This document shows positions 1 through 46,290 of a stretch of DNA of 46,290 nucleotides, piece by piece (positions within the stretch are counted from its first letter, which is position 1; each line of letters opens with the position of its first letter). A program made the translations under genes and the position numbers. This stretch comes from Methanothrix sp. (GTDB lineage: Archaea; Halobacteriota; Methanosarcinia; Methanotrichales; Methanotrichaceae): NCBI GenBank assembly GCA_025361645.1, contig JANYKI010000089.1:1-46290 (forward strand), given 5' to 3'. The notes below the pieces were generated by a model that was not told where the DNA came from, ran no database searches, and saw only the letters and a list, made by a program, of their open reading frames with translations.

Positions 1-66
1 CCGCCCCCCTCGCACGGGCGCATGCCTGGCGGCGGTCGGGGCGAAGGCTTGGCGCGAGCTGTAGTT

Positions 67-186
67 CTATTCCTTCAAGGCGGCAATGAGGTGAATATGG
101 CTGCCGGTCTGGCGATAGACCTTAAATCCAAACTGATCCAGAGCCTTGATGGCCGCTTTAGCCGAGATTGCCGGAATCCTTGGCAA
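67..186 (-). pseudogene. hicA: HicA-type toxin, C-terminally shortened
   Basis: This short frame directly follows and overlaps the HicB gene by 29 bases. From a TTG start it encodes 39 residues. It shows the HicA pattern IPAISAKAAIKALDQFGF followed by VYRQTGSHIHLI, which contains the G-S-H motif with the catalytic histidine of HicA mRNA interferases. Normal HicA proteins run about 60-80 residues and continue past the histidine with a further strand and helix. Here a stop comes eight residues after that histidine, and no frame in the remaining 66 bases resumes the family pattern. The toxin is therefore probably inactive. The unusual start and the overlap are typical of hicBA pairs, so the identity is fairly secure while the function is doubtful. 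Confidence 0.6.
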
Positions 187-388
187 GCCCTTCAACCTCG
201 ATATCCAGAAAAGAGAGCTTTCGTCCTTTGGGTGCCAACTCTAAAAGAACCTGGTAGTGCTCCTGAAGGCCATTTTTCAAATTAGAAACTGCTTCACTTT
301 CCGTTAATCCTTGATCTGCCACGTTTGTTATCAAATCAATTGCTACGAAATATTTCCCTTCTTTATGGATTTGAATTAGGGTTTTCAT
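158..388 (-). CDS. hicB: HicB-family antitoxin
   Basis: The 76-residue product has the compact alpha/beta fold pattern of HicB antitoxins: an N-terminal strand with a charged turn (MKTLIQIHKEGKYFVAIDL), then a small-residue region, then the helix LTESEAVSNLKNGLQEHYQVLL. HicB proteins bind and neutralise HicA and often repress their own promoter. No separate DNA-binding domain is visible at the C-terminus. The start ATG lies inside the scpA stop region (ATGA overlap), so translation is probably coupled to scpA and the antitoxin is transcribed with smc and scpA. A longer frame reading upstream into scpA is a shadow. The partner toxin downstream looks truncated, so the antitoxin may persist as an orphan. 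Confidence 0.75.
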   Translation of the reverse strand: MKTLIQIHKEGKYFVAIDLITNVADQGLTESEAVSNLKNGLQEHYQVLLELAPKGRKLSFLDIEVEGLAKDSGNLG

Positions 389-1056
389 ATTGCATGCCTG
401 CTCACAAACAGGTCTCCGAAGATCTCCTCTTGCTCCAGCCAGACCTGTTTTCTCTGGGCCATGAAGAGCAGTGAGACGTAGTTGGTAACCCCATCCTCGG
501 TATTGCTGTTTTTGCTGTTTATATCCTGGAAGGTAACGGTCTTCGTCTCCATGAACATGTCGTCCAAGATGGGTCCTAGCGCCTTGATTCTGTCCTCGAT
601 TCCCTCGTCGTGGGACACATCCAGGACTTTTTCCTCGATGCTTGGCCACCTCTCTCGCATGGCCTTCCTTCTGCCTACCATCTCCGCCTTCTTAAGCTCT
701 GAGATCAGCTCGTCCAGAGTTACAGGGCGCTTGGTGAGCCTTCTCACAGGAGGGCGAGGCAGATTCTCTTCTATCTCCTCTTCCTGCTCGTCTTCGATCT
801 CCTCCATCTCCGGCTCGGGCTCCTCCTCCTCCTTCTGCCCTTCCATGGAGTCAGACTTCATGCGTAGCAGGATGCTGGCGTAAAGCAGAGTTCTGGCGGG
901 AATGCGCAGGTCCCTCTTCTCCAGGGAGTCGATGTACTGCAAGAACTTCTCCGTGGCCTTGGCGATGTCGATATCCCAGGGATCTATCTCTCCCCTTTTG
1001 GCCAGCTCCACTAAAACCTCGGCCGGTTCTCCGAATTCGAATTCCTCGTCGCTCAT
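385..1056 (-). CDS. scpA: Segregation and condensation protein ScpA
   Basis: The 223-residue product is an archaeal kleisin, the subunit that bridges the two heads of an SMC dimer and closes the condensin ring in chromosome organisation. The N-terminal part has the family block FGEPAEVLVELAKRGEIDPW followed by IDIAKATEKFLQYI and LRIPARTLLYASILLRMKSD. The middle is a long acidic linker of Glu and Asp (about residues 72-100), and the C-terminal part carries the winged-helix region that binds the SMC head. It sits 7 bases after smc on the same strand, the usual archaeal operon order. Its stop overlaps the start of hicB. No scpB is seen in the window. Confidence 0.93.
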   Translation of the reverse strand: MSDEEFEFGEPAEVLVELAKRGEIDPWDIDIAKATEKFLQYIDSLEKRDLRIPARTLLYASILLRMKSDSMEGQKEEEEPEPEMEEIEDEQEEEIEENLPRPPVRRLTKRPVTLDELISELKKAEMVGRRKAMRERWPSIEEKVLDVSHDEGIEDRIKALGPILDDMFMETKTVTFQDINSKNSNTEDGVTNYVSLLFMAQRKQVWLEQEEIFGDLFVSRHAI

Positions 1057-1063
1057 TTTCGCC

Positions 1064-4000
1064 TCAGCTTGTGCAGATGCCGGTCACGGTGGTGATGTTG
1101 TTCTCCTGCATGGTCACTCCCAAAGTGTACTTGGACTGCAGTATCATGGGCTTACGTAGGGACACTACTATGAACTGGGCCTTGGAAGAGATCTTCTTGA
1201 TTAATTTGGCCACACGCTCTACATTGGCCCCATCCAGGAACATGTCGATCTCATCCATGGCATAGAAGGGGGCAGGTCGGTACATCTGAATCGAGAAAAT
1301 AAATGAGAGGGCAGTAAGGCTCTTCTCCCCGCCTGACATGGCTTCCAGGCGATGGAAGGACTTGCCGGCAGGGCGAGCCTTGATGGTCATGCCTGCCGCC
1401 AGGGGATCTTCCGGGTTTTCCAGGATCAGATCGCCTTCGCCATTGGAAAGCTCCTGAAATATCTGATTGAAGTTCTTGTTGATCTCAGTGAAGCTGGCCA
1501 GAAATGCCTCTCTCTTCATCAGATCATATTTTTCCAGCTTGTCGATGATCGCTTCCCGTTCGCTGGAGAGAGTCGTCCTCCTCTCTGCCAGGAAGTCGTA
1601 ACGGGTCTTGACATGGTCATACTCCTGGATGGCCAGCATGTTCACCGGTTCCAGATTTTGCATGGCCTGTTCCAGAGCTTTGATCTTCTCGGCCACCGTC
1701 TCGCGATTGGGCGGCTCCTCTGAGGAGTCAACGCCCGAGCCCTCAATTTGCATGCGTAGATCATTGACTCTGGACAAGATGGATTCTCGGGCAGAGATCG
1801 TGGCATTCTTGCGGGCCTCAATTCTGTCCCCCTCCCTCTCCGCCAGATCTATCTCTCTTTGCAGGGCCAGCGTCTTTTCCAGAAGCTCTCCACGCACCCC
1901 CTTCAGGCCGTACAGCTCTCCCTCAATCTCCGCCTCGCGTGCCTGGGAGAGTGCCAGCAACTTATTAAGGCCCACGATAAGCGCTGCTGCCGTATCTTTT
2001 TTGGCCAGCGCCTCTACCTTTTGGCCGTCCAGTGATTCTCTTCGTGCGGCAAGCTCGGCCAGCTTCTCTTTGCCGCCCTCCTCTCGGATCTTGTCCTTGA
2101 GAATCTCGGCATCAATGCCATTAAGCCTTTCCTGCAGACGCTTGATCTCCAAACTGGCAGCATCCGCCTTTTTGTTCAGGCCGGGAATTTCCGAGCCCTT
2201 CAGCTCGCCATCCAATTTGTCGATCTTCTGCTGCACATCGGCTAATGTTTCTTCCGAGACCCTGATCTCGCCTTCCAGAAGGCCAAGCTGCTCCTTGAAG
2301 CTTAAAGACTCGCCTTCCATGGCCAGCAGACGCTCTCGCTTCTCTAAAATGGACTTATCCAGGCGCGGTCTGGACGAGACGATTTCGTCTATCTGGAAGG
2401 TCTTCTTGGATATAATCCGATTCAGATCCTCCACCTCACGAGAGAGGCGGGAGATCTGCTCTTCGATTCTATCCAGCTTATCGAGCCTTGTGGTGCGCTC
2501 GCTTTCCGCATTGGCGATCTTCTCGGACAGCTCCAAAAGCTTCGTCTTCTCTTCTGCCGCAAACTTCATCTTGGAGCGATAGTGGCCGCCGGTCATGGCT
2601 CCTGACTTTTCCACCAGATCCCCTTCCAAGGTGACCATACGATACCGGCCCATGAGCGGACGGGCAAAAACCAGGCTCTCTACTACCAGGGTATCCCGGA
2701 AGACGTACCAGAATGCGGCCAGGTACTTGGCATCATAGTCCACCAGATTGAGGGCATAATCCACCACACCCGCATGATTAGGCCGGGTGGAGAGGCTGCC
2801 TTTGTCCAGCTTGTTCAAAGGCAAAAAGGTGGCCCGACCGATCTGCGACCTCTTCAGATACTCAATGGCAGCAGAGGCATCCAGATCATTGTCGGCCACA
2901 ATGCTCTGCAGGCGTGCTCCCGCCGCCACCTCAAGAGCCGAAGAGTAGCGCGATGCCACGTTGCCAAGCTCCGCAATGGTTCCGTAAAGGCCCTGCAACA
3001 TCTGCCTCTTGATAGCAGAGCGAATCGCCTCCACCGCCCGGCTGTATCCGGCCTTGTCCTCGGCGGCCCTCATCCGTCCGTCGCTCTTGGCAAACTCTCC
3101 CTGCAGCCTTTGCATCTCTCTTTCCGCCTCAGAGATCTCCCTACGAAGTCGCAGGCGCAGGCTTTCCAGGTCATCACGGTCCCGCTCCATGCCCATGGCC
3201 TGACTGTTCAAGGCAGCCAGCTCCACTTTCAGCTTCTCCGTCTCATGATCGAGGCCTGCCAGGGTGTCAAGTGCCTCTTTGATGCCGGAGGAAAGCTCCT
3301 CCCTTTCCAAGCCGCCTCGCCTCGTGGCATCAAGCAGCCGGTCCCTATCCCGTACCAGGTCGCCAAGCTTTGTTTTGGACTCTTCCCGAATCTGCCGGAC
3401 GCGGGCCAGATCATCCCGCAACAGGGAGAACTTGGCATCCGCCTGGGACAGGCTGGCCTCTGCCACTCCCAGGAGTTCTATCTGATCATCCAGTTCCCCT
3501 CGCAGGCTGGCGCCGCGTAGACTTGCGTCCCTTATCTTCTCGGCTAAGGATTCCGTTTCCGTACAGAGGTTCCCCGTCTGAATGAAGCAGGTCTTTTGTT
3601 GCCCATCCATCTCAAAGATGGCCTTTTCCGTCATCTCGATGCGAGCGGCCTCACGGGAGATCTCTCCTTTCAGCTCCTCGATCCTGCGTTTAACAGAGAT
3701 CTGCTCATCCTCTCCTTTGTGGGTGATCTCCGAGCTAATGGATCGCAGCTTCTCATCAAGTGTTGAAAGCTCAGTTTTCTTGCTCACCGACCTTTCCAGA
3801 AGCGTCTGATTCTTGACATCAAGAGAATTGATCTCTTCATCCAGGCCGGCCAGCTCCATTGATGCTTCTTTTAACCTGGCCAGGAGCAGAAAAGCCTCCT
3901 GTCTCTTGAGCTCCTCCCGGTGCGCCTGGTAAGAATGGGCCCGGTCGCGCTCCGCCTTAAGCCGGGCGAGCTGGGAGGCAACCTCCTCTAAAATCACATC

Positions 4001-4579
4001 GACGCGACCAATGCGCTCTCGCACCACATCCAGCTCTTCCATGGCCTTCTTCTTTTTCTCATCAAACTCGGCGACGCCGGCAATCTCATCTATGATCTTT
4101 CTGCGATCGACTGGAGTCATCTCGATGATGCGCGTCACATCGCCCTGCATGACAATGTTATAGCTCTCCGGGGTTATGCCAGCCTTGGCCAGCAAATCCA
4201 GCAGTTCCGCCTGGCCGCAGGTTTTTCCATTAAAATAATATGAAGAAGCATATTTGTCGCCTTTGACCTTTATCTTCCTGGACACTTCAATGATATCTTG
4301 ATCCAGGGGAAAGAGGCGGCTGGTATTGTCAAGCTTGACGGTAACCTGAGCATAGTCCGGATTCTTGCCGTTATCGCCCCGGTAGATGAGGTCGGGCAAC
4401 CTCTCCGCGCGCATGGCCCGCGAGCTGGACAGGCAAAGGGCAAAGAGCAGAGCATCAACGATATTGGACTTACCGCTACCGTTGGGCCCGGTAACGGTCA
4501 CAAAATCGTTCTTCAGAGGAACCCTGACGCTCTTGCCGAATGACTTGAAGTTTTTGAGTTCGACCTCTTTAATGTACAA
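1064..4579 (-). CDS. smc: Chromosome segregation protein SMC
   Basis: At 1171 residues this is a full-length SMC ATPase. The N-terminal head has Walker A GPNGSGKS at residues 31-38. Two long heptad-rich coiled-coil arms flank a hinge at roughly residues 510-640, which contains GARLQSIVADNDLDASAAI. The C-terminal head has the ABC signature SGGEKS near residue 1082, Walker B FYAMDEID about 20 residues later and the D-loop FLD. The protein dimerises through the hinge and works with ScpA to compact and segregate the chromosome. It is the first gene of the smc-scpA-hicB unit. The many long plus-strand frames across it, several rich in serine, are antisense shadows of the coiled coil. Confidence 0.98.
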   Translation of the reverse strand: MYIKEVELKNFKSFGKSVRVPLKNDFVTVTGPNGSGKSNIVDALLFALCLSSSRAMRAERLPDLIYRGDNGKNPDYAQVTVKLDNTSRLFPLDQDIIEVSRKIKVKGDKYASSYYFNGKTCGQAELLDLLAKAGITPESYNIVMQGDVTRIIEMTPVDRRKIIDEIAGVAEFDEKKKKAMEELDVVRERIGRVDVILEEVASQLARLKAERDRAHSYQAHREELKRQEAFLLLARLKEASMELAGLDEEINSLDVKNQTLLERSVSKKTELSTLDEKLRSISSEITHKGEDEQISVKRRIEELKGEISREAARIEMTEKAIFEMDGQQKTCFIQTGNLCTETESLAEKIRDASLRGASLRGELDDQIELLGVAEASLSQADAKFSLLRDDLARVRQIREESKTKLGDLVRDRDRLLDATRRGGLEREELSSGIKEALDTLAGLDHETEKLKVELAALNSQAMGMERDRDDLESLRLRLRREISEAEREMQRLQGEFAKSDGRMRAAEDKAGYSRAVEAIRSAIKRQMLQGLYGTIAELGNVASRYSSALEVAAGARLQSIVADNDLDASAAIEYLKRSQIGRATFLPLNKLDKGSLSTRPNHAGVVDYALNLVDYDAKYLAAFWYVFRDTLVVESLVFARPLMGRYRMVTLEGDLVEKSGAMTGGHYRSKMKFAAEEKTKLLELSEKIANAESERTTRLDKLDRIEEQISRLSREVEDLNRIISKKTFQIDEIVSSRPRLDKSILEKRERLLAMEGESLSFKEQLGLLEGEIRVSEETLADVQQKIDKLDGELKGSEIPGLNKKADAASLEIKRLQERLNGIDAEILKDKIREEGGKEKLAELAARRESLDGQKVEALAKKDTAAALIVGLNKLLALSQAREAEIEGELYGLKGVRGELLEKTLALQREIDLAEREGDRIEARKNATISARESILSRVNDLRMQIEGSGVDSSEEPPNRETVAEKIKALEQAMQNLEPVNMLAIQEYDHVKTRYDFLAERRTTLSSEREAIIDKLEKYDLMKREAFLASFTEINKNFNQIFQELSNGEGDLILENPEDPLAAGMTIKARPAGKSFHRLEAMSGGEKSLTALSFIFSIQMYRPAPFYAMDEIDMFLDGANVERVAKLIKKISSKAQFIVVSLRKPMILQSKYTLGVTMQENNITTVTGICTS

Positions 4580-5057
4580 AGGTTACCTCCGCTCGCATCT
4601 CACGAGTTAGCTGCTTTATTCGCGATTGGGTGTTGAAAGTTTCGCTCCATTAATTTTTACGCCCGAAGCCCGACTGAGCATTCTTCAGCCTTTGCAGCCC
4701 ATAAATCATTCAGCTAATACTTTAACTTAAGCATGTATTCGAGGATGTATATATTGTTTTCCCATTTTTGATCTGCTCTTGGGTCCCACTGCATCATCTC
4801 ATGTGGCTAATATCTCTCGATAGATTATTAGTCTAACTTGATTTCCCGATTTTGCTTCGTCATGGGTCTTGCAGCTTTGCCAAGGTCCTTCAATGCCGTT
4901 CTCCTAAAATCGCCCTCGCATTTGACCTTTTTCGTTATATCAAAGATGATACGTAGGCGGGCGGGAGAGCCGGGCGCGGGCGGCCTGCTGGCGAGGAGTG
5001 GAGACGGCGGACATCAGGATAAGTGGAGGACCAGAGCGCCATATGCCTTATGAAAAA
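4580..5057. other. Intergenic region between smc and a Cache gene, with a GC-rich block
   Basis: About 480 bases lie between two divergently transcribed genes. Most is AT-rich and shows no convincing gene. A minus-strand frame from about 4952 down to 4831 is open and protein-like in composition but has no ATG, GTG or TTG start in front, so it is not called. From 4950 to 5040 the base composition changes sharply to a GC-rich block that includes CGTAGGCGGGCGGGAG at 4952-4967, nearly repeated at 36570-36586. The promoters of smc (minus) and of the gene at 5090 (plus) must lie here. Confidence 0.6.
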
Positions 5058-5058
5058 A

Positions 5059-5068
5059 TTATAATATA
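5059..5068 (+). promoter_or_regulatory. Probable TATA box of the Cache gene at 5090
   Basis: The AT stretch TTATAATATA is centred about 26 bases before the ATG at 5090. Archaeal transcription normally starts about 25 bases after the TATA centre, so the transcript would have almost no leader. No ribosome site precedes the ATG, which agrees with leaderless translation. Confidence 0.5.
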
Positions 5069-5089
5069 TGCATGGACTGACAAATACAT

Positions 5090-5920
5090 ATGAAACAAAT
5101 GGGATTCTTATTAATCCTCATGATCATATTGGGGACGACCTGCACAGCATGTGCATCGGAGGGGGCTAACTTTGGGCCGCAGACGACAAGCGGAGAGCCT
5201 TTGTGGGGGCTCCTCTCTGCCTCTGATGCTGTGAACTCCAATCTTTCCAAAATCGAAACTGCTCTTGTCGATGCCAGCCTCATCCTCTCAGAAACAGGTA
5301 TTGATGGGCCTGCTGCCCGGGCAGTTCTGTCGAACCTCACGATGGTGGATACTGCTGTAATCGATTGCATCACGATTGACGCCAACGGCACCGTGCGTGA
5401 GGTTGAGCCCGTGTCGTTTGAAAGCGTGAAGGGAACAAACTTGAGACGGCAGAAGCATGTGAATGATACAATCAATACCAGGCTATATTCGGGTTTCCAT
5501 TTCATAAAGGCTGTCGAAGGATTGTATGCCATCGATTCAGAGATGCCCATCTTCGACAAGAATGGAACATTTGTGGGAACAGTAAGCTTGATGTTTAATA
5601 ACAGCCAGTTTTTCGGAAGGGTTTTAGCTACGTTCCAGCCTTCGGGAAACTCCAAGATATGGGTGAGCAAGGCGGATGATGGAACTATCCTGTACGAAAC
5701 GGATCCCACCCAGGTATTGCTCAATAAAAGCTCTTCCATGTATCTGGATTATCCAGAACTTTTAAAATTATTCAATAGAATGAGCATTGAGAGAACAGGT
5801 TACGGAACTTATGAGTTCTTAGACCAATCTCACGGGGAGACGATAAAGAAAGGCTGCTATTGGACCACTATTCCCAATGAGGGCACTGAAATGAGGCTTG
5901 TACTCACACTAGAGCTTTGA
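5090..5920 (+). CDS. Secreted Cache-domain (PDC sensor-like) protein
   Basis: The 276-residue product begins with a hydrophobic signal segment (residues 5-17) ending near two cysteines (C18, C21), so it may be a lipoprotein, although neither cysteine has an ideal lipobox. The body resembles an extracellular Cache/PDC sensor: an N-terminal helix (SNLSKIETALVDASLILSET), then the strand pattern VIDCITIDANGTVREVEP, then GLYAIDSEMPIFDKNGTFVG, which is the typical beta-sheet turn of these ligand-binding domains. No transmembrane helix, histidine kinase or methyl-accepting domain follows, so it is a free-standing sensor-like domain rather than a complete receptor. Its role is unknown. It may bind a small solute outside the membrane. 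Confidence 0.7.
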   Translation: MKQMGFLLILMIILGTTCTACASEGANFGPQTTSGEPLWGLLSASDAVNSNLSKIETALVDASLILSETGIDGPAARAVLSNLTMVDTAVIDCITIDANGTVREVEPVSFESVKGTNLRRQKHVNDTINTRLYSGFHFIKAVEGLYAIDSEMPIFDKNGTFVGTVSLMFNNSQFFGRVLATFQPSGNSKIWVSKADDGTILYETDPTQVLLNKSSSMYLDYPELLKLFNRMSIERTGYGTYEFLDQSHGETIKKGCYWTTIPNEGTEMRLVLTLEL

Positions 5921-6015
5921 TAGGACCTGATGTGGCTTGGTGGCTCTGGAGCAGAGGCAGAGAGAAGAGGGCCAGCGGTTCTACATAATGCCTACTGGAA
6001 GACCGCCGTCCTTCC

Positions 6016-6186
6016 TCAGCCTTCAGCCCCGCGCACGGCAATCTTCGAGAGCCCCTTCCTGGCCAGGTCGTAGAGGAGATCGGTGTTCTCGGCATCCTGG
6101 CGGAGGAGCTCCTCCAGGTAGACGCGGGCCTCGTCGAGCTGGCCGGAGGCGAGGGGCTGGTGGGCGCGGGAGAGGAGGTCGGACAT
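6016..6186 (-). pseudogene. N-terminal fragment of a TPR protein
   Basis: The frame starts at ATG 6186 and encodes 56 residues. Its first 40 residues follow the tetratricopeptide pattern, with the helix SRAHQPLASGQLDEARVYLE and the next segment LLRQDAENTDLLYDLA. A working TPR protein would continue with several more 34-residue repeats. Here the pattern stops after about one and a half helices and a stop codon follows. The stretch is much more GC-rich than its surroundings, which suggests it was copied or transferred from elsewhere. Because the start of the gene is intact and the rest is lost, a 3' truncation is the likeliest explanation. A short real peptide cannot be excluded. Confidence 0.5.
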
Positions 6187-6477
6187 GTGGGAATCAGTCC
6201 AGATACGATAAGAGGCTACAACTATTATAATCGTATTCCAAACTTCAGCTCGGAAAATACATTCCTGCCTGAATTAATTTTTGGCTATCCCCTACAAGAA
6301 CCATAGCGCAGCGGTTTATTTTTTCAAGATCTTATAAACTCCGGTATGTAATCGGGGGTCTTTCTGTCTCTGGGTCAGAAGGTAAGCTAAAACAAGTCGC
6401 AACAAGATGCGAACAAATTAATATGAGCAGATACTATGATATCATATTAATCGTGAAGTATGCGAGGGAGCAATTCA
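6187..6477. other. Intergenic region with no clear gene
   Basis: This AT-rich stretch holds no convincing coding frame. It contains GATCTTATAAACTCCGGTAT at 6328-6347, which recurs with two C/T changes at 12956-12975. Confidence 0.5.
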
Positions 6478-6594
6478 ATGATCAACTTATTTAAAAAGGA
6501 TGCAGCGAGCACGGCGACGGTGAACAAAAAGAAAGAGAAACAAGAGGCCCGAAGGCAAAAAGCGCAGGCGAGAGGAGAAAAGCCGATAAAATAG
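6478..6594 (+). CDS. Possible small basic protein (38 residues)
   Basis: An ATG at 6478 preceded by GAGGGAG (a good ribosome site, about 7 bases away) opens a frame of 38 residues ending at TAG 6594. The product begins with a short hydrophobic start (MINLFKKD) and then is strongly basic and helical, with repeated Lys, Arg, Glu and Gln (for example KKKEKQEARRQKAQARGEK). No family is recognised. The ribosome site and charge pattern argue for a real small protein, possibly nucleic-acid or ribosome associated. The short length keeps confidence low. Confidence 0.4.
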   Translation: MINLFKKDAASTATVNKKKEKQEARRQKAQARGEKPIK

Positions 6595-6711
6595 ATGGGG
6601 CGAATTGATAAAGAGCAAAGTAGGAATGCTGTAATAGTAATATGTAACAAAAAATTTCAAATGAAAAGGATAATAAACAATAATGGTTAATAATGTTTAG
6701 GTGACTGAAAA

Positions 6712-7086
6712 ATGAGCAAACTTTATTGGCTCTTAGTACTGGCCACTGTTCTAAGCTCGACAGCTATGGCCGTGGACTTGACGGGAGACTGGAAAGTTCT
6801 CCCAGATGTAGATATCTATATCCGCCAGATCGATAATTCCGTGTGGTGGCTGTGCGAGTCGTCCGGTGTAAATCCTGGCTGGACCAGTGTCGCCAATGGC
6901 ACCGTGGAAGGCAATACTGTGAGTCTGAGCTGGGTTGATGTCCCCAAAGGCAATCTAAGTATGACAGGTTCATTGCTGCTGAATATCACCTCAGACAACG
7001 AACTGGAGATCTTGAACCAGACCGGCGGATGGGGTGGCGATAGCTGGAAAAAGATAAAGATAATGAGAGTTATCAGCGGATTCTAA
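6712..7086 (+). CDS. Small secreted beta-rich protein
   Basis: The 124-residue product has a clear signal peptide (MSKLYWLLVLATVLSSTAMA, cleavage after AMA). The mature part follows a pattern found in small secreted bacterial and archaeal proteins: DLTGDWK, then IRQIDNSVWWL, W(T)SVANGTVEGNTVSLSW, then DVPKG and a G-x-L-x-L-x-I strand. This looks like a single small beta-barrel, perhaps lipocalin-like. The function is unknown. AGGTG about 7 bases before the ATG serves as ribosome site. Its stop overlaps the stop of the convergent radical SAM gene. Confidence 0.7.
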   Translation: MSKLYWLLVLATVLSSTAMAVDLTGDWKVLPDVDIYIRQIDNSVWWLCESSGVNPGWTSVANGTVEGNTVSLSWVDVPKGNLSMTGSLLLNITSDNELEILNQTGGWGGDSWKKIKIMRVISGF

Positions 7087-8054
7087 ATCCATTCGTAATG
7101 CGCCAGCACTTCAGGCACAAAATCGTAGAGCAGGCTGTTCTCCACATATCCGAAGAACAGGCACCCTTCGCACTCCTGGACGATCTCCCTGCGCCTCTCT
7201 TGGGACGACTGCCACACCTTTGCCAGCCCCTCAGAGACATTGCCCAGCGGCTCCTGGTGCACGCGGCAGCAATCCACGCTGCCGTCCGCTGCCACATGCA
7301 AAATGATGTCGCTTGCATGGCAACTAAATCGCGGCTCCAGGTCCCGTATCATTTTTAGGTAGGTCACGGAGTTGATGATAGGTTCTCCGCTTCTCTTCAG
7401 CTCTATCAGCCGATCCAACGCCGCCTCGTATGCCGGAATATCGCGTATCCTCAAAGAGCCCCACACCTTCTCCTCGATGCCGAAGGACTCATGCATGGGC
7501 TCAAAAGATATCCAGCACCCCAGTGACCTGGCCAGGTGCACCAGATCCTCCAGCTCACCCACATTTTTGCCGGATATGACAGAGTTCATGAGAACCTCGT
7601 GGCCCGCCTGCTGCGCCGCCCGGATGCCCCCCAAGACGTCCGCCAGATCGATGCCCCGCAGCTCTTTGTAGCTCTTGATGCCGTCCACTGAGACGGAGAG
7701 CAGGTCCAGATCGGTTAGCTCTCCGGCCCTTTTGAGCAAAAGAAGGCCGTTGGTGATGAGCGAGGTTGTAAGCCCCAGGGACTTGGCATGCCGCAAAATT
7801 TCCGGCAGATCCTCTCGCAGCAGCGGCTCCACCGTCCAGGCATTGTAAACGCCTATGCCGAAATCGTGCGCCTCATCCAGCATGTGCAGGATCTGGGGCG
7901 TGCTCATCTCCCGGCCTTTGTGCCTCCAGTATTCGCAAAAGCTGCAGCTCAGGTTGCAGGAAGCATTTATGCCGTGGGAGAGCACAAAGGGCCTCTTTAA
8001 AACCCTCATCTGCCAGAGCGCCCGGGCGGCCATGCGAGGCGAAAAGGATCTCAT
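7083..8054 (-). CDS. Radical SAM protein with SPASM-like C-terminus
   Basis: The chosen 323-residue product carries the radical SAM cluster motif CNLSCSFC (C33, C37, C40), which binds a [4Fe-4S] cluster that cleaves S-adenosylmethionine. The following TIM-barrel strands include SLITNGLLL and LLSVSVDG. The C-terminal third has several cysteines (CHASDI, DCCRVH, CEGCLFF) in a SPASM-like arrangement with the familiar phrase GNVSEGLAKVW, so an auxiliary cluster is likely. The substrate is unknown. SPASM enzymes often modify peptides or act in cofactor assembly. The start at 8054 is preferred over the longer frame from 8153 because GGAG lies 7 bases upstream and family similarity begins there. No precursor peptide is obvious nearby. 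Confidence 0.85.
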   Translation of the reverse strand: MRSFSPRMAARALWQMRVLKRPFVLSHGINASCNLSCSFCEYWRHKGREMSTPQILHMLDEAHDFGIGVYNAWTVEPLLREDLPEILRHAKSLGLTTSLITNGLLLLKRAGELTDLDLLSVSVDGIKSYKELRGIDLADVLGGIRAAQQAGHEVLMNSVISGKNVGELEDLVHLARSLGCWISFEPMHESFGIEEKVWGSLRIRDIPAYEAALDRLIELKRSGEPIINSVTYLKMIRDLEPRFSCHASDIILHVAADGSVDCCRVHQEPLGNVSEGLAKVWQSSQERRREIVQECEGCLFFGYVENSLLYDFVPEVLAHYEWI

Positions 8055-8179
8055 GCTATTCTCCAGATTCTCCGATTCTCCGATTCTCTTCTGGAATTTG
8101 CCGGGTAATAAACCTGGCTGCTCAAATAACCGAAAATTATAAAATACCACCAAGAGATTTTGAGAGAAAGGACTTGATA

Positions 8180-9130
8180 ATGCTCGATCTACTTCTGCAA
8201 ACGCTCAACGATACCGTCTCTACTATGATAACCGTTTTTATCATGCTCTTTCTCACCGGCCTCATGGTGGAGATGGGGACCTTCCAGCGCATTTCCCATC
8301 TAGCCAGGCCGCTCATTTCCATATCGCACCTGCCTGCCGTGTCGGCCTCAACCTTTGTCATCAGCCTGGGTTCAGCCCTGGCGGCCAATACCGTAATCGC
8401 CAGACTTTTGGCGGAGGGGCAGCTGACCGAGCGCCAGGCATTCTTAAGTGCCATCATGAACAGCGTTCCCGTCTACTTCCGGGAGCTTTTCACCTACCAA
8501 CTGGCTTTTGTCATTCCGGTACTGGGCATATTCGTGGGCGGGGCTTATGCCGTTATCTCTATCGCTACAGGACTCTTAAAACTGGCACTGGTCCTGAGCC
8601 TTGGCCGGGCCTATCTTCCCGCGGATTTATCCGCTTCTTCTGTCCCGCCGCTACCGTCGCTCCTTCCTTCGGCACGCAAAAGTTTAAGTGAGGCAGCCAA
8701 AAAATCCCTGCGAGGACAAAGCCGCATATTCCTCAGAATCGCAGGGCTCTACTTCATCATGACTTTCCTGGTTTTGTACTTAAGCCGGGAAGGCATTCTG
8801 CAATCGTTAGATGTCATACCTCTGGCCCAATTTTTCAGCATTCCCCCGGAGACTATAATCCCGCTCACCATTTATGTGGCCAGTCCCAAGGCCGGCATCG
8901 CCCTGCTGGGGCCTCTGATCCAAAACGGCGGCATATCGGAGACAAAGGCCCTCATCGTCCTCATGCTGGGCAGCCTGTTCATGCTCCCCTTCTACTCTCT
9001 CCGCTCGCTTCTGCCCAATTACACCTCGGTCTTCGGCATGAGGCTGGGCCTCTCTCTGGTGATAATATCCACAACCATCAGCGTGGCGGTAAGGATGTCG
9101 GTGCTGCTGATGCTGCTCATTGCAACATGA
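8180..9130 (+). CDS. Nucleoside-recognition (gate) domain membrane protein
   Basis: The 316-residue product is a polytopic membrane protein with about eight to nine hydrophobic segments. The first half has the gate-domain pattern ITVFIMLFLTGLMVEMG followed by ISLGSALAANTVIARLL and NSVPVYFRELFTYQL. The second half repeats a similar layout (VIPLAQFFSIPPETIIPL, then ASPKAGIALLGPLI). This twofold arrangement is that of the nucleoside-recognition/gate superfamily, whose archaeal members are mostly uncharacterised transport-related proteins. The ATG at 8180 with GAGAAAGG upstream is preferred to the TTG at 8174. It is divergent from the radical SAM gene, and a shared AT-rich region lies around 8135-8150. 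The substrate cannot be read from the sequence. Confidence 0.75.
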   Translation: MLDLLLQTLNDTVSTMITVFIMLFLTGLMVEMGTFQRISHLARPLISISHLPAVSASTFVISLGSALAANTVIARLLAEGQLTERQAFLSAIMNSVPVYFRELFTYQLAFVIPVLGIFVGGAYAVISIATGLLKLALVLSLGRAYLPADLSASSVPPLPSLLPSARKSLSEAAKKSLRGQSRIFLRIAGLYFIMTFLVLYLSREGILQSLDVIPLAQFFSIPPETIIPLTIYVASPKAGIALLGPLIQNGGISETKALIVLMLGSLFMLPFYSLRSLLPNYTSVFGMRLGLSLVIISTTISVAVRMSVLLMLLIAT

Positions 9131-10123
9131 TCATTTTTTCTTCATGCAGTTGATCGAAGCTCCGGCAAAGGCCGCCCCCACCACAATGTTGGAGAAGTAG
9201 GTAACGACACGCCAGAGGATGACCAGGGGCCCGAGCAATGCCGGCGGCACAAACATGGAGTAGAGATAGCTCATGGATAGCTCGGCTACGCCGCTGCCCC
9301 CAGGAGTCAGGGGCAGGATGGCAATTATGGCCAGAATAATCTGTGATGTGATGGAGAGAAGGAATTTAGGATCTGCCCCCATGCCAATTAACAGAGCGGA
9401 GGGGACCAAAAAGTCACACATCCAGATGAGAGCGGTGAGCGCTGCCATGACCGGCGTGCGGCGCAATGTCTCTTTGGCCAGTTGAATGCCAGCTTCCCGA
9501 AAGAGCCAGATCTCTCGCTCTAAAGAAAAGACAATGGGTCTGTTTCCGGTCTTCTTTTTCAGCCACAACATAAATCCGGCAATTCTCTCCGGCCGTCTGA
9601 CAAGCTGCCAGAGAAAGGTCAAGAGCAGGACGAGAAGGACGACGAAAAAGGCCCCTATCTTCAGACCGAAACCGGTCAAAAAGTCGGAGAAAATAAGAAA
9701 TAAAGCCAGGGCTGCTACGAAGAAAATGCTGTCCAGCAATCGCTCGCCCACCGCAACAGCCGTTGCGCTGCCGTAGCTCATGCCGTCGTTTGCCAGGATC
9801 TTGATGCGCAAAGGCTCACCTCCAGCGGAAGAGGGAGTGAGGGCAGCAAGGAAATTTGACGCCAGTGTTGATATAAGCGAGAGGCGAAAACTTATTTCAT
9901 GGCCGGCGAGAGAGGTGAGGAGCTTGAGCCTGACGGCATAAAAGATCCAGGAGAACATATGCAGGACAAGCCCCAGGATCAAAAATCGCCCCTGGACAAC
10001 GGAGAGCATCTTCCAGCTTACATTGGTTTCTGTAAATTTTAATATAAGAATAATTGAAACCAGGCTCATAACCATTGCTAATAACGCGGCCTTTACCCTT
10101 TCATCTTTAAACTTTAAGCTCAA
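9131..10123 (-). CDS. Flippase-like integral membrane protein (UPF0104/LPG synthase TM family)
   Basis: The 330-residue product has eight or more hydrophobic helices and belongs to the family of the membrane part of lysylphosphatidylglycerol synthase (UPF0104). Family marks are FLAALTPSSAGGEPLRI near residue 95 and LPLTPGGSGVAELSM near residue 275. Archaeal members are often found beside glycosyltransferases and are thought to move or modify lipid-linked sugars. Here the gene starts 9 bases after a family-4 glycosyltransferase, supporting such a role. The start is TTG with GAGGG just upstream. A later ATG (residue 17) is possible but would shorten the first helix. Confidence 0.85.
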   Translation of the reverse strand: MSLKFKDERVKAALLAMVMSLVSIILILKFTETNVSWKMLSVVQGRFLILGLVLHMFSWIFYAVRLKLLTSLAGHEISFRLSLISTLASNFLAALTPSSAGGEPLRIKILANDGMSYGSATAVAVGERLLDSIFFVAALALFLIFSDFLTGFGLKIGAFFVVLLVLLLTFLWQLVRRPERIAGFMLWLKKKTGNRPIVFSLEREIWLFREAGIQLAKETLRRTPVMAALTALIWMCDFLVPSALLIGMGADPKFLLSITSQIILAIIAILPLTPGGSGVAELSMSYLYSMFVPPALLGPLVILWRVVTYFSNIVVGAAFAGASINCMKKK

Positions 10124-10132
10124 ATTCCCTCT

Positions 10133-11185
10133 TCAGGCAACCTCGCGATAGACCGATTCCATGCAATCAAGCACTCTCTTCCAGGAGTAATGCTCCTCCA
10201 CCGCCTCCCTGCCCTTATGCCCGAGGCACGCTCTTAGCGGCTCGTTTTCATGAAGCTCCTGGATTTGCTCACAGAGTTCCTCTGTGCTGGAGTAGACCAT
10301 GCCTCCATTCTTTGCCACCTCGTTTACACCAGGTGTGTCAAAGGCGAGGACTGGCGTCTCGCAGGCCATAGCTTCCAGGAGAACGATGCCGAAGGCCTCC
10401 AGACGATTTTGGGTCGGCAAGACAAGTATTTCAGCTCGGGAGATTGTATCTATAAACATGCTTCGCTCCAGCCTTCCTGTGAACTTTGCCCGGACATGCA
10501 GCTTTGTGGCCATCTCCTCTAACCGGCTGCGATCGTAGCCGTCTCCAACCAGCAGCAGGTCCAGATCCGCACTCTTTTGCACCTCGCTCATGGCAAAGAG
10601 CAAAGATTCAATTCCCTTGTAGCTGAGCATTCTGCCCGCGTAGAGCACATAGTTCTCCTTCTTCCTGACTTGAGGGTAAAGAGAGACATTCACCGCATTG
10701 GGCACAATTTTTAGCTTGTGAAGGTAGTCTTTCAGAACAGGTGAGGTATCAGCATAGCTCTTTGTGGTAGCTATTACGATCTTTGCCTCCTCCAGAACGG
10801 GCCGGACCAGCAACTCATTAATTCTCTCTAAAGCAGCGGCGAATGGACGGGGCATGGCATGCCCATTTATCATTTTTGGAACCACCACATCGTTGTGGTA
10901 GGTAACAACATGTGGCGAGGCACTACGAAGCATGAAAGCAAAGAGGGGGCTTGGAATATGGCTGTGATAGACATCAGCCTCAAATTTGGGTACCTTAATT
11001 GGCATAGGTGAATAAAATAAGTCAATGCTCGGTATGCGAACTAGCTCGCCGGTCCATCTTCCGCAAGACGAGGCAACGCTAACCTGATGCCCCCTCCTGG
11101 CGAGGCCGTCCGCCAGCTCTTTTACATGATACTCCACTCCGCCTACATGGGGCGGGAAATAGGGAGATATCTGAATTATCTTCAT
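10133..11185 (-). CDS. Family 4 glycosyltransferase
   Basis: The 350-residue product has the GT-B fold of retaining GT4 enzymes. The N-terminal domain opens with the donor-side glycine loop in QISPYFPPHVGGVEYHVKEL, and the C-terminal domain has VLYAGRMLSYKGIESLL and the nucleotide-sugar site EAFGIVLLEAMACETPVLA, the E-x7-E motif. It transfers a sugar from an activated donor to an acceptor, probably a lipid or glycan at the cytoplasmic face. It is the first gene of a two-gene unit with the flippase-like protein, suggesting surface glycan or glycolipid synthesis. Donor and acceptor are unknown. Confidence 0.92.
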   Translation of the reverse strand: MKIIQISPYFPPHVGGVEYHVKELADGLARRGHQVSVASSCGRWTGELVRIPSIDLFYSPMPIKVPKFEADVYHSHIPSPLFAFMLRSASPHVVTYHNDVVVPKMINGHAMPRPFAAALERINELLVRPVLEEAKIVIATTKSYADTSPVLKDYLHKLKIVPNAVNVSLYPQVRKKENYVLYAGRMLSYKGIESLLFAMSEVQKSADLDLLLVGDGYDRSRLEEMATKLHVRAKFTGRLERSMFIDTISRAEILVLPTQNRLEAFGIVLLEAMACETPVLAFDTPGVNEVAKNGGMVYSSTEELCEQIQELHENEPLRACLGHKGREAVEEHYSWKRVLDCMESVYREVA

Positions 11186-11231
11186 GGATGTATGCTTTTC
11201 TTGACACTATTTTTTTTCAGGCAGGCCTGGT

Positions 11232-12050
11232 TTACTGCCACATTACCTCAAGGGGTTTCCTGCGAGGGATCCCGTGGACCTTGTACTGCGGGTGGCCGAA
11301 CATCATGGCGTAGGCGCACTTTCGTCCCGCGGGCAGGCCGAGTTCTTTCTGGAGCGGTTCATAGGAGATGGCCGCCATGGCGACGAATCCCGCCCAGCAG
11401 GTACCGATGCCGAATGCAGGCGCAGCGACATCAAAATGCGTCAGTGCAATGATGGCATCGACCGATGCAACTGGGTTCCCCTCTGGGATATGGGCGAAGA
11501 GCAGGTGAGGAGCGCCCCGGCAGATGACATCGTGTCCCAGCTCCCAGGTGGCAATAAACATCGGTACGTAGCCGCTCATGGGGTGGGCGGTGTTCAGGAG
11601 AGTCTTCATCCATTCGATGGTCAGCCCGGCGATCTTTTTCACCTTCAGTGGATCATGGACAACCAGCCACTGCACCGGCTGGCCGTTGCTTCCCGAGGCC
11701 GCATACCGGGCAATATCCAGGATTTCGAGGATCTTGTCCTTTGGCACAGGATCACTGGTGAAATGCCGCACGGACCTTCGTTTCTTGAGATAGAACGCAA
11801 TTGTCTCTGGAGAAACGGTGCCGGCACCCTCCGGCAGGGGCAACCTTTCATCGGGCCGCAGGTTTAAGAGCAGCGCCTGGGATGGGCAAAAAACCTCACA
11901 GTGCCCGCACTGGAGGCACATGACTGCTTTTTCATTCCTTACTTTGGGAAGGATGCTCTCCTCCCCCGGATCAATGATAGCCATTGGGCAGACTGCTGAA
12001 CAGATCCCGCAACGGGTGCAGAGATCCTTATCAACGATTATGGTTTCCAT
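11232..12050 (-). CDS. Ferredoxin-nitroreductase fusion protein
   Basis: The 272-residue product joins an N-terminal bacterial-type ferredoxin with two [4Fe-4S] motifs (CTRCGICSAVCP and CLQCGHCEVFCP) to an FMN-dependent nitroreductase-like domain, which has the family start KKRRSVRHFTSDPVPKDKI and the later segment PAFGIGTCWAGFVAMA. Such fusions are common in anaerobes. They probably pass electrons from ferredoxin to FMN and then to an unknown acceptor, or they detoxify. The ATG at 12050 is preferred to the one at 12110 because the ferredoxin begins directly after it (METIIVDKDLC). Confidence 0.85.
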   Translation of the reverse strand: METIIVDKDLCTRCGICSAVCPMAIIDPGEESILPKVRNEKAVMCLQCGHCEVFCPSQALLLNLRPDERLPLPEGAGTVSPETIAFYLKKRRSVRHFTSDPVPKDKILEILDIARYAASGSNGQPVQWLVVHDPLKVKKIAGLTIEWMKTLLNTAHPMSGYVPMFIATWELGHDVICRGAPHLLFAHIPEGNPVASVDAIIALTHFDVAAPAFGIGTCWAGFVAMAAISYEPLQKELGLPAGRKCAYAMMFGHPQYKVHGIPRRKPLEVMWQ

Positions 12051-12110
12051 CTGAGGTTGCTTCTTTTGACAGCATAAGATTCTTTCCGGCACTCCAAGCG
12101 TCGTAGGCAT

Positions 12111-12457
12111 ACTTCGCTAGTGCCCAGTCGCGGTTGTCGGGCAAGCAGGAGCGGGCTTAGTACAGTTTGGCCCAATTAAAGCCGTGAGATTCAACAGGGT
12201 CCGGTTTCACGCGAAGGCGCGAAGCCGCGAAGTCATAGCATTGGTTTACTTCGGCCTCGTTGTACTAGACGCTCCGGGCAGCCGGACGATATTGCCGTTC
12301 GGCAACGACCCTAATTTAGCCCAGGAGGCAGAGTACTTATGAACTGCAAATTATTTATTCCTTTTCTTGCAGATGTCCGGAGCGGCCCCCGCCCGCGCGC
12401 ATGTGTGGGTGGCAAAAGTATTTAATGAAGTCTATCGTCCACACTAAAGTGATCGAT
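12111..12457. other. Intergenic region with short repeats and a GC-rich block
   Basis: No gene is supported here. At 12211-12232 the hexamer GCGAAG occurs three times at 8-base spacing. At 12380-12412 a GC-rich block (GCGGCCCCCGCCCGCGCGC, then ATGTGTGGGTGGC) closely resembles 36516-36549. Just after it, an AT-rich stretch (AAGTATTTAATG) probably holds the promoter of the next gene. No tRNA-like fold was found. Confidence 0.5.
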
Positions 12458-12949
12458 ATGAAAAACTGGAATGTGCTAATTGTAGTAATCTTGCTGTTGA
12501 CAGCGACGTTTTTCATCATGCAGTTGGCTTTAGCAAAAGAATCACTAATCAACTCATCCAACAAGACTGAACTCGTCTCATTTGTTGAGTCCGCTTTGGC
12601 CTATGCCCAAGAGAACGGCAAAGATAAAGCACTCGATGAGTTCAGCAATAAGACCGGCTCATTTGTCCGCAAAGATCTCTACATCTACGCTTACGATTTC
12701 AATGGAACTTGCCTTGCACATCCATTCAAACCCGATTGGATCGGTAAAAACAAGCTGGATGTAACAGATTCCAATGGCGTCCCATCTCTCAGGAACACGC
12801 TCAATGTTGCCAAGGAAGGGAAAGGATTTACTTACTTCATCTTCCCAAACCCTGCTCACGGTAACAGAGATGAGTTCAAGATCGCTTATGCTATGAAAGT
12901 GGATGACAATTGGTTTCTAGGCTCTGGAATCTACATATCATGTTCGTGA
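12458..12949 (+). CDS. Membrane-anchored or secreted single Cache-domain protein
   Basis: The 163-residue product has one N-terminal hydrophobic segment (VLIVVILLLTATFFIMQLAL), followed directly by a single Cache_2-type domain: the long helix VSFVESALAYAQENGKDKAL, then YIYAYDFNGTCLAHPFKPD with the typical N-G-turn, WIGKNKLDVTDSNG, and a last strand KVDDNWFLGSGIY. Free-standing versions of this domain are common in methanogens and sense or bind small ligands outside the cell. No signalling domain follows. ATG 12458 is preferred over 12401, since the extra 19 residues are not family-like and overlap the GC-rich block. Confidence 0.78.
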   Translation: MKNWNVLIVVILLLTATFFIMQLALAKESLINSSNKTELVSFVESALAYAQENGKDKALDEFSNKTGSFVRKDLYIYAYDFNGTCLAHPFKPDWIGKNKLDVTDSNGVPSLRNTLNVAKEGKGFTYFIFPNPAHGNRDEFKIAYAMKVDDNWFLGSGIYISCS

Positions 12950-13056
12950 TATTATGATCTTACAAACTCCGGCATTACTATCAGCGTTTTTGCGCTATTC
13001 GAAGGATATATCTCTGAAGAGCGCCCATTACAGACCGCTAGGGAGCTGACACATTC

Positions 13057-15246
13057 ATGCAAGGTATCAAAGACAAATTTCCCCATCTGCCGGAAAAGAT
13101 CTCAGGATTGCGAGAGCTGGCCTACAACCTCTGGTGGAGTTGGCACCCCGAGGGCCGGGCACTTTTCAAGCTCCTTAATCGCCGGGGCTGGTATCTGAGC
13201 AACCACAACCCTGTAAAGATGATCAACCGCATGGATAGAGGTGCACTGGAGGCGGCCACATCCGACGTCCATTTCATGAGGCATTATGAATCTGTGATGA
13301 CCCGCTTTGATAGCTACATGAATCCATCCAACGGCTGGTTTTGCACCCGTGTAGCTGATCCGGAAAGGTGCAAGATCGCCTACTTCTCGGCGGAGTACGG
13401 CCTGCATCAGGCCCTGCCCTTTTATGCGGGTGGTCTCGGCTTTTTGGCGGGAGACTTTCTCAAGGAGTGCAGCGACCTGGGCCTGCCTCTGGTGGCGGTA
13501 GGATTCATGTACCCGCAAGGGTACCTGCGTCAGATGATCTCGCCGGACGGCTGGCAGATGGGGGCCTGCGAGATGATGGACCGGGAGAATGCACCCATTA
13601 GAAAGATGGTGGATGCCAATGGAGATCCCCTCAACATCAAGGTGCCGGTCATGGACCCGCCTATTAATTTGGAGGTCTGGAAGGTCCAGGTGGGAAAGAC
13701 CAGCCTTTATTTGATAGATACCTCCAGCGAGGCCAACGAGCCCGGGAATCGCGTCATATCCGACCGGCTTTATACCGGCGATCTGGAGCAGCGCCTGCGT
13801 CAGGAGATCGTCCTTGGCATTGGCGGCGTATGCGTCTTGCGCCAACTGGGGGTGGACTATTCCGTTCTTCATTGCAATGAGGGCCATCCCGCTTTCGCCA
13901 TCCTGGAGAGGATTCGGGAGAAGGTAGAGGGAGGCATGGGCTACAGGGAGGCCTTCGAGCAGGTCAAGAACACCACGGTTTTTACTACTCATACACCGGT
14001 GCCCGCCGGCCATGATGTCTTTTCCTATCAGCTCATGGACAAGTACTTCGGCTCCTACCTTCCCACACTGGATCTCTCAAGGGATGAGCTATTGCGCCTG
14101 GGGACAAATCCGGCCAGGCCGGAGGGCTTTAACATGACTGCCTTTGCCCTGCGCAGCAGTGCTTTTAGAAATGCAGTGAGCAAGAAGCACGGAGAGGTCA
14201 GCCGTGAGATGTGGCAGCAGCTTTGGCCCGAACTTGCCGTGGACAGTGTTCCCATTGAGCACATCACCAATGGGGTGCACGTGCCCTCCTGGATTGACCG
14301 GCGCCTGGGTGATGTGATCTTCAACCGCTACCTCGGACGAACTTGGCTGGAGGAGCACGATCAACCTGCTATCTGGCAGTTGATCGACGAGATACCGGAC
14401 AGCGTTCTCTGGGAGCATCATCGTTTCATGAAAGAGATGGCGATTGCCAAGATAAGAGAACGGGCCCGCAACAAGTGGCGCAATTCGGGCTCGGACTCCA
14501 ATAATGTCATGGCCTCCGGGGTGCTGCTCGATCCTGCAGCCCTCACTTTAGGTTTTGCCAGGCGCTTCGCCTCCTACAAACGGCCCACACTCCTCTTTCA
14601 TGATATTGCCCGTCTGACAAAGATCGTAAATGATCCCGATAGGCCGGTGCAGATCATCTTTGCCGGCAAAGCTCACCAGGACGACCAGCAGAGCAAGCAG
14701 CTCTTGCAGCAGGTCTTCAATGTTGCCAAGGACCAGGCTTTTGGAGGGCGCATCGCCTTCGTGGAGGACTACGATGAGCTCCTGGCGCAGTATCTGGTGC
14801 ATGGCGTTGATGTCTGGGTGAACAATCCCCTGCCGCCCATGGAGGCGAGCGGAACGAGCGGCATGAAGGCCACCTTGAACGGCGTGCCGCAGCTTTCCGT
14901 TCTGGACGGCTGGTGGATTGAAGGCTACAACGGCTTGAACGGCTGGGCAATTGAGGGTGCGAGAGAAGGGCCGGACAGGGACGCACGTGATGCTGCTGCC
15001 ATCTACGATCTGCTGGAGAAGGATATTGTGCCGTTATTCTACGATGTGGACGAGGATGGTCTCTCGCACGGCTGGGCAGCAGTCATGAAGGAGGCCATCA
15101 AAATGACCGGGCCGGGCTTCTCCGCCCGCAGGATGGCCAAGGAGTACACGGAGAGGTTCTATCGTAAAGCCCTGAACGAAGCCATGAAGACGGATCGCAG
15201 TGGGGAAAGAGGGAACGCCAAAGGGGATATGTTCGGCGGGATTTAA
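13057..15246 (+). CDS. glgP: Alpha-glucan phosphorylase
   Basis: The 729-residue enzyme releases glucose 1-phosphate from glycogen or maltodextrin using pyridoxal phosphate. The N-terminus (LRELAYNLWWSWHPEGRALF) is the domain typical of the short archaeal and bacterial phosphorylases. Further marks are CKIAYFSAEYGLHQALPFY, HCNEGHPAF, TTHTPVPAGHD and GVHVPSWI. The PLP lysine is K604 in EASGTSGMKATLNG, followed by DGWWIEGY. It stands alone, with purP beginning 75 bases later. It implies that the organism stores glycogen. GGGAG about 11 bases before the ATG is the likely ribosome site. Confidence 0.95.
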   Translation: MQGIKDKFPHLPEKISGLRELAYNLWWSWHPEGRALFKLLNRRGWYLSNHNPVKMINRMDRGALEAATSDVHFMRHYESVMTRFDSYMNPSNGWFCTRVADPERCKIAYFSAEYGLHQALPFYAGGLGFLAGDFLKECSDLGLPLVAVGFMYPQGYLRQMISPDGWQMGACEMMDRENAPIRKMVDANGDPLNIKVPVMDPPINLEVWKVQVGKTSLYLIDTSSEANEPGNRVISDRLYTGDLEQRLRQEIVLGIGGVCVLRQLGVDYSVLHCNEGHPAFAILERIREKVEGGMGYREAFEQVKNTTVFTTHTPVPAGHDVFSYQLMDKYFGSYLPTLDLSRDELLRLGTNPARPEGFNMTAFALRSSAFRNAVSKKHGEVSREMWQQLWPELAVDSVPIEHITNGVHVPSWIDRRLGDVIFNRYLGRTWLEEHDQPAIWQLIDEIPDSVLWEHHRFMKEMAIAKIRERARNKWRNSGSDSNNVMASGVLLDPAALTLGFARRFASYKRPTLLFHDIARLTKIVNDPDRPVQIIFAGKAHQDDQQSKQLLQQVFNVAKDQAFGGRIAFVEDYDELLAQYLVHGVDVWVNNPLPPMEASGTSGMKATLNGVPQLSVLDGWWIEGYNGLNGWAIEGAREGPDRDARDAAAIYDLLEKDIVPLFYDVDEDGLSHGWAAVMKEAIKMTGPGFSARRMAKEYTERFYRKALNEAMKTDRSGERGNAKGDMFGGI

Positions 15247-15321
15247 ATTGGCATTTTCGATTCATCTCCCAAAGGGTTTATCTACCTTCATGCCAACCCG
15301 GTGGTTTCAAAGGTCATCACC

Positions 15322-16392
15322 ATGATTTCTAAAGAGGATATTCAGGAGATTTTGAAGGGATACGATAAGAACGACCTAACCATTGCTACCATCTGCTCAC
15401 ACAGTAGCTTGCAAATTTTCCATGGTGCGCGCCTGGAGGGCTTCAAAACCATTGGAATTTGCATCGGTCAGCCGCCTCGGTTCTACGACGCCTTTCCTTT
15501 AGCCAAGCCGGATAAGTTCTTCTCCGTAGAGAGCTATAAGGCACTCTTGGATTATGCCGAGGATCTCGTAGCCGAGAACGTAATCATAATTCCGCATGGC
15601 TCTTTGGTTGAGTATTTGGGAATCGAGAGGTTTGAGTCGCTGGCTGTTCCCACTTTTGGAAACCGGCGCGTTTTAGCCTGGGAGAGCGATCGGGAGATGG
15701 AGCGAGAATGGCTTCTCAAGGCCGGGGTAAACGTTCCCATGCGATTTGAAAAGGCGGAAGATATCGACCGGCCGGTCATTATAAAATATCACGGCGCCAA
15801 AGGCGGGCGGGGTTTTTTCATTGCCAAGACCAAAGAAGAGCTGCAATCAAAGATGAACTCGGAGGAGAAGTACACCATCCAGGAGTTCATCTTAGGCACC
15901 AGATATTACATCCATTTCTTCTATTCGCCCATAAAACAGGAAGGGTATCTTCTGCGCAAGGGCTCTTTGCAGATGCTGGGCATCGATCGGCGCGTGGAGT
16001 CCAATGCCGACGAGATCTTTCGCATCGGCAGCATGAAAGAGCTGGCCGAGGCCGGCATCTATCCCAGCTTTGTGGTCACGGGCAACCTGCCGCTGGTGCT
16101 ACGCGAGTCTCTCTTGCCCCGCGCCTTTGAGCTGGGAGAAAGGGTCGTGGAAACCAGCCTGGAACTCTTCGGCGGGATGATCGGCGCCTTCAGCCTGGAG
16201 ACGATAGTCACCGACGAGCTGGAGTTCAAGGTCTTCGAGATATCGGCCAGAATCGTCGCGGGCACCAATCTCTATGCAAGCGGATCGCCCTACTCGGATC
16301 TTATTGAACCGGGCCTCTCCAATGGCCGGCGTATAGCCCAGGAGATCAAGTCGGCCAATGAGAGGAACCTGTTGCATGAGATAATTTCCTAG
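15322..16392 (+). CDS. purP: 5-formaminoimidazole-4-carboxamide ribonucleotide synthetase PurP
   Basis: The 356-residue protein is the archaeal ATP-grasp enzyme that makes FAICAR from AICAR, ATP and free formate in purine synthesis, replacing the folate-dependent PurH step. Recognisable are TIATICSHSSLQIFHGARLE at the N-terminus, the ATP-grasp lysine region PVIIKYHGAKGGRGFFIAK, the segment IQEFILGTRYYIHFFYSP and the metal-binding end EFKVFEISARIVAGTNLY. The ATG at 15322 has AAAGGT upstream and the conserved N-terminus, so the GTG at 15301 is rejected. A tandem-SIS protein follows 47 bases later on the same strand. Confidence 0.95.
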   Translation: MISKEDIQEILKGYDKNDLTIATICSHSSLQIFHGARLEGFKTIGICIGQPPRFYDAFPLAKPDKFFSVESYKALLDYAEDLVAENVIIIPHGSLVEYLGIERFESLAVPTFGNRRVLAWESDREMEREWLLKAGVNVPMRFEKAEDIDRPVIIKYHGAKGGRGFFIAKTKEELQSKMNSEEKYTIQEFILGTRYYIHFFYSPIKQEGYLLRKGSLQMLGIDRRVESNADEIFRIGSMKELAEAGIYPSFVVTGNLPLVLRESLLPRAFELGERVVETSLELFGGMIGAFSLETIVTDELEFKVFEISARIVAGTNLYASGSPYSDLIEPGLSNGRRIAQEIKSANERNLLHEIIS

Positions 16393-16439
16393 AGAAAAAA
16401 GAAAGGCTTATCTTGGAGTGGTCTTCTAGAGGTGCCAAT

Positions 16440-17630
16440 ATGTCAGGCCTTATTAAGACCTTCCAGGAGGCCACGCTGCTCCAGTGCGGCTTTTTAGAGA
16501 AGCTGCTCGATCTGGACATGGCAAGCGTTGCTGCCTTTTCCGACTCCATGGTGGAGTTTTTGAGACCGTCGCCGGACAACAAGTTCGTCTATGGTCTTGC
16601 AGCGGGCCGGTCCGCTCTCGCTCTTTACAGCTTCTTGCAGCTTATCCAAAACCACTTCGATAACGTATTTCCTTTCACCCTGGAGGATCCCGTGCAAAGG
16701 CACTACCGCAAGGGCAAGAACCTGGGGATAGCCATCTCCGGCTCCGGAGAAACACTGGCAGTGAACAAATATATTGATGATATCATCACTCTGGGCGGTG
16801 AGATCAAGCTGATAACTGCCAATGAGAATGGAACGGCCTATAGAATGGTGAGCGAGTACGAACGAGGCAATGTTCTGTTGTTCACGGCCCGGACAAAACA
16901 GTCCACCGATAAGGACACGAGGTCGAGGCTCTCTCCCATGGGCACGGAGTTTGAGTTGCAGGTACTGGCCTTTTTAAATGCCCTTTTCAGAGATATCCAG
17001 TCCCGGCTGAAAGGTGTCTGCGATCCTGCCTGTCCGGAATATCGTTCCACAATAAAGGACTTTGAAGAAAACGCTCGCCTTATCTCCCAAATGGATGCCG
17101 AGCATTTGGAGTACTGGTTTGGCAGGCTGCTGCCCAGGAGCGGCAGATACATTATCGGAGGCGTGGGAAGATCCGGCCTGGTGGCCCGGGCCTTTGAGAT
17201 GAGGTTCACCCATCTAAATAAGATCAGCTACTGGGAGAGGGATTTCAATACGCCCAGCTTTCAGATCGGAGACGTTTATATTCCCATAACCGGAATTGGC
17301 AACACCTATGAGGCCTTGGAGGGAACGGTCACGGCTCTGAAAAAGGGCGCTGATGTGATGCCAATTACTGCCAATCCCTCATCGCGACAGGTACTGATTC
17401 TTAAAATGCATGGCAAGGAGAAGGACATTGCTGTGATACCTGTAAAGCCGGAATACAGAGATCTCTTCTGCGGAGACACCAGCTCCACTACCTGGCTGAT
17501 GTCCGAATATACAAAATTTCGCAATCCCATCTTTGAGATCAATGCATCCGTGTTCACCAACAGCGTGGTGGCTGTGGGCGCGGAGTTTTTGGGCATCTTG
17601 GAAACGGGCATGAGAAGGATGCACGTTTAG
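16440..17630 (+). CDS. Tandem SIS-domain protein, possible sugar-phosphate isomerase
   Basis: The 396-residue product has two SIS (sugar isomerase) domains. The first includes KFVYGLAAGRSALALYSFL and LGIAISGSGETLAVNKYI. The second includes YIIGGVGRSGLVARAFEMRF and PITGIGNTYEALEGTVTALK. The serine/threonine-rich phosphate loops of both are recognisable, although the second has GIGNT where GSGET is usual. Both look like relatives of 6-phospho-3-hexuloisomerase, but no partner synthase is present. The usual HPS/PHI proteins have one SIS domain of about 180-200 residues, so this is a duplicated form. The ATG at 16440 is chosen for its GAGGTG ribosome site. The substrate is unknown. Placement after purP may mean shared transcription. 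Confidence 0.75.
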   Translation: MSGLIKTFQEATLLQCGFLEKLLDLDMASVAAFSDSMVEFLRPSPDNKFVYGLAAGRSALALYSFLQLIQNHFDNVFPFTLEDPVQRHYRKGKNLGIAISGSGETLAVNKYIDDIITLGGEIKLITANENGTAYRMVSEYERGNVLLFTARTKQSTDKDTRSRLSPMGTEFELQVLAFLNALFRDIQSRLKGVCDPACPEYRSTIKDFEENARLISQMDAEHLEYWFGRLLPRSGRYIIGGVGRSGLVARAFEMRFTHLNKISYWERDFNTPSFQIGDVYIPITGIGNTYEALEGTVTALKKGADVMPITANPSSRQVLILKMHGKEKDIAVIPVKPEYRDLFCGDTSSTTWLMSEYTKFRNPIFEINASVFTNSVVAVGAEFLGILETGMRRMHV

Positions 17631-17721
17631 TGTAGGCTTTCTGGGAATTAGAATTGGCTTGAGTATAAGCTTGGGAAGCACCGGGCCGGATCACGTCACC
17701 CTCCACAGGCGGATGGTGCTT

Positions 17722-19314
17722 TCACATCCCCCAGATACCGATGGCCAGTTCAATGTCTTCCTGCATCAGGTAGCTCTCCTTCTTCCGAAATATCTTCCTG
17801 GACCACGATTTACCGGGAGTTCTGTCGAAGACCACCAGATGCGCCTCGACGGCCCCACAACGGTCGGCGTACTCCCGGACCTGAACAAGCCCCTCCTGGA
17901 TTGTCCGGGCCCTGGACTTGTGCATGATCTTCAGCTCGATGACTGCTCTTTGCACACCGCCGGAGAACGGCCAGATCACGAGCAGATCAGTCCGGCCGCG
18001 GCCCAGACCGTACTCGCGCTCGACGCGCCCGCCGCCGTTGACGATCCTCTGGAGAAAAGCCTGCATCAGCAGTTGAGGACCTGCCTCGCGGTAGTCGAAC
18101 CTCTCCAGCCATGCCTCGGAGTGCTCCCGGAAGAACTGCTGGAAAGCCTCCAAAAGCTTGGAGAGATCCAGGCGGCCATCAGGCTGGATGTACCAGGCGG
18201 GATCCTGGGCAATGGTGATCTGTGTTGTGTAGGTCAGCACTCGTGGGATCACCTCTCGATAGATCTCGTTTGAAATTCGCATCTGCCCTTTTGTCGTGAT
18301 CAGTCCCAGGTCTTCGACATACTGGACATCATCCTCTGGAGGCTGTTCAGGCTTTGCCGTGCCTGTCAGGAGGGGTTCAATCACTCGGCGCACCCGCTCC
18401 TCTCGCAGCTTGTCTGCCAGTTGATCGAGATGAGTCTCGCGGCGTGATATCAGATTCTCCTTGGCCTGGGTGATCATCTCACAACTGATGGGCCGGGCCC
18501 TGTCACTGCCGTCAGCCATTCTGAAACAGGCCTCGTAGGCCAGGGCATTCACCAGCCAGGGCTGGCCGGCAGTAAGATTCCAGGCTTTGTCCAGAGCCCC
18601 GCTTTCAAAGATCTGTCCGGTCTCTTCAGTGTGCTGGCGGTAGAGGGCCTCTACCTCCAGGCGGGAAAAGTTGCCTAGAAGCAGCGACTCGGCTTTGATA
18701 TTGAAGGCGCTGCCGCCTGTGATTACAACCTTATCCCGGTCAGAGTGAATCCTGTAGTCCCGGACGTCCCGCACGCCGCAGAGGATGACAGTGGACGGAA
18801 ATCCAAGGGGCCTTTTATCGTAGCCTGATCGCAGTTGGCGCAGGACCGAGATCAGTGTATCCCCGACCAGCGAGTCTATCTCGTCTATCAGGAGGACGAG
18901 GGGCTTATTCGAGCTTTCGGCCCAGCGGCTGAGAATGTAGTTCAATGAGTTATGCGCTCCCTGGTCTCGATATGAAACGGCCGCAAGATCTCTGAGTGCC
19001 TCTTCTTTGAGGTGTACCCGTGCCCTCTCAGAGATCTCGCCCATTATCGCCCTCATCGCTTCGCCTACGTTCTCCCGTGCTCCCTGGGCGGCCTCGAAGT
19101 TGGCATAGAGCGCCCGGTACTTTCCCTCGTGGTTCAGGTAGTCCATCAGCGCCAGGAGGCAGGTGGTCTTGCCTGTTTGCCGTGGGGCGTGGAGCACGAA
19201 GTACTTTTCCTGCTCTATCAGCTCCAGGATCTGCGGCAGATTGAACCGCGAGAGAGGCGGCAGGCAGTAGTGCTTGCTGCAATTGACGGGCCCGGCTGTG
19301 TTGAAGAAGCGCAT
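17722..19314 (-). CDS. AAA-like ATPase with C-terminal PD-(D/E)XK nuclease-like domain
   Basis: The 530-residue product starts with a P-loop ATPase: Walker A PRQTGKTT at residues 44-51 and Walker B PLVLLIDEIDSL near residue 140, in the style of the STAND-like ATPases with a helical lid (AWNLTAGQPWLVNALAYEA). The last 100 residues carry TDLLVIW followed by AVIELKI, the D...ExK signature of a PD-(D/E)XK nuclease fold. Proteins of this type occur in many copies in methanogens and some bacteria, and they behave like mobile or defence-associated genes. Their function is not established. It sits alone between two unrelated genes and is moderately richer in GC than they are. Confidence 0.8.
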   Translation of the reverse strand: MRFFNTAGPVNCSKHYCLPPLSRFNLPQILELIEQEKYFVLHAPRQTGKTTCLLALMDYLNHEGKYRALYANFEAAQGARENVGEAMRAIMGEISERARVHLKEEALRDLAAVSYRDQGAHNSLNYILSRWAESSNKPLVLLIDEIDSLVGDTLISVLRQLRSGYDKRPLGFPSTVILCGVRDVRDYRIHSDRDKVVITGGSAFNIKAESLLLGNFSRLEVEALYRQHTEETGQIFESGALDKAWNLTAGQPWLVNALAYEACFRMADGSDRARPISCEMITQAKENLISRRETHLDQLADKLREERVRRVIEPLLTGTAKPEQPPEDDVQYVEDLGLITTKGQMRISNEIYREVIPRVLTYTTQITIAQDPAWYIQPDGRLDLSKLLEAFQQFFREHSEAWLERFDYREAGPQLLMQAFLQRIVNGGGRVEREYGLGRGRTDLLVIWPFSGGVQRAVIELKIMHKSRARTIQEGLVQVREYADRCGAVEAHLVVFDRTPGKSWSRKIFRKKESYLMQEDIELAIGIWGM

Positions 19315-19436
19315 GGATTTAGATAATTGGCATTCCCGCTATTTTAATGCTTACCACGGGGAGGCGGAAGAGAGTACTTCCATCAGCGGTTGGATCGAAA
19401 GAACCAAAATTTGATATGAACTTAGGTAAAATTACC

Positions 19437-20240
19437 TCACAGTACCCCATACCTCTGCACATGCTCCCAGGCCAGGTGCTCCGCCGGGAAACGATCCCTT
19501 CTAGTGTAGATGGAAGCATCCTCCCGCCCGTACAGCTTTCTGTCCTCTCCTATCATGCAGACCTTGATGCAGATGCCGCAGGGCGATATTCCCCGCTGGT
19601 TCAGCTCGGCGCTGTGGGCGGTGCAGCTTTTCTTGTCCGTGAGCCCTTGCGGATAGTCCTTTTCATCTAGAGCCTCTGCCGGGCACATCTTGACGCAGCG
19701 CATGCAACGGGTGCACAGTTTTTCATCGAGGAGCGGATCGGCTGGAAGCTCCGCTGCTGTGAAAACTGAGCCGAAGCGCACGCGGGGGCCAAACTCTCGC
19801 GTGAGCAACATATTGTTAATCCCAAAATTGCCGAGGCCCGCCAGGAGGGCAGCGTGTCTGTGGGAGAAGAAGGCCATTGGATTTTTTAGCAGGGCTTTGA
19901 TGCCGAAGTATCCGTCCCGGGGAACGAAGACGGACGGTTGGCCCGTATCGCTCAGAAAATTGGCCAGGCGGTAAGTGTACTGGTCCAGCAAGATGTTTAC
20001 GGTGTTGTACAGCTCCCGGTAGTAAATGGAGGGTGAGGTCTCCAGGACGGGAAGGCTGACGGGAAGGCCAATGACTATTACCGATTTCGCCAGGGGAAAT
20101 ATGGACTGAGGATAAAACTCCTCCGGCATCCAGGGCACAAAGGGTGGGTCCTTCCAGCGCTCTACGCTCGCCACACCCATCAAGGGTATTTCCATCTTCT
20201 TGCATCTTTTCCGGACAGCTCTCAATAGATCTTCGCTCAT
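19437..20240 (-). CDS. QueG-like iron-sulfur protein
   Basis: The 267-residue product resembles the epoxyqueuosine reductase/reductive dehalogenase-like family. The N-terminal half has PLAKSVIVIGLPVSL and, near the middle, the family phrase AALLAGLGNFGINNMLLTREFGPRV. The C-terminal half carries a ferredoxin motif CTRCMRCVKMCP followed by CTAHSAELNQRGISPCGICIKVC, which supplies a second cluster. True QueG binds cobalamin, but the short archaeal relatives here are of unknown substrate. Archaea make archaeosine rather than queuosine, so the name QueG should not be taken as function. The ATG at 20240 is chosen over the upstream one, which lies in the shared promoter region. It is divergent from the nuoE-like gene. 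Confidence 0.8.
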   Translation of the reverse strand: MSEDLLRAVRKRCKKMEIPLMGVASVERWKDPPFVPWMPEEFYPQSIFPLAKSVIVIGLPVSLPVLETSPSIYYRELYNTVNILLDQYTYRLANFLSDTGQPSVFVPRDGYFGIKALLKNPMAFFSHRHAALLAGLGNFGINNMLLTREFGPRVRFGSVFTAAELPADPLLDEKLCTRCMRCVKMCPAEALDEKDYPQGLTDKKSCTAHSAELNQRGISPCGICIKVCMIGEDRKLYGREDASIYTRRDRFPAEHLAWEHVQRYGVL

Positions 20241-20287
20241 TGTAGTGACTTTATTCTTATCATTATTATATGTTATCGAAGGCAAGC

Positions 20288-20340
20288 GTTATATAGTTTT
20301 TCACGCTTAATGCTGATACAAATGCGAATAACGTGAGGCG
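20288..20340 (+). promoter_or_regulatory. Probable promoter and ribosome site of the nuoE-nuoF-nuoG/frhB operon
   Basis: GTTATATAG at 20288-20296 is a good archaeal TATA box. It predicts transcription from about 20320 and a leader of roughly 25 bases. GTGAGGCG at 20333-20340 is a usable ribosome site before the ATG at 20344. No other promoter-like sequence appears within the operon. Confidence 0.45.
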
Positions 20341-20343
20341 AAT

Positions 20344-20814
20344 ATGATCGATGCTGACAAGGAGAAGCTGGATAATATAATAAAAAAATATGATGGAACG
20401 GAAGGTTTCTTGATCCAGTTGCTCTTAGATTTGCAAAGCGAGCTGCATTGGATCTCCAAAGAAACCATCAGGGAGCTTTCCTTGAGGCTTAAGATTCCTG
20501 CAAGCCAGATATTCAGGGTGGCGAGCTTCTACAAAGCGATGAATCTCTCTCCCGTAGGCCGGCATAAAGTATGCGTTTGCATGGGAACCGCCTGCCAGGT
20601 GCGAGGTGCTCAGAGATTGCTGGATACAACCGAGTCAAAATTGGGCATAAAATCAGGGCAGACTACGCCGGACAATAGCTTCACGTTAAATCGGGTCAAC
20701 TGCCTGGGATGCTGCGCCATCGGCCCGGTAATAGTAGTAGATGACGATTATCACGGTCGAGTGGACTCCAAGAAGGTAGAGAATATATTGGGGCTGCTTG
20801 CATCCGATAGTTAG
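20344..20814 (+). CDS. NuoE/HydC-like [2Fe-2S] subunit
   Basis: The 156-residue protein is the thioredoxin-like [2Fe-2S] subunit found in complex I (NuoE), bifurcating hydrogenases (HydC/HndA) and NAD-linked formate dehydrogenases. The N-terminal helical part (FLIQLLLDLQSELHWISKET, then RLKIPASQIFRVASFYKAM) is followed by the cluster ligands CMGTAC and CLGCC in the usual Cx4C and Cx3C spacing. It normally docks onto the NuoF flavin subunit, which is the next gene. It leads a three-gene operon with a 26-base gap to nuoF. No hydrogenase gene is near, so its partner in this genome is the downstream F420 module. Confidence 0.93.
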   Translation: MIDADKEKLDNIIKKYDGTEGFLIQLLLDLQSELHWISKETIRELSLRLKIPASQIFRVASFYKAMNLSPVGRHKVCVCMGTACQVRGAQRLLDTTESKLGIKSGQTTPDNSFTLNRVNCLGCCAIGPVIVVDDDYHGRVDSKKVENILGLLASDS

Positions 20815-20840
20815 AACTAGATAAGAATAATGGGGAATAG

Positions 20841-22778
20841 ATGGCAAGACTTACATCAATTCAGGATCTGGAGATCTTGAGAGATGAAATCGAACGCAAC
20901 AGAGACCCCAGGAGAAAAGAGGTGGCAATTTGCACCGGTACCGGGTGCCTGGGCCTTGGTGCACGAAAGGTGGTCCGCGCCTTTGAAAGAGAGATTGAGA
21001 GAAGGGGTCTGGAGAGGGAGATTCATATCAAGGAGACGGGATGTCCCGGCTTTTGCGAAAAGGGAACTCTGGTAGTTGTATATCCAGAGGGAATCTATTA
21101 CATGGGAGTGCAGCCGGATGATGTGCCGGAAATCGTAGCGGAGACCATTCTCAAAGGCGGACTGGTAGCGCGCCTTCTTTACACAGATCCTGCCACCGGC
21201 CAAAAGGCAATACGGGAAGATGAGATCCCATTTTATAATCATCAGATGAGATTTTTAATAAAAAATAATATAAGAATAAATCCCAAAAATATACATGATT
21301 ACATCGCCCTGGGCGGTTATGCCGCTCTGACCCGTGCCTTATCGCAGATGACACCACTTGGGGTGATTGAAGAGATTAAAAAGTCGGGCCTCCGAGGGAG
21401 GGGCGGAGGCGGATTTCCCACCGGGAAAAAATGGGAATCGACGGCGCAAGCTTCCGGCCAGCCCAAGTACGTGATCGTTAATTGCGATGAAGGAGACCCG
21501 GGTGCCTTCATGGATCGCGCTCTCATGGAGGGCAATCCGCATAGTGTTTTGGAGGGGCTGATGATTGGAGCCTATGCGGTTGGAGCGCATACTGGCTACA
21601 TCTATGTGCGTATGGAGTATCCTCTGGCCGTGGAAAATGCCAAATTCGCCCTGCATCAGGCTCGAGAGCTGGGCCTTCTCGGCGAGAACATACTGGGCAG
21701 CGGATTTGATTTCGACGTATCCGTGCATAGGGGCGCGGGAGCCTTCGTCTCTGGTGAGTCAACCGCTCTCATGAACGCCCTGGAGGGCAAAGTGGGCGAG
21801 CCCCGGCCCAAGTACGTACATACCTCGGAGTGCGGGGTCTGGAATCGACCCAGCCTGCTCAACAATGTGGAAACCTGGGCCAATATCCCTCTCATCATCA
21901 ACCGGGGGGCCGAATGGTTTTCATCCATTGGAACGGAAAAAAGCAAGGGGACCAAGATCTTCTCGCTGGTGGGAAAGGTCAACAATACCGGTCTGGTAGA
22001 AGTTCCCATGGGCATGAGCCTGGCCGACATAATTTACAAGATAGGCGGTGGAATTCCGGATGGAAAAAAGCTCAAAGGAGTGCAAACCGGAGGCCCCTCA
22101 GGCGGAATAATTCCGGCCCGGCATTTGCAGACGCCGGTTGATTTCGACGAGCTTACTCTCCATGGTTCCATGATGGGCTCAGGCAGCATTATTGTTATCG
22201 ACGAAGATACCTGTGCTGTCGATTTGGCCCGTTACTTTGTGGACTTTCTCTGCGACGAGTCCTGCGGCAAGTGCCTGCCCTGCCGGGAGGGCCTGTTACG
22301 AATGCGAGAGATTCTGGACGGCATAGTTTCCGGCAAAGGGCAGGAGGGCGACCTGCAAATTCTTAAAGAAATAGCCGACCTGATGAGAAAGACGTCGCTG
22401 TGTGCATTGGGCCGCACAGCCGTCAATCCGGTTTTAAGCACATTGTCCCACTTTCCCGATGAATATGCGGCCCATATAATCGAGAAAAGGTGCCCCTCTC
22501 TGGCCTGCAAAGCTCTTGTTTCGTATTATATCGAGCCGAAGGTCTGTATCGGATGCGGCCTGTGCCAGAAGAATTGTCCCCAAGGAGCAATCGAGGAAGA
22601 TGAGGCAGGCATCTGTGTCATAGATCAATCCCAATGTACTCGATGCGGCATTTGCTTCGATGTCTGTCCGCCCAAAACCCGCGCCATCAAGAAGGTATCC
22701 CCCAGACTTTCCCAGTCTTTTTCTTTTTCTTCTTCTTTGACCCGTTTAGGGAAGGCAAAAAGAGGTGATAAGGCATGA
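20841..22778 (+). CDS. NuoF/HydB-like flavin and iron-sulfur subunit
   Basis: The 645-residue protein has three parts. Residues 1-120 are a second thioredoxin-like [2Fe-2S] domain (CTGTGC at 31-36 and CPGFC near 70). The middle is the NuoF core, with the nucleotide loop GLRGRGGGGFPTGKKW, the FMN site YVIVNCDEGDPGAFMDR and the cluster ligands CGKCLPCREG and a later SLCALG. The end has two [4Fe-4S] motifs, CIGCGLCQKNCP and CTRCGICFDVCP. Complex I NuoF lacks the added domains at both ends. They are the hallmark of bifurcating HydB-type subunits, where the FMN splits electrons between NAD(H) and ferredoxin. It overlaps the next gene by 4 bases. NAD versus NADP preference cannot be judged by eye. 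Confidence 0.93.
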   Translation: MARLTSIQDLEILRDEIERNRDPRRKEVAICTGTGCLGLGARKVVRAFEREIERRGLEREIHIKETGCPGFCEKGTLVVVYPEGIYYMGVQPDDVPEIVAETILKGGLVARLLYTDPATGQKAIREDEIPFYNHQMRFLIKNNIRINPKNIHDYIALGGYAALTRALSQMTPLGVIEEIKKSGLRGRGGGGFPTGKKWESTAQASGQPKYVIVNCDEGDPGAFMDRALMEGNPHSVLEGLMIGAYAVGAHTGYIYVRMEYPLAVENAKFALHQARELGLLGENILGSGFDFDVSVHRGAGAFVSGESTALMNALEGKVGEPRPKYVHTSECGVWNRPSLLNNVETWANIPLIINRGAEWFSSIGTEKSKGTKIFSLVGKVNNTGLVEVPMGMSLADIIYKIGGGIPDGKKLKGVQTGGPSGGIIPARHLQTPVDFDELTLHGSMMGSGSIIVIDEDTCAVDLARYFVDFLCDESCGKCLPCREGLLRMREILDGIVSGKGQEGDLQILKEIADLMRKTSLCALGRTAVNPVLSTLSHFPDEYAAHIIEKRCPSLACKALVSYYIEPKVCIGCGLCQKNCPQGAIEEDEAGICVIDQSQCTRCGICFDVCPPKTRAIKKVSPRLSQSFSFSSSLTRLGKAKRGDKA

Positions 22779-24253
22779 CCAAGATAAAAATCAAGATCGA
22801 CGGTCATGAGGTGGAGATGGATGCCAAGGGTGGCCCGGCCACGGTCCTGGAGGCGGCTAGGCAGGCCGGCATCCACATCCCGACGCTATGCCATCATCCT
22901 TCTCTCAAGCCTTATGGGTCTTGCCGGCTATGCACTGTGCAAATCGTTAAAAATGGCCGGAAAAAGTTTGTCACCGCCTGCAACTATCCGGTAGAGGAGG
23001 GGCTTGTTGTAATTACCGATTCTGCGGAAGTGGCAGGCATTAGGAAGATGATCCTGGAGCTTCTCATAGCTCGATGCCCCCAGGAGAAGAGATTGCTGGA
23101 GACTGCCGGAGAATATGGGATTTTCAAGCCACGCTTCTTGCAGGGGGATAAAAATTGCATTCTCTGCGGACTATGCTACCGTATCTGCGAAGAGCTGGTG
23201 GGAGTGGCGGCCATAAATGCTCAAAATCGAGGAGTTTCCAGGGATGTGGATACGCCCTATGGAGAATTATCGGAAGACTGCATTGCATGCGGTGCGTGTG
23301 CCCTGGTCTGTCCCACAAAGTCAATACTGGAAAGAAAAAACATTTACCCGCTGTCCTGTGTCGATATCAAAGAGATGGAAGAGGAGTTCCTGTGTGGAAC
23401 GATTGATAATGATTTGGGTGTCAACAGGGAAATGTTTGCCGGCAAGAGCAACATTGAGGGACAAGATGGGGGCATGGTAACTTCAATTCTCCAGCGAGGA
23501 ATTGAGATGGGGCTCTTAGATGCAGCGGTGGTTGCCCAAAAAAATAAAAGCTGCGGCGCGAATGCCGCTTTGGTTGATGAAACTGAATCAATTTTGCAGG
23601 CAAAGGGGACAAAATACGTGCGCGTCTCCATCATCGCCCCGCTCCTGGATGCCTTGAACCAGGGCAAAAGGAGAATTGCCGTTGTCGGCACGCCCTGTCA
23701 GATCCGGGTGGTCAGGAAATTGCAGAGGCAGGGCTATTTTAACGATGCTGAGATATTTCTCATAGGCCTCTTCTGTTTCGAAAGCTTCGATTATGAATCC
23801 CTTAAAAGCCGCATGGGAGAGCTTTTCGGCATCGATCTGGATAAGGCCGAAAAGATGCAGATCGCCAGAGGAAAATTCATAGTGACCGTAGGCGGCAAAG
23901 AGTACTCCTGCCCTGTGCGGGAGCTTAAAAGCCAGGTGAGGGCAGGCTGCCAGTTTTGTGGTGATCTGGTCAACCGGCTGGCAGATATTTCCATTGGCTC
24001 AATTGGAAGCGCGGATGGATACTCCACGGTGATAGTCAGATCCGATTGGGGGGAAAAGCTGCTGGAAGCAGTGCAGTTTGACCGAAGAGAGATTAACCGG
24101 GATGAGGTCGTCAAGCTGGCTGCAATTAAGAAGAAGAATGCAGATAAAAATTTTGCAGGGATTGTGGCGGGGCTGCCGGAACGGTTGGAGGCTGAGAGGA
24201 GGGAAAGCGCACAATCTCCTGCTGTTTGCAGCAATTTTGGAATATTATCTTGA
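22775..24253 (+). CDS. Fusion of NuoG-type N-terminus with FrhB-type F420 oxidoreductase
   Basis: The 492-residue product begins with a plant-type [2Fe-2S] domain (cysteines in CHHPSLKPYGSCRLC and the later TACNYP) and continues with two [4Fe-4S] motifs, CILCGLCYRICEE and CIACGACALVCP, as in NuoG and HydA N-termini. The histidine-cysteine cluster that normally lies between them is missing. From about residue 200 it changes to the FrhB family: DNDLGVNREMFAGKSNIEG, DGGMVTSILQRGIEMGLLDA, RRIAVVGTPCQIRVVRKLQ, LIGLFCFESF and CQFCGDLVNRLADISIG. FrhB proteins bind FAD and react with coenzyme F420. It starts inside the nuoF stop region (4-base overlap), so the three proteins are probably made as a complex linking F420 to the NuoEF flavin unit. 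Confidence 0.88.
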   Translation: MTKIKIKIDGHEVEMDAKGGPATVLEAARQAGIHIPTLCHHPSLKPYGSCRLCTVQIVKNGRKKFVTACNYPVEEGLVVITDSAEVAGIRKMILELLIARCPQEKRLLETAGEYGIFKPRFLQGDKNCILCGLCYRICEELVGVAAINAQNRGVSRDVDTPYGELSEDCIACGACALVCPTKSILERKNIYPLSCVDIKEMEEEFLCGTIDNDLGVNREMFAGKSNIEGQDGGMVTSILQRGIEMGLLDAAVVAQKNKSCGANAALVDETESILQAKGTKYVRVSIIAPLLDALNQGKRRIAVVGTPCQIRVVRKLQRQGYFNDAEIFLIGLFCFESFDYESLKSRMGELFGIDLDKAEKMQIARGKFIVTVGGKEYSCPVRELKSQVRAGCQFCGDLVNRLADISIGSIGSADGYSTVIVRSDWGEKLLEAVQFDRREINRDEVVKLAAIKKKNADKNFAGIVAGLPERLEAERRESAQSPAVCSNFGILS

Positions 24254-24304
24254 ATCTCATTTCGCTCGAAAGATCTATACCGGAACAGGCCCAAACCCTG
24301 GTTC

Positions 24305-24616
24305 ATGGACTACTCATTCAAGCGAGGTTTCAAGCCCGATCTAGAGCGAATTCAAAAGGCTCTGGAAGAGGAGTTTTCGACGGAGATCAAGCAAGAGGAC
24401 GGCAAGCTTCTGCTCAGCTTTGGAGCTCTCAAAAGCATCTGTGTGTCGATCACCGGCAAGAAGCTCACTGTGACCACAGAGTCAGTAATAGGCGCCAGCG
24501 ACGAGCAAGCCATGGATACCAACAAGCGCTTTAGAAATTTCCTGGAAAAAGCCACAGGCTACAACGCCAAGCAGAGGCTGCAGATGGCCAAAAAAGAGGT
24601 AACCAAAGAAGCCTAA
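24305..24616 (+). CDS. Small conserved methanogen protein (DUF5611-like)
   Basis: The 103-residue product begins MDYSFKRGFKPDLERIQKAL and continues with a small sheet (LLLSFGALKSICVSITGKKL) and a C-terminal helix ending in a lysine-rich tail. It resembles a family of small methanogen proteins of unknown function that I believe is DUF5611, although the exact family is recalled rather than checked. It lies 51 bases after the F420 fusion gene on the same strand and could be in the same transcript. No functional motif is visible. Confidence 0.6.
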   Translation: MDYSFKRGFKPDLERIQKALEEEFSTEIKQEDGKLLLSFGALKSICVSITGKKLTVTTESVIGASDEQAMDTNKRFRNFLEKATGYNAKQRLQMAKKEVTKEA

Positions 24617-24791
24617 TTGATAGGGCGAGACAATCTTGCTGACCAAGGTGACGTAGGCCTCCTCCACCCCTTCCAGCTCTGCGATCTATGCGGCTGCCTT
24701 TTGCACCAGCACGTTGAGACTTGGCCTCATCGTACTCTTCTCGCGAATTGATGAATAGGTCGATCATGGCTGCGGCCACTACCAGAGTCAA
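24617..24791 (-). pseudogene. Remnant of archaeal S-adenosylmethionine synthetase
   Basis: Reading the minus strand from 24791, the frame gives TLVVAAAMIDLFINSREEYD, which matches the archaeal MAT pattern of a strand followed by FVxSREEY. About 75 bases later the frame shifts to NVLVQKAAA, a stop (TAG at 24686-24688), then IAELEGVEEAYVTLVSKI, which resembles the end of archaeal MAT (the IAE...GVEEVYVRLLSQIG pattern). The roughly 100 residues normally between these parts are missing, and the C-terminal PID motif has decayed to SPY. This is a deleted, frameshifted and stop-containing copy, so a working gene must lie elsewhere. Confidence 0.55.
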
Positions 24792-24846
24792 ATATGATTA
24801 ATACTTTTCTGAGATAGAAAAATTTTCAGTTACCGCCCCAGGCATG

Positions 24847-24856
24847 AATTTATAAG
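24847..24856 (+). promoter_or_regulatory. Probable TATA box of PAN
   Basis: AATTTATAAG is centred about 30 bases before the ATG at 24882, which places the transcription start at or next to the ATG. A TTG at 24858 that would lengthen the protein falls upstream of the predicted start and can be dismissed. Confidence 0.55.
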
Positions 24857-24881
24857 CTTGAAAAACTCTGGGCTTCTTTAT

Positions 24882-26117
24882 ATGAGTGAAACATCGGCCA
24901 TTTCCGGTCAAGAGACCATTCAGGAGTCCTTCGTAAAGAGGATAAACGCTCTGCAGTCCGACAACAAGAGCCTCGCCGAAGAGCTGGAGACAACCAGGAT
25001 GGAGAGGGAAGAGGTAAGAGCAAAGCTCTTCGAGTCCCTCATTGCCAACAAGAAATATCTGCGAGAGGTTGAGCGGCTGAAGAAAGAGAATATCCTCCTC
25101 AAGAGGATGCCGCTGTTCCTGGCAACGGTTATGGAGATGGGGTCGGACTATGTCCTGCTCAGGCAACACGGCAATAATCAGGAGTTCATCACTACCGCTC
25201 CGCCAGAGCTGATGGGGATAATCCAGACAAATTCTCGTGTGGCCATAAACAACTCTCTCACAATCGTTCGCGTCCTGGACCGTTCCGTGGATGTTCGGGC
25301 CAAAGTAATGGAGCTGATAGAGGCGCCCGATGTATCCTACGAACAGGTGGGCGGTCTGGAAAGCCAGATTCAAGAGATCAAGGAGACAGTGGAGCTGCCG
25401 CTCACGAATCCTGCCATCTTCAAGGAGATCGGCATAGAGCCGCCCAGAGGCGTACTGCTCTACGGCTTACCGGGAACGGGCAAGACCATGCTCGCTAAGG
25501 CTGTAGCTCATGAATCCAAGGCCACTTTCATTCACATGTCCGGCTCGGAGCTGGTGCACAAGTTCATAGGGGAAGGCGCGCAGCTCGTTCGCGATATATT
25601 CCAGATGGCGCGCGAGAAGGCCCCCAGCATCATATTCATCGATGAGATCGACGCCGTGGGAAGCATCCGTACTCATGACGGTACCACGGGAAGTGCCGAG
25701 GTCAACCGCACCATGATGCAGCTTTTGGCGGAGATGGATGGATTTAGGACCAGGGGTGACATCAAGATCATCGCCGCCACAAACAGAATCGATATTCTGG
25801 ATCCGGCTCTGTTGCGGCCAGGTCGCTTTGACAGGATCATTGAGATTCCCATGCCTTCGGCAGCTGGACGGCTCAAGATCCTGGAGATCCATTCCCAGAA
25901 GATGAAGAAGGATGAGGATGTGGATCTGGCGGAGATTGTCAAAGTCACCGAGGAAGCGAGCGGTGCCGACCTCAATGCCATTGTGGTTGAGGCAGGCATG
26001 AATGCTCTGCGTAGAGGCGCATCTTCGGTTGCCAAGAGCGATTTCGAGGTGGCAATCAGAAAGGTGCTCGGGGATGAGGTTGAAGGATCAGAAGAAGCCC
26101 TGCGGATGTTCTCTTAG
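24882..26117 (+). CDS. pan: Proteasome-activating nucleotidase PAN
   Basis: The 411-residue AAA ATPase unfolds proteins for the 20S proteasome. Residues about 10-75 form the coiled coil (SLAEELETTRMEREEVRAKL), followed by an OB fold and one AAA module. Walker A is GLPGTGKT at 195-202 (the usual second residue is Pro, here Leu), Walker B is IIFIDEID near 253, and the second region of homology is [20 protein letters not shown]. The last residues are M-F-S, not the classic hydrophobic-Tyr-X tail used to open the proteasome gate, though Phe may partly replace Tyr. An MscS gene follows 109 bases later with its own possible promoter. Confidence 0.95.
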   Translation: MSETSAISGQETIQESFVKRINALQSDNKSLAEELETTRMEREEVRAKLFESLIANKKYLREVERLKKENILLKRMPLFLATVMEMGSDYVLLRQHGNNQEFITTAPPELMGIIQTNSRVAINNSLTIVRVLDRSVDVRAKVMELIEAPDVSYEQVGGLESQIQEIKETVELPLTNPAIFKEIGIEPPRGVLLYGLPGTGKTMLAKAVAHESKATFIHMSGSELVHKFIGEGAQLVRDIFQMAREKAPSIIFIDEIDAVGSIRTHDGTTGSAEVNRTMMQLLAEMDGFRTRGDIKIIAATNRIDILDPALLRPGRFDRIIEIPMPSAAGRLKILEIHSQKMKKDEDVDLAEIVKVTEEASGADLNAIVVEAGMNALRRGASSVAKSDFEVAIRKVLGDEVEGSEEALRMFS

Positions 26118-26225
26118 GCGGCAGTAAGCCGCTATTATTTTTATATCTATTGTCCATTTGCAGCTTTGCATTGTCCCTGTAAGTCCGGAAATGTTTAAGT
26201 ACTCATTTTCCTTTTCCTAGCTCTG

Positions 26226-27149
26226 ATGAATCTTACAGCAATGGCAGGCATGACCGATCCGATTCTTCTGGCAAATTGGATTCAACAAGCTGTGGATTCA
26301 ACGACGGGCAGACATGTTGACCTGGTTTTCATCCAGATTCTGGCAAATACCATCAGCAGCATAGATTTAACATCCATTTTATTAAATATATTTTTTATAA
26401 TAGTAATTGCACTTTTGACTCGCACCGCCGTTCGCATCGTAGACCGCATGCTGGCGAATTATATTCCCACGGTGGTTGCCAAGGTGCAGATGAAGATGGA
26501 CGAGACCATGCAGCTCATGATGCGTAGATTGGTTTCCGCCACTATCTACGTTATCGGCCTGATGCTTATCATCTATCAGATACCGCAGCTACGTAGCCTC
26601 GTCACAGCCATACTCGCCGGCGCGGGCATCGCGGGTCTGGCCATCGGCTTTGCTGCCAAGGACTCTCTCTCCAATTTCACCTCCAGCATCTTCCTAGCCG
26701 TCTTCCAGCCCTTCCGGGTGGGAGATTCGGTGGACTTTCGGGGTGAATACGGCCAGATAGAAGACTTAACACTGCGGCATACGGTAATCAGAACTACCGA
26801 CAACAAGAGAATTATTGTCCCCAACAGCATTATGAGCATGGAGCCGATCATCAACTGGTCCATCAGAGAGCCGGAGATAACCTGGATGGTGGACTTCGAT
26901 TTGGAAAAGGCTTCCGACATCGACAGGGCCCGGGAGATAATCATAAAGGTTGCTCAGAGCCACCCCATGGTGCTGAAAGACAAACCTTTAAATGTGCTGC
27001 TCATGAACTCCAGGTACTCGGAGCTGACGCTGCGCCTCGAGGTGACCCTTCCTGGCAGGAACGTAGCAAAGGTTATAGGCTGCGATATAAGAGAAGCAGT
27101 CAAAAAAGAGTTCGAGGTGCAGGGCATACCTCCTGCGCCCCAGCCTTGA
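26226..27149 (+). CDS. mscS: MscS-family mechanosensitive ion channel
   Basis: The 307-residue product has transmembrane helices at about residues 38-62, 93-115 and 120-145, then a cytoplasmic beta domain. The third helix has the small-residue pattern of the pore (AILAGAGIAGLAIGFAAKDS), followed by the conserved FQPFRVGDSVDF and RTTDNKRIIVPNS. These channels release solutes after osmotic downshock. A TATA-like AATGTTTAAGTA lies about 30 bases before the ATG, so the gene may be transcribed alone, without a leader. Confidence 0.93.
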   Translation: MNLTAMAGMTDPILLANWIQQAVDSTTGRHVDLVFIQILANTISSIDLTSILLNIFFIIVIALLTRTAVRIVDRMLANYIPTVVAKVQMKMDETMQLMMRRLVSATIYVIGLMLIIYQIPQLRSLVTAILAGAGIAGLAIGFAAKDSLSNFTSSIFLAVFQPFRVGDSVDFRGEYGQIEDLTLRHTVIRTTDNKRIIVPNSIMSMEPIINWSIREPEITWMVDFDLEKASDIDRAREIIIKVAQSHPMVLKDKPLNVLLMNSRYSELTLRLEVTLPGRNVAKVIGCDIREAVKKEFEVQGIPPAPQP

Positions 27150-27568
27150 TTCGTCCGGTGGGCGCGCTCCCTGCCACCCGGGCCCGACGATGAAACGATT
27201 GTGTGGCTTAACGGACAGAAATGAAAATGAAGGCAGATTCATCGTAGAAGGCCGCGCCCCCATCTAGCGCTACGGCACGACGTTGCAACGGTTGCACGGA
27301 TCGCCTGCGGCAGCTATCGCATTCCATTATCTGCTACCGCTCGGTTTCACCCGCCGCCCGCTCGCGTCCGCGTATGGGCGTGCCTGGGGTCGAGCGTGGC
27401 CCTGCACCCGGCTAGCACGCTTCGTCCGCTGCCGTCGTGGCCGGGCTGTCGATCGATCCGAGCCTGGGGGGCTGGCAGCGGGCCATAGCATCATGATAAT
27501 AATCAATGAGGCATTTTCATAGATGCTGAGCACAAAGATATTTATCGTTCATTGCCAATAGTGAAACT
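27150..27568. other. GC-rich intergenic region
   Basis: About 420 bases between MscS and an antitoxin gene are unusually GC-rich from 27150 to 27480, with no convincing reading frame. A plus-strand frame at 27283-27522 is arginine-rich and looks like chance coding in GC-rich DNA. The end is AT-rich and contains AAAGATATTTATC at 27534-27546, a likely TATA box for the next gene at about 29 bases before its ATG. Confidence 0.5.
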
Positions 27569-27757
27569 ATGGATATTGAGGCTGAGGTCGTGGAGATGAA
27601 GCAAATGCTCTTTGACATCTCTAGAAGGATTGATGACGTGCTTGACGAGAGCATGACCGAAGAACTCATGAAGCTATCTGAGGAATCTATTATGGAACTG
27701 TATGAGGATGAACCGGACCTCTATAGCGTCGCAGACTTAAAGGTAAGATACAAATGA
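27569..27757 (+). CDS. Antitoxin of a MazF/PemK-type pair
   Basis: The 62-residue acidic product is mostly helical (EVVEMKQMLFDISRRIDDVL, then MTEELMKLSEESIMELYEDE) and ends with DLYSVADLKVRYK. It has no recognisable DNA-binding fold but resembles the short antitoxins found with archaeal PemK-like toxins. Its stop overlaps the toxin start (ATGA), the typical arrangement for translational coupling. Identity rests mainly on the partner gene. A TATA-like box about 29 bases upstream suggests a leaderless transcript. Confidence 0.65.
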   Translation: MDIEAEVVEMKQMLFDISRRIDDVLDESMTEELMKLSEESIMELYEDEPDLYSVADLKVRYK

Positions 27758-28083
27758 AGGGAAAAATCATCCTGATACCTGTCCCTTACACAGATTTGAC
27801 TGCTGCAAAGCTGCGGCCTGCGCTGGTCATCTTTGAGGGAAGGCGGGATTTGATTGTGGCCGCCATAACAACGACAATGTTCAATGTATTTCCTGAATGG
27901 GATGTTTATATCAGCACGGAAGATCCAGAGTTTTATCAAACTGGCTTGAAGGCAGCATCCGTCCTAAAGCTGACCAAAATCTCAACTGTTCGCAAAGATC
28001 TGGCAGAAGGCGAGATAGGGAAGATCGATGGCGATCTGAGAGACGAAGTCAATCAAAAGATGAAGAGAATTTTCGTGATATGA
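27754..28083 (+). CDS. MazF/PemK-family toxin
   Basis: The 109-residue product matches the MazF/PemK mRNA endonuclease pattern: a strand opening (KGKIILIPVPYTDLTAAKLR), the R-P-A-L-V motif that follows, and a later segment (AASVLKLTKISTVRKDLAEG) with the typical Ser/Thr of the conserved strand, then a C-terminal helix (DEVNQKMKRIF). MazF toxins cut single-stranded mRNA. Length and motifs appear complete, so this pair may be functional, unlike the other toxin-antitoxin genes in the window. The start overlaps the antitoxin stop by 4 bases. Confidence 0.8.
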   Translation: MKGKIILIPVPYTDLTAAKLRPALVIFEGRRDLIVAAITTTMFNVFPEWDVYISTEDPEFYQTGLKAASVLKLTKISTVRKDLAEGEIGKIDGDLRDEVNQKMKRIFVI

Positions 28084-28110
28084 TGAAGCTTAGCCTCTAA
28101 CTAGTCATGT

Positions 28111-28134
28111 CTCCATGGCTGAAAAGTCGTGGCT
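28111..28134 (+). repeat. Imperfect direct repeat, copy 1
   Basis: A 24-base stretch containing CCATGGCTGAAAAGTCGTGG matches copy 2 (28268-28291) at 19 of 24 positions. All five differences are transitions. Confidence 0.5.
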
Positions 28135-28149
28135 CAATTGAAACGCCCA

Positions 28150-28252
28150 TGAGCCCAGGCAGGGGCTCACACGGGACGGATGGAAAACAAGATCTATTGA
28201 CATTATGAATTCAGTTTCCCATGGGAAACTATTGTATCTTGCTCGCAAGCAA
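28150..28252. other. Cluster of hairpins between mazF-type toxin and thiE
   Basis: Three inverted repeats lie close together. TGAGCCC (28150-28156) pairs with GGGCTCA (28163-28169). GTTTCCCATGGGAAAC (28214-28229) is a perfect 16-base palindrome. TTGCT (28239-28243) pairs with AGCAA (28248-28252). No protein frame is supported. The region may encode a structured RNA or hold regulatory sites. This is inference from pairing only. Confidence 0.4.
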
Positions 28253-28267
28253 CAAACAGGGTGTGCT

Positions 28268-28291
28268 TTCCATGACTGAAAAGCCGTAGCC
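28268..28291 (+). repeat. Imperfect direct repeat, copy 2
   Basis: Partner of 28111-28134, containing CCATGACTGAAAAGCCGTAG. The two copies bracket the hairpin cluster. Confidence 0.5.
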
Positions 28292-28303
28292 TGGAAGATG
28301 CTG

Positions 28304-28311
28304 TTTTTTTT
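28304..28311 (+). terminator. Possible oligo-T terminator
   Basis: A run of eight T residues on the plus strand follows the repeat copy at 28268-28291. Oligo-T tracts end transcription in archaea, so this could end the toxin transcript or a structured RNA from the preceding 200 bases. Confidence 0.4.
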
Positions 28312-28370
28312 GTTCCTGAAGTACAAATCCACCCGGAGGAGGAATTGCATCAGGATAATCTTTTTAGCTT

Positions 28371-28997
28371 CTAGATCTCTCGCCGCATTGTCGAAAATAT
28401 TTCCTGAAACTTTTTGATCTCATCCCTTACATTCTCTTTGGCAACGACGCATGATATAGCGCACAGGCCATCTGCTCCCGCACTGACGACCTCGTCGGCA
28501 TTGGAATGATTGATGCCGCCAATTGCGATTAGTGGCATCTCTACCAGCGCTCGAAGCTCTTCGATCAGTCTAATGCCGGCCGGCTTTCCGGCATCAAGTT
28601 TTGTCGCCGTCTGGAAGATGGGCGAGACACCCAGATAGTCAGCTCCCATGCTTTCCGCCTGCAGGGCTTCGGCAAGACTGTGGACAGTAACGCCGATGAT
28701 CTTCTCGGACCCGAGCAGTTTGCGGGCGGCAACACACGGCATATCGGATTGGCCCAAATGGACGCCATCGGCCTCTGCTGCAAGCGCAATGTCTACCCTA
28801 TCGTTGATGAGAAAGATGGAGCCCGAGTCCCGGCATATCTCCCGCAGCCGCACTGCTTCCTCATACATCTGCCGGGTTTCCGCGTTCTTGTTTCTGTACT
28901 GGACAACTTCCACCCCGCATGCTACCGCCTGCCGTACATCGTTCTCATTTCCGGCCCGGCTCAATTTGGAGTCGGTAATGAAGTAGTATCCTTTCAT
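28371..28997 (-). CDS. thiE: Thiamine-phosphate synthase
   Basis: The 208-residue TIM-barrel enzyme joins the pyrimidine (HMP-PP) and thiazole (HET-P) halves of thiamine phosphate. Conserved parts are GVEVVQYRNKNAETRQMYEE, FLINDRVDIALAAEADGVHL, GQSDMPC, IIGVTVHSLAEA, GADYLGVSPIFQTATK and IAIGGINHSN. It overlaps the end of thiM by 4 bases (ATGA), so the two are translated together. No TPP riboswitch is seen before the operon. Confidence 0.95.
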   Translation of the reverse strand: MKGYYFITDSKLSRAGNENDVRQAVACGVEVVQYRNKNAETRQMYEEAVRLREICRDSGSIFLINDRVDIALAAEADGVHLGQSDMPCVAARKLLGSEKIIGVTVHSLAEALQAESMGADYLGVSPIFQTATKLDAGKPAGIRLIEELRALVEMPLIAIGGINHSNADEVVSAGADGLCAISCVVAKENVRDEIKKFQEIFSTMRREI

Positions 28998-29788
28998 ACT
29001 TCGATCCTCTGCATCCTCTTTACCGTTTCTGCATCAAGATTGTAAACTGCATCAAACAGCCTTTCTTTGAAGCTGCCCGGCCCCTCTGCCTTTGCGGCTG
29101 CTATTTCGGCGGCGACCTCGTAGCAGACAAGACCGGCCACACAGGCAGCAACGCCGTCTTTTTCCACAGCGGCAAAGGTGCCAATAACCGAAGTGGCCAT
29201 GCATCCCGTGCCCACAATATTTGCCATCATGATATGGCCGTTCCTCACTAATACCATTCTTCTTTCATCGGCCACGATGTCCTCTTTGCCGGTGATAACC
29301 ACGGTGCAGTTCCTTTTTTCTGCCAGATCTCGCGCTATCTCCTGCAGATTCTTCTCCACAGCCGAGGCATCCACGCCCCTGGTAGAAACGCTCTCCCCGG
29401 CCATGCGAGCGATCTCGGAAGAATTGCCCTTTATGATGCTCACCCTTATCTGATCCAGGATCTCAAAGCATTTATCATCGCGAAATTTTGTGGCTCCAGC
29501 CCCGCAGACATCAAGGACCACAGGTATTCCCTTTTGGTTGGCACTTTTCCCGGCAAGTATCATAGCATCGACAAAATCAGTTGTCAGAGTGCCGATATTC
29601 AAAACCAGAGCCGAAGCTATGCCTGCCATTTCGGCGACCTCTTCTCTGGCATGAGCCATGACCGGAGAGGCTCCAAATACCTTTACGATATTGGCACAGT
29701 CGTAAATAGTCACCCAGTTCGTCAGGTGGTGTATGAGCGGCTTTTCCTTTCTCACTCTTTCCAGGCAATCTGATGCAATGCTTTTCAC
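28994..29788 (-). CDS. thiM: Hydroxyethylthiazole kinase
   Basis: The 264-residue enzyme phosphorylates the thiazole alcohol, allowing salvage for thiamine synthesis. Family marks are PLIHHLTNWVTIYDCANIVK, SPVMAHAREEVAEM, VLDVCGAGATKFRD, IKGNSSEIARMAG and the catalytic region NIVGTGCMATSVIG, with the catalytic cysteine in GTGCM. The GTG at 29788 is chosen because GGAGG lies 6 bases before it. The TTG at 29809 would place this ribosome site inside the gene. It is the first gene of the thiM-thiE pair. Confidence 0.95.
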   Translation of the reverse strand: MKSIASDCLERVRKEKPLIHHLTNWVTIYDCANIVKVFGASPVMAHAREEVAEMAGIASALVLNIGTLTTDFVDAMILAGKSANQKGIPVVLDVCGAGATKFRDDKCFEILDQIRVSIIKGNSSEIARMAGESVSTRGVDASAVEKNLQEIARDLAEKRNCTVVITGKEDIVADERRMVLVRNGHIMMANIVGTGCMATSVIGTFAAVEKDGVAACVAGLVCYEVAAEIAAAKAEGPGSFKERLFDAVYNLDAETVKRMQRIEV

Positions 29789-29926
29789 GGGTAGCCTCCA
29801 TTTTCTCAATGGGATATTAGACTGATCATCAGCAAGTTAAAACATTTTCTGTTTACATGCGGCTCTTGAAGAGTAACAGGAGATAATGGCAATATCATCT
29901 AATCCAGGAAAGATGTAAATACCTAA

Positions 29927-30040
29927 TACATAAGAAGAAGACAAAAGCTGCTGGCTGAAGCGAGCGAGATTCGAAAAGGAACCAAGAACATTGGTCTTGG
30001 CGCATCAGAACTTATCCGAGAGGATCGAGATGCGAGATAG
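29927..30040 (+). pseudogene. C-terminal remnant of a VapB-like antitoxin
   Basis: An open frame without a start codon encodes RRRQKLLAEASEIRKGTKNI followed by GLGASELIREDRDAR and a stop. It ends just after the start of the PIN fragment and overlaps it by 11 bases, the usual VapBC spacing. The N-terminal DNA-binding part has been lost, and an in-frame stop lies directly upstream at 29924. Confidence 0.45.
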
Positions 30041-30125
30041 GGCAGTTCTTGATTCAGGAGTAATTTTTGCCCTCTATTTTGAAGAGGACGCATCTGAAAG
30101 GGCAGTAAGTGCGGCAAATGAATAA
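30030..30125 (+). pseudogene. N-terminal remnant of a PIN-domain (VapC) toxin
   Basis: The frame encodes 31 residues beginning MRDRAVLDSGVIFALYFEED and ending AVSAANE. The first strand with its catalytic aspartate (VLDSGVIFAL) is the classic PIN start, but about 100 residues with the other acidic ligands are gone. The stop codon TAA shares its last base with the ATG of the asparagine-synthetase-like gene, so the deletion joined the two. The product cannot be an active nuclease. Confidence 0.6.
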
Positions 30126-31135
30126 TGGATTTTTCTTTTAAGGTTAAGGGCTGGATGGAGCTGGAGGGAAGGCGGCTTAGCGATAGCGATGCCAGAGCAA
30201 TTCTCGCGCAAAATCCGGCGGCGATCTCTAGATTTGGCGGGGAGTTCTTTTTAGAATGGAATGGCTGCCAGGCGCGCGATCATTTCGGGATCATGCCGGG
30301 AGACTGCCCGGCGGGGGCAGTGGTCTGCAGCGGCAAAGAGATGGGAAGAGTGGATCCCAAATATCCGCTCCTGGATCTGGATGAGGCCATAAGGATTGCT
30401 GTGCAGCTTCGTAGCGATGATGGCGTTGTGGCCCTCTCGGGGGGCGTGGACTCGGCACTGATCGCCCGGCTGGCCGGCAGAGAGTGTGTGGTGGTGGGAA
30501 TTGCCGGCTCACATGACCTCCTGCATGCCAGACAGGTGGCAGAGGAGTTTGGCCTGACCCTTCATCAGCACTTAATAGATCCGGCATCAATCGAAGAGGC
30601 CTTGACCCAGGTTCTGGCAGTTATTCCTAAGATTGATCCGGTGAATGCATCCATTGCCACAACACTATATTTTGTCTGCCAATGGGCAGGGCTGCATGGC
30701 GAGACGCGCATCCTGGCCGGGCAGGGAGCAGATGAGCTCTTTGGGGGATACTCCCGCTATTTGCAGACGGAAACCTTAGCATCGGATCTGGAAAAGGATT
30801 TCCTGGGGCTTCCCCTGCAACTGGCCAGAGATCAGGCCGTGGCCGGGCTGCATGGCGCATGCTTCTCCTTGCCCTACATGGACTTAAGGGTAGTAGTAGC
30901 TGCCAGGGCTATAGCACCGGAAATGCTGGTACGAGATGGAGTGCGCAAGAGACCGCTGCGGGCGGTTGCGAAGCGACATATGCCGCCGGATATTGCCCAA
31001 TATGAAAAGAAGGCCATGCAATACGGCAGCGGTGTCATGAAGGAGATACAAAGACAGGCCGCCCGCAAGGGTTACAAGAGATCGCTGCAGGATTATCTGC
31101 TGGAAATCTGCAAGAAGGAAGGCCTAATGCATTAA
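30125..31135 (+). CDS. Asparagine-synthetase-like protein without the glutaminase domain
   Basis: The 336-residue product has the C-terminal synthetase domain of AsnB-type enzymes: the PP-loop VVALSGGVDSALIARLAG near residue 100, then ILAGQGADELFGGYSRYL near 197 and FSLPYMDLRVVVAA. These bind ATP and form the beta-aspartyl-AMP. The first 85 residues only loosely recall the glutaminase domain, and the N-terminal catalytic Cys2 is absent. The protein would need free ammonia, or it may act on another carboxylate. At about 340 residues it is much shorter than AsnB (500-600). It follows a broken VapBC pair and precedes MscL by 63 bases. Confidence 0.75.
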   Translation: MDFSFKVKGWMELEGRRLSDSDARAILAQNPAAISRFGGEFFLEWNGCQARDHFGIMPGDCPAGAVVCSGKEMGRVDPKYPLLDLDEAIRIAVQLRSDDGVVALSGGVDSALIARLAGRECVVVGIAGSHDLLHARQVAEEFGLTLHQHLIDPASIEEALTQVLAVIPKIDPVNASIATTLYFVCQWAGLHGETRILAGQGADELFGGYSRYLQTETLASDLEKDFLGLPLQLARDQAVAGLHGACFSLPYMDLRVVVAARAIAPEMLVRDGVRKRPLRAVAKRHMPPDIAQYEKKAMQYGSGVMKEIQRQAARKGYKRSLQDYLLEICKKEGLMH

Positions 31136-31136
31136 G

Positions 31137-31147
31137 ATTTTATAATT
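31137..31147 (+). promoter_or_regulatory. Probable TATA box of mscL
   Basis: ATTTTATAATT lies about 57 bases before the MscL start, so the transcript would begin near 31168 and have a leader of about 30 bases. GGGTTAGGA just before the ATG could serve as ribosome site. Whether cdc48 shares this transcript is unknown. Confidence 0.4.
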
Positions 31148-31198
31148 TGAGCAGCCAATATTAAGAAGGATTCGGCATCTTTAATTGGGGTTAGGATT

Positions 31199-31636
31199 AT
31201 GGGATTTATTAGTGAGTTTAAGGATTTCGCCATGAAAGGCAATGTCCTGGACATGGCGGTAGGTATCATAATTGGGGTAGCCTTTGGCGGCATTATCAAT
31301 TCGCTGGTAAAAGACGTCATCATGCCGCCCATCGGCATGATCATGGGCGGCACAAACTTTGCCGATCTGTTCATAGTTCTGGATGGGAAGACCTATGCCT
31401 CTCTGGCAGCAGCTCAGGCGGCAGCCGCACCCACCATCAATTATGGTCTGTTCATAAATGCCATCATCAACTTCCTCATAGTCGCACTGGCCATATTCAT
31501 GCTCATCCGGCAGGTAAATGCAGCTAAGAAAAAGCCGGCACCACCCGAGCCCAATAGCAAGGAGTGTCCCTTCTGCAAAGAAAGCATTCCCAATGCGGCA
31601 GTCAAATGCTCGCATTGCACATCGGATTTGAAGTAA
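31199..31636 (+). CDS. mscL: Large-conductance mechanosensitive channel MscL with zinc ribbon
   Basis: The 145-residue product matches MscL: the N-terminal helix MGFISEFKDFAMKGNVLDMA, first membrane helix VGIIIGVAFGGIINSLVKD with its glycine-rich pore face, MPPIGMIMGG, a periplasmic loop, and the second helix INAIINFLIVALAIFMLIRQ. After a proline-rich linker the C-terminus ends in a small zinc-ribbon motif with CPFC and CSHC about 16 residues apart. Ordinary MscL ends with a short helical bundle. The channel protects against hypo-osmotic shock. The ribbon may bind a metal or a partner. cdc48 begins 37 bases later on the same strand. Confidence 0.93.
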   Translation: MGFISEFKDFAMKGNVLDMAVGIIIGVAFGGIINSLVKDVIMPPIGMIMGGTNFADLFIVLDGKTYASLAAAQAAAAPTINYGLFINAIINFLIVALAIFMLIRQVNAAKKKPAPPEPNSKECPFCKESIPNAAVKCSHCTSDLK

Positions 31637-31673
31637 ATGCATAATCATAATAGAAAGCAGGTGCAAGAAATAC

Positions 31674-33953
31674 ATGAATGAAGGAGAAAGCGTCAGGTTG
31701 AAGGTTTCCGAGGCCAATCAGGGCGATGTAGGAAAAGGCATAGTCAGGATTGGTGAGGATTTCCTGGAGAAAATAGGCGCACGTCCCTTAGATGTAGTGG
31801 AGCTGTTAGGTTCAAGGCCAACGGCGGTTTTGGCTGTCAGTGCCTATTCCCAGGATCAGGGGATAGACATGATCAGGATGGACGGCCTGATCAGATCCAA
31901 CGCCGGAACGAGCATAGGCCAGTATGTAGAGGTCAAAAAGGCGGTCTGGAACGAGGCCAAGCACGTAACCTTAGCCCCCGTCACGCAGGGGATGCAGATC
32001 TTTGCACCCGGAGACGTCCTCACCAAGGTCTTCAATGGCCGGCCACTGACAAGAGGAGATGTCATCTCCACCACCAGCGTCCGAAAGCCGCCCACCGACT
32101 CCATGGGCCGGGAGACCATGTTCGAGGAGATATTCCGCGGCTTTTTGGGGGCTCAAGCCTTTGGCCTGGGTGAGATCAAGCTAAGAGTGATCTCCACCAG
32201 CCCGGGTGGAATTGTCAAGATCACGGAAGGGACCGACATTGAACTCTTGCCCCAGGCCGTGGAGACACCAGAGCGCTCTGTGCCATCTGTAGTTTACGAA
32301 GACGTTGGCGGCTTGAAGCCGGTAATAACCAAGGTCAGAGAGATGATTGAGCTTCCCCTCAAGCATCCTGAGCTCTTTGATCGCCTGGGAATTGATCCGC
32401 CCAAGGGCGTTCTCTTGCACGGACCGCCCGGCACAGGAAAGACCATGCTTGCCAAAGCCGTGGCCAATGAGAGCGAGGCCTACTTCATAAGCATCAACGG
32501 CCCGGAGATCATGTCCAAGTATTACGGTGAGAGCGAGAAGGCGCTGCGGGATTTGTTCGAAGAGGCGGAGAAGAACACCCCGGCCATCATCTTCCTGGAT
32601 GAACTGGACTCCATCGCCCCCAAGAGAAGCGAAGTCACAGGCGAGGTGGAAAGGCGCGTTGTGGCTCAGCTCTTATCCCTCATGGACGGCCTGAAAGAGA
32701 GGAAGAACGTAATAGTAATCGGCTCCACCAACCGGCCTGAGGCTTTAGATATGGCTCTTCGTCGGCCGGGCAGATTCGACCGAGAAATTGAGCTTGGCGT
32801 TCCTGATATGGAAGGACGCATGGAGATCTTCCAGATCCACACGCGCGGCATGCCCTTGCACGAGGATGTGGTCCTGGAGGACTTTGCCAAGAGAACCTAC
32901 GGCTTTGTGGGCGCGGATATATCTGCCGTGGGCCGGGAGGCGGCCATGAATGCCCTGCGTCGCATCCTTCCTGAGATAGATCTGGAAGAGCCGACCATTC
33001 CCAAGGAGATCCTGGACCGGCTCATTGTGCAAAAGGATGACTTTGAGGCGGCCATGCGAGAGGTTTCCCCTTCCGCCATGCGAGAGATTTTGGTAGAGGT
33101 TCCCAATGTCAGCTGGGAGGACATTGGCGGCCTGGAAGATGTCAAGCAGCTTCTGGTGGAGGCAGTGGAGTGGCCGCTTAGAAACGCGGAGAGCTTCCGC
33201 CGCCTGGGCATTGATGCTCCCAAGGGAATTCTGCTCTACGGGCCGCCGGGCACAGGCAAGACCATGCTGGCCAAAGCCGTGGCCAATGAGAGCGAGGCCA
33301 ACTTCATCACCGTCAAAGGATCTGCGCTTCTCTCCAAGTGGTATGGAGAGAGCGAGAAGAGAGTGGAAGAGATATTCAAAAAAGCAAGGCAAGTGGCGCC
33401 TTCCATCATCTTCCTGGATGAGCTGGATGCGCTGGTGCCCATGCGTGGCGGCGGTGGAGCAGGCGAGCCGCATGTCACAGAGCGCATTGTAAACCAGCTC
33501 TTAAGCGAGATGGACGGTCTGGAGGAGCTGCACGGAGTAGTAGTAATAGGAGCTACCAACCGGCCGGATATCATCGATCCGGCGCTGCTGCGGCCGGGAC
33601 GTTTTGACGAGTTGATCCTGGCTCCTGTTCCCGACAGGGAGTCACGCCGGAAGATCTTCCAGGTGCACCTGAAAAAAGCACCTCTGGCGGATGATATCAA
33701 CATCGACGAGCTGATCGATCTCACTGACCAGTACACGGGAGCCGATATCGCCGCAGTGGTGCGTAAAGCGGGGCGCCTGGCTCTGCGAGAAGATATGGCC
33801 GCAGAGAAGATCATTCAGAAGCATTTCCTGGCGGCAATCCAGGAGATTGGACCGTCCGTTACGCCCGACACCATGAAGTACTATTCCAAATTGGGAACAG
33901 AGCTACGTAAGAAGGCCTCTAGAGAGGTGGAGCGCGGGGAGATGTACGCCTGA
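31674..33953 (+). CDS. cdc48: CDC48/VAT double-AAA ATPase
   Basis: The 759-residue protein has an N-domain (double-psi barrel, about residues 1-190) and two AAA modules. Walker A motifs GPPGTGKT lie near 250 and 523, Walker B motifs IIFLDELD near 305 and 578, and both second regions of homology ([20 protein letters not shown] and [20 protein letters not shown]) are intact. Archaeal CDC48 unfolds proteins, partly for the proteasome. The last three residues are M-Y-A, a proper hydrophobic-Tyr-X tail able to dock to the 20S proteasome. AGGTG before the ATG is the ribosome site. Confidence 0.97.
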
Positions 33954-33957
33954 GGGA

Positions 33958-34193
33958 GGCATCTCATCATATCGTCAGAAAGATCAACAAGTTGGCGGCG
34001 GCAGGTTACGGGCATGAGCATGGCGGTCGCTCCTTTTTCCACGGCGATTTGTACGATCATGACCGAGTTATGGATGGGTTCAATTGATCCTCCAAGTACG
34101 ATTTCGCCGACTATGATTAAGCCGCCACGAATGCTCTTCTTGAGCAATTGCTAACTTCAATGCGATGTCAAACGGCGGCGGCGCCTCGGATGC
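33958..34193 (-). pseudogene. Remnant of a BrxL/Lon-related protease C-terminus
   Basis: On the minus strand, the frame starting at 34147 reads KKSIRGGLIIVGEIVLGGSI, then EPIHNSVMIVQIAVEKGATA and LMPVTCRRQLVDLSDDMMR, which follows the C-terminal Lon-type domain of the BREX protein BrxL almost throughout. Just upstream, in a different frame, SEAPPPFDIALKLAIA continues the same family, so a small deletion broke the frame near 34150. The last 20 or so residues of the family are cut off at the end of cdc48. Only this tail of the gene remains, and no other BREX gene is present in the window. Confidence 0.6.
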
Positions 34194-34248
34194 CCCGCAG
34201 CTCTGCTGCGCGGGTGCGCCGCCACCGTTTCACTTTGGATGCGATGCA

Positions 34249-35748
34249 CTAGCAATTGCCTCCAGGGCACCCGCTAGATCCGCCACTTTCCTCTGGATTG
34301 TCACTGCCGCCTTCCTCTGAACCTCCTGGGCTTTCATCAGAGGCATCGGCGGATTTATCTGTCTCTTCGACAGTGATTCTCTGGTAGGCCTCTACGGAAT
34401 TTCCACAGGTGTCTGTAGCCTCGAATACCCTCGTTTTGACGAAAAGACCTTCAAAATAGTTATAATCCAGGTCCATTTTAAAGGTAACAGTCACCGGCCC
34501 TCCACAATTGTCTACAGCATGCACAGTGGTTATATCGGGCATTGGGACATCTGATTTGCTTGCAAAATTCTGGTTGTCAACCCCAAGGATCTGCGGCGGC
34601 ATATCATCAATAACGGTAATGGTTTGGACGCATTTCGCCAGGTTACCGCATGCATCAGTGGCCTCGTAAGTTCTGGTAATAATCATAGGATCGTCAGGGC
34701 ATCCCGTGCCTTCATCAGGGGTGTCGAAAAAAGTGATTTCCACTGGTCCGTCGCAGTTATCGGTGGCGGTCACCGAGTTGATATCGGCGGCCGGCACCTC
34801 AAATTGGCATTGTACCTGGATGTCATCAGGACAGGTGATCTCCGGCGGCGTGTCATCAATAACGGTAATAGTTTGGACGCATTTCGCCAGGTTACCGCAT
34901 GCATCAGTGGCCTCGTAAGTTCTGGTAATAATCATAGGATCGTTAGGGCATCCCGTGCCTCCATTATCGGTATCGACAAAAGTGATTGTCACTGGTCCGT
35001 CGCAGTTATCAGTGGCGGTCACCGAGTTGATATCGGCGTTTGGCACCTCAAATGGGCATTGTACCTGGATGTCAGCGGGACAGGTGATCTGCGGCGGCGT
35101 ATTATCAATAACATCAATTAGTTGTATGCAATCAGCCGAGTTACCGCAGGCGTCAGTGGCTGTGTAAGTCCTGCTAATTTTAAGCGGGTTGTCTGGGCAT
35201 CCCGTGCCTCCATTATCGGTATCGACAAAAGTGATTGTCACTGGTTCGTCGCAGTTATCAGTGGCGGTCACCGAGTTGATATCGGCGTTTGGCACCTCAA
35301 ATGGGCATTGTACCTGGATGTTGGCGGGACAGGTGATCTGTGGCGGCGTATCATCAGTGCAGTTACACACGGCGGGTTTATTTATATTCAATGCCATCCA
35401 AGCTTGGGCTTCATCCCAGGTCACTTTTCCAGGGAATACGTTAAACATTAATTCGCCCGTGGGCTCTTTGGCTACTGTGCATTGAGATCGATCTCCCGTA
35501 CAGTAAACGTTCCACACGGCGGGTTTATTTATATTCGATGCCATCCAAGCTTGGGCCTCATCCCAGGTCACTAATCCAAATACTTTAAACATAAATTCGC
35601 CCGTGGGCTCTTTGGCTACTGTGCATTGAGATCGATCTCCCGTACAGTAAACGTTCCACACTGCATTTTCATTTCCACCTTGTCCCAAAGCTGGCACGGC
35701 GAGCAGCATGGTCAGCAATAAACCGCTGATAATTATCTTTATCTTCAT
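34249..35748 (-). CDS. Secreted HYR-like repeat protein
   Basis: The 499-residue product has a signal peptide (KIKIIISGLLLTMLLAVPALG). Then come two tandem repeats of about 48 residues (each starting VWNVYCTGDRSQCTVAKEPT and containing VTWDEAQAWMA), and next at least three highly similar HYR-like domains of 83 residues (TCPADIQVQCPFEVP, SVTATDNCDGPVTITFVDT, RTYEATDACGN) plus a more divergent fourth. A Ser/Gly/Glu tail with cysteines ends the protein. HYR domains are Ig-like adhesion modules, so a cell-surface role is likely. The ATG at 35748 has GGAGAG 7 bases upstream. The near-identical DNA repeats imply recent duplication. Confidence 0.85.
   Translation of the reverse strand: MKIKIIISGLLLTMLLAVPALGQGGNENAVWNVYCTGDRSQCTVAKEPTGEFMFKVFGLVTWDEAQAWMASNINKPAVWNVYCTGDRSQCTVAKEPTGELMFNVFPGKVTWDEAQAWMALNINKPAVCNCTDDTPPQITCPANIQVQCPFEVPNADINSVTATDNCDEPVTITFVDTDNGGTGCPDNPLKISRTYTATDACGNSADCIQLIDVIDNTPPQITCPADIQVQCPFEVPNADINSVTATDNCDGPVTITFVDTDNGGTGCPNDPMIITRTYEATDACGNLAKCVQTITVIDDTPPEITCPDDIQVQCQFEVPAADINSVTATDNCDGPVEITFFDTPDEGTGCPDDPMIITRTYEATDACGNLAKCVQTITVIDDMPPQILGVDNQNFASKSDVPMPDITTVHAVDNCGGPVTVTFKMDLDYNYFEGLFVKTRVFEATDTCGNSVEAYQRITVEETDKSADASDESPGGSEEGGSDNPEESGGSSGCPGGNC
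34605..35353 (-). repeat. Three tandem 249-base repeats encoding HYR domains
   Basis: Unit boundaries at about 34604, 34853, 35102 and 35351 are exactly 249 bases (83 codons) apart. Units 1 and 2 share long identical stretches, including the segment around TCGCCAGGTTACCGCATGCA. Confidence 0.85.
35368..35656 (-). repeat. Two tandem repeats of about 145 bases
   Basis: Units 35368-35513 and 35514-35656 encode the two N-terminal repeats of the HYR protein and are nearly identical. One unit is three bases longer. Confidence 0.8.
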
Positions 35749-36046
35749 GATGTTCTCTCCAGATCTCACCTTGGTTTTCTCTATAATTGTACACGGTACA
35801 TGGTATAAATTTCCGTCGTGTGTATTCGCCGACTCTATTTTGACCCTCCCCAAGAAGGGAAGCCTCTCCTCTCGCATTCAGCCGTCCATTTAGTGCGTGC
35901 AAAATGTAGTCTACCATGCCAGGTAGTATGCCACCTATGAGCCTCATGCCCAATGAGGTGTGGGAGTTAGTACCGGTAGTAAAATAGATAGCATCAAGCC
36001 AATGCTTCATTAGGTCCATGCCAGGCCATCTCGGAAAGGGATCTGA
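35749..36046. other. Intergenic region upstream of the HYR gene
   Basis: About 300 bases with no supported gene. A minus-strand frame from 36019 runs into the HYR gene in another frame and is not recognised. It could be decayed coding DNA but has no family pattern. Confidence 0.4.
35803..35811 (-). promoter_or_regulatory. Probable TATA box of the HYR gene
   Basis: On the minus strand ATTTATACC lies about 58 bases before the ATG at 35748, giving a leader of about 30 bases that contains the GGAGAG ribosome site. Two copies of the motif GGTA(C/T) lie next to it. Confidence 0.4.
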
Positions 36047-36274
36047 TCATATGACCACCCCAAATTTATTCGTGTCCGTGACAAGCGTCAGGTAGCCCAG
36101 TATGCTGTCTTGCCAAAGACACAAATAGGTCCTGCTTATCAGATCCTCCTGGGATTTCTTTGCATCACTCTTCAAGAAATCATTCAGGTCGCCATTGCTG
36201 CAACTAAAAAACGAGATGTTATGACTCTCTCTTAGATATTCTACCCGAAGCTGATCGATAGGAAAGGGCTTCAT
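36047..36274 (-). pseudogene. GNAT acetyltransferase toxin, C-terminally truncated
   Basis: The 75-residue frame begins like the GNAT-family toxins: ISFFSCSNGDLNDFLKSDAK followed by SQEDLISRTYLCLWQDSILG and YLTLVTDT. These enzymes acetylate aminoacyl-tRNA to stop translation. Full-length members have about 160 residues with an acetyl-CoA loop (R/Q-x-x-G-x-G/A). Here a stop follows soon after the third strand, and no acetyl-CoA site is present in any downstream frame. It starts by ATGA overlap with the antitoxin gene. Confidence 0.6.
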
Positions 36275-36423
36275 GAAACCGGATGCTCTTTGTATATCCG
36301 GATGGCTTCCCGAAACATCTCCATCTGCTCTTTAGTGGGCTTTTTGGGGTTCCTGATATCCTCTAAGAACTCTTCCGCATCTTCGCCTTCCAGGATCAAG
36401 CCTAATTCAATTGGCCGTGCCAT
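36271..36423 (-). CDS. Small antitoxin-like protein paired with GNAT fragment
   Basis: The 50-residue acidic product (MARPIELGLILEGEDAEEFL, then a KKPTKEQMEMFREA helix and IRIYKEHPVS) lies directly before the GNAT frame with ATGA overlap. Its size, charge and position fit an antitoxin of the GNAT toxin. No DNA-binding motif is recognised. The toxin being broken, this gene may be a relic. Confidence 0.55.
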   Translation of the reverse strand: MARPIELGLILEGEDAEEFLEDIRNPKKPTKEQMEMFREAIRIYKEHPVS

Positions 36424-36515
36424 GCTAGTATGCCTCTCATACTATTATGTTGAAGGTTGGATATGAATCTTTGGACAAACATTCGATGCCTGCTCCTGAA
36501 CACGGGCCAGGCTCC

Positions 36516-36586
36516 GGGCGGCCCCGCGCGCGCGTGTGTGTGGGCGGCCTCGTGCGGCTGTGCGGGGACCGTAGCCCGGGCGGGAG
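36516..36586. repeat. GC-rich block with motifs shared with other gaps
   Basis: In a gap of 210 bases, GCGGCCCCGCGCGCGCG, then TGTGTGTGGGCGGC, resembles 12380-12412, and CGTAGCCCGGGCGGGAG (36570-36586) resembles 4952-4967. No gene is supported here. Confidence 0.45.
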
Positions 36587-36633
36587 CAGATAAGCCTTCT
36601 GGTCAGCTTGGTTTGTTATGGCCACAAAAGTTG

Positions 36634-37497
36634 TTAATTGTTGCATATACGTCGCACATACAAAGTTCCTAAAATGTGTTCATACACGCATCCATTAGTG
36701 GCATAGGCCCCTTCGATCTGCTTCCCCATCCAGCTTCCTCCATTTCCATAATTGTTGACTGTAATACCTAAAAGTGATATATATCCATCTGAATAGCGTA
36801 CACAATTGGCACTCTCGGGCCTATTCTCGCAGTCGCCATCATAAGAAGGCTCCTCATAAAACCCATGCGGCAGTGGCTCAGCAGCAGGCTGCTGGTACTC
36901 CTCTTGCGAGGAAACATCCTGATTTCTGTTTTGCTTTTCACGCTCTTGAACGAACTGATCCCTTTGGTTCACTGCATTTGTGTTGCGCGGATCTACCTCA
37001 ATGGCCTTTTCCGTAGCCTTAATGGCTTCTTCGTATCTGTCCAGGAAATAAAGGGCTACACCTTTGTTTCTCCAGACTTCTGAATTGCCCGGATTTATGT
37101 CGATAGATTTCTCCAGCGCCTGGAGGGCTTCTTCGTAGCGGTCCTGATTCAGGAGTTCGTAACCGCTCTGTGCCCAGTAATCTGCGTCGTTTTGTTCATT
37201 ACCAAAATTCTGATCCGGCTGGGAAGATTCCTCCGGTATTATCTGGGTTGAAGTATCCCGGTTGCCGTTATTCGACCTGGGCACGATCTGCGTGTCGAAA
37301 GATTTCAGCATACCCCGGCTATTCTCGCCAGTGTAGACAGCGAAATGCAGGTGGTTGACGTTACCTGCGCCGATATGGGAGACGTAGCCAATTATCGTAT
37401 CTTCCGTGACGCTCTGTCCTTTTGAGACCAGGATGTTGCCCAGGTGAAGATAACCGCTCCACCACTTCGTTCCTTGATCTTCGTGCTCGATCAGCAC
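36634..37497 (-). CDS. M23 peptidase-like domain with TPR repeats, 5' truncated
   Basis: From a GTG start the 287-residue frame begins within an M23 (LytM) peptidase-like domain: [20 protein letters not shown], then [20 protein letters not shown] with the H-x-H-type zinc ligands HLHF. The first zinc ligands and any signal peptide are missing. Homology continues upstream of the GTG, without a start codon, to about 37560 ([12 protein letters not shown]). Two TPR units follow ([20 protein letters not shown] and [20 protein letters not shown]) and then a cysteine-containing C-terminal segment. The gene has probably lost its 5' end and would lack peptidase activity. Confidence 0.6.
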
Positions 37498-37707
37498 CTG
37501 GCCGTAGCTTCCCGGGTCATCTGCATTCCTGCATCCTCCAAAGGTTTGAGTGACGATGCCGGGTGCGACTGTGTGTAGTCCCGAAACCTTTGACTTTATA
37601 TACCCATTAATGGGGCATGGGAAAGAAGAATAAAGTTGTACGGGACTACGCAGATTACCAATACCAGCGATAAGGCCAAATATAAAGAACTCCTAAAATG
37701 CAGGAAG

Positions 37708-38190
37708 ATGAAGAGGCTTGTAGCTTATGTCTCGGGCAGTGTCCAGAAGACTGGATACAGGGCAAAAGTCACCGATTTGGCCGGAATGCTGGGACTGAAA
37801 GGAGTGGTCGAGAATCTCGATGACGGCCGGGTAAAAATAGTAGCAGAAGGCGACGAAGATAAGCTAAAATGGTTTGAAGAAGCCATAAACATTAAGAATA
37901 GTCTGATTCAGGTCGCATCCATCGAAAGAGAATACTCTGAGCCCAGAGGCGATTTTTCCAGATTCTACAAGCTCGTGGATAAAGGCGAGACAGATTCCCG
38001 GCTGGATATCGTCGCTGTCCACCTGATGAATCTCATTGGAGCAGTTAACGATCTGAACGAAAACCTCGGCAGAAAGATGGATACCATGATAGAACTGCAA
38101 AAAGAAACTATCGAGCTGCAAAAGGAAGGGCTCAATTCTTCGAAAAATCTGCTGGAAGAGGTCCGGAAATCCAGAACGGACCTCATTTAG
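37708..38190 (+). CDS. Acylphosphatase-like protein with C-terminal coiled coil
   Basis: The 160-residue product has an acylphosphatase domain in residues 1-90: RLVAYVSGSVQKTGYRAKVT, with the catalytic Arg in GYR, and GVVENLDDGRVKIVAEGD, with the catalytic Asn. The usual G-V-G of the loop is replaced by K-T-G. Beyond residue 95 is a long helix ending in heptad repeats (IELQKETIELQKEGLNSSKN), which ordinary acylphosphatases lack. The extension suggests oligomerisation or partner binding. The ATG at 37708 is preferred to the frame start at 37636. A TATA-like TTTATATAC lies at about 37588. Confidence 0.8.
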   Translation: MKRLVAYVSGSVQKTGYRAKVTDLAGMLGLKGVVENLDDGRVKIVAEGDEDKLKWFEEAINIKNSLIQVASIEREYSEPRGDFSRFYKLVDKGETDSRLDIVAVHLMNLIGAVNDLNENLGRKMDTMIELQKETIELQKEGLNSSKNLLEEVRKSRTDLI

Positions 38191-38302
38191 ATCAATTGAA
38201 ATACCGCCGGCCAAAGTCCGCTTGTGTGCCGATCAACGCAAGTTTAGTTAAATTAAGTCCACTGGCGTTGGTTTCATATAGGTGCAGACCAGGGTTAGAA
38301 TT

Positions 38303-39343
38303 ATGCCAAACTGGATCTACCCCGATTTCGAGCCGCGCCCCCAGCGGCCTTTATTTCTCTGCATCATCTCCAACACCGATACCGGCAAGATTCCCGGCCT
38401 ATCCGCTGCAGGAACCACGCCGGAGCTGACCGACTATACCCCCGGCGCCGATGCCGAGCTGGTGGAGACCAACCGCATCATCACCATGCCCGAGCTACCG
38501 GAAGCGCCGGGCGGCTCGCCCACTCCCGCCATCGTCACCAAGGCCGCTCTGAACCTGACCGGCATACCTTCCTTATTCGTGGCCTCGGGCCTTCGTAAGA
38601 AACCGGCCATTCCCTACGTGGAGCTGGGCGGATCTGCGGGCAGCGACATTCGCAAAGAGCCTGCCGTGCCTGGGGCCCATGACATCTTTGAAAATGCCGC
38701 AATGCTTGGAAAGAAGCTCGCAAAACTCTCCGACTGCGTCTTCATTGGCGAGTCCATCGCCGGAGGCACGACCACGGCTATGGCCGTTCTCTGGGCTCTG
38801 GGCTATGATGTCAATGTGAGCAGCAGCTTCCGGTCCAATCCCACTGCCCTCAAGCAAAACGTGGTGGCCAGCGCATTTCAGCGGGCCGGCATCAAAATTG
38901 GCAGCCTGAAGAGCGAGCCCCTGCGGGCGGTCGAACAGGTGGGCGACCCCATGATGGCCGCGGCTCTGGGCCTCATGCAGGGCCTGCAGGGCTGCAAAGT
39001 CGTGCTGGCGGGTGGCACGCAAATGGCCGCCGTGCTGGCCCTGGGAAAAGCCCTGAAAATCGAGGGCGATATCTCCATTGCTACCACCAAATATATCGTG
39101 GAAGACAAAACGGCCAACTTTAAGGAGATCGTAGAATCGACCGGCCGGCCTTACTACTACTCCGACCCGGGACTGGAGAACTCCAAGATCCCGGGCGTGC
39201 AGATCTACGCAAAAGGTTATGTCAAAGAGGGCGTGGGCATGGGCGGTGCCAGCCTTCTGGCCGGGCTTTACGGCGTTACGCAAAAGCAGCTCGTCGAGGA
39301 GACCGACCGGGTGCTCATGACCGTGGAGCTGCCCAAGAAATGA
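38303..39343 (+). CDS. cobT: Archaeal CobT-family phosphoribosyltransferase
   Basis: The 346-residue product matches the archaeal CobT branch (TIGR00303/UPF0284 type), which transfers ribose phosphate from nicotinate mononucleotide to the lower base of cobamides. Recognisable are AGTTPELTDYTPGADAELVE, GGSPTPAIVTKAALNLTG, IGESIAGGTTTAMAVLWALG and AGGTQMAAVLALGKAL. Methanogens need cobamides for methyl transfer. The ATG at 38303 is chosen over GTG 38282. It overlaps the next gene by 4 bases. Confidence 0.9.
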   Translation: MPNWIYPDFEPRPQRPLFLCIISNTDTGKIPGLSAAGTTPELTDYTPGADAELVETNRIITMPELPEAPGGSPTPAIVTKAALNLTGIPSLFVASGLRKKPAIPYVELGGSAGSDIRKEPAVPGAHDIFENAAMLGKKLAKLSDCVFIGESIAGGTTTAMAVLWALGYDVNVSSSFRSNPTALKQNVVASAFQRAGIKIGSLKSEPLRAVEQVGDPMMAAALGLMQGLQGCKVVLAGGTQMAAVLALGKALKIEGDISIATTKYIVEDKTANFKEIVESTGRPYYYSDPGLENSKIPGVQIYAKGYVKEGVGMGGASLLAGLYGVTQKQLVEETDRVLMTVELPKK

Positions 39344-40374
39344 AAGCTGCGATTCTAAAGGCTCCGGGAGTTCTGGAGCTGGACGATATCCCCGATCCGC
39401 TGTGCCCCAAAGGCGGTGCCCTGCTAGAGATCAAAGCCTGCGCCGTCTGCGGCACGGATGTCAAGATGCGAGCGCAGGGCCACCGGGACCTGGCTTATCC
39501 TCGCGTGCTGGGGCATGAGATGGTAGGCAGGATCGTGGAGATCGATTCAGACATAGCCTTGGCCGAAGGCGACCTGGCACAGGTTTGGCCGGGCCTGGCC
39601 TGCGGAAAATGCCGGTCGTGCCTGCGGGGAGCCGACAATCGTTGCCCAAGCATCAAGATCATGGGATTCAACTGCGACGGAGGCTTTGCACAGCTCTTAG
39701 CTCTGCCCGAGCAGAGCCTTTCCGGCGGCGTTAACCTGCTGCCCCAGGGAGCCGAACCGGTTCTCGCCGCTCTGGCGGAGCCTCTGGCTTGCTGCATTAA
39801 CGGCCAGGAACAGGCCCGCGTCGGCAGAGGCGATCGTGTTCTCATCTACGGCGGCGGGCCCATCGGCGCTCTGCATGCTCTTTTAGCTGAGCTTCACGGA
39901 GCCGAGAAGATAATAGTAGCGGAGAGATTGCATGGCCGCATCCGCCTGCTGGAAAGGCACACAAACGCTGTGGTTATCGATCCGGCGGAAGAGTCTGGGA
40001 AAAACGTCCTAGCCGAGGAGATCGGCAAAGCAGGCTTGGACGTCATCCTCACCGCCACTCCAGAAGTGCGGGTGGACAATGATCTTCAGAAGCTTCTCTC
40101 ACCCGGAGGAAGGATTTGTATCTTCTCCGGGCCGGCTCCTGAAAACGATCAAGAGAGAATCGACCAACGCTCCATTCACTATCATGAGCTGACCATCAGC
40201 GGAGCCTACGGCTGCTCCAGCCGGCAAAATCGGCAGGCTGTAGAGCTTTTGACCAGAGGTATGATCAAGGCCGACTGGCTCATCACCAAAAGGACGGATC
40301 TTGACAAAATTGAGGAGGCATTTAGCCATTCATCCCAAAGAACCGGGATGAAATCGGTTGTTTGCGGGAATTAA
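39340..40374 (+). CDS. Zinc-dependent medium-chain dehydrogenase
   Basis: The 344-residue product is an MDR alcohol/polyol dehydrogenase: catalytic zinc ligands in KACAVCGTDVK and the GHE motif (VLGHEMVGRIVE), four structural-zinc cysteines in CGKCRSCLRGADNRC, and the Rossmann loop IYGGGPIGALHALLAE. It resembles sorbitol/threonine dehydrogenases and would oxidise or reduce a hydroxyl or keto group with NAD(P). The substrate is unknown. Translational coupling to cobT suggests a link to cobamide or phosphoribosyl metabolism, though this is inference. Confidence 0.9.
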   Translation: MKAAILKAPGVLELDDIPDPLCPKGGALLEIKACAVCGTDVKMRAQGHRDLAYPRVLGHEMVGRIVEIDSDIALAEGDLAQVWPGLACGKCRSCLRGADNRCPSIKIMGFNCDGGFAQLLALPEQSLSGGVNLLPQGAEPVLAALAEPLACCINGQEQARVGRGDRVLIYGGGPIGALHALLAELHGAEKIIVAERLHGRIRLLERHTNAVVIDPAEESGKNVLAEEIGKAGLDVILTATPEVRVDNDLQKLLSPGGRICIFSGPAPENDQERIDQRSIHYHELTISGAYGCSSRQNRQAVELLTRGMIKADWLITKRTDLDKIEEAFSHSSQRTGMKSVVCGN

Positions 40375-40420
40375 GAAACGCTTAGCTAAGAGCCATTTTA
40401 GCAATGTGGAGAACGGGATA

Positions 40421-41533
40421 ATGGAAGATAGTTTGAGATATTTTGGTAGCCATGTGGACGCACTGATTAGGGGCAGCAACCTGACGAGAGTTGAGGCGTC
40501 CTTTCTTTTCAAGCAGATTTTGAACAACGAGCAGCCCGATTTGCAGCAGGGCGCATTTCTGGCCGCCATTACCGCCAAGGGCGCTACGGCCCAGGAGATC
40601 GCCGGCATCTGGGAAGCCATCTACGAGATCGACACCGTGCAGGTTCATCCCGATGTAAACGGCCCATTGGTGGAGAATTGCGGCACGGGCATGGACGGCA
40701 TCAAGACCTTCAACATCAGTACCGCCGCCTCGCTGGTGGCTGCCGCCGACGGCATAACCATGGCCAAACATGGAGCGCGGGCCATAACCTCAAAATGCGG
40801 AGCCGTTGACATTTTGGAGACGCTGGGGGTCGATGTGGAGTGCGATGCAAATCTGGTGAAAAGAAGCATTGAGCGTGCCGGCATAGGCATCTTCAACGGC
40901 ATGAGCGCCAAAATTCACCCTTCTGCCCTTTACAGGATTTTATCTCAGATCAGATTCGGCACAGTTCTCAATGTGGCCGGGTCTCTGGCCAACCCCGCCA
41001 ATCCGGCTTACGCCGTGCGGGGCGTCTACTCCGGAAAAATGGTGCTGCCAATCGCAGAGGCCATGAAAGAGATAGGCTTTAGGCGAGCCTTTGTGGTGCA
41101 TGGCAGGAGCCGGGACGATATGCGAGGCATGGATGAACTCTCCACTTTGGGCCGATCTTATGTCGCGGAGCTGACCGAGGACGGAACCATCCGAGAGTAT
41201 GCCATAAGTTCGCAGGACCTGGGGCTAAAAGAGGCAGATGAATCATCCCTACTTTACCAGAGCAACAAAGAGACAGAAGCCATAAAGCTGCTGCGGGTCC
41301 TGTCCGGGGAGGAAAGGGGCTGCCGGAGAGATATCGTATGCCTGAATGCCGCGCCCATACTTTGCATCACCGATCGTGCCCGCGACCTCCAGGAGGGCAT
41401 GGAAAAGGCCGCCGATATCATCGATAGCGGCAAGCCCATAAAAAAGCTCAAAGCCTGGGTGGCAGAGCAAAACCTTGACGCGGCCCCTCGTCTGGAAAAA
41501 TTGGAGGAAATGCTGGCCAGGGCTTGCTCTTGA
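40421..41533 (+). CDS. TrpD-like phosphoribosyltransferase of unknown substrate
   Basis: The 370-residue product has the anthranilate phosphoribosyltransferase/nucleoside phosphorylase II fold. Motifs are ENCGTGMDGIKTFNISTAAS (the PRPP site; usual GTGGDG here GTGMDG), AKHGARAITSKCGAVDILET (usual KHGNR here KHGAR) and GTVLNVAGSLANPANP (usual R-x-x-G-x-x-T-x-x-N-x-x-x-P). It is a phosphoribosyltransferase but not necessarily TrpD: no trp gene is near, and key positions differ. It sits 46 bases after the dehydrogenase and near cobT. GGAG upstream supports the ATG at 40421. Confidence 0.78.
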   Translation: MEDSLRYFGSHVDALIRGSNLTRVEASFLFKQILNNEQPDLQQGAFLAAITAKGATAQEIAGIWEAIYEIDTVQVHPDVNGPLVENCGTGMDGIKTFNISTAASLVAAADGITMAKHGARAITSKCGAVDILETLGVDVECDANLVKRSIERAGIGIFNGMSAKIHPSALYRILSQIRFGTVLNVAGSLANPANPAYAVRGVYSGKMVLPIAEAMKEIGFRRAFVVHGRSRDDMRGMDELSTLGRSYVAELTEDGTIREYAISSQDLGLKEADESSLLYQSNKETEAIKLLRVLSGEERGCRRDIVCLNAAPILCITDRARDLQEGMEKAADIIDSGKPIKKLKAWVAEQNLDAAPRLEKLEEMLARACS

Positions 41534-41600
41534 ATTTAAACTTCAATAAGCATAACTCATATCTATCAGGGAGACCAGGATATCTTCTGCAGTGTGATGC

Positions 41601-42635
41601 ATGAACTTTGATCCAGGTAAATGGTGCTCTGAACATAAAGGCATGCTGATCATAGCCCTGGCCTCAATGCTATTGATCTTCTATTTTTTCTTTCCCTTTC
41701 TGGATGGCATCATCCTTGGCACCGTCTTCGCCTACGTTGGCAAGCCCATCCGTGATAAATTCGGCAAGAGGAAACGGCTGGGTTCATTGGTTGCCGCCGT
41801 ATGCATAGTTGTCCCCATATTTTTCGTCCTGGGTCTGGGAATGATTGAGATCGCCAACCAGATCTTAATCCTGGCCAAGAATCAAGAGGCGATCAGAACC
41901 GCGCTCAGCATTCTAACGGAGCAGACCTCTCGAGATCTGACACCCTGGATGAAGGACCTATTGACAAGCGTGCTGGAGAATGCCGCGAGCATCATTGCCC
42001 CCATTGCCGCCTCCATCCCCGTCTTTCACATTGGAAGAGTGGCATCTTTGGGAATCATCAACTTCATAGTATCCATCCCCGTCTGCTACTTCGTGCTGGT
42101 GGACGGAGAGAGCTTTGTGGAGTCAATAATATCTCTGCTGCCGCAAAGGGAGAAAGAGGCGTATAGAAAATACATGAGCCGCATCGATTATATCTTGAGC
42201 GGCATATTCATCGGCACGATTTATACCTCAATTTTAGGAAGCATCATCGCCGCTTTCATTTTCTATGCCTTCAGTCTGCCCAGACCCTTTGCCCTGGCCA
42301 GCATTGTCTTCGTGGCCGGAATGGTCCCCTTCCTCACTTCCTGGGTGGTAATCATCCCGGTGACAATTTACCGATATTTCGCGGTGGGAATAGAAGGCGC
42401 GGCCGTTTTCTTCCTTGTGTCTTCCGCTCTCATTTACCTGCCTTCGGAGCTCTTAATCCGGCCATATCTGGTCGCGGCTAAATCCTCCTTGCATCCTTTA
42501 CTGGTAATGCTCTCCTTTTTAGGGGGCGCGCTGGTGGCGGGCATTGGTGGCTTTTTCCTGGCTCCAGCCATAATGGGCATAATAGTAGGAATATATCAGG
42601 TACGTAGAGAAGAGATGGCTCTGGAAGGGGCATGA
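41601..42635 (+). CDS. AI-2E family (UPF0118) membrane permease
   Basis: The 344-residue product has seven to eight hydrophobic segments in the pattern of the AI-2E/PerM family: an N-terminal pair (MLIIALASMLLIFYFFFPFL), then GTVFAYVGKPIRDKF, a central soluble stretch, the later helices SIIAAFIFYAFSLPRPFALA and VAGMVPFLTSWVVIIPV, and the terminal FLGGALVAGIGGFFLAPAIM. Members export small molecules or ions in diverse organisms. Nothing links this one to quorum sensing. It overlaps the methylthiotransferase gene by 4 bases. Confidence 0.88.
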   Translation: MNFDPGKWCSEHKGMLIIALASMLLIFYFFFPFLDGIILGTVFAYVGKPIRDKFGKRKRLGSLVAAVCIVVPIFFVLGLGMIEIANQILILAKNQEAIRTALSILTEQTSRDLTPWMKDLLTSVLENAASIIAPIAASIPVFHIGRVASLGIINFIVSIPVCYFVLVDGESFVESIISLLPQREKEAYRKYMSRIDYILSGIFIGTIYTSILGSIIAAFIFYAFSLPRPFALASIVFVAGMVPFLTSWVVIIPVTIYRYFAVGIEGAAVFFLVSSALIYLPSELLIRPYLVAAKSSLHPLLVMLSFLGGALVAGIGGFFLAPAIMGIIVGIYQVRREEMALEGA

Positions 42636-43894
42636 AATTTTATATCGAGACTTACGGCTGCACAGCAAACCAGGGAAACTCGCAGGATCTGGCAAGGGCC
42701 TTGCAGGATCTGGGCCATATTCCTTCTTCTCTAAAAGAGGCGGATGCAGTAATAGTGAATACCTGTGCGGTCACGGAAAAGACAGAGCGAAAGGTGGTGC
42801 GAAGGCTTAGCCTGTTGCAAGGCGAGCGACTGATCGTGGCAGGATGCCTGAGCGTGGCAGTACCGGAATCGATCAGCGGCATAAGCTGTCGGGAACGGCT
42901 GGGACTGCTGAATCGATCCTCTGCCGCCGGTATATCTGATATATTTAATGATGATGATGATGAGTTGCTGCGTGACACTTCCCGTGATGCCTTGCCCCAT
43001 GATACTTCTCAGTTGGCCGACCTGTGTGCCGTCGTCAATATCAGCGAGGGATGCAACGGTTCCTGCAGCTACTGCATAGTTACAAAGGCCCGGGGCAATC
43101 TGTTGAGCCGCCAGGTGGAAGATGTGGTAGCTGAAGTGGAAAAGCTGGCGGCTTTGGAAGCCGCGGAGGTGCAGATCTCTGCCCAGGACACGGCCGCTTA
43201 TGGATCGGATATCGGGACAAATCTGGGGCAATTGCTGGAGAGGCTGGTAGAGATCCCAGGCGATTTTCGGCTGCGCGTAGGCATGATGAATCCCAATAGC
43301 GCTCTTTTAATCAAAGATCAGCTTCTTAGAGCATATCAAAGCCCCAAAATATACCGCTTCTTGCATATCCCGGTACAATCAGGCTCAGAGGAGATTCTTA
43401 AGAGCATGGGCCGCAGATACTCGGCGGCAAGCTTTCTGGAGCTTGTCTGCGCCTTTCGATCGGCTATTCCGAAGATCACCATAATCACCGATGTCATAGT
43501 GGGTTTTCCAGGTGAGACGGATGGGGACTTCATAGAGACCATGGATCTCATAAAACGCTTGCAACCGGATAAGGTCAATATCACCAGATTCTCGGCGCGA
43601 CCGGGCACGGCTGCCGCCCTGAAATACGACATGCCGGACCGCATCAAGAAGGACAGATCAAGAGAGATGACAGGGCTGTGGCAAAAGATTGCCGCAGAAA
43701 GAAATCAACAGTACGTGGGCGAGATCTTGCCGGCCAGGATCACAGAGCGCGGGCGGGACGGCACCATGAAGGCCCGGGCAGAGAACTATCTGGGCATAGT
43801 TGTTAAAGGCCGCCCCAAACTTGGCTCCATCGTCCTGGTTCAAGTTACGCACAGCAATCCCTTTTATGTATCCGGTCATTTGCTGACCGGCTAA
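42632..43894 (+). CDS. tRNA threonylcarbamoyladenosine methylthiotransferase
   Basis: The 420-residue radical SAM enzyme belongs to the archaeal/eukaryotic CDKAL1-type MiaB relatives that add a methylthio group to t6A37 in tRNA. The N-terminal UPF0004 domain has three cluster cysteines (YGCTANQGNS, NTCAVTEKTE, VAGCLS). The radical SAM motif CNGSCSYC lies near residue 137, and DVIVGFPGETDGDF and FSARPGTAA follow. A TRAM domain (RITERGRDGTMKARAENYL) ends the protein. It overlaps the permease gene by 4 bases, although no functional link is known. Confidence 0.93.
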   Translation: MKFYIETYGCTANQGNSQDLARALQDLGHIPSSLKEADAVIVNTCAVTEKTERKVVRRLSLLQGERLIVAGCLSVAVPESISGISCRERLGLLNRSSAAGISDIFNDDDDELLRDTSRDALPHDTSQLADLCAVVNISEGCNGSCSYCIVTKARGNLLSRQVEDVVAEVEKLAALEAAEVQISAQDTAAYGSDIGTNLGQLLERLVEIPGDFRLRVGMMNPNSALLIKDQLLRAYQSPKIYRFLHIPVQSGSEEILKSMGRRYSAASFLELVCAFRSAIPKITIITDVIVGFPGETDGDFIETMDLIKRLQPDKVNITRFSARPGTAAALKYDMPDRIKKDRSREMTGLWQKIAAERNQQYVGEILPARITERGRDGTMKARAENYLGIVVKGRPKLGSIVLVQVTHSNPFYVSGHLLTG

Positions 43895-44221
43895 ATCGCG
43901 AAGAAGCTCTTATGATCTAAATATATATGTCGAATTTTAGAAATATAAACTGGTAATTCAAAAAAGGCTATTCGATGACAGTAAATGGCTTGCCGGAACA
44001 AACAGGCTCTTGCAGCAAAGTATCCAGTTCGCCTTTTTAAGATGATTGTTTTGGTGTACCATTAAGCTTATTAATCATGAAAATAATCAATGATGATAAT
44101 GCATCTAAGACCCCCTCCAGATATAGAGGGAGCCCCATCTTTGCTTGTTTATTTGCAAACTTGCTTACAAAAAGCAGATTGAGTGGGTTTTAGAGACATA
44201 AATTGATAAAGGAGGTTCAAA
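43895..44221 (+). promoter_or_regulatory. Leader and promoter region of acs
   Basis: About 330 bases precede acs. CTAAATATATATG near 43918 and other AT-rich stretches could be promoters, so a single start cannot be picked. CCCTC (44113-44117) can pair with GAGGG (44126-44130) over an 8-base loop. AAAGGAGGT about 6 bases before the ATG at 44222 is a very strong ribosome site, fitting high expression. A long leader with a hairpin is possible but not shown. Confidence 0.45.
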
Positions 44222-46213
44222 ATGGCTGAGCAAAAAGCAACCGCAAAAACATCAGTGCTATATGAAGAGACCAGAGTATTCGAGCCGCCCAAGGAGCTCG
44301 TTGAGAACTCTAACGTCATGAAGTGGATGAAAGAGAAGGGATTCAAGACAGAGCGGGAGATGCGCCTGTGGTGCTCTGCTAACTACATCCAGTTCTGGGG
44401 CGAGATGGCCAAGACCTATGCCGATTGGTTTGAGCCCTGGGGATCAACCCTGGAATGGATACCACCCTATGCCAAGTGGTTCTTGGGCGGCAAGTGCAAC
44501 GTCACCTATAACGCAGTAGATAGACACGCATTGGGCGCCAAGAAGGACAAAGTAGCCTATATCTTTGTGCCTGAGCCCACCGATCAGCCCACCCAGAAGA
44601 TCACCTATGGAGATCTCTACAAGGAGGTCAACAAGTTCGCTAACGGCCTGAAGAGCTTGGGTGTGAAAAAGGGAGACAGAGTCATGTTGTACATGCCCAT
44701 GATCCCCCAACTGCCCATAGCCATGCTTGCCATAGCCAAGATCGGTGCTATTCATTGCATTGTGTTCTCTGGATTTTCATCGGGCGGCCTTAACAGCAGA
44801 ATCATGGATGCCGAGGCCAAGGCAGTAATAACCACGGACGGTCTGTACAGGCGCGGCAAGCCTATCCCCCTTAAGCCCAATGTTGACGAGGCCACAGCCA
44901 ATACTCCATCGGTGCAGAACATAATAGTGGTCAAGAGGACGGGAATTGAAGTGCCCATGAAGCAGGGCAGAGATATCTACTGGCACGACCTGGTGGCTGG
45001 AAAGTCTGAGGAGTGCGAGTGCGAGAAGATGGACCCTGAGGACAGGCTTTTCATCCTTTACACCTCCGGCACTACCGGCAAACCCAAGGGTATCGAGCAT
45101 GTCCATGGCGGATACTGCGTCGGTCCGGCTCAGACTTTGCATTGGGTCTTTGACATTAAGGATAGCGATATCTGGTGGTGCACAGCCGATATCGGATGGA
45201 TCACAGGCCACTCCTACATAGTTTATGGACCACTCTGCCTCGGTGCAACTAGCATGATGTACGAGGGCGCCCCCGACTTCCCTGACTTCAGCAGGATGTT
45301 CAAGATCATCGAGGATAACAAGGTTACCGTCTACTACACGGCACCTACTGCCATCAGAATGTTCATGAAGGCGGGAGATAAGTGGCCTAAGACGCATGAC
45401 CTCTCGAGCCTGAGGCTGCTAGGCTCCGTCGGCGAGCCCATCAATCCCGAGGCCTGGATGTGGTATAGAGAGCACTTCGGTGGCGGCAAGCTGCAGATCA
45501 TGGACACCTGGTGGCAGACTGAGACCGGAACATTCTTGGTGTCTCCTCTGCCCATAACCCCGCTCAAGCCAGGCTCGCCGACATTCGCGCTGCCCGGATT
45601 CAACATCGATATCCTCGATGAAGATGCCAACCCAGTTATGCCCGGCACAGGAGGCAACATCGTCAGCAATACACCCTGGCCTTCCATGCTCAGAGCCTTC
45701 TATGGAGATACTGAAAGGTACCAGAAAGAGTACTGGTCTACTTACTGGACGATCAGACCCGGCACATACCTGGCTGGCGACAAGGCCCAAAAGGACAAGG
45801 ATGGATATATCACCATCCAGGGCAGAATCGACGATGTGCTGAAGGTTGCTGGACACAGGCTCTCCAACGCTGAGGTCGAGTCCGCTCTTGTCTCTCATCC
45901 CAAGGTTGGCGAGGCAGCCGTCATCGGCAAGCCGGACGAGGTCAAAGGTGAGGTAATCGTGGCCTTCGTTTCCCTCAGAGCAGGATTCGAGGAGAGCGAT
46001 GATCTGAAGAAGGAACTGATCAAGCATGTGAGGACGGTCCTGGGACCGGTAGCCAGTCCAGAGGCGATTTACTTCGTCAAGGACGTTCCTAAAACGAGGA
46101 GCGGCAAAATCATGCGCCGCGTCATCAAGGCTAAAGCCATGGGCCAGCCAACCGGAGACATATCCGCTCTGGCTAACCCAGATGCAGTAGAGGCCATCCC
46201 GCTCATCAAGTGA
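44222..46213 (+). CDS. acs: Acetyl-CoA synthetase, AMP-forming
   Basis: The 663-residue enzyme activates acetate with ATP and CoA to acetyl-CoA, AMP and pyrophosphate. It is the first step of acetate-based methane formation in Methanothrix and is costlier in ATP than the kinase route of Methanosarcina. Motifs are the P-loop-like [14 protein letters not shown] near residue 280, [46 protein letters not shown] and the C-terminal [10 protein letters not shown] with the catalytic, acetylatable lysine near 628. Length and motifs are complete. It is preceded by an ideal ribosome site and followed by a terminator. Confidence 0.97.
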
Positions 46214-46245
46214 GGGGGGCCTCCATTTTTTTCTGTACCTTTTTT
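46212..46245 (+). terminator. Terminator after acs
   Basis: GAGG (46212-46215) can pair with CCTC (46220-46223), and T runs follow at 46226-46232 and 46240-46245. Oligo-T runs of this kind end archaeal transcripts. The stem begins inside the stop codon. Confidence 0.6.
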
Positions 46246-46290
46246 CGGTTCCTTTTTACCCTCGATCGTCTTTGCCGGGAAATATTTTGC

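Follow-up and report, generated by a model that had tools for sequence, protein, structure and literature searches.

Results

A cobT, dehydrogenase and trpD-like gene cluster in Methanothrix

The window (the whole 46,290-nucleotide stretch of Methanothrix sp. DNA that was analysed) contains three neighbouring plus-strand ORFs, confirming the grouping of a CobT, a zinc dehydrogenase and a TrpD-like protein described in an earlier note on this DNA. The first gene, cobT (38303..39343), encodes the archaeal nicotinate-mononucleotide-dependent lower-ligand phosphoribosyltransferase; the product scored 312 bits on TIGR00303 (cut-off 240) and was aligned to the solved archaeal homologues 3u4g and MjCobT 3l0z. 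Its ORF runs from a GTG start at 38282 to 39343, the ATG at 38303 being the start used in the earlier note. A zinc-dependent medium-chain dehydrogenase gene (ADH; 39340..40374) overlaps the cobT stop by four bases. The third gene, here termed T2 (40421..41533), encodes a TrpD-like PRPP-type phosphoribosyltransferase (Glycos_transf_3) with an altered acceptor site; the ORF spans 40358..41533, and the ATG at 40421 was taken as the start because most homologues begin near it. The T2 motifs GTGMDG and KHGAR are as the note had given them, and its statement that no tryptophan gene lies nearby holds for the neighbours named between 30 and 46 kb, the rest of the window having been viewed as ORFs only. 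No Rfam matches were found within the window.

T2 is separate from TrpD

The T2 ORF scored 283 bits on the TrpD model TIGR01245, above the cut-off of 199; this model cannot tell T2 from TrpD. The earlier note had regarded the lack of a canonical trpD elsewhere in the genome as a point against its reading. The genome does carry a canonical trpD, on a different contig (G000:C28) where trpF and trpE come after it, and T2 is 40% identical to its product. T2 proteins formed a clade apart from TrpD (44 T2 against 22 TrpD rows, support 100/100). For the residue comparison below, 20 of L096-L101 and L103-L133 (33-42% identity) served as the TrpD set, these loci having been taken as canonical TrpD without individual checks. 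The AlphaFold model of T2 (pLDDT 92) has the TrpD fold, with a Foldseek TM to target of 0.87-0.93 over the 50 best matches. T2 thus resembles TrpD (EC 2.4.2.18) in its fold and in its NIST and DE motifs, with D238 and E239 of the metal motif invariant in 26/26 T2 rows, and it retains most of the PRPP-binding residues.

The differences lie at the acceptor site. In two papers, the helix-8 Arg is described as holding the anthranilate carboxylate and the KHGN loop as binding anthranilate (PMC9835598; PMC5537072). This Arg was present in 21/21 TrpD rows, whereas all 26 T2 rows have Leu; the glycine-rich loop reads GTGMD, with Met in 26/26 T2 rows, in place of the second Gly of GTGGD (21/21 TrpD rows), and the Asn of KHGN is replaced by Ala or Ser in every T2 row (26/26). 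As judged from these alignments, the residues that hold anthranilate are lost in T2. The view, implied in the earlier note, that anthranilate is not a substrate of the TrpD-like enzyme is supported, although not proved, by the loss of both the carboxylate Arg and the KHGN Asn. Unlike TrpD, members of the T2 clade occur with B12 riboswitches and CobT neighbours. A TrpD-related fold is also common to T2 and the YbiB family, from which T2 is distinguished by a score of 36 bits on the NCBIfam YbiB model (cut-off 185). At two loci (L068 and L219) the T2 gene contains an internal stop.

The cluster is conserved with cobamide genes in two domains

Relatives were sampled by a two-peptide-pattern scan of genome contigs, from which 80 of at least 587 were kept, and the distribution of T2 given here is thus a lower bound. 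Some loci come from metagenome bins that may be misnamed (L061, for example, carries the title Aquificota); gene names in the ORF lists were assigned by eye unless a family match is cited. In the 29 best Methanotrichaceae relatives ADH adjoins T2 in 28, with T2 at a contig end in the sole miss. Outside the family the same holds for 51 of 54 archaeal and bacterial loci, the three misses again having T2 at the contig end; this count leaves out Methanothrix loci L060, L062, L071 and L092 and the duplicates L222 and L225. The grouping is therefore not due to chance. The cobT gene lies beside T2 in 18/29 of the Methanotrichaceae relatives; 10/29 have ADH and no cobT within the fetched flank, and L035, L037, L039, L040, L045 and L046 show none even in longer stretches. 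Outside the family, CobT is encoded within 4 kb on the same strand in 24/54 loci and was not found there in 30/54, some of which are short contigs. The neighbouring CobT is of the archaeal type in Methanothrix; bacteria and the other archaea have the bacterial type there.

In 34 of 39 bacterial loci a cobalamin riboswitch (RF00174, gathering score) precedes the pair, or T2, by no more than about 300 bases. Of the five misses, L061 and L072 lie among B12 genes, L074 and L088 are truncated at the end of the locus, and L212 has none. RF00174 was found neither in the archaeal window nor at the archaeal loci L057, L059 and L066. ADH–CobT fusions are encoded in several Desulfobacterota (four confirmed by Pfam, with further long frames), and in G455, G501 and G560 the fusion is the only PF02277 match found. 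Organisms with this fusion are, as far as known, anaerobes. At L213 the order is riboswitch, ADH, T2, CobT, CobS, CobD, CbiB. The earlier note had proposed checking whether the cluster is conserved with cobamide genes; it is, in two domains and together with riboswitches and ADH–CobT fusions.

The dehydrogenase and CobT

The ADH_N and ADH_zinc_N domains and the zinc-ligand residues identify the window ADH, at the level of sequence, as a zinc-dependent medium-chain dehydrogenase and it is a near-constant partner of T2. Residues Cys37, Glu60, Cys88/91/94/102, Glu147, His280 and Tyr281 occur in 35/35 aligned members, Lys42 and Arg49 in 34/35, Arg55 in 33/35 and His59 in 32/35, with a comparison set of just one other dehydrogenase, itself having Lys at position 49. 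ADH did not reach the cut-off of any NCBIfam model that gave a match, including those for L-threonine 3-dehydrogenase (147 bits, cut-off 380) and scyllo-inosose 3-dehydrogenase (IolM; 163 bits, cut-off 450).

CobT is the known lower-base activator. The motif RLGEG(T/S)G, which contains the general base E317, is kept in 30 aligned CobT rows, 20 of them T2 partners. Asp52, described as the general base of MjCobT (PMC9561151), aligns to an Asp in the window CobT (residue 57, counted from 38282). CobT was found in 33/33 near-complete Methanotrichaceae genomes and in all 11 T2-bearing genomes in a survey of the phylum of G452. Among 16 other T2 genomes, PF02277 matches were strong in 13, weak in two (both Methanomassiliicoccus by title) and absent from one, the MAG that carries L073. 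Replacement of CobT by the T2 module was ruled out, as CobT occurs in nearly all T2 genomes examined. Although CobT is a frequent neighbour or fusion partner of the module, with an intact catalytic motif in the aligned rows, CobT (bacterial PF02277, archaeal TIGR00303) belongs to another enzyme family of which T2 is no homologue, and it also occurs without T2. In the closely related genus g2, 6/6 genomes have CobT and no T2, so T2 is dispensable for CobT.

Discussion

T2 and ADH probably form a step, not previously recognised, in the synthesis of the lower portion of B12-type cofactors. That the two act in cobamide metabolism is very likely, given the gene neighbourhoods in two domains, the cobalamin riboswitches and the ADH–CobT fusions. 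Whether they supply or tailor the lower-ligand base we rate at about even odds, and our confidence in the order of the steps set out below is lower. The best overall explanation, held with evenly divided confidence, is that T2 and ADH serve the assembly of the cobamide nucleotide loop as a dedicated accessory pair of enzymes. The earlier note had suggested activation of an unusual lower base; a place in cobamide lower-ligand metabolism is well supported, but activation as such would be only a possible role for T2, CobT being the known activator and present.

We propose that T2 would transfer the 5-phosphoribosyl group from PRPP to a small aromatic nucleophile without the carboxylate of anthranilate, and that ADH, as an NAD-type zinc enzyme, would oxidise the ribotide made by T2 or its product; its conserved Lys42, Arg49 and Arg55 may suit a substrate that bears a phosphate. 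The base or ribotide so produced would pass to CobT to give the alpha-ribotide, which CobS would join to the corrin. Such a module would need neither oxygen nor ThiC-type chemistry to make or tailor the lower ligand. The BluB–CobT2 fusion of Propionibacterium freudenreichii, which is described as making and activating a lower base, provides a precedent in that a base-forming enzyme is fused to CobT and the base is channelled (PMC4657239). BluB, however, requires oxygen and flavin, whereas here it is an unrelated zinc ADH that is fused, with T2 alongside. BzaA/B/F also provide an anaerobic supply of lower ligand, but by ThiC-relative chemistry on AIR, and T2 and ADH come from other families.

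Another possibility, which we consider unlikely, is that T2 supplies or restores CobT's phosphoribosyl donor: it would join PRPP to a pyridine such as nicotinate or nicotinamide, CobT would consume the beta-ribotide so formed with inversion, T2 would reuse the pyridine that CobT sets free, and ADH would be a helper. This would account for the association with CobT whatever the base, in both domains, and the usual nicotinate salvage seems to be missing, as the nicotinate phosphoribosyltransferase family PF04095 was not found in 49/50 Methanotrichaceae genomes or in 10/16 other T2 genomes (five of the six hits being weak). However, PF04095 is equally absent from family relatives with and without T2, so that there is no complementary pattern; T2 lacks the Arg that would hold a carboxylate, and the conserved ADH is left unexplained. 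TrpD is an inverting PRPP enzyme with a beta-anomer product. If T2 made the beta-ribotide of the lower base from PRPP, a second enzyme would be needed, and ADH, whose conserved basic residues might accommodate a substrate carrying a phosphate, could flip it to the alpha form through transient oxidation of the ribose and so bypass NaMN. The presence of CobT in 11/11 T2-bearing genomes, the strong PF02277 matches in 13/16 others and the intact RLGEG(T/S)G motif in 30 CobT rows make this improbable, and the fusion of CobT to ADH in some lineages argues that CobT is not bypassed.

We give similarly little credence to ADH being a threonine-dehydrogenase-like enzyme that makes the aminopropanol linker while T2, encoded in the same operon, has a separate function. 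L-threonine 3-dehydrogenase is among the nearest curated models, but ADH scores far under its cut-off, the threonine-phosphate decarboxylase CobD shares the operon at L213, and the fusion partner of ADH is CobT, a base enzyme. Annotation pipelines are likely to call T2 trpD, given its score above the TIGR01245 cut-off, and it would then be a redundant or specialised anthranilate phosphoribosyltransferase acting in tryptophan synthesis. This role is very improbable, as the genome has its canonical trpD with trpF and trpE, T2 has lost the carboxylate Arg and the KHGN Asn, and the riboswitches are of the cobalamin type. At L211, moreover, T2 lies near an apparent trp cluster (by eye) whose own trpD falls in the TrpD clade.

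If T2 and ADH do serve the lower ligand, perhaps they form a third route to it after BluB and Bza. We offer only tentatively the wider proposal that this route is oxygen-free and ThiC-independent, uses PRPP as a building block, is common to methanogens, ANME-1-type archaea, acetogens and sulfate reducers, and has spread between domains, and that the cobamides concerned may carry an undescribed base. A search of titles and abstracts, covering few subscription papers and no bioRxiv preprints, found no paper joining a TrpD-like gene to cobamide synthesis; in the one article where trpD, cobT and a cobalamin riboswitch occur together, trpD stands only in an unrelated gene list (PMC8620254). In a 2018 survey, lower-ligand prediction succeeded for no more than 58% of predicted cobamide producers (PMC6461909). 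Which cobamides are usable by an organism is influenced by the lower ligand, which thereby shapes exchange in anaerobic communities. T2 and ADH offer a marker module in acetoclastic methanogens, ANME-1-type archaea, acetogens and sulfate reducers, with the riboswitches and CobT fusions indicating its place in the pathway, and T2 illustrates that genes annotated as trpD can belong to B12 synthesis.

PF01964 (ThiC) genes were counted in 50 family genomes, 16 other T2 genomes and 70 genomes of the phylum of G452. Two hits were present in 2/11 T2-bearing and 9/44 T2-lacking, CobT-bearing genomes (Fisher p = 1.0), and there was no clear inverse pattern of T2 and a second ThiC in the 50 Methanotrichaceae genomes; these counts thus show no inverse relation that would support replacement of ThiC-type base synthesis by the T2 module. 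Five archaeal ThiC-like proteins all passed the NF009895 (ThiC) cut-off, three of them also that of TIGR00190, and all fell below the BzaB cut-off. Acetobacterium fimetarium has T2 together with three PF01964 genes, two of which are in tandem before a CobT gene.

Results

The cluster at 38303-41533 comprises, all on the + strand, an archaeal CobT (the lower-ligand phosphoribosyltransferase), a zinc dehydrogenase (ADH) with a four-base overlap at the CobT stop, and T2, a TrpD-like gene whose start, ATG 40421, lies near where most homologues begin; the grouping described in the earlier note was thus borne out. No tryptophan gene was seen near the cluster, as had also been remarked there. The window forms one contig in an archaeal genome of 2.43 Mb and 97% completeness, placed near Methanothrix since a Methanothrix MAG has a T2 with 94-95% identity to its own; this genome carries its canonical trpD on contig C28, with trpF and trpE after it. 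Genes for an AI-2E family transporter, a MiaB-like tRNA methylthiotransferase and an acetate-CoA ligase lie 3' of T2. HYR-like four-cysteine domains recur in the protein encoded at 34249-35877 (-), which by eye looks secreted.

T2 resembles TrpD in its invariant DE metal motif, in an AlphaFold model (pLDDT 92) that matches TrpD structures and in a score above the TIGR01245 trpD cut-off. It differs, as the altered motifs first noticed had indicated, when 26 T2 rows are compared column by column with 21 TrpD rows: GTGGD becomes GTGMD, Leu occupies in 26/26 T2 the column of the carboxylate-holding Arg found in 21/21 TrpD, and the Asn of KHGN is Ala or Ser in all 26. According to two papers (PMC9835598, PMC5537072), this Arg (R193 in M. 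tuberculosis, R164 in Sulfolobus, R159 in Thermococcus) holds the anthranilate carboxylate, and a further anthranilate contact is made by the asparagine of KHGN. A tree of 44 T2 and 22 TrpD proteins placed each group on one side of a branch with 100/100 support. Judged by its sequence, T2 is something other than TrpD; as the metal motif and the fold model are kept and the anthranilate contacts are lost, it very probably still uses PRPP, on a different acceptor.

ADH adjoins T2 in 28 of the 29 best Methanotrichaceae loci, T2 being at a contig end in the exception, and in 51/54 archaeal and bacterial loci outside the family; in the three misses (L074, L095, L218) T2 is ≤162 bases from a contig end and the readable side is without ADH. 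Across 35 ADH members the invariant residues are Cys37, Glu60, four structural-type Cys, Glu147, His280 and Tyr281, and Lys42 and Arg49 (34/35), Arg55 (33/35) and His59 (32/35) are nearly so; positions 42, 49, 55, 280 and 281 are H, K, L, L and W in a single comparison dehydrogenase. ADH reached the cut-off of none of the curated family models.

Conservation with cobamide genes, the check proposed in the earlier note, was found: CobT is beside ADH in 18/29 Methanotrichaceae loci and on the same strand within 4 kb in 24/54 loci outside the family (not found there in the other 30), and a cobalamin riboswitch (RF00174) lies just upstream of the ADH-T2 pair, or of T2, in 34/39 bacterial loci. The same searches gave only two more RF00174 matches, both in L069. 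The five bacterial loci without one upstream are L061 and L072, situated amid B12 genes, L074 and L088, which are cut, and L212. The CobT partner is archaeal in Methanothrix and of the bacterial type (PF02277) in other archaea (for example L220, and by similarity L221 and L228), so that CobTs of two distant types have each entered the grouping. RLGEG(T/S)G is kept in all 30 aligned CobT rows, 20 of them T2 partners. In L213 the riboswitch is followed by ADH-T2-CobT-CobS-CobD-CbiB, with CobA, CobU and CobQ nearby, and L215 has the same order by similarity; in L211 (1415-12500) a riboswitch-ADH-T2-CobT-CobS unit comes directly after a trp-like cluster, recognized by eye, with its own trpD. In bacteria titled as Desulfobacterota members, ADH and CobT are fused in one protein of ~700 residues (by Pfam for four proteins, by open frame and similarity for the rest). 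Genomes G455, G501 and G560 gave no PF02277 match other than this fusion, and G525, G597, G663 and G707 none other than the one adjoining T2.

T2 occurs in 36/50 Methanotrichaceae genomes, counting partial genes, and in none of 149 genomes from elsewhere in the class, where the best matches have ~41% identity or less; six genomes of genus g2, all with CobT, yielded no T2. Phylum-wide, 21/294 genomes match at E ≤ 1e-70, and 13/395 at E ≤ 1e-95 in the phylum of Desulfopila aestuarii. Named matches include Methanomassiliicoccus, Methanophagales, Methanolliviera, Ca. Formimonas warabiya, Acetobacterium fimetarium, Desulfopila, Desulfoprunum and Desulfobacula, a scatter that suggests horizontal spread. 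One Methanothrix genome has a second T2 copy (L043, G070:C1:757000-775500, and L071) with no detectable adjoining ADH, in a stretch with masked bases and with nearby genes that resemble FecCD-type transporter genes present in L061. The deepest T2 branch in the tree, L218:6333-7448, is beside a 737-residue ORF, molybdopterin-oxidoreductase-like by eye, and the contig ends just upstream.

Discussion

The riboswitches, CobT neighbours, operons and ADH-CobT fusions together make it highly likely that T2, with ADH, serves cobamide lower-loop assembly. That a PRPP-type enzyme lies with a dehydrogenase behind B12 riboswitches, and that the dehydrogenase is CobT-fused in some lineages, suggests a short path with a product that would be taken up by CobT. 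The nearest precedent (PMC4657239) is BluB-CobT2 of Propionibacterium freudenreichii, in which the fused partner makes the base; CobT is joined to another enzyme in both, here ADH. Given this path and precedent, we favour, at about even confidence, the reading that T2-ADH may form or tailor the lower-ligand base. That T2 instead supplies the donor for CobT ranks second and seems unlikely; nicotinate salvage (PF04095) does not vary with T2 among family genomes. CobT presence was not significantly higher with T2 (11/11) than without (44/59; p = 0.10), and T2 is dispensable in CobT-bearing relatives. Simple replacement of a ThiC-type route was not supported, since two ThiC-family (PF01964) matches are equally frequent in genomes with T2 (2/11) and CobT-bearing genomes without it (9/44), and A. 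fimetarium has T2 plus a ThiC-like tandem beside a CobT. Separated by score and start, up to three ThiC-like protein kinds occur per Methanotrichaceae genome (for example G000:C115 and G000:C103).

With T2 a known enzyme family gains a new functional branch, and with the T2-ADH module cobamide nucleotide-loop assembly gains a new variant; should base formation by the module be borne out, the pathway would be new. No report joining a TrpD-like gene to cobamide synthesis was found in the literature covered, which takes in few subscription papers.

Other genes accompany the module. A small protein (~70 residues) bearing a KASV(F/Y) motif lies 3' of T2 in many bacterial operons (L063:9139-9348, L081:9028-9303, L094:9073-9303 and other loci); two that were tested had no Pfam match, and its profile had no match in the window or Methanothrix loci. 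In several archaea a divergent ribbon-helix-helix protein of ~300 residues, possibly a local regulator, is beside the module (L222:3689-4639, and adjoining genes in L064, L067, L223, L226 and L227, assigned by eye or similarity); that of L222, the one tested, has a weak AIR-synthase-like match.
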